Shown here: one piece after another, positions 1-64,000 of the stretch
Layout: the number at the start of each line of letters is the position of its first letter
How positions within the stretch are numbered: position 1 is the first letter of the stretch
NCBI RefSeq assembly: GCF_015354445.1
Contig: NZ_JADKYT010000003.1
Span: forward strand, 496,001-560,000
DNA: 64,000 bases
DNA from: Methylophilus sp. QUAN
Lineage (GTDB): Bacteria > Pseudomonadota > Gammaproteobacteria > Burkholderiales > Methylophilaceae
Reading direction: 5' to 3'
Translations under genes and position numbers: made by a program
The notes under the pieces: generated by a model
What the model saw: the letters and a program-made list of their open reading frames with translations, nothing else
Told to the model about the DNA's origin: nothing
Database searches by the model: none

Positions 1-80
1 TTCATAAGGTTATCGAATTTACGTGGGTTTGGGAGAATGGTCAAGGGCGTTATGTGTGCTCGATTAAGCGAACACTATTT

Positions 81-665
81 TTCGCCTCTCGGCGAGTCAC
101 TTTCTGGTGCTTGTCCCCCAGAAAGTAACCAAAGAGGAAGACACCCAGCCATCACGGCCTGCGGCTCCCTTGCGTTGCTCAACAAAACAAGCGGTCACGA
201 AACTCGCCCTAGCAGCTTGCACACTACGCAAGCTGCCGCGGTGCTCAAACAGTCGCTCCCTTCTCCCTTGTTTTATCTCCGCTACTCAGCGTGATGGGAT
301 GGGATTTGTCTTGTCAAACAACCATTAGTGAAAATTTAACGGAAGCATAATTCTTCTGTTTTGCTGATAATCACCAAGAATGGTTGCGCTCACTTGGTGT
401 TCGGGGTCCCCATCTGCCGCGCCGAGCAACGCAGGGTTGGCGGGAGCCTTCGGCCATCGGCTGTCCGAGCTCCGCAACAAGCCACGAAGTATGTGGCTTG
501 TCAGGGCGAGTTTCGATGGACGCCCGGCAAACCGAGTAGCACAGGATAAAAGCGGAAGCTGGGGTGCATTTCTTTTGGTTACTTGTTCTTTGTGCAAGCA
601 AAGAAAAGTAACTCGCCAAAAAGGCGAAAAGCAACCTCCCAACCAGCCCGCCAAAGAATTACCTT
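81..665 (+). repeat. MITE-like long repeat, copy 1
   Basis: Noncoding repeat of about 585 bp, present again at 17194-17750 in the same orientation. Both copies share the outer ends and several inner blocks, for example GGGGTCCCCATCTGCCGCGC. The ends form an imperfect inverted repeat of about 70 bp. The left end reads TTCGCCTCTCGGCGAGTCAC, and the right end read on the minus strand gives TTCGCCTTTTTGGCGAGTTAC. Each end also holds its own small CGCC/GGCG hairpin. A further inverted pair lies inside (TTGCGTTGCTC near 170, GAGCAACGCAGG near 423). Several ORFs of 60-110 codons run through it in all frames and look spurious. The element ends about 45 bp from the stop of the neighbouring minus-strand gene. 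No transposase is nearby, so it would be a non-autonomous element or a large REP-type element. Confidence 0.8.
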
Positions 666-709
666 CTAGACCAATCTAACAATGCAACATCGCTGCCACA
701 AGCAATCAA

Positions 710-1243
710 TTAGACGATCAAATTCTTTTGTAAAGTGATCAACTGCATATTCTCCACCTTCGCCTGCCACATCTCCGGCAGATAAGGAAAAGGCTTTAAC
801 TCCCCCGTCGCCTGGTACCCAAGCCGCTGGTAAAACGCAATCAACGTTTGCCTCACACTGACCACAGCCATTTGGCTGGCACGCGCCCCCCAGCGCTCAA
901 CTGACAATTGCTCAGCGGCGAGAATCATTTTTTTACCATAGCCACGATTCTGTGCCGTTGGCTCCACGGCAATCATGCCCAGATGCGCGACTTGTTCGTC
1001 CGCATGCCATTCTGCACAAAGCGTGACCATCAGCGTTTCGGCGACCCAGCCAGTCAGGATCACGGCATCATGACGATTTAACAATGCCAGTACATCGCCG
1101 GTCGTGGTGCGTTTACCATCCAGCAAATCCGCCTCTGTGGTCCAGCCTGCCCGGCTGCTTTCGCCGCGATAAGCGCGATTGACTAGCGCCGAAATGGCAT
1201 CGGCATCCTGCACTTGGGCAGGTTTGATGATTAATTCAGTCAT
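710..1243 (-). CDS. GNAT family N-acetyltransferase
   Basis: A 177-residue single-domain acetyltransferase of the GNAT superfamily, expected to move an acetyl group from acetyl-CoA to an amine. The acetyl-CoA pyrophosphate loop Q-N-R-G-Y-G is at residues 98-103, directly after the beta-strand HLGMIAVEP, as the fold requires. The acceptor cannot be read from sequence. It starts 6 bp after the stop of the upstream dicarboxylate symporter, so the two are probably co-transcribed. Downstream lies the noncoding repeat at 81-665. Family assignment is firm, function is not. Confidence 0.85.
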   Translation of the reverse strand: MTELIIKPAQVQDADAISALVNRAYRGESSRAGWTTEADLLDGKRTTTGDVLALLNRHDAVILTGWVAETLMVTLCAEWHADEQVAHLGMIAVEPTAQNRGYGKKMILAAEQLSVERWGARASQMAVVSVRQTLIAFYQRLGYQATGELKPFPYLPEMWQAKVENMQLITLQKNLIV

Positions 1244-1249
1244 GAGAAT

Positions 1250-2476
1250 TTATTGTGCTAATTTTTCGATTCGGTGTTGCACCACCAGGCTACCGATCAT
1301 GTCGCCTTCGACATTCACCGCAGTGCGCACGGTATCCAGCAGACGGTCTATCGGCAATAAAATGGCAATCGCTTCTGCGGGCAAACCCACGCTTTGCAAT
1401 ACCATAACCATGGTGACCATGCCTGCACTCGGGATACCAGGTGCGCCCATAGCGGCGATCATGGTGGTAAAACACACCACCAGTTGCTGCCCGAGTGACA
1501 AATCAATGCCAGCCAGTTGCGCGACAAACAAGGCAGCCGCAGCTTCGTATAACGCGGTGCCATCCATATTCACGGTGGCTCCCAGCGGCACCACAAAGCC
1601 TGCAATTTCGGGTTTCACCTGCATATTTTCTGTCGCGCAACGCATGGTCACCGGCATGGTGGCATTACTCGAACTGGTGGCAAACGCCGTGAGCAGGGAC
1701 TCACGCGCCTGCCGCAAAAACCACCATGGACGCTTGCCCGTGAGCAGAAATAACAATAGCGGCAACACCACCAGGCCATGCAGCAAGGTCGTCCCTGTCA
1801 CCACCAGCATAAACTTGGTCAAACTGGCAAACAGACTCACATCCTGGGTGGCGACCAGTTTGAACAGCAAGGCCGCAATGCCAAACGGTGCCAGACGCAT
1901 AATCCAGTTGATCATTTGCATCGCCACCGCCATACCTTCTTCAAACACGGCCAGCAAGTGTGGATAGCGCTCGGCGGACATGACCAGCGCAATGCCTAAT
2001 AACAAGGCAAACGCTACAATGGCCAGAATATTACCTTCAGCCAGCGCTTTAAACGGGTTCATAAACACGCCATGCAGAAATTGCGTGAAGAACTCCGGCA
2101 GGCTGAGTTGCTTGGCCTCAAACTGCTGCATGGCATCAGCAAACATATTGAGGTGCAAACCCGCCCCTGGCTGGAAAAGATGGCTGGCACCCAAGCCGAT
2201 AACGACTGCAATGATGGTAGTCGTGGCAAAAAACAATAGTGTGGTTTTCCAGACCACGTCGATCTGGCTATGTTTACGCAGATTAGCGATACCGGTGACA
2301 ATGGCGCAAAACACCAGCGGGATCATCACCATTTTGAGCAGGTCGATAAACAGGGTACCGACTAGGTTGGCAGCATATAAAGCATGATCAACCTGCCTGC
2401 CGTGGGCAAAGACACCAAGTGCCACGGCAGCCGTGGCGGCGAAAAAGATTTGTCCATTAAGCCCGAGCTTTTTCAT
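1250..2476 (-). CDS. Dicarboxylate/amino acid:cation symporter (DAACS family)
   Basis: A 408-residue inner-membrane secondary transporter of the GltP/DctA family, which imports C4-dicarboxylates or acidic amino acids with protons or sodium. The diagnostic elements are visible: the serine-rich reentrant loop SSSNATMPVT (residues 268-277), the NMDGT motif (303-307) and GAPGIPSAG (344-352). Eight or so hydrophobic helices fill the rest, and length is normal. It is followed after 6 bp by the GNAT gene on the same strand. Substrate choice between glutamate/aspartate and succinate/fumarate cannot be settled here. Confidence 0.9.
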   Translation of the reverse strand: MKKLGLNGQIFFAATAAVALGVFAHGRQVDHALYAANLVGTLFIDLLKMVMIPLVFCAIVTGIANLRKHSQIDVVWKTTLLFFATTTIIAVVIGLGASHLFQPGAGLHLNMFADAMQQFEAKQLSLPEFFTQFLHGVFMNPFKALAEGNILAIVAFALLLGIALVMSAERYPHLLAVFEEGMAVAMQMINWIMRLAPFGIAALLFKLVATQDVSLFASLTKFMLVVTGTTLLHGLVVLPLLLFLLTGKRPWWFLRQARESLLTAFATSSSNATMPVTMRCATENMQVKPEIAGFVVPLGATVNMDGTALYEAAAALFVAQLAGIDLSLGQQLVVCFTTMIAAMGAPGIPSAGMVTMVMVLQSVGLPAEAIAILLPIDRLLDTVRTAVNVEGDMIGSLVVQHRIEKLAQ

Positions 2477-2519
2477 GTATGTAACAACCTTCGAGATGAC
2501 CCAATGAGCTAAATTGAAT

Positions 2520-2546
2520 GAAAAAGAGGCAGCCTAGGCTGCCTCT
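2520..2546 (-). terminator. Rho-independent terminator after the rsmB-type gene
   Basis: A perfect 10-bp stem AGAGGCAGCC/GGCTGCCTCT with a 2-nt centre, followed on the minus strand by TTTTT. It sits 10 bp beyond the stop of the methyltransferase gene and before the symporter start at 2476, so it closes the purM-rsmB transcription unit. Confidence 0.85.
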
Positions 2547-2555
2547 ATCTTAATC

Positions 2556-3833
2556 TTAAGCGGTTTTCTCAAATACCGCAGCAAAGAAGCCGTCCGTGCC
2601 ATGCAAATGTGGCAGCAGTTTCAGGTAATCGCCTGTGTCCAGCACGATATTCTGTTGTGCCAGCACTTCATTGGCAGGCACCAATTTAAACTCAGGATGC
2701 GCTTGTAAAAAGGCTTCGGCAATGGCTTCGTTTTCGTCACGTAACAAACTGCATGTGGCATAGACCACACGGCCACCGGCCTTACACAATTTGGCGGCAC
2801 GGGCGAGGATATTAGTTTGCTTGACGTTCAACTCAGCCACATCTTCTTCGGCCTGACGCCATTTTAAATCCGGGTTACGGCGCAAGGTGCCCAGGCCGCT
2901 GCATGGCGCATCGACCAGCACGCGGTCAAACTTGCCATTGAGGCGTTTGAGTTTCTGGTCGTTTTCGTTGTTGATGAGTTGTGCTTGCAGGTTAGACAGT
3001 CCGCTGCGTTTCAGGCGTTGGCCGAGGTTGTTCAGGCGTTTTTCAGACACATCAAACGCGTATAAACGGCCAGTGTTTTTCATCAGTGCGCCCAGGGCCA
3101 GGGTTTTACCGCCGGCGCCGGCACACAGGTCGGCCACCATCTGGCCGCGCTTAGGCGCAACCAGGTAGCTCAATAACTGGCTACCTTCATCCTGCACTTC
3201 AATTTTGCCTTCGGTGAACAGGATGTGTTTACCGATATTCAAGCGGGCGCCCATGCGGATACCAACAGGGGAATATGGCGTTGGCGTGATGACGTTATCT
3301 TTGACCGTGTTTTCTGCCAGCATGCGTGACAACACTTCTTCACGGCTGGACTTGATGGTATTGACGCGCAAATCAAGGCTGGCTTGTTCAAACATGCTGC
3401 GGCAAATGGTCATGGCCTCGGCCTCGCCATATTGTTCAACCAGCTTGTTCCAGAACCAGTCGCGCACATCGGCCAGCACGGCAGGTGCAAAGCCTTCGCT
3501 GTTTTTGCTTTTAATCGTCACCGCCCATTCTTTTTGGCGCTCATCCAGCAATTCATCCAGATCGCGGATGCTTTTGCCTTCAATTTTAAGCAACCAGGCG
3601 ATAATCAGTTTACGCGTATCTTCCTGCTCGTCTGTCTCGGTGACGGAAACTTCGCGCAGGTAACGATAACGGCGTAACACGCCATAAGCAGTCTCGGCCA
3701 CCCAGGCACGGTCTTTGGTACCGAGTTCACGGTGTTGGCGAAAAAACTCGCTCAGCTTGGCGTCAGCCGGACTTTCAAATTTCAGCATGTCGTTTAACAA
3801 CATCGCTGTCTGGCGCATCAGGGATTGGTTCAT
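2556..3833 (-). CDS. RsmB/NOP-family RNA m5C methyltransferase
   Basis: A 425-residue SAM-dependent RNA cytosine-C5 methyltransferase of the RsmB/NOL1/NOP2/Sun group. An N-terminal NusB-like helical region (about 1-140) precedes the Rossmann methyltransferase domain. The SAM loop is ADLCAGAGGKT (234-244). The two family cysteines are in DAPCSG (C311) and ATCSL (C361), general-base helper and nucleophile pair of m5C enzymes. The target is probably 16S rRNA, by family. It is the last gene of a unit with two DUF3108 genes and purM, 22 bp after its neighbour. Confidence 0.88.
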   Translation of the reverse strand: MNQSLMRQTAMLLNDMLKFESPADAKLSEFFRQHRELGTKDRAWVAETAYGVLRRYRYLREVSVTETDEQEDTRKLIIAWLLKIEGKSIRDLDELLDERQKEWAVTIKSKNSEGFAPAVLADVRDWFWNKLVEQYGEAEAMTICRSMFEQASLDLRVNTIKSSREEVLSRMLAENTVKDNVITPTPYSPVGIRMGARLNIGKHILFTEGKIEVQDEGSQLLSYLVAPKRGQMVADLCAGAGGKTLALGALMKNTGRLYAFDVSEKRLNNLGQRLKRSGLSNLQAQLINNENDQKLKRLNGKFDRVLVDAPCSGLGTLRRNPDLKWRQAEEDVAELNVKQTNILARAAKLCKAGGRVVYATCSLLRDENEAIAEAFLQAHPEFKLVPANEVLAQQNIVLDTGDYLKLLPHLHGTDGFFAAVFEKTA

Positions 3834-3855
3834 CAGAATCTTTCAAATACTTACA

Positions 3856-4941
3856 TTACTCGGCGATCAACCGCGTGGCAACTTGCTCAATCACCATGCC
3901 GTTTTTCTCCAGTTTTTTGATTTTGACCGGCACATAGCGATAATCGCTGGCCAGCCAGAGCTCTACTTTTTCGTCAGTGTCACCACGTGTATGCACGATG
4001 TGCACTGTTTGAATAGCCTGGTCAGCAATCACCAGACTATCTTCACCTTCAAAACTATATTCATATTCACCCACGCGGCGACCATTGGTCAGTGTCACAT
4101 GCATCTCTTGCAACGGTGGCACAAACATAAACTGGTACATAAAGCTGAGAATGTCCTGCGTATTCACGCGTAAATCCCGTTGCTGCTCACCTTTGGCTGT
4201 TTTCAGGGTAATCACATTGGTTTCCCAGTCAAACGTGGCTTCATAGGTTTTACTGGCACGGCTACCAAAAGCATAGCGATACAAATGCGGCTTCAAGCCG
4301 CTTGGCCCCACTTCGCCAGTGCTTTGCTGTTCCAGCGAAGGATACAGCAATTTTAACAGGCCACGCCCTTCAACCAGCCAGCGCAAACGATAAGTTTCCG
4401 GCGTATCGCGTACATACTCAATTTCTGCACTGCCCGCGGGCCGCTCTTCGCCATTCACAAACACAACAAAGTCAGTCTTCACATGCTGGTAAGGCGGTAA
4501 CCGCGCATCATCCGGCACCGCTTCAGGCTGATTCATTTCATGCCAGGCATTGATTTCAGCCAGCCTGGCTTGCTCGTTTTCTTCACCACTGACCGGCTGC
4601 TCATCGAGCGCAGGCGAGGCTTGTTCTTCCGCACTCACGCCAGCTGCCTCAGCTGCTGGGGCCTGCGCCACGGGTGAGGCAGGCTTCGGCTGCACCGACC
4701 TGGCCTTGGCTGGCGCTGCCTGTGCTGGTTTGGGCAATGCAGCGACCGCAGGCGGCTTAGGCGGAGGCAATAAACGCGCTTGCAATACCGAGGGCGCTGA
4801 CGCTTCATCGGCAAACCAGTGGCGCCAATCCATTTCGCTAAACGCAAACACATGCAGTAATAAGGAAAAACAGAGCGCCAGTGCCAATGGCCATGAAACA
4901 TGCTGTTGAATCCAGTGTCGCAGACCTGATGCTTGCATCAC
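3856..4941 (-). CDS. DUF3108 protein with N-terminal membrane anchor and Pro/Ala linker
   Basis: A 361-residue envelope protein of unknown function. Residues about 15-35 form one transmembrane helix. Residues 50-130 are a Pro/Ala/Lys-rich linker like that of TonB. The C-terminal half is a DUF3108 domain. This domain is paralogous to the gene immediately upstream: both share TQD(I/L)LS-x-MY, a VPVK/LPVK strand and a closing EQV. The layout suggests a periplasmic domain held away from the inner membrane. It lies 25 bp after the first DUF3108 gene and 22 bp before the methyltransferase, so the genes are likely one operon. Nothing here shows a substrate. Confidence 0.75.
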   Translation of the reverse strand: MMQASGLRHWIQQHVSWPLALALCFSLLLHVFAFSEMDWRHWFADEASAPSVLQARLLPPPKPPAVAALPKPAQAAPAKARSVQPKPASPVAQAPAAEAAGVSAEEQASPALDEQPVSGEENEQARLAEINAWHEMNQPEAVPDDARLPPYQHVKTDFVVFVNGEERPAGSAEIEYVRDTPETYRLRWLVEGRGLLKLLYPSLEQQSTGEVGPSGLKPHLYRYAFGSRASKTYEATFDWETNVITLKTAKGEQQRDLRVNTQDILSFMYQFMFVPPLQEMHVTLTNGRRVGEYEYSFEGEDSLVIADQAIQTVHIVHTRGDTDEKVELWLASDYRYVPVKIKKLEKNGMVIEQVATRLIAE

Positions 4942-4966
4942 GCGCTTTCTCTCGCTGCAGAACCGG

Positions 4967-5683
4967 TTACTGACCGGTGATACTGGTGATCACCTGTTCC
5001 ATACGTTTACCATCATCCTGAATCACCAACTTCACTGGCAAGTAATTCTTATCCTTGGCCAGATACAGGGTTTTCTCACCATCCGCATCTGTCAGTTTAA
5101 TCACATTAAATGCCCCTGCTTCAGTCTGCAATAGCGTAGTTTCCTCAGTCACCACAAACGTATGCGGTGCCAGTTTTTTACCGTTGGCGACGGCAAAACT
5201 CACCTGCTTGTCCTTAGGCGGTTGCCACATCCAGCAATACATCACACTTAATAAATCCTGTGTGCCCTTGGATAACTTATCTGTCGCTTGCTCATCTTTA
5301 ATCTGCATTTTGAGCACTTTCTTTGACCAGTCAAAATCACTGATCAGTGCTTTATCTGGGTGCTTGGACTGACGAGACTCAAAACGATTTGGGCGCAAGG
5401 CATTGGCAACTACCTGGCCCTGGCTGGAGAGTGTGCGCTCACCCATGAGCTTATAAATCCCCTTGCCTTCAGCCAGCGATGCGATTTGATAACGGTTGCC
5501 GGTTACACTCAACTGGTCTTTGACCGTGCCAATGGTGATGCCCTGTTGCAGCAAATCATATTTGAGCGTCAGTTGCTTGGGCGCGGCTGACAATACAGGC
5601 GCCCCCAACAGCAACATCGTGGCCAGCAGACTGGCCACGCAGCGCGTGTGATGGCTGAAAAGCAGCATTACACCATCACGCAT
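4967..5683 (-). CDS. DUF3108 periplasmic protein
   Basis: A 238-residue protein with an N-terminal signal peptide (hydrophobic LLATMLLLGAPVLSAAP, predicted cleavage after AA near residue 34), followed by one DUF3108 domain. Its start codon overlaps the purM stop as TAATG, so translation is probably coupled to purM. It is a paralogue of the following gene but lacks the anchor and linker. In many betaproteobacteria a DUF3108 gene sits next to purine or rRNA methyltransferase genes in this order. The function is unknown to me. Confidence 0.75.
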   Translation of the reverse strand: MRDGVMLLFSHHTRCVASLLATMLLLGAPVLSAAPKQLTLKYDLLQQGITIGTVKDQLSVTGNRYQIASLAEGKGIYKLMGERTLSSQGQVVANALRPNRFESRQSKHPDKALISDFDWSKKVLKMQIKDEQATDKLSKGTQDLLSVMYCWMWQPPKDKQVSFAVANGKKLAPHTFVVTEETTLLQTEAGAFNVIKLTDADGEKTLYLAKDKNYLPVKLVIQDDGKRMEQVITSITGQ

Positions 5684-6729
5684 TACACCACCACGGTTGG
5701 CGCTTCACCTGCTTGTTGCGCACGAATCTGGCCAATGCGGTACACCGTCTCGCCCGCGCCAGCCAGCACCGCTTGTGCCTGCTCTGCATGCTCAGCCGCC
5801 ACGATCACTGCCATGCCGATACCGCAGTTGAATGTGCGGTACATTTCAATCGGTTCAATGTTGCCTTGTGCCTGCAACCACTGGAACAATGGCGGCAAAG
5901 TCCAGCTGGACTTCTGCACTTCTGCCGTCAAGCCTTCAGGCAACACGCGTGGAATATTTTCAGTGATACCACCACCCGTGATATGTGCCATGCCTTTTAC
6001 TGGCAGGGTGTCCAGCAACTTGAGGATAGACTTCACATACAATTTGGTCGGTGCCATGACCACGTCTTTAAAGCGGCGGCCATGAAAATCGGATTCCATA
6101 TCAATACCGGATTTTTCAATCAGCTTGCGGATCAGTGAATAACCATTGGAGTGCGCACCACTGGAAGCCAGGCCCAACACCACATCACCGGCTTTGATAG
6201 TAGAGCCATCAATGATATTAGCTTTGTCCACGCAACCGACCGCAAAACCAGCCAGGTCATACTCACCGGCGGGATACATACCAGGCATTTCGGCCGTTTC
6301 ACCGCCCACCAGCGCACAACCAGACTCTTCACAGCCTTGGGCAATGCCTTTGATCACTGCTGCCGCCGTGCCGACTTCCAGTTTGCCGCAAGCAAAATAA
6401 TCGAGGAAAAACAGCGGCTCAGCGCCTTGCACCAGGATATCGTTCACACTCATGGCCACCAGGTCGATACCCACGGTATCATGCTTATCCAGCTGGAAAG
6501 CCAGTTTCAGCTTGGTCCCTACACCATCGGTGCCAGATACGAGTACTGGCTCCTTGAATTTTTTCGGCATGGCAAACAGTGATCCAAAACCACCAATACC
6601 ACCCATCACTTCCGGGCGCATGGTGCGCTTGGCAAATGGCTTGATTTGCTCGACCAGGGCATCACCGGCCTCCATGTCGACACCGGCATCGCGGTAAGTG
6701 AGTGATGTTTTATCAGAAGAAGTCGTCAA
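5683..6729 (-). CDS. purM: Phosphoribosylformylglycinamidine cyclo-ligase
   Basis: PurM (AIR synthetase), fifth step of de novo purine synthesis: closes FGAM to aminoimidazole ribotide using ATP, in the cytoplasm. The family opening [14 protein letters not shown] and the ATP/substrate segments [12 protein letters not shown] and [12 protein letters not shown] are present. I place the start at TTG 6729 (348 residues, the usual length), with a weak CGAGAG upstream. A GTG at 6771 would add 14 unmatched residues. It heads the minus-strand unit purM-DUF3108-DUF3108-rsmB. The frequent partner purN is not in the window. Confidence 0.92.
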
Positions 6730-6830
6730 GATGCTCTCGTTTCTTTCAATGCGATTAATCAGGTGAACCACTGTAAGCAGCGCAGATGTTTACAACAAAG
6801 CGCGATACAGCGTTGAAATTCAGTATAATT

Positions 6831-6851
6831 TTAAAATAATCATTATTTTAA
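6831..6851. promoter_or_regulatory. Perfect AT-rich palindrome in the purM/permease divergent gap
   Basis: TTAAAATAAT-C-ATTATTTTAA, 10-bp perfect arms around one base. It lies between divergent purM and the AI-2E-type permease, beside a TATAAT at 6824-6829. Location and symmetry suit an operator, but AT-rich palindromes also arise easily by chance and no regulator is identified. Confidence 0.4.
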
Positions 6852-6905
6852 CGCATCTTGCCGCTTCGACCTATGCCGGATTGTGCGGATGTGTCACACA
6901 CGCCC

Positions 6906-8036
6906 ATGTCAGACCAGGATCATCAGAAATCTGTCGCCACCCAGTTTGTCAGCGATCACCGCTGGTGGATTGTGACGGCGGTTTTTATCTACCTGTTTTA
7001 CCTGTTGGAACCTATCCTGACCCCGTTTCTGGCTGCGGCGGTGATTGCCTACATGCTAGATCCGCTGGTAGACCGCCTGAGTGAAACCGGCATACGTGGC
7101 TGGCAAATTGGCCGTACCCTGGCAACGCTGCTAGTGATGCTGGGCGTGATCCTGGTCGTCACCGGCCTGTTGCTCATTATCATCCCATTGCTGCAACAGC
7201 AGTCACTGCTGATTGCACAGCGATTGCCGCTGCTACTCGACCACTTTCACCAGCAAGTGGAACCCTGGCTGCTACAACGCTTTGGTATCCATCTTGATTT
7301 CAATCATACCGATGTGCAAAAGCTCATCACCGAACACTGGCAAACTGCAGGCAGCATGATAGGCGCATTCCTGCTCAACGCTGGCCAGAAAAGCCTGAGC
7401 CTGATTGGCATTTTCGCCAATATCTGTTTGCTACCAGTGGTGCTGTTTTACTTTTTGCGCGACTGGGATGACATGGTGGCGGAGATCGGCGAGTTGATTC
7501 CGCGCGACTGGGTCGGCAGGGCCAAAAGCATGTCGGTTGAAATCGACCGCGTCGTTGCCGAATTCTTGCGCGGCCAATTGTCGGTCATGCTGTCATTGTG
7601 TGTGTTTTACAGTGTCAGCTTATGGTTAGCGGGCCTGGATATGGCACTTTCGATCGGCATGATTGCCGGTTTACTCAGCTTTGTACCCTACCTGGGGTTT
7701 GCGCTGGCGTTTGTGCTGGCGGTGGTACTGGCTTTACTGCAGTTCGCCTCGTTGCCAGAAGTTGTGCCAGTGTTACTGGTGTTTGGCGTGGGCCAACTGG
7801 TAGAAAGCTTTATCCTCACGCCGATTCTGGTCGGTGACCGTATCGGTCTGCATCCCGTCATTGTCATTCTGGCCTTGATGGCAGGCGGCCAGTTATTTGG
7901 CTTTGCGGGCGTATTGCTGGCATTGCCGGTCAGCGCAGCCATTGCTGTGGGGGTACGCCATACCAAACAAAGTTATTTGCGTAGCGAAGCTTATTTGAGC
8001 AGCCAACCGCAAATCATTCAAACCCTGGACGAATGA
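6906..8036 (+). CDS. AI-2E/PerM family permease
   Basis: A 376-residue polytopic inner-membrane protein of the AI-2E transporter (PerM/YhhT) family. Hydrophobic helices occupy about residues 20-80, 140-170 and 210-345. The family signature GLLSFVPYLG and LVESFILTPILVG are present in the C-terminal half. Members have been linked to autoinducer export or Na+/H+ exchange, but most, like this one, have no proven substrate. The start is uncertain: ATG 6906, ATG 6873 and TTG 6858 are in frame and none has a clear Shine-Dalgarno. hda follows after 25 bp, a pairing common in proteobacteria. Confidence 0.85.
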   Translation: MSDQDHQKSVATQFVSDHRWWIVTAVFIYLFYLLEPILTPFLAAAVIAYMLDPLVDRLSETGIRGWQIGRTLATLLVMLGVILVVTGLLLIIIPLLQQQSLLIAQRLPLLLDHFHQQVEPWLLQRFGIHLDFNHTDVQKLITEHWQTAGSMIGAFLLNAGQKSLSLIGIFANICLLPVVLFYFLRDWDDMVAEIGELIPRDWVGRAKSMSVEIDRVVAEFLRGQLSVMLSLCVFYSVSLWLAGLDMALSIGMIAGLLSFVPYLGFALAFVLAVVLALLQFASLPEVVPVLLVFGVGQLVESFILTPILVGDRIGLHPVIVILALMAGGQLFGFAGVLLALPVSAAIAVGVRHTKQSYLRSEAYLSSQPQIIQTLDE

Positions 8037-8061
8037 TTTCCAGACACCTGAAACGACTGCT

Positions 8062-8661
8062 GTGAAACAACTGTTGCTCAATATTCAACCTCCGGCTGCG
8101 CCGCGTTTTGATAACTATATCGTTGGCCAAAACCAGGAGGCGCTTGCCAGTGTGCATGCCGTACTGGCTGGTCAGGCCACCACCCGCTTTATTTACCTGT
8201 GGGGAGAATCCGGCAGTGGTAAAAGCCATTTACTGCTCGCTGCGCAAGACATGGGCGCGCACATTGCAGACGACGTGCACCTGCTGGATGAAGAGTCACA
8301 AATCGTGTTGTTTGATACCTACAACCAGATTAAAGCCGAAGGCGGCGTGTTAGTCACCGCTGGCAATTATGCACCCACCCAAATGGGTTTGCGTGACGAC
8401 CTGGCCACGCGTTTGGCCTGGGGACTGGTCTATCAATTACATCCGCTCAGTGACGATGAAAAAGCTGATGCCCTGCGCGCACATGCCCGTGATCGCGGCA
8501 TGAAACTGCCAGACGAAGTGATTGCTTACTGCTTGCGCTATCTGCGCCGCGACTTACCAACCTTGATGGCGGTGCTGGAGGCATTGGATGAATGGTCACT
8601 GACGGCTAAAAAAGCAGTCACCGTGCAGTCACTGAAAAAAATGTTGCAAGACGCGCTCTGA
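8062..8661 (+). CDS. hda: DnaA regulatory inactivator Hda
   Basis: A DnaA-like AAA+ protein of 199 residues that, with the DNA-loaded beta clamp, stimulates ATP hydrolysis by DnaA after replication starts. The Walker A loop is GESGSGKSH, and a Walker-B-like strand HIADDVHLLDE follows. The very N-terminus Q-L-L-L-N-I stands where Hda proteins carry their clamp-binding hexapeptide (QLSLPL-like) and is a degenerate match. Start is GTG at 8062. The sequence is slightly shorter than the usual 220-230 residues, mainly at the N-terminus. Co-oriented with the permease upstream. Confidence 0.85.
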   Translation: MKQLLLNIQPPAAPRFDNYIVGQNQEALASVHAVLAGQATTRFIYLWGESGSGKSHLLLAAQDMGAHIADDVHLLDEESQIVLFDTYNQIKAEGGVLVTAGNYAPTQMGLRDDLATRLAWGLVYQLHPLSDDEKADALRAHARDRGMKLPDEVIAYCLRYLRRDLPTLMAVLEALDEWSLTAKKAVTVQSLKKMLQDAL

Positions 8662-8667
8662 GCGCCT

Positions 8668-9831
8668 TTATTCTGACCCAAAACTATAGCGGTTTTTGCC
8701 GTTTTTCTTCGAGTCATACATGGCTTTATCCGCCACATGCAGCAGCTGTTTGACATGCTTGCCATGGTGCGGATATTCGGCAATGCCGATACTGACACCA
8801 ATCTCCAGCGGGATACCGCGCACCACCACCGGCTGCGCAAACAACCTGATCAGTCGCTCGGCCAGCTGTGTTAATTCGTGACGATATAAATAACTGCCCA
8901 CCACCAGCACAAACTCGTCCCCGCCCTGGCGTGCCAGAAAATCCGACTGCCTGAGTACTTTTTTAAACATATCGGCCACTTCTATCAGCAACGCATCACC
9001 TACGCCATGGCCATATTTATCATTTACCAGCTTGAAGCCGTCAAGGTCCATAAACAGAACCGCAAACTGCTTGGAGGTATGCCTGGCCAATTGATAAGTA
9101 TTGGCCAGATGTACATCGACACTGCGACGGTTAGGCAAACCAGTTAATAAATCGTGATCAGCCTGATGACTGGCCTGTTTGGCAACGGCCTGGTTTTCCA
9201 ACACCTGTTCCAGCAAATCAGTTGTGCTGCGATAAGAAAACAGCAACACGCCAATAATCAGCACGCCCAGCAAAATAGCACCAATCACAGAGGCAAACAT
9301 ACGCTTGCGGATTTCCTGCTCAAACCCTTCCCTGAGCCGTTGTAACTTACTGTCAATCTCGTCGAGCTGATCATCAATCAGCTTCATCAATTCACGGCTT
9401 TTATCTTTACTGAGTGACAAATGCGATGCAAATTCGCCGGCATGTAATTGCACCTGAATGCTCTGATCCATCACATCAAATTTCTGGTGCACCAATTGTT
9501 TAATGGTTTCCAGGCCGGACCGCACCTCAGGGAAATCCAATGACTGCTTATCCAGCTTGGCCATCACTTGCTTGGTTTCTATACGGCCCTGCTCCAGCGT
9601 ATCAAGAAACAGGGTATGGCCTGTGAGCAAGTAGCCACGCTGGCCGCTTTCGGCATTAGTGATCGCCTTGCCCAAAGCAACGATGTCATAGCGCTGGCGG
9701 TCAACCAGATCTTTTTGCTCGGAGTAATAGACAAGCTGATACATGGCAATAAACAGCCATATCATTGAAATGCACAACAGTGCAGCAGCAATGATTAACG
9801 GGATAAGTATTCGTCGCTTGTAATTAAACAT
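8668..9831 (-). CDS. CHASE3-GGDEF diguanylate cyclase
   Basis: A 387-residue membrane sensor predicted to make cyclic di-GMP. Order: transmembrane helix 10-32, periplasmic CHASE3 domain about 35-175 with its hallmark ESGQRGYLLTG (61-71), second transmembrane helix about 179-200, then a GGDEF domain. The active-site GGDEF is intact at 303-307. An inhibitory I-site RxxD (R-Q-S-D, 294-297) lies five residues before it, so product inhibition is expected. The ligand sensed is unknown. The gene converges with hda and is transcribed alone. Confidence 0.9.
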   Translation of the reverse strand: MFNYKRRILIPLIIAAALLCISMIWLFIAMYQLVYYSEQKDLVDRQRYDIVALGKAITNAESGQRGYLLTGHTLFLDTLEQGRIETKQVMAKLDKQSLDFPEVRSGLETIKQLVHQKFDVMDQSIQVQLHAGEFASHLSLSKDKSRELMKLIDDQLDEIDSKLQRLREGFEQEIRKRMFASVIGAILLGVLIIGVLLFSYRSTTDLLEQVLENQAVAKQASHQADHDLLTGLPNRRSVDVHLANTYQLARHTSKQFAVLFMDLDGFKLVNDKYGHGVGDALLIEVADMFKKVLRQSDFLARQGGDEFVLVVGSYLYRHELTQLAERLIRLFAQPVVVRGIPLEIGVSIGIAEYPHHGKHVKQLLHVADKAMYDSKKNGKNRYSFGSE

Positions 9832-9954
9832 ACGATGTTTATATCGTCATTTTTTTGCGCAGATTAAATCGAAGCCGAATAAAATCTATGATACGACTAG
9901 TCTGATTATAATAAAATAGAGTTTTGATAGATAACCACTATCCACGAGACCTTT

Positions 9955-11595
9955 ATGTTACGCATTACCGAAATCAAACTGCCGCTGGTACAAGCCGAAA
10001 CCCTCAAACATCAGGACGACCAGATCAAAGCGGCAATCCTCAAACGACTGGAAATTCCTGAAAGTGAATTAATCAGTTTTGAGATTTTTAAACGCGGTGT
10101 AGATGCGCGAAAATCGCATGCGATCTTGTATGTGTATAACATAGATGCCGAAGTCAAAAACGAGGCGAAAATTTTAGCCAAGTTTAAAAAAGATCCGCAT
10201 ATCAAACCCGCGCCGGATACCACTTATCAATTTGTCACGACCGCGCCCGAAAAGGCTGTAGAAAACACGCTTAGACCGGTAGTGGTTGGCTTTGGTCCCG
10301 CCGGGATTTTTGCTGCGCTGATTCTCGCCCAGGCGGGCTTCAAACCGATTGTGCTGGAACGTGGCAAAGAAGTCCGCCAACGCACCAAAGACACCTGGGG
10401 ATTATGGCGCAAACGCGAATTGAACCCAGAATCCAACGTGCAGTTTGGTGAAGGTGGCGCCGGTACATTCTCTGATGGCAAACTCTATAGCCAGATTAAA
10501 GACAGCAAACATTACGGCCGCAAAGTGCTGCAGGAGTTTGTTAAAGCTGGCGCACCGGAAGAAATTCTCTATATCAGCCATCCACATATCGGCACCTTCA
10601 AGCTGGTAAGCATGGTGGAGGAAATGCGTAGCACTATCATCAGCTTGGGCGGCGAAATCCGCTTTAGCCAACGCGTGACCGACATTGATATCAAAGACCA
10701 ACAGGTACAGGGCGTCACCGTGCATACCGGTGAATACCTGCCGACCAACCACCTGGTACTGGCCGTGGGCCACAGCGCCCGTGACACCTTTGAAATGGTG
10801 CATGAAAAAGGCATTTATATCGAAGCCAAGCCGTTCTCGATTGGCTTCCGTATCGAACATCCGCAAAGCCTGATTGACCGTGCGCGCTACGGCAAAAGTT
10901 ATAGCGACGATATTCTGCAAAAGCTGGGCGCCGCAGACTACAAACTGGTACACCACGCCAAAAATGGCCGTAGTGTATACAGCTTCTGCATGTGCCCTGG
11001 CGGCACCGTCGTCGCGGCCACGTCCGAACCTAATCGCGTCGTGACTAACGGCATGAGTCAATACAGCCGTAACGAGCGCAATGCGAATGCAGGCATTGTG
11101 GTCGGCATTACCCCGGAAGTGGATTATCCCGATCATCCATTGGCCGGCATTGAATTACAGCGCCAACTGGAAAGTCAGGCGTTTGTACTGGGCGGCAGCA
11201 ACTATTCCGCACCCGGGCAATTGATTGGTGATTTCCTGGCGAATAAGCCGTCTACCGCCTTTGGTGAAGTGACGCCGTCTTACACACCTGGCGTACATCT
11301 CACCAACCTTGAGTCTGCGTTGCCCACTTTCGCCATTGAAGCCATTCGCGAAGCGATTCCAGCCTTTGCTAAACAGATTCCAAATTTTGATCTGAAAGAT
11401 GGCATTTTGACGGGCGTGGAAACCCGTACGTCTAGCCCTATCCGTATCAAACGAGACGACGACACATTGCAAAGCATTAATACCAAAGGTTTGTTTCCAT
11501 GTGGTGAAGGCGCTGGTTACGCAGGCGGTATTTTGTCTGCTGCAGTGGATGGGATTAAAGTCGCCGAAGCGGTTTCATTGTCTTTAGTTTCCTGA
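9955..11595 (+). CDS. NAD(P)/FAD-dependent dehydrogenase (COG2509 type)
   Basis: A 546-residue FAD-dependent dehydrogenase of the uncharacterised COG2509 group. An N-terminal domain of about 95 residues precedes the dinucleotide-binding loop VVGFGPAGIFAA (about 108-119). The FAD-family segments GGAGTFSDGKLYSQ, CPGGTVVAATSE and the closing GEGAGYAGGILSAA are present. The natural substrate is unknown; by fold it reduces or desaturates a hydrophobic substrate. It is monocistronic and ends at a bidirectional terminator shared with ahpF. Confidence 0.82.
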   Translation: MLRITEIKLPLVQAETLKHQDDQIKAAILKRLEIPESELISFEIFKRGVDARKSHAILYVYNIDAEVKNEAKILAKFKKDPHIKPAPDTTYQFVTTAPEKAVENTLRPVVVGFGPAGIFAALILAQAGFKPIVLERGKEVRQRTKDTWGLWRKRELNPESNVQFGEGGAGTFSDGKLYSQIKDSKHYGRKVLQEFVKAGAPEEILYISHPHIGTFKLVSMVEEMRSTIISLGGEIRFSQRVTDIDIKDQQVQGVTVHTGEYLPTNHLVLAVGHSARDTFEMVHEKGIYIEAKPFSIGFRIEHPQSLIDRARYGKSYSDDILQKLGAADYKLVHHAKNGRSVYSFCMCPGGTVVAATSEPNRVVTNGMSQYSRNERNANAGIVVGITPEVDYPDHPLAGIELQRQLESQAFVLGGSNYSAPGQLIGDFLANKPSTAFGEVTPSYTPGVHLTNLESALPTFAIEAIREAIPAFAKQIPNFDLKDGILTGVETRTSSPIRIKRDDDTLQSINTKGLFPCGEGAGYAGGILSAAVDGIKVAEAVSLSLVS

Positions 11596-11620
11596 TCAGT
11601 TTTCCAAGTCACCCCAAATA

Positions 11621-11646
11621 AAAAAACCTGCCGAAGCAGGTTTTTT
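11621..11646. terminator. Bidirectional terminator between the FAD dehydrogenase and ahpF
   Basis: AAAAAACCTGC, loop CGAA, GCAGGTTTTTT: perfect arms with an A-tract before and a T-tract after, so it can act in both directions for the converging genes. Confidence 0.88.
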
Positions 11647-11659
11647 ATTGCTACTACAC

Positions 11660-13222
11660 TTACTGGCGAATCAGGTAATCAAACGCACCCAGTGCTGCAT
11701 TAGACCCTTCACCCATGGCAATGACGATTTGCTTGTAAGGGATCGTTGTCACATCCCCCGCCGCAAACACGCCTGGCAATGAGGTGGCGTTATGGTTGTT
11801 GATCTCAATCTCACCATACTTGCTCAGGTCCAAAGTACCTTTCAACCAGTCACTATTCGGCACCAGGCCAATCTGGATAAACACGCCTTCCAGTGCAACA
11901 TGCTTGCTCTCGCCGCTGACGCGATCCAGGTAAGTCAGGCCGTTGACACGTGTACCGTCACCGGTAATTTCGGTGGTTTGCGCGCTGGTTAAAATAGTCA
12001 CGTTTTGCAGTGAGCGCAACTTGCGTTGCAACACGGCATCGGCTTTGAGCTCGGTGTCGAATTGCAGCAAAGTCACATGCCCCACCACACCAGCCAGATC
12101 GATTGCGGCCTCAACACCAGAATTACCGCCACCGACTACCGCCACGTGCTTGCCTTTAAACAAAGGTCCATCGCAGTGCGGGCAATACGCCACGCCCTTG
12201 TTTTTGTATTCCACTTCACCAGGCACGTTGAGGTTTTTCCAACGGGCGCCTGTGGCCAGAATCACAGACTTGCTACGCAGGGTCGCTCCACTTTCCAGCT
12301 TCACTTCAATCAGGCCAGCATGTTTGTTGTCCTTTTGTGGTTCACTCAGGCCAACCGCACGTTGCAACGGCATGATATCCACGTCATAGGTTTTCACGTG
12401 CTCTTCAAGTGCTGCTACCAGTTTTGGCCCTTCGGTTTCTTTCACAGAAATAAAGTTTTCAATCGCCAGTGTGTCATTAACCTGACCACCAAAACGGTCA
12501 GCAACGATACCGGTACGTATGCCTTTACGGGCTGCATAAATCGCAGCTGAAGCACCCGCTGGTCCACCGCCAACCACCAGTACATCAAACGGTTCTCTGG
12601 CGCTGATTTTCTCGGCTTCTTTTGCAACTGCACCAGTATCAACTTTGGCCAGAAACTCTTCCACCAGCATACGGCCAGAGGCAAACATCTCGCCATTCAA
12701 GAAAGTGGCCGGCACCGCCATCACGTTGCGCGCATTCACTTCGTCCTGATACAAACCACCGTCAATCACCGTCACATTAATGCGCGGGTTAAACACCGTC
12801 ATCAAGGTGGTTGCCTGCACCACGTCCGGGCAGTTATGGCAAGACAAGCTCATATAGACTTCAAAGTTCAAATCGCTGTCGAGCGCCTTGATCTGGTCGA
12901 GCACATCCTGCTCCACTTTGGGTGGATGGCCGCCGGTCCATAATAGGGCCAACACCAGTGAAGTGAACTCATGGCCTAATGGAATCGCCGCAAAACGCAC
13001 GCCACGGGTCTCGCCCTCTTTAGCAATCACGAAAGAAGGTTTACGGGCATCATCACCAGTTTCGTCCAGGCTGACTTTGTCTGACAACGCAGCAATCTCT
13101 TGCAACAACTCGCGCATTTTGGCCGCATTGTCGCTGTTATCCAGGGATGCAATCAGACGGATAGGCTGACGCAGCATGCCCAGGTAGGTTTGCAGTTGTG
13201 TCTTTAAGGTATCGTCTAACAT
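11660..13222 (-). CDS. ahpF: Alkyl hydroperoxide reductase subunit F
   Basis: A 520-residue NADH-dependent flavoprotein that reduces AhpC during peroxide detoxification. An N-terminal tandem-thioredoxin domain carries C128-H-N-C131. The thioredoxin-reductase-like half has the FAD loop [12 protein letters not shown] (about 217-228), the redox pair C347-P-H-C350 and an NAD loop [14 protein letters not shown]. All four redox cysteines are present. It follows ahpC on the same strand across a 186-bp structured gap. Confidence 0.95.
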
Positions 13223-13317
13223 TTTTACTCTCCAAATTCACGCACTTGTCTAAACCTTGCGGCAACAACAAGCCGTGGCCATATCGTATGGCAATCAAAC
13301 ATGGTTGGGGGGAAGCT

Positions 13318-13389
13318 CGCTCAGGTAAAACCACCGCCATATTAAAGACAACCGGGTGACTTTACCTGAGCGCCCTGCTTGCGCAGGGC
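13318..13389 (-). other. Structured ahpC-ahpF intercistronic RNA
   Basis: Two nested stem structures. A perfect 12-bp pair, CGCTCAGGTAAA (13318-13329) and TTTACCTGAGCG (13361-13372), closes a 31-nt loop. Next to it GCCCTGC-TTGC-GCAGGGC (13372-13389) forms a short GC-rich hairpin sharing base 13372. There is no T-tract. Such a structure can protect the upstream ahpC message or partly stop transcription, giving more AhpC than AhpF. Confidence 0.6.
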
Positions 13390-13408
13390 TTTGCTCAAGG
13401 CAATAAGA

Positions 13409-13972
13409 TTAGATCTTACCTACCAAGTCCAAAGATGGTGTCAATGTTGCAGCACCGTCGTTCCATTTGGCTGGGCAAACCTGGCCTGGGTGGGCAGCGG
13501 TGTATTGCGCTGCTTTCAACTTACGCAAGGTTTCTTTCACATCACGGGCGATTTCGTTGCTATGCACTTCAGCTGTTTTGATTACACCATCAGCGTTGAT
13601 CACGAATGTACCGCGCAATGCCAGACCTTCTTCATCAATATGCACGTCAAATGCACGTGTCAATTGATGTGTCGGGTCACCAACCAATGGGAATTTTGCT
13701 TTGCCCACTGCTGGTGAAGTCTCGTGCCAAACCTTGTGGGAGAAATGCGTATCGGTGGTCACGATGTACACTTCAGCACCAGCCTTCTGGAATTCTGCGT
13801 AGTTGTCAGCCGCATCTTCAACTTCTGTTGGGCAGTTGAAAGTGAACGCTGCTGGCATAAAAATCAACACAGACCATTTGCCTTTCAAAGACTCTTCAGT
13901 CACTTCGATAAATTTACCGTTGTGGAATGCTTGCGCCTTAAATGGTTGTACTTGTGTGTTAATCAATGACAT
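13409..13972 (-). CDS. ahpC: Alkyl hydroperoxide reductase subunit C (peroxiredoxin)
   Basis: A 187-residue typical 2-Cys peroxiredoxin that reduces hydrogen peroxide and organic peroxides and is recycled by AhpF. The peroxidatic cysteine is C47 in FTFNCPTE and the resolving cysteine C166 in VCPAKW. The start has a strong Shine-Dalgarno AAGGAGAA close upstream. First gene of the ahpC-ahpF unit. Expression is usually OxyR-controlled in this group, but I cannot point to an OxyR site with certainty. Confidence 0.96.
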   Translation of the reverse strand: MSLINTQVQPFKAQAFHNGKFIEVTEESLKGKWSVLIFMPAAFTFNCPTEVEDAADNYAEFQKAGAEVYIVTTDTHFSHKVWHETSPAVGKAKFPLVGDPTHQLTRAFDVHIDEEGLALRGTFVINADGVIKTAEVHSNEIARDVKETLRKLKAAQYTAAHPGQVCPAKWNDGAATLTPSLDLVGKI

Positions 13973-14084
13973 GTAGTTCTCCTTTTATATAATTTAGAAC
14001 ACGGGTTAATTAAAGATTTGCTGCATTTCAACAGCGAATGGATGCATTTTAAGCACACATACATTATATGTAAAATTGATTATA

Positions 14085-14123
14085 TTAATTTTATTGATAA
14101 ATATTATTAATCAATAAAATTAA
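14085..14123. repeat. Perfect 14-bp AT-rich inverted repeat between soxYZ-like gene and ahpC
   Basis: TTAATTTTATTGAT (14085-14098) and ATCAATAAAATTAA (14110-14123) are exact reverse complements separated by 11 nt. It begins 10 bp after the stop of the SoxYZ-like gene and about 110 bp upstream of ahpC. It could end the first transcript or act as an operator for ahpC. The low GC content makes it a weak terminator. Confidence 0.6.
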
Positions 14124-14133
14124 CGATTAAAAA

Positions 14134-14940
14134 TCAGGCCGACACCGAGACCTGACCATGGCCTTCATAACCCAGGTTATCTTGCCAGTTTACCGCAATC
14201 ACATCCCCCACCTTGGCGTCTTGTAGATAAAAGGTAAAGTAAGGGTTACGCGAAATACCAGTGCCGGTTTGCACATCAATAATCACTTGTCCATTCAGCA
14301 CCACCTGCATCAGTTGCATAAAATGCGCAGGCAGTAGCTGGCCGTCATCGTTTTTGCTGCGGCCGGTACGCATGGGATGCAAAATAATAATCTTTAGTTC
14401 AGTGACTGGCTTGCCTGGCGAACGCTCATCCATCAATCGTGCACGCATTTTCATGCTGCTGGCAAACGGTTCTTCACGTTCACTACCGGCACAGCCATCT
14501 TCCAGCACAATCACCTGGCGTCGCTGTTGCTGGAACTGACCGTTGGCCTGCTGCGCCAGGGCAATCACTTCGCCAGACTGCGCCAGCTTGATGCGCGTCA
14601 CCAGCTTGGGCAACACCTGCTTACCGAATTCAAAACTGGCAATCAGTGGCGTCGGATTGGCATCGGCCAGCAAGCGCAAGCTACTCAGGCTACCAGCGAG
14701 CTGCTTACTCGCCAACTCCACCTGTACCACGGCACCATTTTCAGCTTTTTGTGGTGCATCAATCTGTAAATCAGGCGACACGGGCACCGCGGTCGCTTTA
14801 AGCGCAGTTATAACGTCCGCTGTTTGCTTAGCCTCAAAAGCTTGCGTAAACCAGGTAGCCGCCTCCAGCTTGCGCGCCACCAGCCAGAATGGCATGGCAA
14901 TCAATGCCAGGCCCGCCTTTAACCACGCCCGTCTCTGCAT
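14134..14940 (-). CDS. SoxYZ-like carrier fusion, quinoprotein-associated type
   Basis: A SoxY-like domain fused to a SoxZ-like domain, 268 residues. It matches what I know of the family named quinoprotein dehydrogenase-associated SoxYZ-like carrier in methylotrophs. A Tat-type signal opens the protein (QRRAWLKAG, then a hydrophobic stretch), so it is exported folded. The SoxY part ends in V-L-E-D-G-C-A-G-S, with cysteine 150 counted from this start, where true SoxY has a GGCGG swinging arm. The SoxZ part follows. I chose ATG 14940 because AGGGGG lies 4 nt upstream; ATG 14955, overlapping the previous stop as ATGA, is the alternative. No other sox gene is adjacent. Confidence 0.8.
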   Translation of the reverse strand: MQRRAWLKAGLALIAMPFWLVARKLEAATWFTQAFEAKQTADVITALKATAVPVSPDLQIDAPQKAENGAVVQVELASKQLAGSLSSLRLLADANPTPLIASFEFGKQVLPKLVTRIKLAQSGEVIALAQQANGQFQQQRRQVIVLEDGCAGSEREEPFASSMKMRARLMDERSPGKPVTELKIIILHPMRTGRSKNDDGQLLPAHFMQLMQVVLNGQVIIDVQTGTGISRNPYFTFYLQDAKVGDVIAVNWQDNLGYEGHGQVSVSA

Positions 14941-14951
14941 CGCGCCCCCTA

Positions 14952-16520
14952 TCATCCGTTTTTATCATCGCCTTGCTCAAGCTTGAGCTGCTGCCGGAGC
15001 GTTTTCAACCGCGCTTCCACTTTGGATTGCAGATAAAAATCACCATCTTTGGTTTTACTGGCAATTTCAAACTGGTCAATCGCGCGTGGCAAATCATATT
15101 TACGTACATAGCTCTCGCCCAAGGCCTGATGCCGCAACATCTGCTTGCCTTGCCCCTGATAAGCCGCCGCCAGCCAATCATATAACTTGGGGTCATCCGG
15201 AAAAGTATCCAGCTGTTTTTGAATAAATGTCACCGCTTGCGCCCATTGATTACCGCGGACCAGAGACTCAGCCTCCCCTTGCGCCAAAATTCTGTGCTTG
15301 GGATATTGCTGCAAGCCCTGCACAAACAGCGCCTGCGCTTGCGCCACTTGTCCCAGTTTGGCCAAGGTGACACCTTTGAGGGTGATCAGGTAAGGGTTAT
15401 TCATGCCATGCTGCACCAGCCAATCGACTTCCACCTGCGCATTCTTGGGTTGATTAGCCCGCAGCCAGGCATAGGCCAGGCCGTAATGTTCCGCCACCTC
15501 GTTCTGAAAACGCCCTTCATTAATATTGTTCTGGAACTCTTCTACCATTTGTTGCGGGGCGCCCTCAAAAGCACGAATTTTTGCCCGCATCAGGAAAAAA
15601 GTCAGGCTTTCATTCACCTGCTTGTAAGGCAGGTTTTGCACGCGGTTACCAATGTCGGCAATCCGCTCACTGGTCAGCGGGTGCGTACGCAAATAGCTGG
15701 GCATGCTGCCACCATCAGCAAAACGTGTCGCGCGCTGCATGGTAGTAAAAAAAGCGGGCATGGCGCGCACATCAAACCCTGCATCCTGCAAAATGGTCAG
15801 GCCAACACGGTCTGCCTCGCGCTCATGTTCACGCGTGTAATCCAGCTGCTTTTGTATCCCGGCCGCCGAGGCGGCCGTCATAGCCCCCATGCCCACCTGC
15901 GGATTAGAGCGCGCAATCAACAACGCCAGCGCCGTTGCCGCGATATTCTTAAACATATCGTACTTTTGTGACGCCAGCATACGCGCCAGGTGATGCTGGG
16001 TAACATGGCCGATCTCATGCCCTAACACACTGGCCAGTTCTGATTCGCTGTTGGCCGCCATAAACAAACCGGTATGCACACCGATCACGCCACCAGGCAT
16101 GGCAAACGCGTTAATGGTCTTGTCTTGCACCACAAAAAAATAAAACTTTTGTTGCCGGTCAGGGCTGCTTTCCCCCAGGCGCGTCCCCAGCGCCTGCAAA
16201 TAATCCGTCACTTCAGCATCATCCAGCACATCTTCACTGGTGGCGACCTGCTTGAGGATCTGGTGCGCAATTTTTTCCTCGTCGCGCAATGACAATACGG
16301 TTTGCGAAGCATCGCCCAGCTCCGGCAATTGATTAGATGAATCTGACGGCAAACTCAAGTCCAGATCATCCGGCTCATACGGCTTACCCGAAAATACACC
16401 TGTCGCATAATTGGCCTGCAAGGCCGCGCCCGGCACCAGCAACAGGCCGCACAACAGCAAGCCACGTACCACGTGGCGGCTACTCTGTTGATAAGCATGT
16501 TGAAGGTTTTTAAAAGTCAT
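14952..16520 (-). CDS. M48 metalloprotease with TPR domain, BepA-like
   Basis: A periplasmic zinc metalloprotease/chaperone resembling BepA (YfgC), which helps assemble or clear outer-membrane beta-barrel proteins such as LptD. From ATG 16520 it has 522 residues: signal peptide (LLLCGLLLVPGAALQA), M48 domain with zinc motif H168-E-I-G-H172, and a C-terminal tetratricopeptide region from about residue 300. An upstream ATG at 16568 gives 16 extra residues and spoils the signal peptide. The SoxYZ-like gene starts at its stop codon, so they are likely co-transcribed. Confidence 0.85.
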   Translation of the reverse strand: MTFKNLQHAYQQSSRHVVRGLLLCGLLLVPGAALQANYATGVFSGKPYEPDDLDLSLPSDSSNQLPELGDASQTVLSLRDEEKIAHQILKQVATSEDVLDDAEVTDYLQALGTRLGESSPDRQQKFYFFVVQDKTINAFAMPGGVIGVHTGLFMAANSESELASVLGHEIGHVTQHHLARMLASQKYDMFKNIAATALALLIARSNPQVGMGAMTAASAAGIQKQLDYTREHEREADRVGLTILQDAGFDVRAMPAFFTTMQRATRFADGGSMPSYLRTHPLTSERIADIGNRVQNLPYKQVNESLTFFLMRAKIRAFEGAPQQMVEEFQNNINEGRFQNEVAEHYGLAYAWLRANQPKNAQVEVDWLVQHGMNNPYLITLKGVTLAKLGQVAQAQALFVQGLQQYPKHRILAQGEAESLVRGNQWAQAVTFIQKQLDTFPDDPKLYDWLAAAYQGQGKQMLRHQALGESYVRKYDLPRAIDQFEIASKTKDGDFYLQSKVEARLKTLRQQLKLEQGDDKNG

Positions 16521-16634
16521 GAATCCTAGCGCTTGAAATGGCACAACCTGATCACAAGCCTGTGCCAACTACCCAAACTTGTTATGATAACGACTTCATC
16601 GCTTGAGTTCATCCTTTTTCACACGCGTAAACCC

Positions 16635-17123
16635 ATGACAAAATCAACCTCAGGACTCACCCATTTTAATGCCCAAGGCCATGCCCACATGGTGGATATC
16701 GGCGACAAAGCGCATACCAAGCGCATTGCCATTGCCGAAGGTCACATCACCATGCAAGCCGCTACTTTGCAAACCATCCTGCAAGGCAATGCCAAAAAAG
16801 GCGACGTGCTCGGCATCGCCCGTATTGCAGCGATCCAGGCCAGCAAAAAAACCAGTGATTTGATCCCACTCTGCCACCCGCTTAGCCTAAGCCGAGTCGA
16901 TGTCAGTTTTATGGCAGATGAAACGCAACACAGCATCACTTGCCGCGTGCAATGCGAAACCACAGGCCAGACAGGAGTTGAAATGGAAGCGCTCACCGCG
17001 GTGCAGATGGGCTTGCTGACGATTTATGATATGTGTAAGGCGATTGATAGAGGCATGACCATACAAGGGGTGAGAGTGTTGGAGAAGCATGGCGGGAAAA
17101 GTGGGGATTGGGTAGCCGTTTAA
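16635..17123 (+). CDS. moaC: Cyclic pyranopterin monophosphate synthase
   Basis: MoaC, second enzyme of molybdenum cofactor synthesis, acting with MoaA to form cyclic pyranopterin monophosphate. From ATG 16635 it has 162 residues, the usual length; the upstream 34 codons have no family match. Signature stretches [12 protein letters not shown] and [10 protein letters not shown] are intact. It diverges from the BepA-like gene with only about 114 bp between starts. It stands alone, and the second copy of the long repeat begins 70 bp after its stop. Confidence 0.94.
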
Positions 17124-17193
17124 GTAACGAAAGCCTATCCAAGTAACTAAGAATTACGTTTTCAAGCGACACTTACCGTATCGAGGCATTTCT

Positions 17194-17750
17194 TTCGCCT
17201 CTAGGCGAGTCACTTTCTGATGCTTGCCCCTCAGAAAGTAACCAAAGAAGAGGGCACCCAGCCATCACGGCCTTCGGCTTCCTTGCGTTGCTCAACAAAA
17301 TAAGCGGTCACGAAACTCAACCTGGCAGCTCACACAAAACGTGAGCTGCTGCGGGATTCGGACAGTCGCTCCCTCTACTCTTATTTTGTCTCCGCTACTC
17401 AGCGTGATGGGATGGGACTTATCTCGCCAAACTTACAGCATAGAAGCTTGAACGGTTAAAAAAACAGATTGGTTTATTAAGAGCACTAATGGTGGTGCTC
17501 ATCTGGGTTTCGGGGTCCCCATCTGCCGCGCCGAGCAACGCAGGGTTGACGGGAGTTGTCGGCAAGCAACTGTTTGAGCTCCGTAGGAGCGAGTTTTTGA
17601 TTGCCGCCCGACAAGCCGAGTAGCACAGGAAACAAGCGGAAGCTGGGGTGCACTTTCTTTTGGTTACTTGTTCTTTGGGCAAGCAAAGAAAAGTAACTCG
17701 CCGAAAAGGCGAAAAGCAACCTCCCAACCAATCCGCCAAAGAATTACTTT
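17194..17750 (+). repeat. MITE-like long repeat, copy 2
   Basis: About 557 bp, same orientation and same ends as copy 1 (81-665). Left end TTCGCCTCTAGGCGAGTCAC, right end AACTCGCCGAAAAGGCGAAA. Compared with copy 1 it is shorter in the middle, and the centre is the least similar part, whereas the ends and the blocks around TTGCGTTGCTCAACAAAA and GGGGTCCCCATCTGCCGCGC are nearly identical. It fills the whole gap between moaC and the ThiO-like gene, ending 7 bp from the stop of the latter. ORFs inside it appear to be noise. Confidence 0.8.
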
Positions 17751-17756
17751 CCCAGC

Positions 17757-18767
17757 CTAACCCAACAACGCCGCAATCCGCCGCGCACACTCCGGCGCCA
17801 TGGTCACCCCATAACGAAAATGACCAGTATTCAGGTACAAATTCTCAATCTGCGGATGTCGCCCAATACTAGGAATATTATGCGGCGTTCCCGGCCGCAA
17901 ACCGCTCCAGTGTTTGATAATCGGCTGCCCCTTCAAGGCAGGTAAGATAGCCTCAGCCTTTTGCAGCATTTCCTGCCGCATACTGTCGGTGACGCCTGTA
18001 TCAAAACCGACATCCTCGAGGCTGCTACCTGCCAGCAAGTGCCCATCACGGCGTTGCAGCATATAGAACCCGTCGCGATAAAGAATATGCGGCAACAGGC
18101 CAGGCATCATGTGATACAACAACATTTGCCCGCGCATGGGTTTGATATCGAGACTGGAGGCCGTTTGTTTAAGCAGCTCGAAGCTCCAGGCACCGGAGGT
18201 GACGACAAACACATCGGCAGACAAAGTATCACCAGTGGTGGTTTGCCAGCGGGTGATTGGTGCGCCCCCCTCTTGCAGCGGCATCAATTGCGTTTGCTCA
18301 CGCAAGATGACGCCATGCTTGATCAGCCAGGCCTTGAGTGATTGCAACAGGCGTGGGTTGCGGATCTGCACGACTTCGGGAATCAGCAGGTTGCCACCTT
18401 GTAGCGCGTATTCAAGGCCAAAGCGCGTACACCAGTCTATGGCTTGCTGCTGGTCAAACGGCGGTTGAATCAACATCCCGCTCTGGCTACATTCGGGGTC
18501 TATGCCAGTTTCGGCATATAACTCAGCACTCACGGCCGGATAGGCGCGCGCGCCTGCCAATGCCAGCTCATTGACCACATCCTGGTAAAACCACGGCAGC
18601 AAAGGGAAAGCAATGCCTGCCCCGGCCCATGAAGATTCACCCGAGGTTTGTGCGGCAATGATGTTGCGCTCAACCAGCGTGACCGCATGGCCTTGCTTGC
18701 GTAATTGCATGGCGGTCAGGCATCCGACGATGCCACCGCCGACGACCACGACTGAACGCTTAGCCAA
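17757..18767 (-). CDS. FAD-dependent amino-acid oxidase, ThiO-like
   Basis: A 336-residue flavoprotein of the D-amino-acid oxidase/glycine oxidase family. The FAD loop VVVGGGIVGCLTA is at residues 6-18. The C-terminal block WSGLRPGTPHN and TGHFRYGVTMAP is typical of glycine oxidase ThiO, which makes the dehydroglycine for the thiamine thiazole ring. thiS and thiG are in the window (39 kb) but not beside it, so assignment to ThiO rather than another amine oxidase is an inference. It lies 13 bp downstream of the Kef-type antiporter gene. Confidence 0.75.
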   Translation of the reverse strand: MAKRSVVVVGGGIVGCLTAMQLRKQGHAVTLVERNIIAAQTSGESSWAGAGIAFPLLPWFYQDVVNELALAGARAYPAVSAELYAETGIDPECSQSGMLIQPPFDQQQAIDWCTRFGLEYALQGGNLLIPEVVQIRNPRLLQSLKAWLIKHGVILREQTQLMPLQEGGAPITRWQTTTGDTLSADVFVVTSGAWSFELLKQTASSLDIKPMRGQMLLYHMMPGLLPHILYRDGFYMLQRRDGHLLAGSSLEDVGFDTGVTDSMRQEMLQKAEAILPALKGQPIIKHWSGLRPGTPHNIPSIGRHPQIENLYLNTGHFRYGVTMAPECARRIAALLG

Positions 18768-18780
18768 TGGTGTGTATGCC

Positions 18781-20757
18781 TTATGGTTTGCGGCCGGAAA
18801 TCAGATAGACTTCCATCGCAATCAGGGCGGCGTTACTGCCCAGCAAGACAAGGATATCGCCTTCATTCAACACGATATCATCCCTGGGAGAGATAGGCTC
18901 GGGCATATTGGGTCGGCGCAATTGCTTAACCTCGACGGCAAAGTCGCTAAACGGGATATGGTCTAGCCGCAAGCCGTGCGCATAGAAATTTTTATAAACT
19001 TCTACCGAATGCAATTGTGGCAATGAGGCAGTCGAGGTATCTGCATCACTCACGCCGCGGAAATAGCCTTTGAACATCTTGTAGCGTTCTTCGCGGAACA
19101 GGCGAATACGCTTAACCACCCGGTTCAGCGGAATGCCCAAAGTCACCAGCGCATGTGAGGCCAGCATCAGGCTGCCTTCCAGGATTTCCGGCACCACTTC
19201 GGCTGCACCAGCATCTCTCAATGCATCCATTTCACTGTCATCGTGCGTACGCACAATCACTGGCAGATTGGGGTTGCGCTCTTGAATCACATGCAACACC
19301 TTCATGGTGCCGCGTGTTTCAGCGTAACTGATGATTACAGCCTTGGCCCTGGCCAAGCCAGCAGCCTCCAACACAGAGCGCCGCCCGGCATCCCCATAAA
19401 TCACATTTTCACCGGCTGAGGCCGCTTCTTGCACGCGGCTGGCATCCATATCCAGTGCGACATAAGGGATATTTTCTTCGCGCAAAAAACGTCCCAGATA
19501 CTGGCCGCTACGACCATAGCCGCAAATGATCACATGGTCGCGCAGGTCCTGACTATGCTCCTGGATGGTATCCACCACCTTGATGCTGTTGCGGCTATAA
19601 CTCTTGACCAGTGCACGCGCAATACGCCCGTTTTTTTGAATAATAAACGGCGCGACCAGCATGGATAACACAGCAACAGACAATACCAGTTGCAAGGAGT
19701 CGCCATCAATCAGGTTGGTCTGCAACCCCAGCGCCAGCACCACAAAGCTGAACTCACCCGCCTGACCGAGAATGATCCCGGTACGCACGCCTACGCCCAT
19801 TTCAAAACCGTAGAACTTGGTTAACAGTGCGATGAGGCCGATCTTGAATAACAGGAACAGGGCGAGCAGCACCACAATCAACCCGATATGCTCAACCAGC
19901 ACAGACACGTTGAGCAACATGCCGACACTGATAAAGAATAGCCCCAGCAAAATATCGCGGAACGGCGCAATATCAGATTCCACCTGGTAGCGGTATTTGG
20001 TTTCTGAAATCAGCATGCCCGCGACAAACGCACCCAGGGCGTACGACAAGCCAACAAAGTTAGTGGCTGCGGCCATTAACAAGGTCACCATCAATACATT
20101 CAGTACAAACAGCTCGCGTGAGCGTTGTTTGGCGACCAATTCAAACCAGAAGTTGAGGATATTTTTGCCGAACTTGAACAGTAAGAACAGCAGGATTGAG
20201 GACTTGAACAAGGTCAGTCCCAGCACATCGAGCCAGTTATCGCTGTGTGAGCCTAAGGTCTGGATCAGCACCAGAATCGGGATCACTGCCAGGTCCTGGA
20301 ACAGCAGCACGCCGATACTCAAACGTCCGTGCCTGGAGTTTAAATCAACCCGTTCCATCAGGATTTTGGACACAATGGCGGTCGAAGACATAGTAATGGC
20401 TGCACCAATAATGAACGCAGAGGTCAGGCTAAGGCCAGCCAGTTTGCCCAGCACCAGACTGGCCAGCAAGGTCAGCACCACCTGCCCACCGCCCAGGCCA
20501 AACAGGGTTTTGCGCATGGCATACAGTTTAGGCAGGCTGAACTCGAGACCGATGCTAAACATCAGGAACACAATACCGAACTCGGCCACCTGGCGACCAG
20601 TTTCTTCGTCTTCCAGCAAACCCAGCGCGTGCGGGCCGAGCACAATGCCAATCATGAAGTAAGCCAGCATCGCGGGCAAACCCAGGATGCGGAACAAGCC
20701 GACGGCGAAGACCGAGCTGGTGAGCAATAATAATAAGTGGATCAGGGAATCAAACAT
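18781..20757 (-). CDS. CPA2 cation:proton antiporter with TrkA domains (Kef/YbaL type)
   Basis: A 658-residue inner-membrane antiporter. About 12 hydrophobic helices occupy residues 1-380 (CPA2 exchanger domain). A TrkA-N nucleotide-binding domain follows, with the Rossmann loop VIICGYGRSGQYLG near residue 413, and a TrkA-C domain closes the protein. By family it exports K+ or Na+ in exchange for H+, gated by nucleotides or glutathione adducts. No KefF/KefG-type ancillary gene is adjacent. Likely co-transcribed with the ThiO-like gene. Confidence 0.9.
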   Translation of the reverse strand: MFDSLIHLLLLLTSSVFAVGLFRILGLPAMLAYFMIGIVLGPHALGLLEDEETGRQVAEFGIVFLMFSIGLEFSLPKLYAMRKTLFGLGGGQVVLTLLASLVLGKLAGLSLTSAFIIGAAITMSSTAIVSKILMERVDLNSRHGRLSIGVLLFQDLAVIPILVLIQTLGSHSDNWLDVLGLTLFKSSILLFLLFKFGKNILNFWFELVAKQRSRELFVLNVLMVTLLMAAATNFVGLSYALGAFVAGMLISETKYRYQVESDIAPFRDILLGLFFISVGMLLNVSVLVEHIGLIVVLLALFLLFKIGLIALLTKFYGFEMGVGVRTGIILGQAGEFSFVVLALGLQTNLIDGDSLQLVLSVAVLSMLVAPFIIQKNGRIARALVKSYSRNSIKVVDTIQEHSQDLRDHVIICGYGRSGQYLGRFLREENIPYVALDMDASRVQEAASAGENVIYGDAGRRSVLEAAGLARAKAVIISYAETRGTMKVLHVIQERNPNLPVIVRTHDDSEMDALRDAGAAEVVPEILEGSLMLASHALVTLGIPLNRVVKRIRLFREERYKMFKGYFRGVSDADTSTASLPQLHSVEVYKNFYAHGLRLDHIPFSDFAVEVKQLRRPNMPEPISPRDDIVLNEGDILVLLGSNAALIAMEVYLISGRKP

Positions 20758-20846
20758 GCAAAAATTCTAAAGCATTAATGTCAGGCCGTGCAGACGTAGT
20801 ACCAGCCAGCGAACAATATATTAAGACGCATCGTCAGTGATATATT

Positions 20847-20879
20847 CTGAAACAGTTGTGTTTCAGGATGATGCATCCT
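20847..20879. promoter_or_regulatory. Two adjacent palindromes upstream of kdsD
   Basis: CTGAAACA-GTTG-TGTTTCAG (20847-20866, perfect 8-bp arms) is followed without gap by AGGATG-ATG-CATCCT (20865-20879, 6-bp arms). They lie in the divergent gap between the Kef-type gene and kdsD, about 110-140 bp before kdsD. They could be operators for either gene. Confidence 0.45.
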
Positions 20880-20970
20880 GCCATAAAACACTATTTTATG
20901 CAAAAAATGTGCCCACTAATAAAAAATCCGTAAAAAAGCTGTGTTTCGCTTTCTTGCCGGGGGCGTCACT

Positions 20971-20979
20971 TGCTATACT
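20971..20979 (+). promoter_or_regulatory. Extended -10 promoter abutting kdsD
   Basis: TGCTATACT is an extended -10 element. Its expected start site, about 20986, is within 2 nt of the kdsD ATG at 20988. The -35 region is poor (TTCTTG at 17-bp spacing). No Shine-Dalgarno lies between, so the message would be leaderless if this promoter is used. Confidence 0.45.
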
Positions 20980-20987
20980 AACCCGCC

Positions 20988-21989
20988 ATGAACACAGCAA
21001 AATCAGGTGTCCACCTCGTAAAAAGTCCAGACATCGTGACGCGTGCACGAGGCATACTGCTGCACGAGGCAGATGAAATCCGCCAACTGGCCGACCGTAT
21101 CGGCAGCGAGTTTGAAGCGGCTGTCAGCATGATTCTTGCCTGCCGCGGCCGCATCGTCGTCACCGGCATGGGTAAATCCGGCCATATCGGCGGTAAAATT
21201 GCGGCCACCCTGGCAAGCACCGGCACCCCGGCCTTCTTTATGCATCCAGCGGAAGCCAGTCATGGCGACCTGGGCATGATCACGGCTGAAGATGTGGTGA
21301 TTGCATTATCAAATTCCGGCGAAAGTGATGAAATCATCAACATTTTGCCTGCCATCCGCCGCATTGGTGCCCGTATCCTGAGCATTACCGGTAGTGAAGA
21401 CTCCACCCTGTCGCGCGAGTCAGACGTGCATTTAAGTGCCGCGGTCAGCCACGAAGCGTGCCCACTAGGCCTGGCACCCACAGCCAGCACGACAGCCGCG
21501 CTGGCATTGGGCGATGCGTTGGCGCTCTGCGTGCTCGACTTGCGCGAATTCACTGCCGAGGACTTTGCGCGGTCACACCCAGGTGGCAGCCTGGGCAGAC
21601 GACTGCTGGTACGAATTAAAGATGTCATGCGTACTGGGGATGCGATCCCCTCTATCAGCGAAGATGGCACCGTACAGGAGGCCATTGCGCAGATTTCGAG
21701 CAAAGGCATGGGATTTACAGCGATTGTGGATAGCGCGCAACACCCAATCGGCGTATTCACCGACGGCGATTTGCGTCGCCTGTTTATGCAAGGTGCCACC
21801 GATACGCAACAATCAATCAAAACGGTCATGAATACGCAGCCACGTTTATTGGGCATGCAACAAATGGCGGTTGAAGCAGTCAACCTGATGGAGCAATATA
21901 AAATTAACGGGTTTATGGCAGTGAACGAGCAACAGCAGTTAGTGGGCGCATTTAATATGCATGATTTACTCAAGGCAAAAATCGTTTAG
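20988..21989 (+). CDS. kdsD: Arabinose-5-phosphate isomerase
   Basis: KdsD/KpsF converts ribulose-5-phosphate to arabinose-5-phosphate, the first step to Kdo of lipopolysaccharide. 333 residues: N-terminal SIS sugar-phosphate domain (GMGKSGHIGGKIAATLASTG near residue 62, then SNSGES), then two CBS domains from about residue 210. First gene of kdsD-lptC-lptA-lptB-rpoN. kdsC, usually next in enterobacteria, is missing here. The start ATG 20988 has no Shine-Dalgarno and lies just after an extended -10 box. Confidence 0.95.
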   Translation: MNTAKSGVHLVKSPDIVTRARGILLHEADEIRQLADRIGSEFEAAVSMILACRGRIVVTGMGKSGHIGGKIAATLASTGTPAFFMHPAEASHGDLGMITAEDVVIALSNSGESDEIINILPAIRRIGARILSITGSEDSTLSRESDVHLSAAVSHEACPLGLAPTASTTAALALGDALALCVLDLREFTAEDFARSHPGGSLGRRLLVRIKDVMRTGDAIPSISEDGTVQEAIAQISSKGMGFTAIVDSAQHPIGVFTDGDLRRLFMQGATDTQQSIKTVMNTQPRLLGMQQMAVEAVNLMEQYKINGFMAVNEQQQLVGAFNMHDLLKAKIV

Positions 21990-22015
21990 GTTGATTGGCG
22001 CCCTGGAACTCCCAC

Positions 22016-22648
22016 ATGCTTAAACACCCCATCTTATTGCCGATTGCGCTCATGCTGTTTTTAGCGCTGCTGACGTTCTGGATTAACCAGACCGTGCAGG
22101 AGCAGGCACTGAGCTTGAGCCGCTTAAGCCGCCACGATCCGGACTACATGCTCTATAACTTTGTCAGCACGCGTACCGACGCCACTGGTAATACCAAATA
22201 CGTGTTAGCAGCCGCAGAGATGCGCCACTTTCCGGATAACGACTACACTGAGTTACAACGCCCGCGCTTCACCCAGTTTGGGCAGGATAAACCTTACACC
22301 CAAATTCATGGCCAGCATGGCAAAGTCTCGGCCAATGGTAAACTGGTCGAGTTTAGCAAGCAGGTCAAAGTGGTTCGCCAGGGCACGCTGGCCAAACCTG
22401 AAATGCAGTTGCAGACCGAGCATTTAACACTGGAGCCGGATACAGACCTGGCATATACCGATTTGCCGGTCACCATCCGCCAGCTACCGGCGACCGTGAT
22501 TACAGGCACCGGCATGCGCTTTGATAACAAAGCTGGCACCATGCAATTATTTAACCGGGTACATGTACATTATGTACGCCCACCCGTCGTCGCCAAAACT
22601 GCAAGCCCGGCAGCCAAGACGAAAAAAGGCAATCACAAGGGTCGTTGA
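22016..22648 (+). CDS. lptC: LPS export protein LptC
   Basis: Inner-membrane bitopic protein that passes LPS from LptBFG to LptA. From ATG 22016 it has 210 residues: one transmembrane helix (ILLPIALMLFLALLTFWI) and a periplasmic beta-jellyroll domain. A TTG at 21995 would add 7 residues. The C-terminus carries a basic tail rich in lysine. It lies between kdsD and lptA, its usual place, which supports the call since LptC sequence is poorly conserved. Confidence 0.88.
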   Translation: MLKHPILLPIALMLFLALLTFWINQTVQEQALSLSRLSRHDPDYMLYNFVSTRTDATGNTKYVLAAAEMRHFPDNDYTELQRPRFTQFGQDKPYTQIHGQHGKVSANGKLVEFSKQVKVVRQGTLAKPEMQLQTEHLTLEPDTDLAYTDLPVTIRQLPATVITGTGMRFDNKAGTMQLFNRVHVHYVRPPVVAKTASPAAKTKKGNHKGR

Positions 22649-22663
22649 TTCTGGAGAAATGAG

Positions 22664-23320
22664 TTGAACACGCACAAGCCATTATTTTATGCCACCTGCT
22701 TGACCTTATGGGCACTGCTGCACTGGTCAACCAGCGTGCTGGCTGAAGAGTCAGACCGTGACCAGCCAATTGAGCTGGAAGCGGATACCGTCACTGTGAA
22801 TGATGCCAAAAAGATCAGCATTTACACGGGTAATGTGATCCTCAACCAGGGCACCCTGCAAATCAAGGCCGACAAAATGATTGTGCGTGAAGACCAGGAT
22901 GGTTTTCAGCACAGCACTTGTACCGGCAACCCGACCACATTCAAGCAAAAACGCACTGGCAAAGACGAGTGGATGCAAGGCAGTGGACAGCGTATTGAAT
23001 ACAACGCACGCATGGACAAGGTACAGCTATATACCAACGCCTGGGTCAAACGTGGTGAAGATGTCGTCACCGGCGACTACATCAGCTATGACGCCAATGC
23101 AGAGTACGCCGAAGTGATTGGTGGCACCAAAGCCAACCCGAACGGCACTGCTGGCAGCCGCGTCAAAGCAACCATTCAGCCAAAAAACAAAACCACGCCG
23201 CCCGTGATTGATAACAAGCCAACCTCGCAGCAAGGGCTTCGCATGAACCGCTCACTGCAAATCAAAGTGGAACCAGCACCTGCCGACGCCAATAATGAGC
23301 CCGCGAAAGTGCAACCTTAA
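22664..23320 (+). CDS. lptA: LPS transport periplasmic protein LptA
   Basis: Periplasmic bridge protein forming the beta-jellyroll filament that carries LPS to LptDE. 218 residues starting at TTG 22664, with GGAG 10 bp upstream. Signal peptide to about residue 27 ([15 protein letters not shown]). The OstA-type core [14 protein letters not shown] and [13 protein letters not shown] is clear. The C-terminal 50 residues are hydrophilic and probably disordered. 15 bp after lptC and 11 bp before lptB. Confidence 0.92.
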
Positions 23321-23331
23321 AGAACGGCCTT

Positions 23332-24078
23332 ATGCAGACAACAGTTTCACCAGATCATAACCATTTACGTGTCAGCCACCTGAAAAAGGCCTACCAGGGC
23401 CGCACCGTGGTTAAAAACACCACGCTAGAGCTACACAGCGGCGAAGTGATTGGCCTGCTCGGCCCCAATGGCGCGGGTAAAACCACCAGTTTTTATATGA
23501 TTGTTGGCCTGGTCGCACTGGACGATGGCAGCATTACACTCAATGGCGCAGATGTGAGCCATTCCCCCATGCACGAGCGCGCACGCATGGGACTGGCTTA
23601 CCTGCCACAAGAAGCGTCCATTTTTCGCAAAATGACAGTGACCGATAATATTTTATCGATTCTGGAAACCCGCCCTTATACAGAAGAAGAACGCGAAGTG
23701 CGGCTGGAGTCCTTACTGGATCAACTACATATCCAGCATATCCGCCATAGCCAGGCCGTGAGCCTGTCGGGCGGTGAGCGCCGACGGGTAGAGATTGCGC
23801 GCTGCCTGGCCACTGATCCGAAATTCATCCTGCTGGATGAGCCGTTTGCCGGGATTGACCCAATTGCGGTGATTGAGATCCAGAAAATTATCCGCTACCT
23901 GAGCAGCCAGAATATCGGCATTTTGATTACAGACCACAACGTGCGTGAAACCCTGGACATTTGTGACCGGGCATATATCGTCAATGAAGGCGCAGTGTTT
24001 GCCGCTGGCACGCCAGACGAGATCATTCAGAACGAAGGCGTACGTGAAGTCTATCTGGGCAAGAATTTTAGGCTGTAA
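23332..24078 (+). CDS. lptB: LPS export ABC transporter ATP-binding protein LptB
   Basis: ATPase that powers LPS extraction from the inner membrane together with LptFG (not in this window). 248 residues. Walker [10 protein letters not shown] (about 44-52), signature LSGGERRR, Walker [11 protein letters not shown] and the switch histidine in [10 protein letters not shown] are intact. 6 bp before rpoN on the same strand. Confidence 0.97.
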
Positions 24079-24084
24079 CCAGTT

Positions 24085-25632
24085 ATGAAGCAAAACCTGC
24101 AATTACGCATCTCACAAAACCTGGCGCTGACACCGCAGTTGCAGCAGTCTATCCGGCTGTTGCAGTTGTCGACGCTGGAGTTAAGCCAGGAGCTGGAAAC
24201 CATCCTGCAGGAAAACCCGCTGCTGGAAATGGCCGATGGTGAAGAGGGCGAATTTGAAGATAACGCCCCCACCGCAACCGGGGCAGCAGAATCTGAGCTA
24301 CCCGATGCAAGTTCGTTTGATGTCGCGACGCAAACAGAAATTACCGCGCCAGCAGAGACCTTGCGCGAAGAGTTGCACGAGGAGCTCGGTGGCAACGAAG
24401 GCGAGCAGGCCAATCTGAGTGAAGAGTTTTCACCGCCCGAGTTTGAGGACGACTATGAAGAGTTTGGCAGCACCAGCAACTGGGATGAGGCTGGCCGCAA
24501 CAACCTCGATGATGAAGATAGCGATTTCTCACGCCAGGATGCCAGCAACATCAGCCTGCGCGAACACCTGATCAACCAGATGCAACTGGCACACCTGTCT
24601 AAGCGGGACATGGATCTGGTGAAGTTCTTGCTCGACAGCATTAACGATGATGGTTATTTAGAGCAGGATTTACAGGAGATTGTCGACCTGTTGCCACCAG
24701 AATTGGAAATCGAGTTACTGGAGCTGGAAACGGCACTGAAATTGATCCAGAACCTGGATCCAATTGGTGTCGGTGCACGCGACCTGCGTGAATGCATCCT
24801 GCTACAGCTGCAGATACTGCCGCCTGAAACGCCTTATCTGCGTATTGCAATGGCGATTGCCAAAGACCACCTGGCATTGCTGGCCAACAAAGACTTTGTC
24901 AAACTGCGCAAGGTACTCACTTGCGACGAAGCTGCGCTCAAAGGTGCGCAGCAACTGATCCGCCAGCAAAACCCAAAACCCGGTAACGAGTTTGCCAGCT
25001 TTAGCCATGACCACTTTATTCAGCACGATGTGGTGGTCAAAAAAATCAAAGGCATCTGGATGGCGTCGCTCAATGACGGCGTGATTCCCAAGCTACGCAT
25101 CAACCAGCTGTATGCGGATATTCTCAAGCGCAACCGTGAAAGCTCTGGCCAATACCTGCAAAGCCAGATGCAGGAAGCGAAATGGATGATTAAGAATATC
25201 CAGCAGCGCTTTTCGACCATCCTGCGCGTCTCACAGGCGATTGTGGACAGGCAACGCAACTTCTTTGAGCATGGCGAAATTGCCATGCGTCCTTTGGTAT
25301 TGCGTGAGATTGCCGAAGAGCTGGATCTGCACGAAAGTACGGTTTCACGAGTCACCACGCATAAGTACATGCTTACACCGCGTGGTGTGTTTGAGTTGAA
25401 ATACTTCTTCGGTAGCTCGGTAGCGACCGATGCAGGCGGCTCTTGCTCAGCCACGGCGATTCGCGCCCTGATCAAGCAAATGGTGGCCGAAGAAAACCCG
25501 AAAAAACCGCTGTCTGATAATCAGATCACTGACACTCTGGCGCAACAAGGCATTGTGGTTGCACGCAGGACCATCGCCAAATACCGCGAATCACTGAATA
25601 TTCCGCCAGCCAATTTACGCAAATCGCTATAA
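24085..25632 (+). CDS. rpoN: RNA polymerase sigma-54 factor
   Basis: Sigma-54, which recognises -24/-12 promoters and needs an AAA+ activator to open DNA. 515 residues. N-terminal glutamine/leucine-rich activator region (ALTPQLQQSIRLLQL), an acidic linker about 50-150, core-binding domain, and at the C-terminus the RpoN box ARRTIAKYRE. Being in the lptB-rpoN unit is usual; hpf and ptsN, often downstream, are absent and a strong terminator follows directly. Three -24/-12 candidates near 55.0 and 60.5-60.8 kb in this window would be its targets. Confidence 0.97.
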   Translation: MKQNLQLRISQNLALTPQLQQSIRLLQLSTLELSQELETILQENPLLEMADGEEGEFEDNAPTATGAAESELPDASSFDVATQTEITAPAETLREELHEELGGNEGEQANLSEEFSPPEFEDDYEEFGSTSNWDEAGRNNLDDEDSDFSRQDASNISLREHLINQMQLAHLSKRDMDLVKFLLDSINDDGYLEQDLQEIVDLLPPELEIELLELETALKLIQNLDPIGVGARDLRECILLQLQILPPETPYLRIAMAIAKDHLALLANKDFVKLRKVLTCDEAALKGAQQLIRQQNPKPGNEFASFSHDHFIQHDVVVKKIKGIWMASLNDGVIPKLRINQLYADILKRNRESSGQYLQSQMQEAKWMIKNIQQRFSTILRVSQAIVDRQRNFFEHGEIAMRPLVLREIAEELDLHESTVSRVTTHKYMLTPRGVFELKYFFGSSVATDAGGSCSATAIRALIKQMVAEENPKKPLSDNQITDTLAQQGIVVARRTIAKYRESLNIPPANLRKSL

Positions 25633-25665
25633 AACAAAAAGGCCGCAATTGCGGCCTTTTTGTTT
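25633..25665. terminator. Bidirectional terminator rpoN/tyrS
   Basis: AAAAAGGCCGC-AATT-GCGGCCTTTTT, a perfect 11-bp stem with flanking A and T tracts, between the converging rpoN and tyrS genes. Confidence 0.92.
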
Positions 25666-25675
25666 AGCAGGCTTT

Positions 25676-26914
25676 TTATTTAATGGTGATTTTGGCAAAC
25701 TTGCGTTTACCCACTTGTGCCACCACAGTCATGCCTTTAGCCAGCGGCAGGTTTTTGTCCTCCACCTTCACGCTATCCAGTTTCACGCCGCCCTGCTGCA
25801 CCGCACGCATGGCCTCACTGGTGCTCTCGACCAGGCCGGCCTGCTTGAGCAACTGGCTGATGCCTATGCTGTCGCCATCAATCACCACTTCCACCTCAGG
25901 CACATCATCAGGAATACCGCCTTTGGCACGTGTCTGGAAGTCCTGCAGGGCTTTTTCAGCCGCGGCCTGGCCGTGAAAGCGGGCGACGATTTCTTGTGCA
26001 AATCCAACCTTGATATTGCGCGGATTGTCACCAGCAGCCACTTGCGCCTTCCACTCGGCAATCGTTTCCAGGGTAGCAAATGACAGCAGGTCAATGTAAC
26101 GCCACATCAGGTCATCAGAAATAGACATGATCTTGGCAAAAATCGTCTCTGGCGCTTCGCTGATACCAATGTAATTACCCAAGGACTTGGACATCTTGTT
26201 GACGCCGTCCAAGCCTTCCAGCAGCGGCATCATCAGCACACACTGCTGTGACTGGCCAGCCTGCTTTTGCAACTCACGGCCCATGAGCAGGTTAAATTTC
26301 TGGTCTGTGCCACCCAGTTCCAAATCTGCCTGCAACGCGACAGAGTCATAGCCTTGCAACAATGGATACAAGAACTCATGAATCGCAATCGGCTGGTTGC
26401 CTTTGAAGCGTTTGGAGAAATCATCACGCTCCAGCATACGGGCCACCGTGTGGCTGGCTGCCAGCTTAATCATGCCCGCCGCCCCGAGGTCGCTTAACCA
26501 TTTGGAGTTAAACACAATCTCGGTTTTGGCCGGATCCAGAATCTTGAACACCTGTTCAGAATAAGTATCGGCATTGGCTTTGACCTGCTCAACGGTTAAC
26601 GGTGGACGCGTGGTACTTTTGCCGGTCGGGTCACCGATCATGCCGGTAAAATCCCCGATCAGGAACAAAATCTGGTGCCCCAGATCCTGCAACTGGCGCA
26701 ATTTGTTAATCAGCACGGTGTGCCCCAGATGCAAATCAGGTGCGGTCGGGTCAAACCCGGCTTTCACACGTAAAGGCTTGCCGGTTTTCAGCTTTTCAAT
26801 CAGCTCCTGCTCAATTAACAACTCATCGGCACCGCGTTTGATAATCGCCAGGGCGTTTACAATGTCTGGACTCAGGGCTTCAGCCGCCGTTGAGGCTTGG
26901 TTTACGTCTGTCAT
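25676..26914 (-). CDS. tyrS: Tyrosine-tRNA ligase
   Basis: Class I synthetase charging tRNA-Tyr. From ATG 26914 it has 412 residues; 14 upstream codons in frame are discarded. HIGH-type motif H-L-G-H in [18 protein letters not shown] in [13 protein letters not shown], and a C-terminal S4 RNA-binding domain. It is divergent from anmK and anmK-tyrS adjacency is common in betaproteobacteria. No T-box or leader motif seen. Confidence 0.96.
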
Positions 26915-27033
26915 AAAGATTCTTTTTTGAAGCGCGCGTTGCGCGCGCTTCGTCACGAAAGTAAAACAGCTATTTTAACGTAATCCCAGGCATTTCTGTA
27001 AGCAAGGCATGAGCAGTGTTACACTTATGCCTT

Positions 27034-28161
27034 ATGAATTTTTCTGCCCCGCCCACTCAAACACGCCTATTTATTGGCCTGATGTCTGGTACCAGTCTGG
27101 ATGGGGTGGATGCAGTGCTGGTCGCACAACAAGACGGGCATCTGCAGCAACAAAGCCAGTTTTTTCTGCCTTATCCTGCGGATATCAGACAAATCCTGCT
27201 GGATCTGCATACCCCAGCTGTCAACGAATTACATACTGCCGCTATAGTGTCCAACCAGCTGGCAGACCTGTACGCAGCGGCAGTTCAAGGCTTATTGCAA
27301 ACAGCAAATATCTCTGCCGCAGCTGTCACCGCCATTGGCTGCCATGGGCAAACCATACGCCACTGCCCTGATCTGGCCAACGGCCAGGCCTATACTGTGC
27401 AGTTAGGCAATCATGCGCGCCTGGCTGAGCGCACAGGCATCACCGTGGTTGGCGATTTCCGCAGCCGAGATATTGCCGCTGGCGGCCAGGGAGCACCCTT
27501 GGTGCCCGCCTTTCACCAGGCAATCTTTGCGGCAGCTGATACCCATCGAGTGATCTTGAATATTGGCGGCATTGCCAACCTGAGTGATTTACCTATAAGT
27601 GGCAGCGTGACCGGGTTTGATTCCGGCCCCGGCAACTTGCTCATGGATGCCTGGACCCTGCAACACACCGGTCAGACGTATGATGCCGGAGGTGCCTGGG
27701 CAGTGCGCGGCAGCGTCAATCAAGCGTTGCTGGACGCATTGCTCGCGGAGCCGTATTTTGCGCTCCCCATCCCTAAAAGTACCGGGCGCGACCTGTTTAA
27801 CCAAACCTGGCTCAACGCACACCTGCAAACCCATGCGGATACACCTCAGAATGTCGCCCGCACGCTGCTGGAATTGACCGCTGTGACGATTGCCCAGGCT
27901 TTAAAGCAACATTGCAGCGGTGCTACCGAGATTTATGCCTGTGGCGGCGGTGCACATAATCTTGCCCTAATAGACCGGCTGCAAACGCTATGCGGACTAC
28001 CGGTGCAACGCACCGACGTACTCGGCATTGGGGTCGACTGGGTGGAAGCCGTTGCCTTTGCCTGGCTGGCGCAACGCTGCCTGGATCATCAACCCGGCAA
28101 CCTGCCTGCCGTCACCGGCGCAGCAGGGCCACGAGTGTTAGGTGCGATTTACCAAAATTAA
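27034..28161 (+). CDS. anmK: Anhydro-N-acetylmuramic acid kinase
   Basis: AnmK cleaves and phosphorylates 1,6-anhydro-MurNAc to MurNAc-6-P during cell-wall recycling. From ATG 27034 it has 375 residues. The N-terminal [16 protein letters not shown], the catalytic-region segments [19 protein letters not shown] and GFDSGPGN, and a late GGGAHN are typical. A GTG at 27016 would add six residues. Monocistronic; gltA follows after 167 bp. Confidence 0.94.
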
Positions 28162-28289
28162 ACCGAAGACACCCTAAAGCAGTGCGAATGCACTCAACGT
28201 TTGATTTAAACTGGTGCAGGATTGAAGACGATTTTTTAACTTTTCCATGCTCATTTCTGCACAAGCACCCATATTCAAAAACGATTGCG

Positions 28290-28295
28290 TATAAT
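28290..28295 (+). promoter_or_regulatory. Likely gltA -10 element
   Basis: TATAAT 34 bp before the citrate synthase ATG, in the only gap upstream of that gene. No good -35 at 16-18 bp spacing, so activator help may be needed. Confidence 0.4.
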
Positions 28296-28328
28296 TTAGA
28301 CAACCTAGACTTAAAGACAGAGTACGTT

Positions 28329-29618
28329 ATGGCTACCAAAGCGACCATTACATTTGACAACGACAGTGCTGCAATTGAATTACCCGTCTTAAAAGGCTCT
28401 TTGGGCACAGATGTGATCGACATCCGCAGCCTGGGCAAACACGGCTACTTCACCTTTGACCCCGGCTTTATGTCTACCGCCTCGTGTAACTCGGGCATCA
28501 CTTTTATCGATGGTGAACAAGGCCTGCTGTATTACCGCGGCTACCCGATCGAGCAACTGGCAGAAAACTGTGACTTCCTCGAAGTCTCATATCTGCTGCT
28601 CAATGGCGAATTGCCAGACCTGCAACAGCGTGAAGAGTTTGTCGGCACCATCCGCCAGCACACCATGCTGCACGACCAGATGAGCAATGTATTCCGCGGT
28701 TTCCGCCGTGATGCCCACCCGATGGCCGTCATGATTGCCGTCGTCGGCGCCATGGCAGCATTTTACCCCGACAATAACAACGTGGCAGACCCGGAATCGC
28801 GTAAAGTAGCCGCCATGCGCTTGCTAGCCAAAGTGCCAACAATCGCCGCCTGGAGCTATAAATACAATATAGGTGAGCCATTCATGTACCCAAAAAACAA
28901 ATTGGGTTACGCTGAAAACTTCATGCACATGATGTTCGCCACGCCATGCGAAGAATACGTGCCCAACCCGATCCTGGCCCGCGCGTTTGAACGCATCCTG
29001 ATCCTGCATGCGGATCACGAACAAAACGCCTCAACCTCGACTGTGCGCCTGGTCGGCTCCAGTGGCGCCAATCCATTTGCCTGTATCGCCGCGGGCATTG
29101 CCTCACTGTGGGGCCCATCCCATGGCGGCGCTAACGAGGCCACCCTCAATATGCTGGAAGAAATTGGCGATGTCAGCCGCATTGGTGAATTCATCAAACG
29201 CGCCAAAGACAAATCCGACAGCTTCCGCCTCATGGGCTTTGGCCACCGTGTTTACCGCAATATGGATCCACGCGCCTCTATCATGCGCAAGACCTGCCAC
29301 GAAGTGCTTAACGAACTCGGACTGCATGACGACCCAATGTTCAAACTGGCCATGGAGCTGGAAAAAATCGCACTCGAAGATGAATACTTCGTTTCGCGCA
29401 AACTGTACCCCAATGTAGATTTCTACAGTGGCATCGTCATGCGCGCGATGGGCATCCCCAACTCCATGTTTACCGCCATTTTTGCCCTGGCGCGCACCGC
29501 AGGCTGGATTTCACAATGGTGCGAAATGAACGCAGACCCCGACCAAAAAATTGGCCGTCCGCGCCAGTTGTATGTCGGTTCAGAAAGAAGAGAGTTTGTG
29601 CCGCTGCATCAGCGCTAG
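28329..29618 (+). CDS. gltA: Citrate synthase (type II)
   Basis: Condenses acetyl-CoA and oxaloacetate to citrate. 429 residues from ATG 28329; the long in-frame extension upstream overlaps anmK and is not real. Catalytic residues are visible: His in the block [14 protein letters not shown], His in [13 protein letters not shown], and Asp in NVDFYSGIV. The N-terminal beta-rich domain of the NADH-sensitive hexameric type II is present. In methylotrophs without a full TCA cycle it serves biosynthesis of 2-oxoglutarate. Confidence 0.96.
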
Positions 29619-29641
29619 CCGCAGGCTGCATCAGCAAAAAT

Positions 29642-29676
29642 AAAAAGCCCGACATCAGCAGATTGTCGGGCTTTTT
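29642..29676. terminator. Terminator after gltA
   Basis: AAAAAGCCCGACA, 9-nt loop, TGTCGGGCTTTTT: perfect 13-bp stem with T-tract. It also faces the minus-strand esterase and probably serves both. Confidence 0.92.
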
Positions 29677-29702
29677 ATTTTCTCCAATACCTATCGCCTC
29701 CG

Positions 29703-30365
29703 CTAACGCAACACACCAAGATCATGGAATTGTTTTGTCAGTGCATCCGCCAGCTGACGATAACCTTCTGCATTCGGATGCACTTGATCAGCACGCAGTC
29801 GGCCATCTGACAAGACAGCAGACACCGCGTTGGGCACTAATAATGCGCCAGTTGCCTCGGCCGCGCGTGCATAGAGCGGATGATCACTGAGCGGACCAGC
29901 CAGGCTCACTTCCGGCATAGCAATCAATATAGCGACCGCATCCGTCTGCTGTACTAGATGTACGATACTTTTCAGGTTCTCCTCGACACGCGCTGGCGCC
30001 ATTTGCCGCAAGAAATCATTGCCGCCCAACTCAACAATGACCAATCTAGGCCGATGCTGTGCCAATAAGCCAGGTAAGCGTGACAAACCACCGCTGGAAA
30101 CATCTCCAGCAATACCGGCATTGATGACCTGCCAGCCGGTCTTGCGTGCCAGCAGTGTCGGATAATCCTGCGTACCATGCTCGGCGCCTGTACCGTAGCT
30201 AATGCTATCGCCCAGCACAAGTACGGTCGCGCCAGCAGGGATAGCCTGCACCTCCACTGCATGCTTGGTACAGCCCTGGCCGATAACAGCCATACTCATG
30301 ACAAGTATCAGCCGACATAAAAAAAGCCAAGCACACGCTTGGCTTTTCTCAATCATAAAACGCAT
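29703..30365 (-). CDS. GDSL-type arylesterase/lysophospholipase, TesA-like
   Basis: An SGNH-fold esterase of 220 residues, probably periplasmic. Block I VLVLGDSISYGTG with the catalytic serine, block III GGNDFL, and block V DQVHPNAEGY with Asp and His. The signal peptide is the first 30 or so residues (AWLFLCRLILVMSMAVIG). Codons 6-18 of it are also the stem of the erpA terminator at 30319-30347, an unusual overlap. A shorter start at the methionines near residue 23 is possible but would lose the charged n-region. Confidence 0.85.
   Translation of the reverse strand: MRFMIEKSQACAWLFLCRLILVMSMAVIGQGCTKHAVEVQAIPAGATVLVLGDSISYGTGAEHGTQDYPTLLARKTGWQVINAGIAGDVSSGGLSRLPGLLAQHRPRLVIVELGGNDFLRQMAPARVEENLKSIVHLVQQTDAVAILIAMPEVSLAGPLSDHPLYARAAEATGALLVPNAVSAVLSDGRLRADQVHPNAEGYRQLADALTKQFHDLGVLR
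30319..30347 (-). terminator. erpA terminator lying inside the esterase reading frame
   Basis: On the minus strand AAAAGCCAAGC-GTGT-GCTTGGCTTTTTTT, a perfect stem with seven Ts, 34 bp after the erpA stop. It falls within codons 6-16 of the esterase ORF. Confidence 0.82.
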
Positions 30366-30380
30366 GACTGAATGCAGTCG

Positions 30381-30740
30381 TTAAACCGAGAACGAACTAC
30401 CACAACCACAAGTGGTGGTCGCATTCGGGTTACGAATCACGAACTGTGAACCTTGCAGGCTGTCGGTGTAATCAATTTCGGCACCGGCCAGGTATTGCAA
30501 GCTCATCGGGTCGATCAGCAATGTCACGCCGTCTTTATCCACTTGCGTATCATCGTCGTTCACTTCTTCTTCAAAAGTAAACCCGTACTGGAAACCTGAG
30601 CAACCACCGCCGCTCACAAACACGCGCAGTTTCAGGTCAGGGGTGCCTTCTTCGTCAATCAGCTCTTTGACTTTTTTGGCGGCGTTGTCGGTGAATACCA
30701 GCGGTACTGGCATTTCTAGGGTAGCTTCTGCGGTCATCAT
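30381..30740 (-). CDS. erpA: Iron-sulfur cluster insertion protein ErpA
   Basis: A-type Fe-S carrier of 119 residues that hands clusters to apoproteins. The three ligand cysteines are in [12 protein letters not shown] and the C-terminal CGCGSSFSV. Length and ends match betaproteobacterial ErpA closely. It follows the bactofilin gene on the same strand after 49 bp and ends at its own terminator. Confidence 0.95.
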
Positions 30741-30789
30741 AGACTCCTGTCAAATTCTCAATAACAATATGGCGACGAAAAATTTAATT

Positions 30790-31182
30790 TCAAGTCGTCT
30801 CTGGTTCGGCAGTTTCTGCCTGCTCGCCCAGATAAATCAGTTTTCCTTCAATCACGGCGCCCGTATGCATTTCCAGCGACTTGTAATACAAGTCACCCAC
30901 AATCCGTGCCTTGCTTTGCAATTCAATAAACACAGAGGATCTGACCGGGCCGCGTATCATGCCATTCAAGACTATTTTAGAAGCTTCTACCGCGCCTGTC
31001 ACCGCCCCGTTTTCACTAATGATCAAAGTGCTGGGGTGTTCACGTTTTTCAATCACATTGCCGGCAATCAAACCATCGACTCTCAAGCCACCGGCAAACT
31101 GCATATTGCCATTGATTTGTGTCTCATGGCCAATCAGGGTATCAATGTGGCTATCGATTTGAACGCTTTTTTTGAAAAACAT
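30790..31182 (-). CDS. Bactofilin
   Basis: Polymer-forming cytoskeletal protein of 130 residues. The central DUF583 beta-helix has the repeating GNVIEKRE, ENGAVTGAVEASKIVLNG, KARIVGDLYYKSLEM pattern with regular hydrophobic spacing. Bactofilins form filaments under the membrane and place cell-wall or polar proteins. It is next to a single-pass coiled-coil protein (31251-31613) that could be its membrane partner; that link is inference from position. Confidence 0.9.
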   Translation of the reverse strand: MFFKKSVQIDSHIDTLIGHETQINGNMQFAGGLRVDGLIAGNVIEKREHPSTLIISENGAVTGAVEASKIVLNGMIRGPVRSSVFIELQSKARIVGDLYYKSLEMHTGAVIEGKLIYLGEQAETAEPETT

Positions 31183-31250
31183 GCTACTTCCTGTTCAGAA
31201 TTATCTTAAATGGCGATGCCCATTAAGCATCAGCCATATCATGCAGCCTG

Positions 31251-31613
31251 CTAACGCTTGGTCATATTCTTGTAAAACACCAATTCTTCTTTCAGTTTGA
31301 TGCTTTCATCCTGCTGCGCTGTGAGCGTCTTGGCCAGGTTGTTACTGGTGGCCAGCTCCACTTGCAGCTCACGCTGCGAGGCAATCAGTTTTTTCTGTAA
31401 TTCAATATTTTCGGTGGTCACTTGACGCAAACGCTGGCGTATATGCTCACCATCATCATCATGCACCACCCAGTAGGCTAATGCAAAACCAATCAGGACA
31501 TAAGAAACCGCCAGCATGCTTTGAAAATACCAGGGCCTGTGCGAGCGTACTGCCACCTGCTTGGCGGTTAGGCCAAAATGGTTCCTCAGTCTTCTGCGTA
31601 TCGGCCGGATCAT
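31251..31613 (-). CDS. Single-pass membrane coiled-coil protein (DUF6776-like)
   Basis: A 120-residue protein with a basic N-terminus (RPIRRRLRNHFG), one transmembrane helix (about 31-50, MLAVSYVLIGFALAYWVV) and a long heptad-rich coiled coil to the end. I believe it is of the DUF6776 type but cannot check. Its ATG overlaps the argC stop (TAATG), so translation is coupled to argC. It is followed by bactofilin. Topology predicts the coiled coil in the periplasm. Function unknown. Confidence 0.75.
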   Translation of the reverse strand: MIRPIRRRLRNHFGLTAKQVAVRSHRPWYFQSMLAVSYVLIGFALAYWVVHDDDGEHIRQRLRQVTTENIELQKKLIASQRELQVELATSNNLAKTLTAQQDESIKLKEELVFYKNMTKR

Positions 31614-32659
31614 TATGGCAACAACGGCAGCACTTGCAAACCGGCATCCGGTGCCAAGTTAAACATCAAATTCATATTCTGTACCGCTTGGCCAGAAGCG
31701 CCTTTGACCAGGTTGTCCTGCACGACAACGATTGTGACATAATCGCCCGCTTGTGGGTATAGCGCCATCCGCAAAACGTTGGCACCGCGAACTGAGCGTG
31801 TTTCCGGCAGTGAGCCTGCAGGCATCACATCCACAAAAGTGGCGCCCTGGTAACGTTGCTCATAGACTTGTTGCAACGCCTGTTGCCTGCCTTGTGCGTT
31901 AAGTTTGACATGTAAAGTGGTCAGCATGCCACGAATCATCGGAATCAAATGCGGAACGAATATGAGGTTGACCGCTTCGCTACCGGACAGTTTCTTTAAC
32001 TGGGCCAGAATTTCGGGATGGTGCCGGTGCCCAGCCACGCCGTAGGCTTTCAGGTTATCGCTGGACTCTGAGAACAAGGTGCCCACTTCGGCTTTTCTAC
32101 CAGCACCGGAGACGCCGGATTTGGCATCGGCAATAATAGGCACAGAAAAATCAATCCAGCCCTGCTCCAACAACGGAGCCAGGCCTAGCAATACCGTGGT
32201 CGGGTAGCACCCAGGATTACCAATCACTTGTGCCTGCTGCACATCAGCGGCATATAACTCCGGCAAACCATACACGGCTTCTTTCAGCACGTCCGTACAG
32301 CTATGCGGCAACTTGTACCACTTTTCGAACTCAACGGCATCTTGCAGGCGGAAATCAGCCGCCAGATCAATCACTTTCACGCCTGCCGCCACCAGCGCAG
32401 GCGTTTGTGCCATGGCAACGCCATGCGGCGTGGCAAAAAAGACGACATTACATTGCGTTAAATCGACCGTAGCGGGATCGCTGAACTTTAAGTCCACAAC
32501 ACCACGCAAGCTGGGAAACATATCGGCGACCGGCAATCCAGCCTCGCCCCTGGAGGTAATCACTTGCAATTGCACATTAGGATGCCTTGCCAGCAAACGC
32601 AGCAACTCAACACCGGTATACCCCGTTCCGCCTACAATGCCAACTTTGATTTTTTCCAT
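31613..32659 (-). CDS. argC: N-acetyl-gamma-glutamyl-phosphate reductase
   Basis: ArgC, third step of arginine synthesis, NADPH-dependent reduction of N-acetylglutamyl phosphate. 348 residues. NADP loop [18 protein letters not shown] at the N-terminus and the catalytic cysteine in GNPGCYPTT (about residue 149). Stop overlaps the start of the coiled-coil protein gene. It lies downstream of rplM-rpsI, a conserved betaproteobacterial order, but a terminator separates them. Confidence 0.96.
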
Positions 32660-32721
32660 ATCTTTAAACCAGATGCGCGTTCAACAACGACCCATGCATA
32701 AAAAGTAAAACAATATAAATG

Positions 32722-32747
32722 AAAAAGGCCGCCAATGCGACCTTTTT
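32722..32747. terminator. Terminator after rpsI
   Basis: AAAAAGGCCGC-CAAT-GCGACCTTTTT, an 11-bp stem with one mismatch and T-tracts on both sides, between rpsI and argC (both minus strand). Confidence 0.75.
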
Positions 32748-32777
32748 GCACAACAGGTTTGTAACAAACCTTGGAAA

Positions 32778-33170
32778 TTAACGTTTGGAGAACTGTTTAC
32801 GACGACGCGCTTTACGCAGGCCGACTTTCTTACGTTCAACTTCACGTGCATCACGTGTGACGAAACCAGCGTGAGACAATGCGCTCTTCAAAGCTGCATC
32901 GTAGTCAATCAACGCACGGGTAATGCCATGACGCACTGCACCCGCTTGACCGGATTCACCACCACCATGCACATTCACCAGAATATCAAAGCTGGCTGTG
33001 TTGTTAGTCAATTCCAGTGGTTGACGCAAAATCATGCGAGAAGTCTCGCGTGAGAAGTAAACGTCAACTGGCTTGTCGTTGACCACGATGTTGCCACTGC
33101 CGGACTTCAGGAACACACGTGCCACTGAACTTTTGCGGCGGCCGGTGCCGTAGTTGTATTTACCGATCAT
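32778..33170 (-). CDS. rpsI: 30S ribosomal protein S9
   Basis: Small-subunit protein S9, 130 residues, whose basic tail reaches the P site. Starts [19 protein letters not shown] and ends [12 protein letters not shown], as in all bacterial S9 proteins. 22 bp downstream of rplM in the same transcript. Confidence 0.98.
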
Positions 33171-33192
33171 GTTTTATCCTAATCGTCTTAAA

Positions 33193-33621
33193 TTAGATGG
33201 TTAATGGTTGCGGTTGTTGCGCAATGTGCTCGTGCTTGTCGCCCGCATACACTTTCATTTTCTTGATCATGGCATAGCCCAAAGGACCTTTTGGCAACAT
33301 GCCTTTCACAGCTTTCTCCAACGCACGACCTGGGAAACGATCTTGCATTTTTGAGAATGAAGTTGTAGTGATACCGCCTGGGTAACCGGAGTGACGGTGG
33401 TACAACTTGTCGCCAGCCTTGTTACCGGTTACTTTAATTTTGTCCGCATTGACTACGATGATGTAGTCGCCAGTATCCACGTGTGGTGTGTAAATAGCTT
33501 TATGCTTACCACGCAGGCGATGAGCGATTGCGCTGGCCAAACGACCCAATACCAAGTCAGTGGCGTCGATCACGAACCAGTCACGTTGTACTTCATGCGA
33601 TTTTGCTGAAAAAGTTTTCAT
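33193..33621 (-). CDS. rplM: 50S ribosomal protein L13
   Basis: Large-subunit protein L13, 142 residues. Family blocks [30 protein letters not shown] and [12 protein letters not shown] are intact. First gene of rplM-rpsI, read from a near-consensus sigma-70 promoter at 33663-33692. Confidence 0.98.
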
Positions 33622-33662
33622 TTTATAACTACCGAGTTATAGCGTATAAATTAAGAGGGCGG

Positions 33663-33692
33663 ATTATAAGTCAGCTTGAGAAAGGTTGTCAA
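33663..33692 (-). promoter_or_regulatory. Consensus sigma-70 promoter of rplM-rpsI
   Basis: On the minus strand TTGACA, 18-bp spacer, TATAAT: both hexamers perfect. Predicted start about 33656, giving a leader of about 35 nt. Confidence 0.85.
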
Positions 33693-33964
33693 CGAATTAT
33701 TCTAAAATAATCCGAACTAGCCTGACGGCATCAGGTTGCTGACTAAGGCAAGCAATTTTGTGGCTTTTTTGCCATCAATTATGCAAATTACCTGACATAA
33801 AACGTGCTTTTATCACAAACAAGCCTTGTTTTTTCAAGGATAATTGCAACTGGGTGCTATATTAGCTCAAGTTTTGACTTTCTGCACCCGTTTACTTGTT
33901 GCGACTGAATTGATTTAAGCCATCGCCATTTAACTAAACAGCAGCACCGACACTAAAAATAATT
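33693..33964. other. Gap upstream of the FimV-like gene
   Basis: The rest of the 343-bp gap between rplM and the FimV-like gene. It contains a small hairpin CCTGA-CGGCA-TCAGG (33721-33735) and, on the plus strand, an extended -10 TGCTATATT (33855-33863) that may drive the FimV-like gene. I see no coding signal. Confidence 0.4.
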
Positions 33965-35614
33965 TTGATACTTTCGGGCATATACAAAGCTAAACAATAT
34001 ATTCACGCCGCCAGTTGGCGAGGGCTTTGCGCTTCCCTGCTGTTTGCGTTGACGCCCTTGCTGCAAGCTGCAGAGTTCGGTGCACTATCCATTGAGTCTG
34101 CGCCTGGCCAGCCACTGCTGGCACAACTGCCACTGAATCATGTGCAGACCAACACTGACATCAGTTGCTTCAGCCTGAACCAATCTTCCAAACAAGCCTC
34201 AGCAGATTCCAATCCTGTCCACCTGGAGTACACCACCCTGGGTAGCCAACAGGGCGTTTTAATGCTGTGGTCTGATGCCGCCATTGCCAGCCCACTGACG
34301 CTGACACTTACGGATCGCTGCCAGCAGTCGCGACAAACTGTCACTATTCACCCCGACAATACCGTCGCCATCGCCATGACAGCTATGCCGCCTCCTGTCA
34401 GCAACACAACGCCTGAGCCGGTTGCCACTCAACCAGAAGCCGTAGAGTTACCGCCCGCGCCACCAGCTATCCCGGTGGAGGCCTATACCGCACTGCAAGC
34501 GCAAATCAATGATTTGCAGCAAAACTTCAAACAACTGCAAACCAAGTCTGACGTGTTGTATGCCAGCAACCTGGCGCAAGCAGACATACTGGCAACCCTG
34601 AAAACCCAGCTGACCCGCCTGCAAAACGAAAACCACTTATTGCGTACCTTGGTGATTGCCCTAGGGCTCGCACTGATTGCCAGCGGCTTTTTCTTTGCTG
34701 ACTGGTTACGCCGCCACGCTGCCGTGCCCAAAGTGATGAAGCCGCGCCGCGCGTCCAAGCAAAGTGAAGCGCCATCCATACCGACCGAGGGTGCATCCGG
34801 CCCGGCGACGCGCCCATTAAGCGGCAAACCTTTTTCCGCCACTGTATTGCCAACCCAGCAGACGAGTGACGCCAACCGCCTGCATACGCCGACACAACCA
34901 CCAACGCCGACCAAAACAAGCAGCCGGTTAAAATCGGTGCCCATGCATGCCAACGATGATGCGGTGATGCCACACGGCGTACCGCAGAAAGTGAGCTCAC
35001 AGCAAAGCACCCAGACAGTGATGCAGGATGCCTCACGCCTGTTTACACATGGCCGGGTGAATCAGGCGATTGATCATTTGCAACAGCATTTGGCCAAACA
35101 CCCGAAATCCTCGCCCTGGATGTGGTTGTATTTACTGGATTTGCTATCTAAAGAAGGCAAGCAGCAAGAGTTTGATATTGTGGCTGGCGAATGCCGCAAG
35201 CACTTCAACCTCAACGTCGAACACGCGCCGGACTTGAAACAGCAAGGCATTGAATCGTTCCCGCGCGTGATGAAGGCTTTACAGCAGGCTTGGGGCACAC
35301 CGCAGGTGATTGCCTTGATTGATGACCTTGTTTACAACACGCGACTGGTACCACGCATGGGCTTTGAGCGCAGCGTGTTTGAAGACCTGATGCTACTGAA
35401 GGAAATTGCCTGCCAGACACAAAACCTGCCTGCCGTGCCGCCAGCGCCAAAAACGGCTGACCATGAAGAACCGATCAATGGCAATTTGCGCGAATTGCAG
35501 CAACTGTCAGAAGATCTTTATATTTTGGCGCCGGTTGAACACACACCGTTCCAATACTGGACAGACTTTACCTTTGAGTTGGACGAACCTTCAACATTAC
35601 GCAAGTCCGCCTAA
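33965..35614 (+). CDS. FimV/HubP-like membrane protein
   Basis: A 549-residue protein resembling a reduced FimV. Signal peptide ([15 protein letters not shown]), then [20 protein letters not shown], which parallels the FimV N-terminal domain. A coiled coil ([20 protein letters not shown] and on, about 170-225), one transmembrane helix (about 226-246), a Pro/Thr-rich linker, and a helical C-terminal domain with one TPR-like repeat (about 350-420). FimV proteins organise poles and type IV pili. No LysM motif is evident. The only start is TTG 33965, without a clear Shine-Dalgarno. Confidence 0.65.
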
Positions 35615-36469
35615 ACCGTAGCTGGCTGCCAGCCCGGCGGTCAATGCCGCACCAATCCAGACATTCTCCAGAAACGCCTTGAAACAATCGCTAGGCTGCC
35701 GGTGACGAATCAGCGTATATTGCCGCCATAACTGCACAGCCGCCGCGCCCCAACCCAGCCAGAATGGCCAGCCCAGTGAGAGTATATGCGCAACATAGGC
35801 CAATATCAGCAGCATGGCGGCAAAGCACACCATAATCGCCAGCACATCAAAACGGCCGAAGGTGATGGCTGACGAGCGGATGCCTATTTTGAGGTCATCT
35901 TCGCGGTCGACCATGGCATAAGCCGTGTCATAAGCGACCGACCAGCAGACGTTGGCCAGCAATAGCCACCAGGCGACCGCAGGCACCTGCCCCTGCAAGG
36001 CAACAAAGGTCATCGGGATGCCAAAGCCAAAGGCAATGCCCAGATAGGCTTGTGGAATGGCAAAAAAGCGCTTGGTGTAAGGATAACTGACGGCGAGAAA
36101 CAGCGCGGGCACAGACCATAACACGACCTGCCAGCCCAGCGTACACACCAGCACAAATGCCAGCAACGATAATCCCGCTGCAACCAGGTAGGCTTCCTTG
36201 ACAGAGATTTCCCCTGTCGCCAACGGCCGCTGATGGGTGCGCGCCACGGCGCCATCCCAATGCCGGTCAGCAATATCATTCAACGCACATCCGGCTGATC
36301 GCATCAGTATCGTGCCCAACACAAACACGCACACCACCCACCATTGCGGCCGCCCCTGTCCGGCAATCAGCAGACCCCACAGGGTCGGCCATAACAGCAG
36401 CCAGATGCCGATAGGCTTATCCAGCCGTGTCAGCCGGTAATAAGCATGCCATTGGGCGAGTGATCGCAT
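35597..36469 (-). CDS. ubiA: 4-hydroxybenzoate octaprenyltransferase
   Basis: UbiA joins the polyprenyl tail to 4-hydroxybenzoate in ubiquinone synthesis, in the inner membrane. 290 residues from ATG 36469 (AGGAATCC upstream); a longer in-frame ORF overlaps ubiC and is not real. Both aspartate-rich prenyl-diphosphate motifs are present: [10 protein letters not shown] and DREDDLKIG. The 3' end overlaps the converging FimV-like gene by 18 bp. Last gene of mltA-ubiC-ubiA. Confidence 0.95.
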
Positions 36470-36491
36470 AAAAAAGGATTCCTGATAAGGA

Positions 36492-37046
36492 TTAACGAAC
36501 AGGTGGCCGGACGCAAGTCGGCAAAAACACTTCAGTGACCAGCAAGCGATAATGCCGCAGACAAAACAATGAGCGCCTGGCCCATAGCCTCTGTGACATT
36601 TGCACGGAGGCATGACGGCAAAAAGCCTGGTGCAGCGGGTGCGCAGGTGACAGCTTGCGGTAGTGTAACCGACCACGCTGCACGCTGGCATTGGCAAACA
36701 GTGCTGCACCCAATGGCACACGCCCGATCTTGCGCAACTGACACCATGCCCCTCGCAGATCCTTGCGGGCAATGACGCTGTGCGCAAACACCTGCGGCTG
36801 TCCCTCGCCCATGAGCATCACCTCACGCACCCAGGCATGGGTAGCCGCTGGCAATCTCAACAATCCCTGTTCATCGACATTCGGCTTGCGCCAACCTTGA
36901 GATAAGACCTGCACAGCGAAATCCGGATATTGACGTTTTAAGCGCGCAGTTAACGAGCCACGCTCCTGCAACCATGGCCGCAAAGGCAACTGGCCAACAA
37001 CATGCGCTTGCCAGCCGGAATCCTGCCTGTCATGAATGCGGTGCAT
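36492..37046 (-). CDS. ubiC: Chorismate lyase
   Basis: UbiC makes 4-hydroxybenzoate and pyruvate from chorismate, the first committed step of ubiquinone synthesis. 184 residues, with the family pattern [26 protein letters not shown] and [11 protein letters not shown]. 22 bp before ubiA, 5 bp after mltA. Confidence 0.92.
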
Positions 37047-37051
37047 GGCAG

Positions 37052-38257
37052 CTAGCGCGGCAAGGGGAATGTTTTAGGCAACCACACCCACAGCTGCCCT
37101 TGCTGGCGCATTGCACCTGCCAACTTGCCGGCGGACTCGCCCTCTCCCCAATAGACATCCGCCCGTACGCCACCTTTAATGGCACCGCCGGTGTCTTGCG
37201 CTTGCATCAGCTGCTGCAACGGGGCTTCCGAATTCGGGTAGGTGGTCGCCAGGTAAACTGGCGCACCCAATGGAATATAAAACGGGTCGACCGCAATACT
37301 GCGCGCAGCGGTTAATGGCACACCCAACGCCCCTAGCGGGCCGGACAACCCTGAAGGTAAAAATTTAAAAAATACGTAGCTAGGATTCGCATCCAGCAAG
37401 GCGCGCAATTGATCCGGATGTTGCTGCCCCCAGGTTTTAATCCCTTGCATAGAGGCTTCACTCGCCACCATTTCGCCACGCTCGACTAACAGCTTACCGA
37501 TAGACTGGTATGGATGTCCGTTTTGGTCCGCGTAGCCCACCGGCAATCGCTCACCGTTTTCAAGCTCGACAATGCCTGAACCTTGCACCTGCAGGAAAAA
37601 CGCTTCAACAGCATCATTGACCCATACCAGTTCATTGCCCGCCAGTGGCGATTGCGTTTGCTCAATATCTGCACGTGAGTAATAAGGGATGAGTGACTGC
37701 CCTTGCAAGCGGCCTCGCACGCGCTTGTATTTGAGCTCAGGAAACAGCCCGGACAAGTTCACTGTAATCAGGTCAGCAGGTGTTTTATAGAGTGGCACCG
37801 GGTAGCGGGCGCTGGCGGTACGCGCACCTTTTAATACCGGCTGGTAATAGCCGGTCATCAAACCTTGCGGCGCACCTTCTGGCTGCTGTGTCTGATACAC
37901 ATTAAAATATTGCTGCCAATAAGCTTGGATAGCGACAGCATCATCGGCCTTGACCAGCAAAGCCACAGCACAGACGGCTTGCCAGTCAGGCTTGTTTTTG
38001 AGTCCCTGGCAGCCCTGCATCCACGCACGCCAGCTTGTAACCCAGTCCTCTTTTGCCAGTCCAGGCAATTCTGCCCAACTGGCTGGCTTTAACAGGGCAT
38101 AAGGCTGCGTCGGCACATTGCTCGCCGCTGGTTTTTCAGGCGCTGGTGCCACAGGCGGCTTAGCTGGTGTGGTTGGTTTGGTGACGGGGGGCACGCTTTG
38201 GCAACCCGCCAGCAAGCACATGGAGGCCAGCACAATCGCCTGGCAGAATTTGAGCAT
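37052..38257 (-). CDS. mltA: Membrane-bound lytic murein transglycosylase A
   Basis: MltA, an outer-membrane lipoprotein that cuts glycan strands leaving 1,6-anhydro-MurNAc ends. From ATG 38257 it has 401 residues. Lipobox L-A-G-C at about 16-19 (ASMCLLAGCQS), a Pro/Ala-rich tether, the MltA barrel, and the 3D domain with catalytic Asp in AQDTGGAIKGGVRADVYWG. An in-frame extension of 86 codons overlaps apaG and is discarded. Its product is the substrate of anmK, found elsewhere in this window. Confidence 0.93.
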   Translation of the reverse strand: MLKFCQAIVLASMCLLAGCQSVPPVTKPTTPAKPPVAPAPEKPAASNVPTQPYALLKPASWAELPGLAKEDWVTSWRAWMQGCQGLKNKPDWQAVCAVALLVKADDAVAIQAYWQQYFNVYQTQQPEGAPQGLMTGYYQPVLKGARTASARYPVPLYKTPADLITVNLSGLFPELKYKRVRGRLQGQSLIPYYSRADIEQTQSPLAGNELVWVNDAVEAFFLQVQGSGIVELENGERLPVGYADQNGHPYQSIGKLLVERGEMVASEASMQGIKTWGQQHPDQLRALLDANPSYVFFKFLPSGLSGPLGALGVPLTAARSIAVDPFYIPLGAPVYLATTYPNSEAPLQQLMQAQDTGGAIKGGVRADVYWGEGESAGKLAGAMRQQGQLWVWLPKTFPLPR

Positions 38258-38342
38258 ATGGTTGGCTATCACTGTGTTGTTTTTTGCAATGTCGATATTT
38301 GGCGTATGCATACGCCGGATTAAGTCAGCCACATCAACACGC

Positions 38343-38726
38343 TTAGTGCAAACCGGCAGCCTGATGTAACCAAAAGGTCGGGATATCCACCTCAAACCAG
38401 TGACCATCCACCGCAACCATTTGATACGTACCAAACATTTCACCACTTGGCGTGCTGAACATGACGCTACTGGTATAGCGATATTCAGCCTCAGGCGCCA
38501 GCAGCGGCTGGTCACCCACCACGCCCAGGCCTTTCACCTCGCGCACTTGCTGCATGGCATCAGTAATGACCCAATGACGGCTGATGAGTTGCACCGGCGT
38601 CTTACCGGTATTGCGGATGGTGATGGTGTAGGCATACACATATTGCCCCGCCTCGGGTGACGATTGCGCGGCCAAATACTCGGTAGCAACCGACACCTCG
38701 CATGCATATAAGCCAGTATCCGTCAC
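38343..38726 (-). CDS. apaG: ApaG domain protein
   Basis: A 127-residue ApaG protein, a small fibronectin-III-like beta fold. Conserved YAYTITIRNTGKTPVQL, SRHWVITDA and GEYRYTS-like strand are present (here AEYRYTSSVMF), and GTYQMV. Linked to Co/Mg efflux phenotypes and found as a domain of eukaryotic F-box proteins; biochemical role unclear. Starts 2 bp after the thiG stop. Confidence 0.92.
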   Translation of the reverse strand: MTDTGLYACEVSVATEYLAAQSSPEAGQYVYAYTITIRNTGKTPVQLISRHWVITDAMQQVREVKGLGVVGDQPLLAPEAEYRYTSSVMFSTPSGEMFGTYQMVAVDGHWFEVDIPTFWLHQAAGLH

Positions 38727-38728
38727 GA

Positions 38729-39517
38729 TTAGCCTATCATGCCTGTGGTTGGGGAGCTTGGGCTGGCAGAATACAGCTTCTTCGCCATGCGCCCGGCCAG
38801 GAATGACTCGCGACCCGCTTCAACCGCTTTTTTCATCGCGCTAGCCATTAGCACCGGGTCACGCGCCGCAGCAATCGCCGTGTTCATCAGCACCCCGGCA
38901 CAGCCGAGCTCCATAGCAATCGCCGCATCAGAGGCACAGCCCACACCCGCATCAACCAGCACCGGGATCTTGGCACTTTCAATAATAATCTGCAGGTTCC
39001 ACGGATTTAAAATGCCCATGCCGGAACCAATCAACGAGGCCAGCGGCATCACGGCGACACAGCCGATGTCTTCCAGTTGCTTGGCAATAATCGGGTCATC
39101 CGAGGTATACACCATCACCTCAAACCCCTCTTTCACCAGCGTTTTGGCTGCGGCAATGGTCTCAGTCACATTCGGGTATAAGGTGTTAGGGTCACCCAGC
39201 ACCTCCAGCTTGACCAGCTTATGGTCATCCAGCAACTCACGCGCCAGGCGCAAGGTGCGTACCGCATCATCCGCACTGTAACAGCCAGCCGTATTTGGCA
39301 AATAGGTAAACTCACTGGGTGGCAAATAATCCAGCAAAGAAGGTTCACTGGCATTCTGGCCAATATTGGTCCGGCGGATGGCCACGGTGACAATTTCTGC
39401 GCCACTGGCATCAATGGCGGCACGTGTCTGCGTAAAATCCTTGTATTTGCCGGTGCCCACCAACAAGCGGGACTGATAAGACTTACCAGCGATTACCAAA
39501 GCGTCATTCATATTCAA
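38729..39517 (-). CDS. thiG: Thiazole synthase
   Basis: ThiG assembles the thiazole phosphate of thiamine from DXP, dehydroglycine and ThiS-thiocarboxylate. 262 residues. Family segments [52 protein letters not shown] and [12 protein letters not shown] are all present. Follows thiS by 40 bp. No TPP riboswitch is seen before the thiS-thiG unit. Confidence 0.97.
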
Positions 39518-39557
39518 AACTCTCTATTCAATGCTTTTCAAAACGGTCTGCCAGCCA

Positions 39558-39761
39558 TTAGCCGCCACCAACAGCGCCCACAATTTCCAGCTTATCATCC
39601 GCCTGCAACTGCACATCGGCAAATTGGCTGCGCGGCACAATGTCGCCATTGCGCTCAATGGCAATGCGCTTGCCGGTGAGCTGCATATGCTCCACCAGCG
39701 CCAGCACGCTCATGGCCTCAGCGGGCAGTACCGTGGCTTTACCGTTGACAAAAATTTGCAT
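39558..39761 (-). CDS. thiS: Sulfur carrier protein ThiS
   Basis: Ubiquitin-fold carrier of 67 residues from ATG 39761 (MQIFVNGKA). The C-terminus is A-V-G-G-G; the terminal glycines are adenylated and thiocarboxylated by ThiF, which is not in this window. First gene of thiS-thiG-apaG. Confidence 0.93.
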   Translation of the reverse strand: MQIFVNGKATVLPAEAMSVLALVEHMQLTGKRIAIERNGDIVPRSQFADVQLQADDKLEIVGAVGGG

Positions 39762-39773
39762 GCCGCTCTTCAT

Positions 39774-40112
39774 TTTTGATTAATCAAGCCGATATTTTAC
39801 GAAAAATCAGCGCATTTGGCTTTCAGTTTTTCGTGCGCAGTCTTTTTTCATGTGTGGTGCAAGCACAAGCGTGCTTAAAGCCTGTCATCCGAACCGAATG
39901 GACATGCGTTAAGGTAGGGAAACATGGCACCATGTTTGCTTGTATGTTGTAGCAATACAAATATGTCGTAAGAAATTGACAAGTTTGGTCATCACGGCAG
40001 AGTTCACATTGCTGTACAAGGAACTTTTTGTTAATTTTGGCGCCACATGCACGACGAACACAATTCGTCGTTTTGTGCCCCGAATATTGGAAATCCCAAA
40101 AGGAATATTGAA
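39774..40112. other. Gap between thiS and the 62-codon ORF, with hairpins
   Basis: 339 bp without a supported gene. Contents: TTGATTAATCAA, a perfect 12-bp palindrome (39776-39787) close to the thiS start; ACGAAAAA/TTTTTCGT arms (39799-39806, 39827-39834); and ACGACGAA-CACAA-TTCGTCGT followed by TTT (40051-40073), a terminator-like hairpin 40 bp before the small ORF. A TTGACA at 39976 has no convincing -10. Confidence 0.5.
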
Positions 40113-40301
40113 ATGCAAACCGCTCAGTCACACCAAGCCACTCCGTCCAAGCTTTTTTTAGTGGACGAAATCTATGCACCAAGCCTGAACCCTTCTGCCG
40201 CCAACCTGGCGGATGCCAAGGCAGCCATTGAAGCACAGCAACACACGAAAGCCATTAACGAGTTACACCGCTTTCTAGAGTCCAGCTGCGACTGCGTTTA
40301 A
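40113..40301 (+). CDS. Small orphan protein with C-terminal CDC
   Basis: A 62-codon ORF supported by a good Shine-Dalgarno (AAAAGGA, 9 nt before ATG). The product begins MQTAQSHQATPSKLFLVDEI, has a predicted helical pair (NLADAKAAIEAQQ and KAINELHRFLES) and ends S-S-C-D-C-V. No signal peptide or membrane helix. I recognise no family. A terminator-like hairpin precedes it in the leader and hairpins follow it (40328-40382). Codon use looks like its neighbours. Confidence 0.6.
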   Translation: MQTAQSHQATPSKLFLVDEIYAPSLNPSAANLADAKAAIEAQQHTKAINELHRFLESSCDCV

Positions 40302-40327
40302 TCACGCAGCATTCGCTGGCACAAGAC

Positions 40328-40383
40328 CCGGTTTCGGGTCACGATTTTTACTCAATGCAGACACTGCGTTGAGTCTCAATACA
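40328..40383 (+). other. Two stem-loops after the small ORF
   Basis: ACCCGGTTTCGGGT followed within a few bases by ATTTTT, then ACTCAATGCAG-ACA-CTGCGTTGAGT, an 11-bp stem with one G-U pair. The first may terminate the small ORF transcript; the second may be part of a structured 3' end. Confidence 0.5.
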
Positions 40384-40448
40384 CTGATCTGAACTCAGCC
40401 TGTAGCTGGCTTTGCTTCCCTTAAAACAGGGCTTTCTGATCATTTCAC

Positions 40449-40480
40449 AAAAAAAGATGGCGACTAGCGCCATCTTTTTT
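40449..40480. terminator. Terminator after gnd
   Basis: AAAAAAGATGGCG-ACTAG-CGCCATCTTTTTT, perfect 13-bp stem, T-tract on both strands. Serves gnd (minus) and possibly the small ORF (plus). Confidence 0.9.
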
Positions 40481-40525
40481 ATTTATGCATCTCGCGGGCA
40501 CCATTGCCAGTGCCCGACAAAACGA

Positions 40526-42040
40526 TTACTCAATCGCCAGTTGCGGACGACCAGCTTCTGGCCAATCCAGGTGGAAGAACTGACCACGTGGTTGGTCTTT
40601 ACGCTCATAGGTATGTGCGCCAAAGTAATCACGCTGACCTTGCAACAGGTTTGCAGGCAAATCTGCACTTCTGTAACCATCGTAATATGCCAACGCCGCA
40701 GCAAAGCCTTGCGCCGGGATACCATTGGTCACTGCCAGTGCAATCACCTTACGCCAGCCCGCCTGACCATCGTTCATCGCATTGGTGAAGTATGGATCCA
40801 GCATCAGGTTTTTCAGACGTGAATTCAATGCATAAGCATCGGTGATTTTTTGCAGGAAACGCGCGCGGATGATACAACCGCCACGCCAGATTTGGGCAAT
40901 CTCACCGAAGTTGAGTTTCCAGTTATAAGCCACTTGTGCTTTGTCGATCAGTTGGAAGCCTTGTGCGTAAGCGCAGATTTTGGAGCAATACAAGGCATTC
41001 TTAATCGCTTCAATAATGGCAGCCTTGTCTTTCTCTTGCACAATCGCCGGACCTTTAAGAATTTTGCTCGCTTCTACGCGCTCTTCTTTCAGGCTGGACA
41101 ACGCACGGGCATACACTGCCGCAGCAATCGCATTTGCTGGCGCACCCAGTTCGAGCGCGTTGGCAGCAGTCCATTGGCCAGTGCCTTTTTGGCCAGCGGT
41201 ATCCAGGATCTGGTCAACCAGGAAGCCTTTGCCCGCAGGGTCTTTTTGCTGCAGGATGTCAGCGGTAATTTCGATCAGGAAGCTGGACAACTCACCTTTG
41301 TTCCACTCGGCAAACACTTTACCGATTTCATCCGCAGGCATGCCCAGCAGGTTTTTCATCAGCCAGTAGGCTTCGCAAATCAACTGCATATCAATGTATT
41401 CAATGCCGTTGTGCACCATTTTCACATAATGGCCAGCACCGTCAGGGCCGATATATTCAGCACAAGAGAAACCACCTTCCACCGGTTTGCCTGGTGTGCC
41501 ACCTTCTAAAGGTGCGCCGGTCACAGGGTCAACCTTGGCGGCGATATCACGCCAGATCGGTTCCAGGCTAGACCATGCCTTACGGGTGCCGGATGGCATC
41601 AATGAAGGGCCAAAACGCGCACCGGTTTCACCACCAGACACACCAGAGCCAATAAACTCGATGCCTTTGGCAGCCAGCTCTTTTTCACGGCGGATGGTGT
41701 CCGTCCACAAGGCATTGCCACCATCAATAATAATGTCGCCCTGCTCCAAAAATGGCAGCAAAGCGTTAATTGTCACGTCAGTGGCACTCCCAGCTTTCAC
41801 CAGCAGTACGATTTTACGAGGACGTTTGATGCTCAATACAAAAGAAGCCAGATCGGCATGACCTACCACGCGCTCGTGCGAAGGCTCATTCTTTTTGCAT
41901 TCCTCAATGAAGTTCAGCATTTTTTTTGGGTCACGGTTATAGACCGCAATGGTATAGCCGTGATCCGCAATGTTAAGCGCCAGGTTTTGGCCCATCACTG
42001 CCAATCCCACCAATCCAATATCCGCATTTTTTGTAGTCAT
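40526..42040 (-). CDS. gnd: 6-phosphogluconate dehydrogenase, decarboxylating
   Basis: Oxidises 6-phosphogluconate to ribulose-5-phosphate and CO2, giving NAD(P)H; with RuMP enzymes it forms the dissimilatory formaldehyde oxidation cycle of methylotrophs. 504 residues, longer than the usual 468-482. NAD(P) loop [20 protein letters not shown], substrate segments IIDGGNALW and [21 protein letters not shown], catalytic K/H-N region [17 protein letters not shown] versus NADP preference is not decidable here. Monocistronic. Confidence 0.95.
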
Positions 42041-42071
42041 AGTTATCTCTAATAAATGGTTAATTTAGTTG

Positions 42072-42102
42072 TAAAAAAAGCACAGGCTTTTGGCCTGTGC
42101 TT
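42072..42102 (-). terminator. Terminator after the dienelactone hydrolase gene
   Basis: On the minus strand AAGCACAGGC-CAAAA-GCCTGTGCTTTTTTT, a perfect 10-bp stem plus T-tract, 110 bp beyond the dienelactone hydrolase stop and just upstream of gnd. Confidence 0.85.
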
Positions 42103-42210
42103 GGACTAGGGTATGTATTGAATATTGCATGCTCGTTGTGTTGAAATTCGCAACTGGCATACTATATTCAGCACCGTAGTTTTCTTTCACTCAAGTTTGC
42201 TAGCAATCAC

Positions 42211-42951
42211 TTACTTGAGTACGTTTCCGAACATTTGCAAGGTCAATTGATACCCGAGGTTGACCAGTTGCGCATCGTAACGTTCCCCTTCATCGCGCAT
42301 AAAGGCATGTTGGCCATTAAATTCATGCCAGGTGTAATGCAAACCAGGCAAGGCCGCAAAGCGGTTATAGAGCTCCGCGCGCTTGTCGCCCGGAATGTGT
42401 GGATCCTGCTTGCCCCAGATCATCAGCAGCTCGCCCTTGATCTCGTTGACGCGCTCCATGCTGTGCTGGCCTGGTTTGTTAGGAATAATATTGGTATGCA
42501 AATCAGTGGCGTAGAAGCAGGCAGTTGCTTTCACTTCTGGTTGTAACGCGGCACGGAAAGCCAGGTGGCCACCGATACAGAAACCAGCAGCACCCAAATT
42601 GCCGTCATACCAGGCTTGTGCGTTCAGGTAATCAATCATGGCACGGTTGTCGGTGTCATACGCTTGCACGTCTTTAGCCATTTTGTCGGCATTGCCTTTG
42701 TCGCGGCCAGCGTCGTCATAGCCTAATACAGTGCCAATCGGGTTTAATTCATGAAACACTTCCGGCACCAGCACAGCATAGCCATGACCCGCTAAAAAGC
42801 GTGCAGCACGCTCAATTGGGCCTGTTTGCTGAAAAATTTCGGAATAAAACAAAACCGCAGGTACTTTGCCATCGTGTTTTGGACGATGAACATAAGTACG
42901 CATCACTCCGGTTGGAGTGTTTAAATCGACGATTTCGCTTGTAATCAGCAT
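42211..42951 (-). CDS. Dienelactone hydrolase family protein
   Basis: An alpha/beta hydrolase of 246 residues, cytosolic. The cysteine nucleophile is in GAAGFCIGGHLAF; Asp is near GKQDPHIPGD and His in NGQHAFMRDEG, completing a Cys-Asp-His triad as in dienelactone hydrolases. Cofactor-free hydrolysis of a lactone or ester is expected; the real substrate in this organism is unknown. Monocistronic and divergent from the secreted protease. Confidence 0.88.
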   Translation of the reverse strand: MLITSEIVDLNTPTGVMRTYVHRPKHDGKVPAVLFYSEIFQQTGPIERAARFLAGHGYAVLVPEVFHELNPIGTVLGYDDAGRDKGNADKMAKDVQAYDTDNRAMIDYLNAQAWYDGNLGAAGFCIGGHLAFRAALQPEVKATACFYATDLHTNIIPNKPGQHSMERVNEIKGELLMIWGKQDPHIPGDKRAELYNRFAALPGLHYTWHEFNGQHAFMRDEGERYDAQLVNLGYQLTLQMFGNVLK

Positions 42952-43071
42952 GGTAAATCCTTAAGACAATCAAAAATATCGGCTATTCTAGCGCTGTTTG
43001 CATGGCTTTTCACGGGTTATTGTGGGCCGGAATGAGAATTTTTTGCATTTTTGAGTCAAAAACAGATTGCA

Positions 43072-43086
43072 ATGACAGCTTGTCAT
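43072..43086. promoter_or_regulatory. Palindrome before the secreted protease gene
   Basis: ATGACA-GCT-TGTCAT, perfect 6-bp arms, ending 18 bp before the protease ATG. Possible operator; may also simply be leader RNA. Confidence 0.3.
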
Positions 43087-43104
43087 CCTATCGCCGGAGT
43101 TCAT

Positions 43105-44121
43105 ATGCGCTTATTGCCCTATATCTTCACATTACTGGCTTACGGGCTGCTGACACAGGCGGCACATGCCCAGCCCGACCTGGACCTGGTTTACCACCTC
43201 AAAGCTTCGGTAGTCAAAGTGCACGCCTTAACCAACAGCGGCGGCCACGGTGTCGGTAGCGGTGTCGTCGTCGATAAAGATACGGTTGCCACCAACTGCC
43301 ATGTGGTTGCGCATAGCAACGGTATCAGCATTTCTAAGTTTGGCGACAGCATGAGCCCGGTCGAGATGATTGCCGACTGGCGACATGATATCTGCCTGCT
43401 GAAATTCAAATATCTTGAATTACCAGCGGTCAAACTCGCCTCAGCCGCTTCACTGCATTATGGCGATGAGGTATTTTCGATTGGCTTCCCGGGCGGCCCG
43501 CCCAAACCACAGACCATCGCAGGCAAGGAGCGTGCCTTATACCCTTACGACGGCAGCCTCATTGTACGCACGGATGCTGCCTTTATGATGGGTTCCAGTG
43601 GCAGCCCGACCTTCAACCAGGCTGGCGAGCTGGTATCCCTGAGCACGTTCAAAAGCCCGGGCAAGGATGCTTATTTTTATAGCGTGCCTGTAGAGTGGAT
43701 ACAACACCTGATGCAACAGCGCGCTGTAACGACTACGGTGCCCGATGCCACCGCCTTTTGGGATTTGCCTGCGGATGCACGCCCGTATTGGATGCAAGTG
43801 GTGCAGCCTTATCAAACCGGGGATTGGCAGGCGTTAGAAAGCATTGCACGCGCATGGCTTATGCAAGAGCCGCAATCGGCGGAGGCCAATTTTTACCTGG
43901 GCAGCGCGCTACATGGCCAAGGGCAAGCTGGCCCGGCGCAACAAGCCTATGAACGTGCAGTGAGTTTACAGCCCGCCCATATTGACGCCTGGCGCGGTCT
44001 GGCTATCCTGGCACAACAAACGCAACAGCCCACCTTGCTGAGCAATGCCGAGCAACATATCCAGCAACTGGACAGCCAGGCCTGGCCGGGCATTCAACAG
44101 CGCCTGCAACAACTGCAGTAG
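43105..44121 (+). CDS. Secreted trypsin-like serine protease with TPR tail
   Basis: A 338-residue exported protein from ATG 43105, chosen because GGAG lies 7 nt upstream and a signal peptide follows at once (YIFTLLAYGLLTQAAHA). The trypsin fold holds the triad H66 (TNCHVVAH), D95 (DWRHDICLL) and S165 (MGSSGSPTF). The C-terminal third is a tetratricopeptide segment (NFYLGSALHGQGQAGPAQQA). It resembles DegP-like peptidases but has no PDZ domain; the TPR probably binds partners. Confidence 0.8.
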   Translation: MRLLPYIFTLLAYGLLTQAAHAQPDLDLVYHLKASVVKVHALTNSGGHGVGSGVVVDKDTVATNCHVVAHSNGISISKFGDSMSPVEMIADWRHDICLLKFKYLELPAVKLASAASLHYGDEVFSIGFPGGPPKPQTIAGKERALYPYDGSLIVRTDAAFMMGSSGSPTFNQAGELVSLSTFKSPGKDAYFYSVPVEWIQHLMQQRAVTTTVPDATAFWDLPADARPYWMQVVQPYQTGDWQALESIARAWLMQEPQSAEANFYLGSALHGQGQAGPAQQAYERAVSLQPAHIDAWRGLAILAQQTQQPTLLSNAEQHIQQLDSQAWPGIQQRLQQLQ

Positions 44122-44184
44122 CATGATCAAGCGCGCCCGCTCTGATAGAATACGTTTTTTTGATGTTTAGCAGATTACATATCC

Positions 44185-45465
44185 ATGACCTCTCGCAACC
44201 AGCAATTGTTTGAAAAATCCCAGCAACTGATTCCAGGCGGCGTCAACTCGCCAGTGCGCGCGTTTCGCAGCGTGGGCGGCACGCCTATCTTCTTTAAAAA
44301 AGGCCTGGGCTCCAAACTGTGGGATGTCGATGGCAAAGAATATATCGACTACATCAACTCCTGGGGGCCGATGATCCTGGGGCATGCGCATCCTGAAGTC
44401 ATCGCCGCCGTGCAGCAAGCGGCTGCCAATAGCCTGAGCTTTGGTGCGCCCACCGGCCTTGAGCTGGAAATGGCCGAGCTGCTTAACGCGCTAGTGCCTA
44501 GCATGGAACAAGTACGCTTGGTGAGCAGTGGCACCGAAGCCACCATGAGCGCCATCCGCGTTGCGCGCGGCTTTACCAAGCGCAGCAAAATCATCAAATT
44601 TGAAGGCTGCTACCACGGCCACGCCGATGCTTTATTAGTCAAAGCTGGCTCCGGCTTGCTGACGTTTGGCGAGCCAAGCTCGGCTGGTGTGCCTGCAGAA
44701 GTGGCTGCTCACACCTTGACGCTGGACTACAACAACACGCAAATGCTCAAAGATACCTTTGCCAGCATCGGCGATGAAATCGCCTGCGTGATTCTGGAGC
44801 CCGTCGTTGGCAACATGAACCTAATCGTGCCGCATCAGGAATTCTTGCAAACCCTGCGCGAACTATGTACCCAACACGGCACAGTACTGATTTTTGACGA
44901 AGTGATGACCGGTTTCCGCGTGGCCCTGGGCGGCGCACAAGCCTTGTATGGCATCACACCTGACATGACGACATTGGGCAAAGTCATCGGCGGCGGCTTA
45001 CCGGTCGGTGCTTTTGGTGGCCGCAAAGACATTATGGGTGTATTAGCGCCATTAGGCCCGGTCTACCAAGCGGGCACGCTCTCGGGCAACCCGGTGGCGG
45101 TCACAGCAGGCCTGACCACCTTGAAATTGGTGCAAACGCCAGGTTTTTATGAAAAACTGACCACACAAACAACCAAGCTCACCGCAGGCCTGACCCAGGC
45201 AGCGCAGGCCGCAGGCGTGACGTTTAGCGCGCAGAGTGTAGGCGGTATGTTTGGCCTGTACTTCAGTGCCAGCCACCCAAGCAGCTATGCAGAGATGATG
45301 CAGGCAGACAAAAATGCCTTTAACAAATTCTTTCACAGCATGCTGGACAGCGGCATTTACCTCGGCCCGTCCGCCTTTGAAGCAGGTTTTGTTTCAGCAG
45401 CGCATACCGATGCAGATATCGCGCAAACAGTACAGGCAGCAGCGACCGCTTTCGCAAGCCTGTAA
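44185..45465 (+). CDS. hemL: Glutamate-1-semialdehyde 2,1-aminomutase
   Basis: PLP enzyme forming 5-aminolevulinate in the C5 heme pathway. 426 residues. [25 protein letters not shown]-type opening, [10 protein letters not shown], and the PLP lysine in [17 protein letters not shown]. The other C5 gene hemA is not here; hemE is at 52.2 kb. Confidence 0.97.
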
Positions 45466-45474
45466 TCCCTCATG

Positions 45475-45512
45475 ATCATGCGGCACGCCCATCCACTGGT
45501 GTGCCGCATGAT
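45475..45512 (+). other. Strong stem-loop after hemL
   Basis: ATCATGCGGCAC and GTGCCGCATGAT, perfect 12-bp arms with a 14-nt loop, 9 bp after the hemL stop. No T-tract, so a stabilising 3' structure or a Rho-type end rather than a classic terminator. Confidence 0.65.
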
Positions 45513-45785
45513 GCAAATAAAGCCAACGGACCACATAAAAGCACAAGCCTCACATTGGGCGCTTAAATAAGACAATTCAAATGCGCGCCTTATTTCAAGG
45601 CGTCAATCCGCAAAAACCCACTTTCCTCAATTAAAACAGCGCACATCTCGTACACAACGTGCGCAACCGTGCCGTAAAAACAGCCAAACTTCGGTCTCGG
45701 CTGCCATTTTTAACGGGTAAATAAAAACCATTCTCAATTGAAATGAAAAAATAGATTTATCCGTTATTTAACGCAGGCTAAACAA
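45513..45785. other. Non-coding gap hemL-gltB
   Basis: Remainder of the 375-bp gap. Holds one small hairpin CGCCTT-ATTTC-AAGGCG (45586-45602). No ORF with a start signal, no riboswitch-like motif recognised. Confidence 0.4.
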
Positions 45786-45814
45786 TTGAAATTGCTAAAC
45801 TTTAACGGTATCAT
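45786..45814 (+). promoter_or_regulatory. Sigma-70 promoter of gltB
   Basis: TTGAAA, 17-bp spacer, TATCAT. Predicted start about 45821, 20 nt before the gltB GTG. Confidence 0.65.
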
Positions 45815-45829
45815 TGAAGGTTCCTCCAA

Positions 45830-45844
45830 ATGTTTTGTAAGTGA
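45830..45844 (+). CDS. Four-codon leader ORF overlapping the gltB start
   Basis: ATG TTT TGT AAG TGA (Met-Phe-Cys-Lys). Its stop overlaps the proposed gltB GTG as GTGA, the classic coupling arrangement. GAAGG lies about 10 nt upstream. It may feed ribosomes into gltB, which has no Shine-Dalgarno of its own. Could be coincidence. Confidence 0.3.
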
Positions 45845-48800
45845 AGAATCTGGCAATGGACATGCAGTCTGACAACAACGTGATGAGTGCTTCTCAAGAT
45901 ACCGCAACCGCTCTGGACGACCAGTTTGGTTTAGCTCCCCAATCTCAGGGTTTATACGACAGACGCCACGAAAAGGATAGCTGTGGCGTTGGCTTTGTGG
46001 CCCATATCAAAGGCCAAAAGAGCCACGATATCGTCGCCAAGGGCCTGCAACTGCTGGACAACCTGACGCACCGTGGTGCGACCGGTTACGACCCTAAACT
46101 GGGTGACGGCGCTGGCTTGCTGATGCAAATGCCTGACACCTTCATGCGCGAAGAAGCCGCCAAATTGGGCATGACCTTGCCTGCCGCAGGCCAATACGCC
46201 GTGGGCCAGGCTTTCCTGCCACAAAATGCAGATAACCGCGCCAAATGCGAAGCCATTTTTGCGCAAATCATCGCTGAAGAAAACCAGACCTTGCTGGGCT
46301 GGCGCGATGTGCCTGTTGACAACAGCAATATCGCTGATGCCGCGCGTGCCGTTGAGCCGGTCATGCGCCAGGTATTTATTGCCAGCACAGCCACTGACAG
46401 CACTGTCTTTGAACGCAAATGCTTCGTGATTCGCAAGCGCATTGAGCATGCGATTCGCGCGCTCAACCTGCAAGACAAAGCACAGTTCTACATGCCTTCA
46501 TTCTCGTCCCGCACCATTGTCTACAAAGGCATGTTGCTGGCAAACGAAGTAGGCATTTACTACACAGACCTGAAAGATGCGCGAGTGGTCTCGGCATTAG
46601 CCCTGGTGCACCAGCGTTTTTCTACCAACACCTTCCCAGCCTGGGATCTGGCCCACCCATTCCGCATGATTGCGCACAACGGTGAAATCAACACCGTACA
46701 AGGCAACGTTAACTGGATGGCGGCACGTCACGAAACCATGAAGTCTGCCGTCTTGGGCGAAGACCTGGAAAAACTGTGGCCATTGATCGCCGAAGGCCAG
46801 TCTGACTCTGCCTGTTTTGACAACTGCCTGGAACTGCTGGTGGCCGGTGGTTACAGCCTGCCGCACGCGATGATGATGCTGATCCCGGAAGCCTGGGCCG
46901 GTAATCCACTGATGGATGAAGACCGTCGCGCTTTCTACGAATACCACGCTGCGCTGATGGAGCCATGGGATGGCCCGGCTGCCGTGGCGTTCACCGATGG
47001 CAAAATGATTGGTGCCACCCTGGACCGTAACGGTTTGCGCCCAGCGCGCTACCTGGTCACAGAAGATGACATCGTGATGATGGCATCTGAAATGGGTGTG
47101 ATCACCTTCCCACAAGAAAAAATCGTTAAAAAATGGCGCTTGCAGCCAGGCAAAATGTTGCTCATCGACATGGAGCAAGGCCGCATTATTGATGACGAAG
47201 AAGTAAAAACTGAGTTGGCCCAAGCCAAGCCTTACCGTCAATGGATTGAACAAACCCGCTTCCACCTGACCGAGTTGCCAAATGTTGGCAACGGCGAAGT
47301 CAGCCTGAACGCTGACTTGCTGGATACGCAACAAGCCTTCGGTTATTCACAGGAAGACCTGAAGTTTGTGCTGCAACCGATGCTGGACAACGGTGAAGAA
47401 GGCTCCGGCTCCATGGGTAACGACGCGGCATTGCCGGTGTTGTCTAACAAAGCCAAAACCTTGTACAACTACTTCAAGCAGTTGTTCGCACAAGTGACCA
47501 ACCCGCCAATCGACCCGATTCGTGAAGAATTGGTGATGTCATTGGTGACGTTTATTGGCCCTAAACCTAACCTGCTGGCGGTTGACGAAACCAACCCACC
47601 ATTGCGCCTGGAAAGCAGCCAACCGGTATTAAGCCTGGACGGCCTGGAAAAACTCAAACAAATTGAGTCCCTGACCAAAGGCCAGTTCAAGTCCATCGTG
47701 CTGGACCTGACTTACGACGCTGCCCAAGGTAAAGCAGGCATGAAACAGGCACTGGACATCCTGCATGACCAGGCCGAAAAAGCCGTGCATGACGGTTACA
47801 ACGTATTAATTCTGTCTGACCGCAGCGTGTCTGCCAGCCGCATCGCGATTCCGGCGCTGCTGGCCTGTTCGGCCACACACGAGTTCCTGGTTAAAGCAGG
47901 CTTGCGCACCAGCACAGGCCTGGTGATTGACACTGGCTCAGCACGTGAAGTACACCACTTTGCCCTGTTGGCAGGTTACGGCGCCGAAGCAGTGTGCCCA
48001 TGGTTGGTGTATGAAACCATGAAGACCATGACCAGCGATGTTGAAAAAGCAGGCAAAAACTTCGTCAAAGCGATCGGCAAAGGCTTGTACAAAGTGATGT
48101 CCAAAATGGGCATCTCGACCTACCAGTCTTACTGTGGCGCACAGATTTTCGAAGCGATCGGCTTGAACAGCCAGTTCGTTAATGACTACTTCACCGGCAC
48201 AGTGAGCCAGATTGAAGGTATCGGTCTGGAACAAGTCGCAGAAGAAACCGTACGCTTGCATAGCCAGGCCTTTGGTACCGACCCGGTATTGTCCAACGCA
48301 CTGGAAGCCGGCGGCGAATACGCCTTCCGTGTCCGTGGTGAAGAGCACTTGTGGACACCACAGTCCATCAGCAAACTGCAAAATGCGACCCGTACTGGCC
48401 AGTATGACACTTACAAAGAGTATGCTGCTCTGATTAACGACCAGACCCGCCGTCACATGACCTTGCGCGGCCTGTTCGAAATCAAATCAGCAGGCAAAGC
48501 GATTCCGCTGGATCAAGTGGAGTCTGCCAAAGACATCGTCAAGCGCTTTGCAACTGGCGCCATGTCACTGGGCTCCATCTCTACCGAAGCGCACGCGACT
48601 TTAGCGATTGCGATGAACCGTATTGGCGGTAAGTCCAACACTGGTGAAGGTGGTGAAGACGTTAAACGTTTTATTCCGGTACAAGTGGATTCCAGCATTG
48701 CCAAAGTGCTGGGTTCTGACCTGATTGAAGCCGACGTAGCCTTGAGGGCTGGCGACTCTATGCGCTCACGCATCAAGCAAGTGGCTTCCGGCCGCTTTGG

Positions 48801-50532
48801 TGTGACGGCTGAGTACCTGAGCAGCGCCGACCAGATTCAGATCAAGATGGCGCAAGGCGCTAAACCAGGTGAAGGTGGCCAATTACCAGGCCATAAAGTT
48901 TCCCCATACATTGCGAAATTGCGTTTCTCAGTGCCTGGCGTAGGCTTGATCTCACCACCACCTCACCACGATATTTATTCGATTGAAGATTTGGCGCAGT
49001 TGATTCATGACCTGAAAAACGCTAATCCAAAAGCGTCTATTTCAGTGAAACTGGTATCAGAAACTGGTATCGGCACGGTGGCTGCTGGCGTGGCCAAAGC
49101 CAAGTCCGACCACATTGTGGTGGCAGGTCATGACGGTGGTACTGGCGCTTCGCCAATTTCATCGATTAAGCATGCCGGCACGCCATGGGAACTCGGCCTG
49201 GCCGAAACCCAGCAGACCCTGGTATTGAACCAGTTGCGTGGCCGTGTTGTGCTGCAAGTGGATGGCCAGATGAAAACAGGCCGTGACGTATTAATCGGCG
49301 CCCTGCTGGGTGCAGATGAGTTCGGCTTTGCCACCGCACCACTGGTGGTTGAAGGCTGTATCATGATGCGTAAGTGTCACTTGAACACCTGTCCGGTTGG
49401 CGTGGCCACACAAGACCCAGAGCTGCGCAAGAAATTTACTGGCCAGCCAGAGCACGTCGTCAATTACTTCTTCTTCGTTGCTGAAGAAGTGCGTGAATTG
49501 ATGGCCAGCATTGGTATTGCCAAGTTTGATGACCTGATCGGTCGTGCAGACTTGCTGGACATGAAAGCCGGTATCGAGCACTGGAAAATCAATGGCCTGG
49601 ACTTCAGCAAGGTATTCCACTTGCCAGAAATGCCAGCCAGCGTGTCACGCAAAAACAATGATGTACAAGACCACGGCCTGGTCAAAGCACTGGACAATCA
49701 ACTGATTGAACTGGCAAAACCAGCGTTGGAAAAAGGCGAAAAAGTCAGCATCGCACTGCCTATCGTCAACACTAACCGCACCGTAGGCACCATGTTGTCA
49801 CACGAAGTCGCCAGCCGTTATGGTCATGCAGGCTTGCCGGATGACACCATCAGCGTCAAATTTACAGGGACTTCCGGCCAGAGCTTTGCCGCATTCCTGG
49901 CCAAAGGCATCACCTTTGAGCTGACAGGTGAAGGTAACGACTACGTCGGTAAAGGCTTGTGTGGCGGTCGCATCATCATCAAACCACCAGCAACCTTCCG
50001 CGGTTTGTCTTACGAGAACATTATTGTCGGCAACACCGTCATGTACGGTGCAACCACCGGTCAGAGCTTCTTGAGCGGCGTCGCAGGCGAACGTTTCTGC
50101 GTACGTAACTCTGGTGCAACGGCAGTGGTTGAAGGCGTGGGTAACCACGGTTGTGAATACATGACCGGCGGTACTGTGCTGGTCCTGGGTCCGACTGGCC
50201 AGAACTTTGCAGCAGGCATGAGCGGCGGTATTGCCTATGTCTACGACATTGATGGCAAATTTGCCCAACGTTGCAACATGAGCATGGTGTCACTGGACAA
50301 AGTGGAAGCTGCTGAAGCCGATGTTGGTAAAGTGCAGCACATGGGCCAACCTGATGAAGTGATTCTGAAGGGCTTGATTGAGCAGCACCTGGCATTAACA
50401 GGCAGCCCACGCGCCAAAGAGTTGCTGGCCGACTGGCCTGCTTCACGTGCGAAATTCGTTAAAGTATTCCCGAATGAATACAAACGCGCACTGACCGAAA
50501 TGGCAGCAGCTTCTGCCAAACAAGCCGCTTAA
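45841..50532 (+). CDS. gltB: Glutamate synthase (NADPH) large subunit
   Basis: GOGAT large subunit, 1563 codons, making two glutamates from glutamine and 2-oxoglutarate. The class II glutaminase nucleophile is C48 in [14 protein letters not shown]; the 47 residues before it would be removed, a longer propeptide than usual. Central domain, FMN synthase domain (about 850-1220) and C-terminal GXGXG beta-helix follow. The 3Fe-4S cysteines are in [15 protein letters not shown]. Start GTG 45841 is uncertain; ATG 45856 or 45883 would give shorter propeptides. gltD follows. Confidence 0.95.
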
Positions 50533-50551
50533 TCGTTTTTGTTAATTAAAT

Positions 50552-50570
50552 GCCCCGCCTCGCGCGGGGC
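50552..50570 (+). other. gltB-gltD intercistronic hairpin
   Basis: GCCCCGC-CTCGC-GCGGGGC, 7-bp GC stem without T-tract, 51 bp before gltD. Likely adjusts gltB:gltD message stability. Confidence 0.6.
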
Positions 50571-50620
50571 CTTATTCAAGGTTGCGTCCATAGCAAGCAA
50601 CAGGGAAGAGATGATTTCAC

Positions 50621-52048
50621 ATGGGTAAAGTCACAGGTTTCATGGAATTTGACCGTCTGTCAGAAGAAAATCTGCCGGTCAAAGATCGCGTCAAAAATTA
50701 CAAAGAGTTCGTCCTGCATTTGACAGACGACCAGGCCAAACAGCAAGGTGCGCGCTGCATGGATTGCGGCATTCCTTTCTGTACGACCGGCTGTCCAATC
50801 AACAACATCATTCCAGACTGGAATGACCTGGTATATCACCAGGACTGGCGCAGTGCGATTGATGTATTGCACTCCACCAACAACTTCCCTGATTTCACCG
50901 GCCGCATTTGCCCGGCCCCTTGTGAAGCGGCCTGTACCTTGAACATCAACAATGACGCCGTAGGTATCAAATCCATTGAGCACGCCATTATTGATAAAGC
51001 CTGGGAAAACGGCTGGGTCACCCCGCAGATCAACCCGAACAAAACCGGCAAAAATATTGCCGTGGTCGGCTCAGGCCCCGCGGGCCTGGCAGCCGCACAG
51101 CAGTTGGCACGTGCGGGCCACAGCGTCACTGTATTCGAGAAAAATGACCGTATCGGCGGCTTGCTGCGTTACGGCATCCCTGACTTCAAACTGGATAAAT
51201 CCAACATTGACCGTCGCGTTGCACAAATGGAAGCCGAAGGCGTGACTTTCAAAGTCAATCAATACGTCGGTGAGAACGTCAGCGCAGCGGATCTTGAGCG
51301 CGACTTCGATGCCGTGATCCTGGCCGGTGGTGCGGAATTGCCACGCGACCTGCCAGTGCCTGGCCGTGAACTCGATGGCGTGCATTTCGCCATGGACTTT
51401 TTGACCCCAAACAACAAAATGGTGGCCGGTGACACTGTGCCTAACCAGATCAAAGCCACAGGCAAACACGTTGTCGTCATCGGTGGCGGTGACACCGGCT
51501 CTGACTGCGTTGGTACATCTAACCGTCATGGCGCAGTTAGCGTCACTCAATTTGAGTTGATGCCGCAGCCACCAGAAAAAGAAAACAAATCCTTGGTATG
51601 GCCAAACTGGCCACTGAAAATGCGCACTTCCAGTTCACATGAAGAAGGCGCAGACCGTGACTGGTCTATCACCACCAAAGAACTGATTGGCGAGAACGGC
51701 AAACTGACCGCGCTCAAAGGCGCACGCGTCGAGTGGAAAGACGGCAAAATGGTAGAAGTGCCAGACTCCGAATTCACCATCAAGGCTGACCTGGTATTTT
51801 TGGCCATGGGCTTTGTCTCACCGATACAAAAAGTGCTGGATGCATTTGGTGTAGAGAAAGACAACCGCGGCAATGCCAAAGCCACCACTGATGGCGAAGG
51901 CTGCTACAAAACCAGCAAAGCCAAGGTGTTTGCTGCTGGCGATATCCGCCGCGGCCAATCCCTGGTGGTATGGGCAATCCGTGAAGGCCGCCAGTGCGCT
52001 CGTGAAGTAGATGCGTTCCTGATGGGTAGTTCTACCCTGCCACGCTAA
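50621..52048 (+). CDS. gltD: Glutamate synthase (NADPH) small subunit
   Basis: GOGAT beta subunit, 475 residues, passing electrons from NADPH through FAD and Fe-S clusters to GltB. N-terminal cysteine clusters [14 protein letters not shown] and [12 protein letters not shown] loop [17 protein letters not shown] loop [11 protein letters not shown]. All ligands present. Second gene of gltBD, ended by a strong terminator. Confidence 0.97.
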
Positions 52049-52068
52049 TACAGCCCAATGGCAAATCC

Positions 52069-52099
52069 AAAAACGCCGATGACCTTCATCGGCGTTTTT
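52069..52099 (+). terminator. gltD terminator
   Basis: AAAAACGCCGATGA-CCT-TCATCGGCGTTTTT, perfect 14-bp stem with T-tract, 20 bp after gltD. Confidence 0.93.
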
Positions 52100-52220
52100 A
52101 TTTGTCATAACACAAAAAAACCACATTCTTTCAGGTGAAACATCAGCTTGGCCTTTATAATCATGCTTTTACATTTTGTTGACCTGCCTGTGCCTCATTA
52201 GGCAATCACCATTAAATCAA

Positions 52221-53285
52221 ATGACTCAACTGCAAAACGACACCTTTTTGCGCGCACTCATGCGCCAACCTACTGAATACACCCCGGTCTGGATGATGCG
52301 CCAGGCTGGGCGCTACCTGCCAGAATACCGCGAAAGCCGCAAAACAGCAGGTAGCTTTATGCAACTGTGCCAAAGCCCGTCTTTTGCAACAGAAGTGACT
52401 TTGCAGCCACTGGACCGTTATCCACAACTGGATGCGGCCATTCTGTTTAGCGACATTCTGACCGTGCCTGATGCCATGGGATTAGGCTTGTATTTTGAAG
52501 AAGGTGAAGGCCCGAAATTTGAGCGTACCTTGCAAGCTGAGGAAGACATCCTCAAGCTGGAAGTGCCTGACATGGCCAAACTGCAATATGTGTTTGACGC
52601 TGTCAGCAGCATCCGCAAAGCGTTGAATGGTCGTGTGCCATTGATCGGCTTTTCCGGCAGCCCGTGGACACTGGCCACCTATATGGTCGAAGGCAAAGGC
52701 GGCACCGACTTTCTGAATACCAAGAAAATGGGCTACGCCAGACCAGAGTTGTTGCATCGCATTCTGGAAATCACGTCACAAACCGTGATTCAATACCTGA
52801 ATGCGCAAATTGCTGCAGGCGCCCAGGCGGTGATGATTTTTGACTCCTGGGGCGGCGCACTGTCGCATGACGCTTATATCGAATTTTCGCTGAATTATAT
52901 GCAGAAAATCGTCGCTGGACTGACAAAAACAGCGGAAGGTAAAACAGTGCCCAGCATCGTCTTCACCAAAGGCGGTGGTTTGTGGCTGGAACAACAAGCG
53001 GCGATTGGTGCAGACGCATTAGGCCTGGACTGGACCGTCGACCTCGCGCAAGCACGCCAACGCGTAGGCAGCCAAGTTGCCCTGCAAGGCAATATGGACC
53101 CAGCCATTCTGCTAAGCTCACCAGCCGCGATCGAAAAAGAAGTTGCCCGCATCCTGGCCAGCTATGGTAATGGTCATGGCCACGTCTTCAACCTAGGCCA
53201 TGGCATCACGCAATGGACGCCGCCTGAACATGCAGCCTGCATGCTGGAAACCTTGCGTAAACTGAGTCCGCAATACCATCGTTAA
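52221..53285 (+). CDS. hemE: Uroporphyrinogen decarboxylase
   Basis: HemE converts uroporphyrinogen III to coproporphyrinogen III. 354 residues from ATG 52221; 15 upstream in-frame codons lack support. Signature [16 protein letters not shown] holds the substrate-binding arginines; the catalytic Asp is in [27 protein letters not shown]-type segment ([14 protein letters not shown]) present. Monocistronic. Confidence 0.97.
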
Positions 53286-53291
53286 TACAAC

Positions 53292-53316
53292 TAAGGGCTG
53301 CGTCAAGCAGCCCTTA
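53292..53316. terminator. Hairpin between hemE and the GT39 gene
   Basis: TAAGGGCTGC-GTCAA-GCAGCCCTTA, perfect 10-bp stem between two converging genes. T-tract is poor on both strands. Confidence 0.6.
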
Positions 53317-53335
53317 ATACTTACATCCTTAACAC

Positions 53336-54898
53336 TTACATCTTAGTGCAAGCACTCTCAATCTGTGCCGGACTGATGCGCCATAAATAGTGATCACGTA
53401 CCCTGGCTTGCGGCGCGATATTGGCCAGTAACGGCAGATGTGCCGCGCTTCCAGGATCGCCCGCGACCCAGAGTGACTGACTCGCCTGCAAATGGCATAT
53501 TTGCTGTGCCAATTGCTGGTCGTTCAACAAGTTTTCTGCAGCTACCTGTGGGTTAAAGCGCTTGGCCTCAAGCAATTCTTTTTCCCAACTGTCATCTAAC
53601 ACCTCGCGCGCAGCCGCCGTCCAATCAGCCACGACCCAGGCCGGTGCGGACAAATGCAAATAAAACGGCAAGTCAAACTGATATTTACCCAGCATCACTA
53701 ACTGATCGTTTGCATGGGCGAGCGATTGCACTTGCATGGCCAATTGATAAGAGGCAACTCTTTTTGCATGCTGAATCACCGTCATAATTGCGATCACACA
53801 GGCCACAATGGCCACAGCCAGCGTCAGCCACAAACTACGACGCTTGAATACCGGGTCCTGGCAGGCCTGTACCATCAATAACGCAGTGAGAGTAGCCAAC
53901 GCAGGTAGCACCGGCATGATATAGCCCAGGGGCTTGGATACCGGAATAGAAAAGAACAACAGAATAAAACCCAGCCAGCACAGCATGAGCAAGCCCACGT
54001 CACGTTGCACAGGTGTCCACATCCTAAGCGCCTGCCTACGGAATCTGAGCAACCATAATGACGAAGGTAATGTGAGCAACAAGAGTGCCGGGAAATAAAA
54101 CCAGAACGGCTCCTGATTGTTAAAATTTGATCCGGCAAAACGCTGAAAATGATGATGGATGAAAAAGTAATCCAAAAAGCCTTTGAATTGGGACTCCATC
54201 AACACAAACCAGGGGCTGACCAGCAATAAAAACACCGCCACTGCTGGCCACCAGAAAAAATGCTTGATATAAGCTAACCGTCCACTTGCCAGCAACCAGC
54301 AAAAAATAACGGCCGCAGGCAATACAACGCCGATCAAACCTTTGGCGAGTATTCCTCCCACCGCAAAAAACATGGTCAACATTAAATGGTGTTCCGCTGG
54401 TCGCTCCCTGTCTATGCTCCAGACAAACTCTGCTGCAGACAGGATGGTGAGCGAAATCATACATGCGACCAGCATATCCAGATTGGCAAACTGCGCACTG
54501 GCAAAAAAGAATGGTTGTGTGACCAGCACCACGAAAGCCATCACCGCCGTTCTTTTATTTAAATACAGGAACAAGAACCTGAACAATGCGATGGCCATCA
54601 CTATTGAAGATAACAGCGGCGCGACACGACTACAGAGGAGATGAGGGCCGCAGACGTTGAGGCTGGCGGCAGTCAACCAGTAAAACAGCGGCGGTTTATG
54701 AAAATAAGGCAACCCATCCAGATGTGGCACTAACCAGTCACCAGAAGTTAGCATTTCCCAGGCAATACCTACATAGCGCCCTTCATCCGGCAAAGCAAGC
54801 GGCCTAAACACAGCGGCGACGCCTAACCAAAGAATTGTAACTCCCAACCAGACCAGGTGACTGGAACTGCCCCACTGTTTTAACCGACCTTGCGACAT
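53336..54898 (-). CDS. GT39-family glycosyltransferase, ArnT-like
   Basis: A 520-residue inner-membrane glycosyltransferase of the PMT/ArnT superfamily, which moves a sugar from a polyprenyl phosphate to lipid A, protein or another acceptor. N-terminal half has about 11-12 transmembrane helices; the first periplasmic loop carries the family acid in PLALPDEGRYVGIAWEM and GLPYFHKPPLFYW. A soluble periplasmic C-terminal part follows. ArnT itself adds L-Ara4N, but no arnBCA genes are present here, so the sugar is open. Upstream lies a -24/-12 match with two TGCA palindromes. Confidence 0.85.
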   Translation of the reverse strand: MSQGRLKQWGSSSHLVWLGVTILWLGVAAVFRPLALPDEGRYVGIAWEMLTSGDWLVPHLDGLPYFHKPPLFYWLTAASLNVCGPHLLCSRVAPLLSSIVMAIALFRFLFLYLNKRTAVMAFVVLVTQPFFFASAQFANLDMLVACMISLTILSAAEFVWSIDRERPAEHHLMLTMFFAVGGILAKGLIGVVLPAAVIFCWLLASGRLAYIKHFFWWPAVAVFLLLVSPWFVLMESQFKGFLDYFFIHHHFQRFAGSNFNNQEPFWFYFPALLLLTLPSSLWLLRFRRQALRMWTPVQRDVGLLMLCWLGFILLFFSIPVSKPLGYIMPVLPALATLTALLMVQACQDPVFKRRSLWLTLAVAIVACVIAIMTVIQHAKRVASYQLAMQVQSLAHANDQLVMLGKYQFDLPFYLHLSAPAWVVADWTAAAREVLDDSWEKELLEAKRFNPQVAAENLLNDQQLAQQICHLQASQSLWVAGDPGSAAHLPLLANIAPQARVRDHYLWRISPAQIESACTKM

Positions 54899-55001
54899 GC
54901 CTACCCGCTTTTTTAATTGATTGATCCCTGTTTGCTGACGGCTAAAGCGCTCCCTATTCGCTGGAAGTCAATCGCATTTAAGTCAACAATAGCAACCATT
55001 T

Positions 55002-55017
55002 AGCAAACGGCATGCCG
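55002..55017 (-). promoter_or_regulatory. Candidate sigma-54 promoter of the GT39 gene
   Basis: On the minus strand CGGCAT-GCCGT-TTGCT: the invariant GG and GC are at the exact 10-bp spacing of -24/-12 promoters; two of six bases in the -24 box differ from TGGCAC. Start expected about 54991, leader about 93 nt. Weaker than the two promoters at 60.5-60.8 kb; support comes from the paired palindromes upstream. Confidence 0.5.
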
Positions 55018-55067
55018 ACAAAATAATTATTAATAATCAGACAGTTAAAATAAAAACAAGAATAATC

Positions 55068-55084
55068 TCTGCATCTTTTGCAGA
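55068..55084. promoter_or_regulatory. TGCA palindrome A (candidate activator site)
   Basis: TCTGCA-TCTTT-TGCAGA, perfect 6-bp arms. Centre 72 bp upstream of the -12 GC of the GT39 promoter. Confidence 0.55.
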
Positions 55085-55109
55085 CCACTAATGCCTTTAA
55101 TCAGTGGCC

Positions 55110-55126
55110 AATGCATTTTTTGCAGA
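55110..55126. promoter_or_regulatory. TGCA palindrome B (candidate activator site)
   Basis: TGCA-TTTTT-TGCA core at 55112-55124, 42 bp from palindrome A centre to centre and 114 bp from the -12 GC. Confidence 0.55.
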
Positions 55127-55157
55127 GCTTACGGGGTTATTCGTGAATAACAGAGAC

Positions 55158-55184
55158 AAAAAAGCCTGCAATCGCAGGCTTTTT
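55158..55184 (-). terminator. Terminator after the cytochrome b561 gene
   Basis: On the minus strand AGCCTGC-GATT-GCAGGCTTTTTT, 7-bp stem plus T-tract, 15 bp beyond the stop. Confidence 0.85.
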
Positions 55185-55198
55185 ATTAACAGGCAGAT

Positions 55199-55795
55199 TT
55201 ACTTTAAAGACATGCGTGACATGGTCTCATCTTTATCAATCAACTTATGCTTAAGCGCACCAAGCACATGCACGATAAACACAACCAGCAGAATATTGGC
55301 AAATAGCTCGTGAGACTCTTTGAACGCATCGCGCAAGTCTGCATTATCCAGACCACCGAACACCTCCAGCCCAAACCACTTCAAGCCAAATTTGCTATAC
55401 AGCGTCATCAGCACGCCGCTTAAAGGCAAAGCAACCATCAGTAAGTAAAGCAAATGATGTGCACCGGTCGCCACTTTACGCTCCAGTGCAGAATAGCTGG
55501 CCAGCATGGCAGGCGGTGTGTGGCTGATGCGCCAGTAGACCCGGAACAGGATCAGCCACAACAAGGTAAATCCAAGTGACTTGTGCAAATTGAAATACAA
55601 GGTTCTGGCGCTGGCAGGCTCGTCCATCTGCCAGGTGTAAATCCCTAGGTCGAACAAGTCAAAAGCGGTTTGCTTTGGGCCATCCTTGGGCAATTCGCCC
55701 ATGTACCAGCCAAGGGCAAACATGGCAATGATCGCCAACCCGATCAGCCAATGCAAAATAACGGCAACTTTGGTATATCGTTGCGTGGAACTCAT
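55199..55795 (-). CDS. Cytochrome b561
   Basis: A 198-residue four-helix di-heme membrane cytochrome of the bacterial b561 (CybB) family, which exchanges electrons with ubiquinone. The heme-ligand histidines lie in VILHWLIGLAI, NLHKSLGFTLLWLI, GAHHLLYLLMV and VFIVHVLGALKHKL. AAGGAG is 7 nt before ATG. It diverges by 66 bp from the MBL-fold gene. The partner and physiological role are not visible; superoxide or quinol oxidation is known for the family. Confidence 0.92.
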   Translation of the reverse strand: MSSTQRYTKVAVILHWLIGLAIIAMFALGWYMGELPKDGPKQTAFDLFDLGIYTWQMDEPASARTLYFNLHKSLGFTLLWLILFRVYWRISHTPPAMLASYSALERKVATGAHHLLYLLMVALPLSGVLMTLYSKFGLKWFGLEVFGGLDNADLRDAFKESHELFANILLVVFIVHVLGALKHKLIDKDETMSRMSLK

Positions 55796-55861
55796 GTTTT
55801 CTCCTTGAAATTACGTGTGACAGCAGTCACTTTGTCATCATGAATGATTTGATTATGATGT

Positions 55862-56815
55862 ATGAAACATTCATGGGCAGTCGTCATGTTATCAAAAATA
55901 AAGCTATTGTGTGCCGGTGTTACATTCGGTTTTGTAACGTTTTGTAGTCATGTGCAGGCAGACAGTTTCGAGTTGAAGAAAGTTGCTGACGGCGTGTATG
56001 TGCATCATGGTAAACATCTGGATATCGACGACGGCTATCAGGGCGACATTTGCAACCTGGGCGTGGTGGTTGGTAGCGAAGCCATTGCCGTGATTGACAG
56101 CGGTGGCAGCAAACACACCGGTGAGCAATTATTGCAGGCAATCAAAACCATTAGTCCGCTACCAATACGCTATGTGATCAACACGCATGTGCACCCTGAC
56201 CACACGTATGGCAATGCGGCCTTCCAAAATGGCGTCACCCACTTTGTCGGCCACGAAAAACTGGCGAATACCATGCTGCTACGCAAAGAACAGTATGAAA
56301 AACTCAATGCGCGACTGCTCGGTGAGGCAGGTAAAGCCAGCACAACCATTCCACCGGATACCATGGTGCACGATCAATTGACGCTGGATTTAGGAGGCCG
56401 CAGCTTGCAATTGCAAGCACAAACCGTTGCCCACACGCACACCGACTTAACCGTACTCGACACTAAAACCAATACCCTGTTTACCGGTGACCTGCTATTT
56501 GCCCAACGCACCCCGGTAGTGGAAGGCGATCTCAAGCGCCTGATCGCAGCACTCGAACAGATTAACCAGTCACATTACGCCCTCATCGTCCCCGGACATG
56601 GCTTGGAAAGCAATGACCAGCCAACCATGCTTGGTAATGAACTCAGGTATCTCAATTTACTGCTGGCTGACATCCGCACCAGTATCAAAAAAGGCATTAG
56701 CATGGAGCAGACCATGGACACCGCCGCCGCCAGCGAGCGCGACAATTGGCAATTATTCGACATTGCCAACCGACGCAATGTGAATGTGATCTACCCGCAA
56801 CTGGAATGGGAATAA
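55862..56815 (+). CDS. MBL-fold zinc metallohydrolase, SoxH-like quinoprotein-relay type
   Basis: A 317-residue exported metallo-beta-lactamase-fold hydrolase. Signal peptide (LLCAGVTFGFVTFCSHVQA), then zinc motif H109-V-H111-P-D113-H114, further ligands in VAHTHTDLTVLD, TGDLLF and VPGHG. It matches what I know as the SoxH-related, quinoprotein relay zinc metallohydrolase group of methylotrophs. These are thought to work with the SoxYZ-like carrier, present here at 14134. Start could be ATG 55862 or 55886. Divergent from cytochrome b561. Confidence 0.82.
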   Translation: MKHSWAVVMLSKIKLLCAGVTFGFVTFCSHVQADSFELKKVADGVYVHHGKHLDIDDGYQGDICNLGVVVGSEAIAVIDSGGSKHTGEQLLQAIKTISPLPIRYVINTHVHPDHTYGNAAFQNGVTHFVGHEKLANTMLLRKEQYEKLNARLLGEAGKASTTIPPDTMVHDQLTLDLGGRSLQLQAQTVAHTHTDLTVLDTKTNTLFTGDLLFAQRTPVVEGDLKRLIAALEQINQSHYALIVPGHGLESNDQPTMLGNELRYLNLLLADIRTSIKKGISMEQTMDTAAASERDNWQLFDIANRRNVNVIYPQLEWE

Positions 56816-56824
56816 GCAAGCCAG

Positions 56825-57616
56825 TTACAAATACTTTTTCGCCAAGGCGACTTGTTGTTTGAGGCCCACATTCACCAACCTGGGGGCCAATCCATTAAGC
56901 CAGGCAAACAGGCTTTGTGGCTGGCCGATAAACAACTCCTGTTTATCTTTCTGCAATGCCTGCACAATTTTATCTGCCACGTCTTGTGGACTATCCACGG
57001 CTTGGCCAGAAGCCTGCCACATGGCGTTGGTGCGGTCATCGTTCATGGGGGTGGCTATCGCGCGTGGCGCAATATAGGTGATGCCAATATTGGTATCCAC
57101 TAATTCGCGGCGCAAGGCCTGGCTAAAGCCATGGATAGCAAATTTGCTCGCGCAGTAGGTAGCAAAATGCGGAAAGCCTAGCGAGCCAAAGATGGAGCCG
57201 ACAAACGCCAGGTGACCTCGCCCGCGTTGCAAAAAGTAAGCTACGAATTCGCGGCTTAATACCAGCGTTGCCGTGACATTGGTATGCACCATATTATCGA
57301 TGCTGACTTCTGTTTGCTGCGCAAACTCGGTGAATTCAATCATTCCGGCATTGTTAATCAGTAAGTCTACATGCCCCATCTCACGCAGCGATTGTTTTAA
57401 CACCTGGCTGGCCATATTGGGCTGGGCCAGATCGGTGACCATAATATGCGACTTGCCCCCTTGTGCAGCGACCCTTTTTTGCAGCGCATGCAACTTAACC
57501 GGGTCGCGACCAACCAGCCCGACCACGGCGCCTTGCGCAGCGAGCGCCAAGGCCAGCTTAGCACCCAGGCCACCGGTTGCGCCTGTTAACACCACATGCA
57601 GGTTACGTAACTCCAT
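56825..57616 (-). CDS. Short-chain dehydrogenase/reductase
   Basis: A 263-residue classical SDR. Cofactor loop T-G-A-T-G-G-L-G at 11-18, NNAG, catalytic Ser in FVGSIFGSLG and Y-C-A-S-K as the YxxxK pair. The C-terminal region after residue 240 is hydrophobic, suggesting a lipid-like substrate. Last gene of a four-gene minus-strand operon (hemolysin-family protein, AMP ligase, diiron enzyme, SDR), 9 bp after the previous gene with AGGAG in the gap. Role inferred: carbonyl reduction in that pathway. Confidence 0.9.
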   Translation of the reverse strand: MELRNLHVVLTGATGGLGAKLALALAAQGAVVGLVGRDPVKLHALQKRVAAQGGKSHIMVTDLAQPNMASQVLKQSLREMGHVDLLINNAGMIEFTEFAQQTEVSIDNMVHTNVTATLVLSREFVAYFLQRGRGHLAFVGSIFGSLGFPHFATYCASKFAIHGFSQALRRELVDTNIGITYIAPRAIATPMNDDRTNAMWQASGQAVDSPQDVADKIVQALQKDKQELFIGQPQSLFAWLNGLAPRLVNVGLKQQVALAKKYL

Positions 57617-57625
57617 GACTGACTC

Positions 57626-58321
57626 CTAAGCGGCTGCAACCAGCGGTTGGCTGGCCGCTTGTGCCGCCACATGTTTGAAAATATCGCCATACAGACGGTA
57701 AAAGCGCTTGGCGGCATGAATAATGATTTGCTGATCTTCTGGCTTGGTCACTTGGTTCATCAAGCTCTCATAAAAGGTCACATGGCTGAGATCCAGCGAG
57801 CCGTGTGAAAACAGGTAGCTGAAGGCTTTTTTAGGCAATTTGAGCGCCTGCATGATTTTCTCACCCGCCTGGGTAGCCACTGCCGTGCTGGTGCCTTCCA
57901 GTACCAGCACCATGCCAAAAAAGCCAAGTGGATTGACGCGACTGATCATGTCGTACGCATACGCCACCATCACTTCAGTCTCATGACAGGCGGCATCTGC
58001 AGCAGTTGCACTATGGCGCACCGACTCTTTGTCGCCACCGCTAGCGGCAATATCATTGAGCACCCATTCCTGATGGCCCATTTCTTCTTCGATATATTCA
58101 CCAATCGCCGTACGCAGCCATTCGTATTCACCACTGAGTCGGCCACCGCATGCCATCAGTAATGGCGTCGTATGCTTAACGTGGTGATACGCCTGGGTGA
58201 GAAATGCCCGATATGTCTCCAGGGTGATATTGCCTTGTGCGCCTTGCACAATCAGCGGCAAGCTCATCAATGTCTGACGCTCCTGCTCGGTCGCGTTTAA
58301 TAATTGCTGATAAAAAGTCAT
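57626..58321 (-). CDS. Heme-oxygenase-fold diiron oxidase/oxygenase (HDO superfamily)
   Basis: A 231-residue all-helical protein of the TenA/heme-oxygenase fold. It has the diiron ligand pattern of the HDO enzymes rather than a heme or thiaminase site: E-E-E-M-G-H (78-83), E142 in LVLEGTST, and H173...D177-x-x-H180 in HGSLDLSH. Known members (UndA, CADD, SznF, BesC) cleave or oxygenate small acids and amines using O2. It abuts the AMP-ligase stop with no gap. Its substrate is not known; a fatty acid or acyl derivative made by the neighbouring ligase is the simplest guess. Confidence 0.8.
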   Translation of the reverse strand: MTFYQQLLNATEQERQTLMSLPLIVQGAQGNITLETYRAFLTQAYHHVKHTTPLLMACGGRLSGEYEWLRTAIGEYIEEEMGHQEWVLNDIAASGGDKESVRHSATAADAACHETEVMVAYAYDMISRVNPLGFFGMVLVLEGTSTAVATQAGEKIMQALKLPKKAFSYLFSHGSLDLSHVTFYESLMNQVTKPEDQQIIIHAAKRFYRLYGDIFKHVAAQAASQPLVAAA

Positions 58322-59812
58322 TTATATTCCTTCGTAGATCGCATTGATTTCAGCAACATAAGCAGCTGCAATCACATCGCGTTTTAAACGGCCATTGGCC
58401 GTCAATTGTCCGTTATGCGGGCTAAATGGCTGATCAGCAAACACCACATCGCCCACCTGCGCGTAGTCTGGTAGCTGTTGATTCACCTGCGCAATGGCCT
58501 GCGCCACCTGCTCAGCGCTGTATTGCGGCTGTGGTACCACAATTGCCACATTAAACGGCCTCGCTTCTCCAAACACACACACCTGCAGCAATGCTGGCTG
58601 GTGTATTAAAGTACTCTCCACCCACTCAGGCGAAACATTGCGCCCAAACGAGGTAATAAACATATTTTTTTTGCGGCCCGACAGATAAACGTACCCATCT
58701 TCATCCTGATAAGCCAGGTCACCCGTGGCCAGATAGCCTTCTTCGTCCAGCACCGGCGCGACAATACCGCCTTCGGGTTGGGTGTAGCCGTGATACAAAG
58801 CGCCCTTTACCCAAAGCTCACCGGTCATATCCACGCGTAATTGCACATGGGGCAAGGGCTTGCCTATGCTGCCCGGCTTGTGTGACTGTGGTGTATTGAG
58901 GGCCACAACAGACGCACACTCTGACAATCCATAGCCTTCAAACACAGGTAATCCTAGCGCATGGGCCTGCAGGATCAACTCTGGCACCACCTTGGCGCCA
59001 CCGACGGCCACAAAGCGCAACTGCGTCAGCGCGGCCTGTCCGGCTTGCACATACATCACCAACGCACGTAGCAATTCAGGAATCAGAATCGCAGTGCTCG
59101 CACGGCTGCCTTGCAAGCCCCGATACAAGCGGCTGATATCAAACTGGCTACCAGTAAAACCCACCGCCTGGCATGGATACACAACCACCGTCGCCCCTGA
59201 AATCAGGCTGGCATAAACACCCGCCACGTTTTCCAGTAAAGTGGCCAGCGGCAACACGCAAAAATGGCGATCAGCGGCGCCTGGCTGTATCAGGGTGGCA
59301 ATAGAGTTCGCGACCTGCCACATGGTGTGCGCTGACAAACACACACCTTTGGGCGCGCCCGTCGTGCCCGAGGTATAGGTAATTTTATCGGCTGCCGCCA
59401 CGCGATCATGGGTATGAACACGCAAGACTGCCACGGTTTGACCCGCCACTCTCCACTCAGCAAGCAGCGTACTGCCTGGGTAAAGCTGTTGCCAGGCCGC
59501 GGGCATATCTGTTAATACCAGGCTGACACCGGCATCCACAATCGCATGCTGTTTTTGCGCCGCAGTAAAAAATGCCGGGACTGGCACGTTACTCCAACCC
59601 GCCGCCACGACTGCCAGGTCCAGCACAATCCAGGCTGGGCTATTATCCAGTGCCAATGCCACACTGGCCCGATTTGTCAGCGCCTTCAAAGCGCCAGACA
59701 CCCGTGCAATTTCAGCCGCCAGCTCACTGTAAGTCAGTTGTGTAGATTGCCCCTCGAGGGCGACACGTGTTGGTGATTGTATTGCCTGTGCCTGAATCTG
59801 TTGTAATAGCAT
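58322..59812 (-). CDS. AMP-dependent acyl ligase
   Basis: A 496-residue ANL-superfamily adenylating enzyme. Phosphate-binding loop Y-T-S-G-T-T-G-A-P-K-G at 146-156, GYGLSECASV, and GDLAYQDEDGYVYLSGRKKN. The final motif is L-T-A-N-G-R-L-K-R-D: arginine 475 stands where the A10 catalytic lysine is normally found. Sequence style is that of long-chain acyl-CoA ligases, but substrate is unknown. It starts 44 bp after the hemolysin-family gene and ends directly at the diiron gene. Confidence 0.88.
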   Translation of the reverse strand: MLLQQIQAQAIQSPTRVALEGQSTQLTYSELAAEIARVSGALKALTNRASVALALDNSPAWIVLDLAVVAAGWSNVPVPAFFTAAQKQHAIVDAGVSLVLTDMPAAWQQLYPGSTLLAEWRVAGQTVAVLRVHTHDRVAAADKITYTSGTTGAPKGVCLSAHTMWQVANSIATLIQPGAADRHFCVLPLATLLENVAGVYASLISGATVVVYPCQAVGFTGSQFDISRLYRGLQGSRASTAILIPELLRALVMYVQAGQAALTQLRFVAVGGAKVVPELILQAHALGLPVFEGYGLSECASVVALNTPQSHKPGSIGKPLPHVQLRVDMTGELWVKGALYHGYTQPEGGIVAPVLDEEGYLATGDLAYQDEDGYVYLSGRKKNMFITSFGRNVSPEWVESTLIHQPALLQVCVFGEARPFNVAIVVPQPQYSAEQVAQAIAQVNQQLPDYAQVGDVVFADQPFSPHNGQLTANGRLKRDVIAAAYVAEINAIYEGI

Positions 59813-59856
59813 GATGGTGATTAGTGCTTATATTGGTGACACTTAAATAGTGTCAG

Positions 59857-60498
59857 TTACAAAGGATCAGCCACACCGCGAATCGCCACAATCTGCGGCG
59901 TATGCTTGTAATAACTGCCCCATTTTGCACGCTCCTCAGCACTTAATCGCTCAGGGTGAGCCATGGCCAGCGGAAACAGATCGACACCGCCTTTAATCAG
60001 GCCATTTTGCAGGCTGTGATGCGCGGTCGCCACGCCCCATGGCAAGTTCATGCTCAAACTGTGTTGTATCACATGCGCAATCAGCACACCGGCATTCCGT
60101 GGATTTGCCACCGCCAGATTGCCTATACAGGTAATTTCTTCACGACCTATCTTTCTGTCGAGTTGGCGCGACATCAATTGCTCAATCGGTTCATCCAGGT
60201 ATTGCTCAAGAAACAATGTCTCTTGCGCCGCATTACGCAAACCAAATGCGGCCATCAAAATGCCGCTGGCATCCCGCAACGCGACTAATTGCGGCATAAA
60301 GTGATTCACCTCTGCGCCATAAACCTGCTTGAACACCGCGGCAATAAACGCCTCCACCTCCTGACGGCATGGCGCGCCTCGCTCAACCAAATGACCCGTA
60401 ATCTCATTCACTTGATACCTTTTCGCCTGGGCAAAGTTTCTCAATTCATAAGCAGATGACGCATGATAGAACGATGTATTTGATTCTGAATGCAGCAT
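59857..60498 (-). CDS. Thermostable-hemolysin family protein (GNAT-like)
   Basis: A 213-residue protein of the family named after the Vibrio thermostable hemolysin. Recognisable blocks: LVALRDASGILMAAFGLR, LFLEQYLDEPIEQL, CIGNLAVANP, and the end WGSYYKHTPQIVAI. The fold resembles GNAT and autoinducer-synthase acyltransferases more than a pore former, so an acyl-transfer role fits its operon with an acyl ligase. First gene of the four-gene unit; a -24/-12 promoter lies 39 bp upstream and GAGAG precedes the ATG. Confidence 0.82.
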   Translation of the reverse strand: MLHSESNTSFYHASSAYELRNFAQAKRYQVNEITGHLVERGAPCRQEVEAFIAAVFKQVYGAEVNHFMPQLVALRDASGILMAAFGLRNAAQETLFLEQYLDEPIEQLMSRQLDRKIGREEITCIGNLAVANPRNAGVLIAHVIQHSLSMNLPWGVATAHHSLQNGLIKGGVDLFPLAMAHPERLSAEERAKWGSYYKHTPQIVAIRGVADPL

Positions 60499-60536
60499 GT
60501 CATTTCTCTCGCTGACAACAATATTGCTCAGCTAAT

Positions 60537-60552
60537 TGCAAGCACCATGCCA
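60537..60552 (-). promoter_or_regulatory. Sigma-54 promoter of the four-gene operon
   Basis: On the minus strand TGGCAT-GGTGC-TTGCA, matching TGGCAC-N5-TTGCW at 15 of 16 scored or free positions. Start expected about 60526, leader about 28 nt. Confidence 0.75.
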
Positions 60553-60605
60553 GCGCCAATTACTCATAATAATCATACAGTTACGATTAACCACCGCAAC
60601 CACAC

Positions 60606-60622
60606 CCTGCACTTTTTGCAGG
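60606..60622. promoter_or_regulatory. TGCA palindrome C (candidate activator site)
   Basis: CCTGCA-CTTTT-TGCAGG, perfect 6-bp arms. Centre 76 bp from the -12 of the minus-strand promoter, 163 bp from that of the plus-strand promoter. Confidence 0.6.
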
Positions 60623-60650
60623 TAGATTGCCATACATTTAATTCATAACC

Positions 60651-60663
60651 TGCATTTTTTGCA
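60651..60663. promoter_or_regulatory. TGCA palindrome D (candidate activator site)
   Basis: TGCA-TTTTT-TGCA, 43 bp from palindrome C, about 119 bp from the -12 element of each of the two divergent promoters. Confidence 0.6.
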
Positions 60664-60763
60664 TAAAACTCAAAAGAAAATCATTTTCATTACCAACAAG
60701 ACACATTAATTTCCTCAACAAAATCAGCACCTTAAGTAGCCATACATCAACTTAATTATAAAG

Positions 60764-60779
60764 TGGCACACCGCTTGCA
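60764..60779 (+). promoter_or_regulatory. Sigma-54 promoter of the PAP2-eptA operon
   Basis: TGGCAC-ACCGC-TTGCA, a full match to the -24/-12 consensus. Start expected about 60790; the leader of about 100 nt contains the hairpin TTGCA-TTTT-TGCAA (60860-60873). Confidence 0.8.
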
Positions 60780-60889
60780 TTTATGGTCAGAGTTTTTGAA
60801 AAAATGATGTATTCTGACGCTTGTCTGACTATCAACTATTTTCAAAAAATAACAACCCATTGCATTTTTGCAATCAACACAAAATAGAA

Positions 60890-61591
60890 ATGATAAAAAG
60901 TCCCTGGTTACCTAAGCCAACGTTGGCAGCACTTTGGTGCATTTGGATCGCCCTCGCGATTGGCATCGTCTGGCTGGCGAATGCCACGTCTATTGACCTG
61001 ACATTGGCTGACCAGCAATTTGATTTTTCGCAGCACGCCTTTACCCAAAAGCATAACTTCTTGTATGAAACCGTCATGCATGTGTATGCCAAACACCTGT
61101 TTACCGTGATCTGGTTAATCCTGTTATTGCTAGCCTGGCTGCCCGAGCGCCTGTTAGGCCATCGCCTTTCCGCGGCAACCAGTTACAAACTACGCTGGAT
61201 TGTCCTGCTGGCTTTGCTCAATGCGATTGTCGTCTCCTGCCTTAAACACCAAATGCCGCACGCCTGCCCCTGGGATATCGTACGCTACGGCGGCAGCGCG
61301 CCATGGGTGCCTACCTTCACCAGTCATCCAGCGCTAGAAGCTGGCCATTGCTTTCCGGCAGGACACACGACCAGCGGCGTGTGGCTATCTGCACTCGGTT
61401 TACTGTGGTTACCGCAAGCGCCTCGCAAAGCCTTATTGGTAGCTATTACTGGGCTTGTGGTCGGCTTCGCGCTGGGTTGGGCGCAGCAAATCCGCGGCGC
61501 CCACTTTTTATCGCACACCCTGACCTCGCTGTGGCTGATGTGCGGCTGGTTATTAATGGTATTCACTTTTTCCAAGAGTCGTATTGAATGA
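60890..61591 (+). CDS. PAP2-family membrane phosphatase
   Basis: A 233-residue, six-helix membrane phosphatase of the PAP2 superfamily, acting on lipid phosphates or pyrophosphates at the periplasmic face. The three motifs are recognisable in variant form: K-H-Q-M-P-H-A-C-P-W, F-P-A-G-H-T-T-S-G and R-G-A-H-F-L-S-H. Likely target is lipid A or undecaprenyl phosphate, because eptA overlaps its stop (ATGA). ATG 60890 is preferred; TTG 60821 lies too close to the sigma-54 start site and has no Shine-Dalgarno. Confidence 0.85.
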   Translation: MIKSPWLPKPTLAALWCIWIALAIGIVWLANATSIDLTLADQQFDFSQHAFTQKHNFLYETVMHVYAKHLFTVIWLILLLLAWLPERLLGHRLSAATSYKLRWIVLLALLNAIVVSCLKHQMPHACPWDIVRYGGSAPWVPTFTSHPALEAGHCFPAGHTTSGVWLSALGLLWLPQAPRKALLVAITGLVVGFALGWAQQIRGAHFLSHTLTSLWLMCGWLLMVFTFSKSRIE

Positions 61592-63267
61592 AGATATTCG
61601 CAATGTTTACCCGCACACTACGCGCGCTGTTTACCCCGCAAATCTGCCTGATCTGGGGGGCGAGCCTTTGGCTGATGCTCACCAGCAACCACGCCCTGTT
61701 TGAACATCTGCTCAATCTTTACCCATGGAACGCACATAACGCAGGATTTATCGTCAGCATCAGCCTGTTTTTTACTTTTAGCATCACCTTATGGCTGATG
61801 CTGCTCAGCCATGGCAAATCAGCACGCTGGGTGTTGGCCATCATTCTGCTGTCTGCCGCCTGGGCCGCGTATTACATGGATGAGTTTGGCGTCATTATTG
61901 ACCACGTCATGCTGGACAATGCGGCCAAAACAGATACCCAGGAGGTCATGGGATTACTGTCCTGGGGATTTTTTATCAAGATGCTATTGCTGGGCATGTT
62001 ACCCGCATTCATCCTGATCAAAAAAGTGCCAGCCCGTTTTTTTCAGCGCGACCCGATCAGCGTCCGCCTTAAGCAGATTGCCTTGTTACTGTTAGGCATG
62101 ATCCTGGTGGTGATTCCATGCAGCGCGGATTACGCCACGTTTGTGCGCGAGCATAAAATGGTGCGTATGTATGCCAACCCAACATTCTTCCATTACTCAG
62201 TGGTGAAATGGACTTCGAAAAAACTGTTTACGCGCAGCATCACCGGCTTGCAAAAAACAGCGACGGATGTGGTCAATGTAGAAGCGGATCAACATCATGA
62301 ACTAATTATTATGGTGGTTGGCGAAACTGCGCGTTTTGATCGTTTTTCATTGAATGGTTACTCCCGCATCACCAACCCCAGATTAGCCAAAGAAAATGTC
62401 GTGAGCTTCAAGCAAGTCAGTTCTTGCGGGACATCAACCGGTGTGTCTGTGCCGTGCATGTTTTCCATGCTGACGAGGAAACAATATGACGAAGACAAGG
62501 CCTTGCATATGGAGAATGCACTGGATGTCTTAAACCGTGAAGGCATCAAAGTGCTGTGGCGCGATAATAACTCTGACTCCAAAGGCGTCGCCTTGCGCGT
62601 CCCTTATGAAGACTTCCGTTCCCCGGCCCACAATCCGGTGTGCGATGACAATGAATGCCGTGACATCGGTATGCTGAACGGACTGGACAAGTTTATTGAA
62701 AAAAACAAAGATCATGACATCCTGATCGTGCTGCACCAGATGGGCAATCATGGTCCGGAATACTATCGCCGCTATCCAGATGAGTTCAAGAAATTCACGC
62801 CTATTTGCAAAACCGGCCGCTTGTCAGAGTGCTCACAACAAGAGATTGATAACTCATACGACAACGCCATTTTATATACGGATTACTTCTTATCAGAGGT
62901 GATTCAGTTCTTGAAGAAATATGACAGCAATCGCGAAACCGCCATGCTGTATGTGGCAGATCATGGCGAATCACTGGGTGAACATGGCATATACCTGCAC
63001 GCAGCACCCTATATGATTGCACCCAAAGAGCAAACCCACGTACCAGCAATCCTGTGGGTAGGTCAGCATTTTGACTACCAATTGCCACAAATTAAACCTT
63101 ATGAAAACTACGCGTTAAGTCATGACGATGTATTTTGCACCTTGCTCACAGCCTATGAGCTGAAATCGCAAACATGCCATGCCGAGTTTGGCTGGCTGGC
63201 ACAAAACCGTGAGCTACAAGAGGAACAGCGCAAACACTTGCATCCTATAAAAGCAAGTACGCACTAA
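61588..63267 (+). CDS. eptA: Lipid A phosphoethanolamine transferase
   Basis: EptA-type enzyme, 559 residues, adding phosphoethanolamine from phosphatidylethanolamine to lipid A phosphates, which lowers surface charge and gives polymyxin resistance in other bacteria. Five N-terminal transmembrane helices (to about 180), then a periplasmic alkaline-phosphatase-fold domain. Zinc ligand E246 in VVGETARFDR, nucleophile T282 in SCGTSTGVSVPC, further ligands in HQMGNHGPEYY and DHGESLGEHG. Disulfide cysteines present. Coupled to the PAP2 gene by a 4-bp overlap. Symbol by family; a PmrC/MCR-type acceptor difference cannot be excluded. Confidence 0.9.
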   Translation: MKIFAMFTRTLRALFTPQICLIWGASLWLMLTSNHALFEHLLNLYPWNAHNAGFIVSISLFFTFSITLWLMLLSHGKSARWVLAIILLSAAWAAYYMDEFGVIIDHVMLDNAAKTDTQEVMGLLSWGFFIKMLLLGMLPAFILIKKVPARFFQRDPISVRLKQIALLLLGMILVVIPCSADYATFVREHKMVRMYANPTFFHYSVVKWTSKKLFTRSITGLQKTATDVVNVEADQHHELIIMVVGETARFDRFSLNGYSRITNPRLAKENVVSFKQVSSCGTSTGVSVPCMFSMLTRKQYDEDKALHMENALDVLNREGIKVLWRDNNSDSKGVALRVPYEDFRSPAHNPVCDDNECRDIGMLNGLDKFIEKNKDHDILIVLHQMGNHGPEYYRRYPDEFKKFTPICKTGRLSECSQQEIDNSYDNAILYTDYFLSEVIQFLKKYDSNRETAMLYVADHGESLGEHGIYLHAAPYMIAPKEQTHVPAILWVGQHFDYQLPQIKPYENYALSHDDVFCTLLTAYELKSQTCHAEFGWLAQNRELQEEQRKHLHPIKASTH

Positions 63268-63776
63268 TTACTACTATCGCAACGCAAGGCTGGCGGCTCT
63301 GACGTCAGCTTGCTGGGGGTGAGCCAAAACAAGGGCTTGATGCGTTCATCCACATGGCACGCATCGATATAGCCAATGGCACCATCGGTCTCAGCCACAT
63401 AACGGATCATGGCTTCTTCTGACTGCACGGTATAAGGCGGTTGCACGCCGTGAAAATAGAGGCCGTTCCAATAATTCACCTGTGATCTCGGTGTGCTATG
63501 CAATACTTGCTGTGAAAACTTTAAGCGCAGCGGGTGCTCACTATGCAAATTCACCGGGTGCAAAGCCTGCCCATGCGAGGCATAAAGTTTCTTGCGCCAA
63601 AAAATCAACCCCAGTTCATCGGCATGAATATCAGGCGCCAACCCGGCTTGCACAGGCACAATCACCGCAATAATGCGATTATCCTCAACTGCCACCACTG
63701 GCTTCGCCAGTAACAGGCCGATTGCACAGGCAGCATACAGCCAGCGGCGCATAGTAAATGTCGTACTGCACTGCAT
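63264..63776 (-). CDS. PstS-like periplasmic binding protein
   Basis: A 170-residue exported protein with a signal peptide (LYAACAIGLLLAKPVVA) and a short phosphate-binding-protein-like fold (IFWRKKLYASHGQALHPVN, AVAETDGAIGYIDACHV-type segment: VAETDGAIGYID). It is half the size of true PstS and resembles the small orphan substrate-binding genes found beside porins. The ATG 63776 overlaps the stop of the porin gene as TAATG. The 3' end overlaps eptA by 4 bp on the other strand. Ligand unknown. Confidence 0.7.
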   Translation of the reverse strand: MQCSTTFTMRRWLYAACAIGLLLAKPVVAVEDNRIIAVIVPVQAGLAPDIHADELGLIFWRKKLYASHGQALHPVNLHSEHPLRLKFSQQVLHSTPRSQVNYWNGLYFHGVQPPYTVQSEEAMIRYVAETDGAIGYIDACHVDERIKPLFWLTPSKLTSEPPALRCDSSN

Positions 63777-64000
63777 TAAAACATCACCGCAAAGGAGGTC
63801 ACAAAGCCACGCGGTACATCTTCGTATTCACCACTACCGCCAATAAATTCAAACTTCAGCAACTGGTTCGGTTTCACACGCTTGGTGACACCCAACACCC
63901 AGCGATCTGCATTCTTGCTATCCACTTCATGCAAGGTTTCTAACCGCGTGATCCAGTACCACTCACTGCCTAGCGAATAGGCACTTTGCAGATAAGCGCC
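63776..64000 (-). CDS. Outer-membrane porin-like protein, C-terminal part
   Basis: Partial: the gene continues past the window edge. The visible 74 residues show alternating beta-strand pattern (EWYWITRLETLHEV, DRWVLGVTKRVKP, LLKFEFIGGSG) and end in the aromatic ...TSFAVMF, typical of the last strand of outer-membrane barrels recognised by BamA. Translationally coupled to the PstS-like gene. Confidence 0.65.
   Translation of the reverse strand, partial: GAYLQSAYSLGSEWYWITRLETLHEVDSKNADRWVLGVTKRVKPNQLLKFEFIGGSGEYEDVPRGFVTSFAVMF

What the first reader, a model, noticed from the sequence alone, without database searches (positions are those of the whole stretch)
60537..60779. Divergent sigma-54 promoters sharing a pair of TGCA palindromes
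Seen: TGGCAT-N5-TTGCA on the minus strand (60552-60537) and TGGCAC-N5-TTGCA on the plus strand (60764-60779), facing outward from one gap. Between them are TGCA-CTTTT-TGCA and TGCA-TTTTT-TGCA, centres 43 bp apart (about four helical turns). Known: sigma-54 needs an activator bound about 70-200 bp upstream, and sites are often paired on one DNA face. Inference: one unidentified bacterial enhancer-binding protein turns on both operons together. A TGCA-N5-TGCA match is expected about once per 65 kb by chance.
Basis: partly seen in the sequence, partly recalled or inferred. Interest (0 to 1): 0.85.

Follow-up and report, generated by a model that had tools for sequence, protein, structure and literature searches.

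The report
Shared switch for outer-membrane gene operons
In Methylophilus and related bacteria one pair of DNA boxes between two back-to-back promoters looks like the docking site of a neighbouring two-component regulator that would turn on enzymes modifying the outer cell surface, a role usually described for a different kind of regulator.

Summary
Two -24/-12 (sigma-54) matches face outward around two TGCA-N5-TGCA palindromes 43 bp apart. Singly neither element is rare (280 and 196 in the genome); the arrangement is. A second pair, 42 bp apart, with its own -24/-12 match lies 5.5 kb away before an ArnT-like transferase gene, and a third set before a second EptA gene; these and the left promoter are the only three close arrangements in the genome. 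In 17 relatives' regions spacer 5 occurs 31 times, every other spacer from 0 to 20 at most 3. The likely activator is an NtrC-family response regulator with its kinase, 0.8-3.9 kb past the window end. Of 150 family genomes 62 have both this kinase and the hemolysin-like gene, 71 neither, 17 one. Linkage reaches Nitrotoga and Solimonas, with palindromes upstream in 24 of 27 distant regions at p<=0.05. An IHF-like site lies between enhancer and promoter. Best reading: an undescribed sigma-54 two-component regulon for lipid A and envelope modification. Binding, sigma-54 dependence and signal are untested.

The parts
60537..60552 (-). -24/-12 (sigma-54) promoter of the left operon, TGGCAT-N5-TTGCA; about 39 bp before the T_hemolysin start codon
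   Evidence: sequence; pattern match; conserved position in relatives
60571..60583 (+). IHF-like site AATCATACAGTTA (8 of 9 consensus positions), left arm
60608..60620 (.). upstream activating palindrome 1, TGCA-CTTTT-TGCA, inside CCTGCACTTTTTGCAGG
   Evidence: motif model
60651..60663 (.). upstream activating palindrome 2, TGCA-TTTTT-TGCA, 43 bp from palindrome 1
   Evidence: motif model
60722..60734 (+). IHF-like site AATCAGCACCTTA (9 of 9), right arm
60764..60779 (+). -24/-12 (sigma-54) promoter of the right operon, TGGCAC-N5-TTGCA
   Evidence: sequence; pattern match; found behind palindrome 2
59857..60498 (-). T_hemolysin family protein (PF12261), first gene of the left operon
58322..59812 (-). 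AMP-binding ligase, left operon
57626..58321 (-). Haem_oxygenas_2 (iron-containing redox enzyme), left operon
56825..57616 (-). short-chain dehydrogenase, left operon
60890..61591 (+). PAP2 phosphatase, right operon (lipid A phosphatase models match below their cut-offs)
61588..63267 (+). phosphoethanolamine--lipid A transferase (EptA type), right operon
   Evidence: NF028537 594 bits, cut-off 500
55070..55082 (.). palindrome of the second pair, nearer the promoter
55112..55124 (.). palindrome of the second pair, 42 bp away
55035..55047 (+). IHF-like site AATCAGACAGTTA (9 of 9) at the second pair
55002..55017 (-). -24/-12 match CGGCATGCCGTTTGCT before the PMT gene
53336..54898 (-). PMT-family (ArnT-like) glycosyltransferase, predicted third target
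   Evidence: PF13231; NF009784 175.9 bits against a cut-off of 567
63264..63776 (-). p170, one PstS-like lobe; with p345 (porin-like barrel, mostly past the window end) it lies between EptA and the kinase and regulator genes
24085..25632 (+). rpoN gene (sigma-54); the one match to PF04552 in the genome
   Evidence: (C3:521150-521623), frame

Best explanation
The gap holds two divergent sigma-54 promoters served by one enhancer made of two TGCA-N5-TGCA operators about four helical turns apart. The most likely activator is the NtrC-family response regulator (452 aa, L052:4051-5409 = C3:562550-563908) coded just after its Cache-domain kinase (L052:2324-4048 = C3:560823-562547), 0.8-3.9 kb past the window end. 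Proposed steps: the kinase, perhaps with the neighbouring PstS-lobe protein p170 and porin-like p345, senses a periplasmic signal and phosphorylates the regulator; the regulator binds both palindromes and oligomerises; bends at IHF-like sites bring it to RNA polymerase-sigma-54 at either promoter. This turns on T_hemolysin/AMP ligase/Haem_oxygenas_2/SDR to the left and PAP2/EptA to the right, and through similar enhancers the ArnT-like gene and a second EptA. Shown: sequence elements, fixed geometry, conservation, linkage, co-occurrence. Inferred: binding, phosphorylation, IHF bending, sigma-54 dependence, signal, effect on lipid A.
For: (1) Only three TGCAN5TGCA-N40-70-GGCAYN5TTGC arrangements in the 3.15 Mb genome, 0 for the reversed pattern, before T_hemolysin, the ArnT-like gene and a second EptA. 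(2) In 17 regions upstream of T_hemolysin spacer 5 occurs 31 times and every other spacer from 0 to 20 at most 3 times; box-box distance 41-44 bp in 13 of 15 pairs. (3) Boxes with a -24/-12 match also precede other genes in relatives: PMT (L121, L124, L125, L141) and EptA2 (L140, L143, L144). (4) The kinase sensor occurs in 69 of 150 family genomes, T_hemolysin in 72, both in 62, neither in 71 (Fisher p 3e-23). The strict motif occurs in 37 of 69 genomes with the kinase and 13 of 81 without (Fisher p 2e-6). (5) 45 of 66 named loci found by the kinase have T_hemolysin in the DNA held, each with p170. (6) 24 of 27 distant regions not used for the model hold a palindrome at p<=0.05 against shuffles. 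(7) The regulator has a receiver, a GAFTGA-bearing AAA+ domain and a Fis-type HTH; its ISERSLW(N/Y)KL helix is largely kept in relatives and differs in the six other strong activators of this genome. (8) rpoN is present. (9) IHF-like sites (8 or 9 of 9) in 18 of 20 distinct arms.
Against: No expression or binding data. Relatives are not independent, so p-values overstate. No TGCA palindrome (spacer 4-6) lies in the 10 kb around the kinase-regulator genes, so no sign of autoregulation. G110 and G145 have the kinase but no strict motif hit; 32 of 69 kinase genomes have none. The reversed pattern gave 1 hit in the 150 genomes (G006). 3 of 27 distant regions fail. 21 of 66 kinase loci show no T_hemolysin in the DNA held, some cut short. 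The HTH of the PilR-like protein is 50% identical to the regulator's, as much as Solimonas orthologues (46-50%). The third own-genome set has irregular box spacing (31-40 bp). Four Solimonas regions have no strict -24/-12 match. Exact IHF matches are few (4 of 17 left, 6 of 16 right arms). One intergenic hit (L067, G053) precedes a gene that does not fit the envelope theme.
Confidence: 0.83

Rival explanations
1. Same architecture, but another of the seven strong sigma-54 activators of the genome is the real one (NtrC, the orphan regulator at C1:1467024, or proteins I label PilR-like, AcoR-like and SfnR-like from recall).
For: Seven strong PF00158 matches exist among 12; linkage does not prove binding; the PilR-like HTH is 50% identical to the candidate's.
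Against: The linked regulator's kinase co-occurs with the target gene and box, the genes are linked in distant genera and the recognition helix is largely kept. The PrsR motif ends in TTTACA (PMC1569441, passages), unlike this box.
Confidence: 0.09
2. The palindromes bind an unrelated non-sigma-54 regulator or a nucleoid protein and the -24/-12 matches are incidental.
For: -24/-12-like strings are common here (196 in the genome), and the boxes are AT-spaced TGCA repeats.
Against: The nearer box lies 53-57 bp before the -24 element in 17 of 17 regions, and the same layout recurs before other genes.
Confidence: 0.05
3. Chance: the reader picked common motifs out of an AT-rich gap.
For: Both single motifs are frequent; two in-gene pairs at 42 bp exist.
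Against: Spacer and distance counts and conservation in distant regions.
Confidence: 0.02

Closest known systems
AtoSC / atoDAEB of Escherichia coli
   Same: NtrC-family regulator with kinase; best NCBIfam match of the regulator (456 bits; 44% identity); operator GCTATGCAGAAATTTGCACA contains TGCA-N6-TGCA, in two inverted copies upstream of a sigma-54 promoter (PMC3118216, passages read). Boxes in four Solimonas and one Azoarcus record also have N6.
   Different: Below the AtoC cut-off (714 bits); operators 21 bp apart, not 41-44; spacer 6, not 5; targets are short-chain fatty acid genes.
AioXSR / aioBA arsenite oxidation
   Same: Periplasmic binding protein + kinase + NtrC-family regulator; two palindrome-like sites and -24/-12 upstream of the target, present where the regulator is (PMC3834237, passages read).
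   Different: p170 resembles only part of PstS; targets here are envelope and hemolysin-operon genes, not arsenite oxidase.
PrsK/PrsR PEP-CTERM regulon
   Same: Sigma-54 promoter plus activator box, kinase-regulator pair, exopolysaccharide role (PMC1569441, passages read; PMC9850573, passages read).
   Different: Motif 1 is 17 nt ending TTTACA; the regulator scores 414.6 against a cut-off of 502.6.
PmrAB / PhoPQ control of eptA and arnT (recalled)
   Same: A two-component system controlling lipid A phosphoethanolamine and aminoarabinose transferases.
   Different: Those regulators are OmpR-type acting with sigma-70 (recalled); this one is a sigma-54 activator.

Membership tests
sigma-54 (-24/-12) promoter | GG and GC doublets 10 bp apart in TGGCAY-N5-TTGC | tested here: met
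   the PMT promoter has C for the first T
sigma-54 (-24/-12) promoter | rpoN present in the genome | tested here: met
sigma-54 (-24/-12) promoter | transcription depends on RpoN and an activator | not testable with these tools
   no expression data
NtrC-family (group I) enhancer-binding protein | receiver + AAA+ sigma-54 domain with GAFTGA + Fis-type HTH | tested here: met
NtrC-family (group I) enhancer-binding protein | binds paired dyad sites upstream of the promoter | not testable with these tools
   sites found; binding needs the bench
AtoC | NCBIfam equivalog cut-off 714 bits | tested here: not met
   456.3 bits
PrsR | TIGR02915 cut-off 502.6 bits; box ending TTTACA | tested here: not met
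   414.6 bits; box differs
NtrC | TIGR01818 cut-off 558.6 bits | tested here: not met
   430.3 bits; another protein of the genome (L056) reaches 716.6
EptA / lipid A phosphoethanolamine transferase | NF028537 cut-off 500 bits | tested here: met
   594.3 and 592.1 bits for the two genes; the PRK11598 EptA equivalog cut-off of 660 is not reached (461.2 and 445.2)
ArnT | NF009784 cut-off 567 bits | tested here: not met
   175.9 bits: PMT-family, ArnT-like only
AioXSR-type three-component system | periplasmic binding protein that feeds the kinase | tested here: inconclusive
   p170 folds like part of PstS (TMq about 0.5); interaction untested

The most novel reading that the evidence does not exclude
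A sigma-54 counterpart of PmrAB: p170 (PstS lobe), p345 (porin-like barrel), a Cache kinase and an NtrC-type regulator form a sensing module whose older target is the T_hemolysin/AMP ligase/Haem_oxygenas_2/SDR operon, and to which lipid A enzymes (PAP2, EptA, a second EptA, an ArnT-like transferase) were added in Methylophilaceae by gaining the same two-box enhancer. The signal would be a periplasmic anion such as phosphate, and the hemolysin-like operon would make an envelope or acyl product.
Probability: 0.4. Interest if true: 0.68.

Novelty: new member of a known kind. Interest (0 to 1): 0.57.

Why it matters
Lipid A phosphoethanolamine and aminoarabinose transfer are usually described under OmpR-type regulators (recalled). 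A sigma-54 switch would give strictly activator-dependent control of surface charge. It also gives an operon of unknown product (T_hemolysin family, AMP ligase, iron redox enzyme, SDR), found beside the same kinase in 45 of 66 loci (not all four genes in each), a likely regulator and promoter, so its function can be tested in laboratory methylotrophs. Among the titles and abstracts listed by searches (open-licence PMC papers only; some searches listed 20 of 72, 15 of 36 and 15 of 179) I saw none on this regulon; subscription journals were not searched.

Tried and rejected
PrsR as activator: rejected by score and box. Chance: set aside. A third palindrome-like string TTGCATTTTTGCAA (60860-60873) in the PAP2 leader was found again at that place only in the nearest relative (L119) and was dropped. 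The exact IHF consensus alone is sparse, so an 8-of-9 match was used; one region was counted twice (19 of 21; 18 of 20 distinct), and the arms were pre-filtered for at least 58% A+T, with the own T_hemolysin and PAP2 arms added by hand. The long-gap search gave 6 hits: C1:574617 and C2:170163 were not examined and are taken as chance; C1:1313277, C3:551003 and C3:556538 are outer boxes of known sites; C3:556651 is the right promoter. A 44% identity cut that gives the motif in 26 of 31 kinase genomes was chosen after seeing the data, so the uncut counts (37 of 69; 13 of 81) are the fair ones. Of the 13 no-kinase genomes with a motif hit 9 loci were fetched: 7 hits lie in reading frames, L146 does not, L060 printed nothing; the hits of five more genomes (G022, G027, G045, G089, G126) were not examined. 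One hit from each of 18 same-genus genomes was examined (L068-L085): 16 intergenic, 2 (L074, L082) in frames; further hits in those genomes were examined only in part. Other hits: L064 in a frame; L067 intergenic but before a gene outside the envelope theme. Of 28 distant loci given, L212 had no T_hemolysin and was dropped. Literature on the T_hemolysin operon: nothing useful (in one search the underscore was passed over, so the first term was searched as another word). PMC10482368: passages on polymyxin only in its reference list.

Full report
Observation. The four elements are present at the stated coordinates. The evidence therefore rests on arrangement and conservation.

Arrangement within the genome. 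The pattern palindrome-N40-70--24/-12 occurs three times in 3.15 Mb, 0 for the reversed pattern: the left promoter of the finding; one at window 55003-55082 before a PMT-family, ArnT-like gene (53336-54898); and one at C1:1313277-1313348 before a second EptA gene (L053:4554-6242). From 196 and 280 matches I calculate about 0.5 expected by chance. At the two window sites a second palindrome lies 42 and 43 bp further; the third site has overlapping boxes 31-40 bp from a further one. The right promoter appears in the longer-gap search. Two other 42-bp pairs are inside reading frames.

Genes. Left operon: T_hemolysin, AMP ligase, Haem_oxygenas_2, SDR. Right operon: PAP2 and a phosphoethanolamine--lipid A transferase. 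rpoN lies in the window.

Candidate activator. Of 12 matches to the sigma-54 activator domain seven are strong. One, C3:562979, belongs to a 452-residue response regulator coded directly after a Cache-domain kinase, 0.8-3.9 kb past the window end, with p170 and p345 between them and EptA. AlphaFold2 with relatives gives p170 (pLDDT 92) a fold like part of PstS phosphate-binding proteins and p345 (pLDDT 88) a porin-like barrel. That the signal is phosphate-like is a guess.

Conservation. In 150 family genomes the kinase sensor is found in 69 and T_hemolysin in 72; both in 62, neither in 71 (recounted; Fisher). The strict motif is found in 50 of 150: 37 of 69 with the kinase and 13 of 81 without; the reversed pattern had one hit, in G006. 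Twenty neighbourhoods were fetched around kinase hits; one (L123) is too short; of the other 19, 12 have both promoters and two or more strict palindromes. The other seven: L133 and L134 have both promoters and one strict palindrome (their outer box is degenerate); L135 one palindrome and the left promoter; in L136 the operons are apart and each promoter has boxes; L137 shows only the left side; L127 (G066) shows the pair with the right promoter while that genome's T_hemolysin gene, on another contig, has its own boxes (L077); L129 (G110) has one palindrome and the right promoter, and no T_hemolysin match in the genome.

Statistics. In 17 regions upstream of T_hemolysin (9,690 bases) TGCA-Nk-TGCA counts are 31 for k=5 and 0-3 for every other k from 0 to 20; box spacing is 41-44 in 13 of 15 pairs (the others 9 and 33); the nearer box lies 53-57 bp before the -24 element in all 17. 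A model from 38 distinct sites shows flanking C/G (76%) and an A/T-rich spacer, neither used to choose the sites. Scanned over 27 more distant regions it finds a palindrome at p<=0.05 in 24 and p<=0.01 in 15 (100 shuffles each); four Solimonas and one Azoarcus record use a spacer of 6. These relatives share descent, so the figures measure conservation, not independent origins. Better for independence are other genes with boxes and a -24/-12 match in relatives: PMT (L121, L124, L125, L141), EptA2 (L140, L143, L144), a metallophosphatase/sulfatase-superfamily gene (L150, and L151 with a 42-bp pair), an outer-membrane barrel (L152). L145 (sulfatase superfamily) has only one box, and L067 precedes a gene outside this theme.

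IHF. An IHF-like sequence (8 or 9 of 9 positions) is found in 18 of 20 distinct arms, in 17 of them 18-20 bp before the -24 element; shuffles of the 21 regions as run gave a mean of 4.2 and a maximum of 11.

Spread. A scan with the kinase sensor returned 66 named loci, which place the window in or next to Methylophilus. T_hemolysin is in the held DNA of 45 of 66, among them Methylotenera, Nitrotoga, Solimonas, Azoarcus (record ends before the regulator) and Panacagrimonas (no SDR or Haem_oxygenas_2 match in the DNA held). It is absent nearby in Methylobacillus gramineus, M. glycogenes and Methylovorus (L192, L202, L198), and in L219-L222. No PAP2 match was seen in the Nitrotoga, Solimonas, Azoarcus or Panacagrimonas loci; two Solimonas loci carry an EptA-like match at the far side of the operon (L207, L212). 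This suggests, but does not prove, that the hemolysin-like operon is the older target. The recognition helix ISERSLW(N/Y)KL (VSERTIWNK in Solimonas) is largely kept and differs from the six other strong activators of the genome, although the PilR-like HTH as a whole is 50% identical.

Comparison. The regulator is a group I NtrC-family protein but below the cut-offs for AtoC, NtrC, PrsR and ZraR. AtoC is nearest in sequence and operator. AioXSR is nearest in design, with a binding protein and two palindromes (PMC3834237, passages). Francke et al. 2011 (PMC3162934, passages) argued that sigma-54 controls the bacterial exterior; that text has lipopolysaccharide 9 times and phosphoethanolamine 0 times.

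Limits. Everything is sequence-based. Sigma-54 dependence, binding, phosphorylation, IHF action, signal and lipid A outcome are inferred. After checking, the confidence of the best explanation was lowered from 0.84 to 0.83 and that of the rival activator raised from 0.08 to 0.09, because the PilR-like HTH identity had been left out.

Noticed in passing
60860-60873: A third palindrome-like string TTGCATTTTTGCAA lies in the PAP2 leader just before the start codon; among 20 fetched neighbourhoods it recurs at that place only in the nearest relative (L119:8862).
   Followed up: partly
L053:6506-9406: The second EptA gene is divergent from a small exported protein, an OEP outer-membrane efflux gene and a HlyD/CusB-type gene; whether they share its enhancer was not tested.
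   Followed up: no
L138:10286-11303 and L179:8894-9911: p345 is split into two frames; the two loci may be the same record, a Methylotenera bin. It may be a frameshift or an assembly error.
   Followed up: no
L171 and L174 (same contig, JAGVMP010000011.1): Two copies of the p170-p345-kinase-regulator block lie about 16 kb apart on one contig.
   Followed up: no
L139:2366-2878: A 110-residue protein without a Pfam match, with His-rich stretches, has a box pair (42 bp) and -24/-12 match upstream in one relative.
   Followed up: partly
L120, L128, L130 and others, between the enhancer and PAP2: Some relatives carry an extra gene of about 570-590 residues (22-28% to EptA) as first gene of the right operon; the two tested (L128, L130) are sulfatase superfamily.
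   Followed up: partly
L067 (G053): An intergenic single palindrome 65 bp before a -24/-12 match precedes a 427-residue exported protein that looks like an ABC substrate-binding protein, outside the envelope theme; it may belong to another activator.
   Followed up: no
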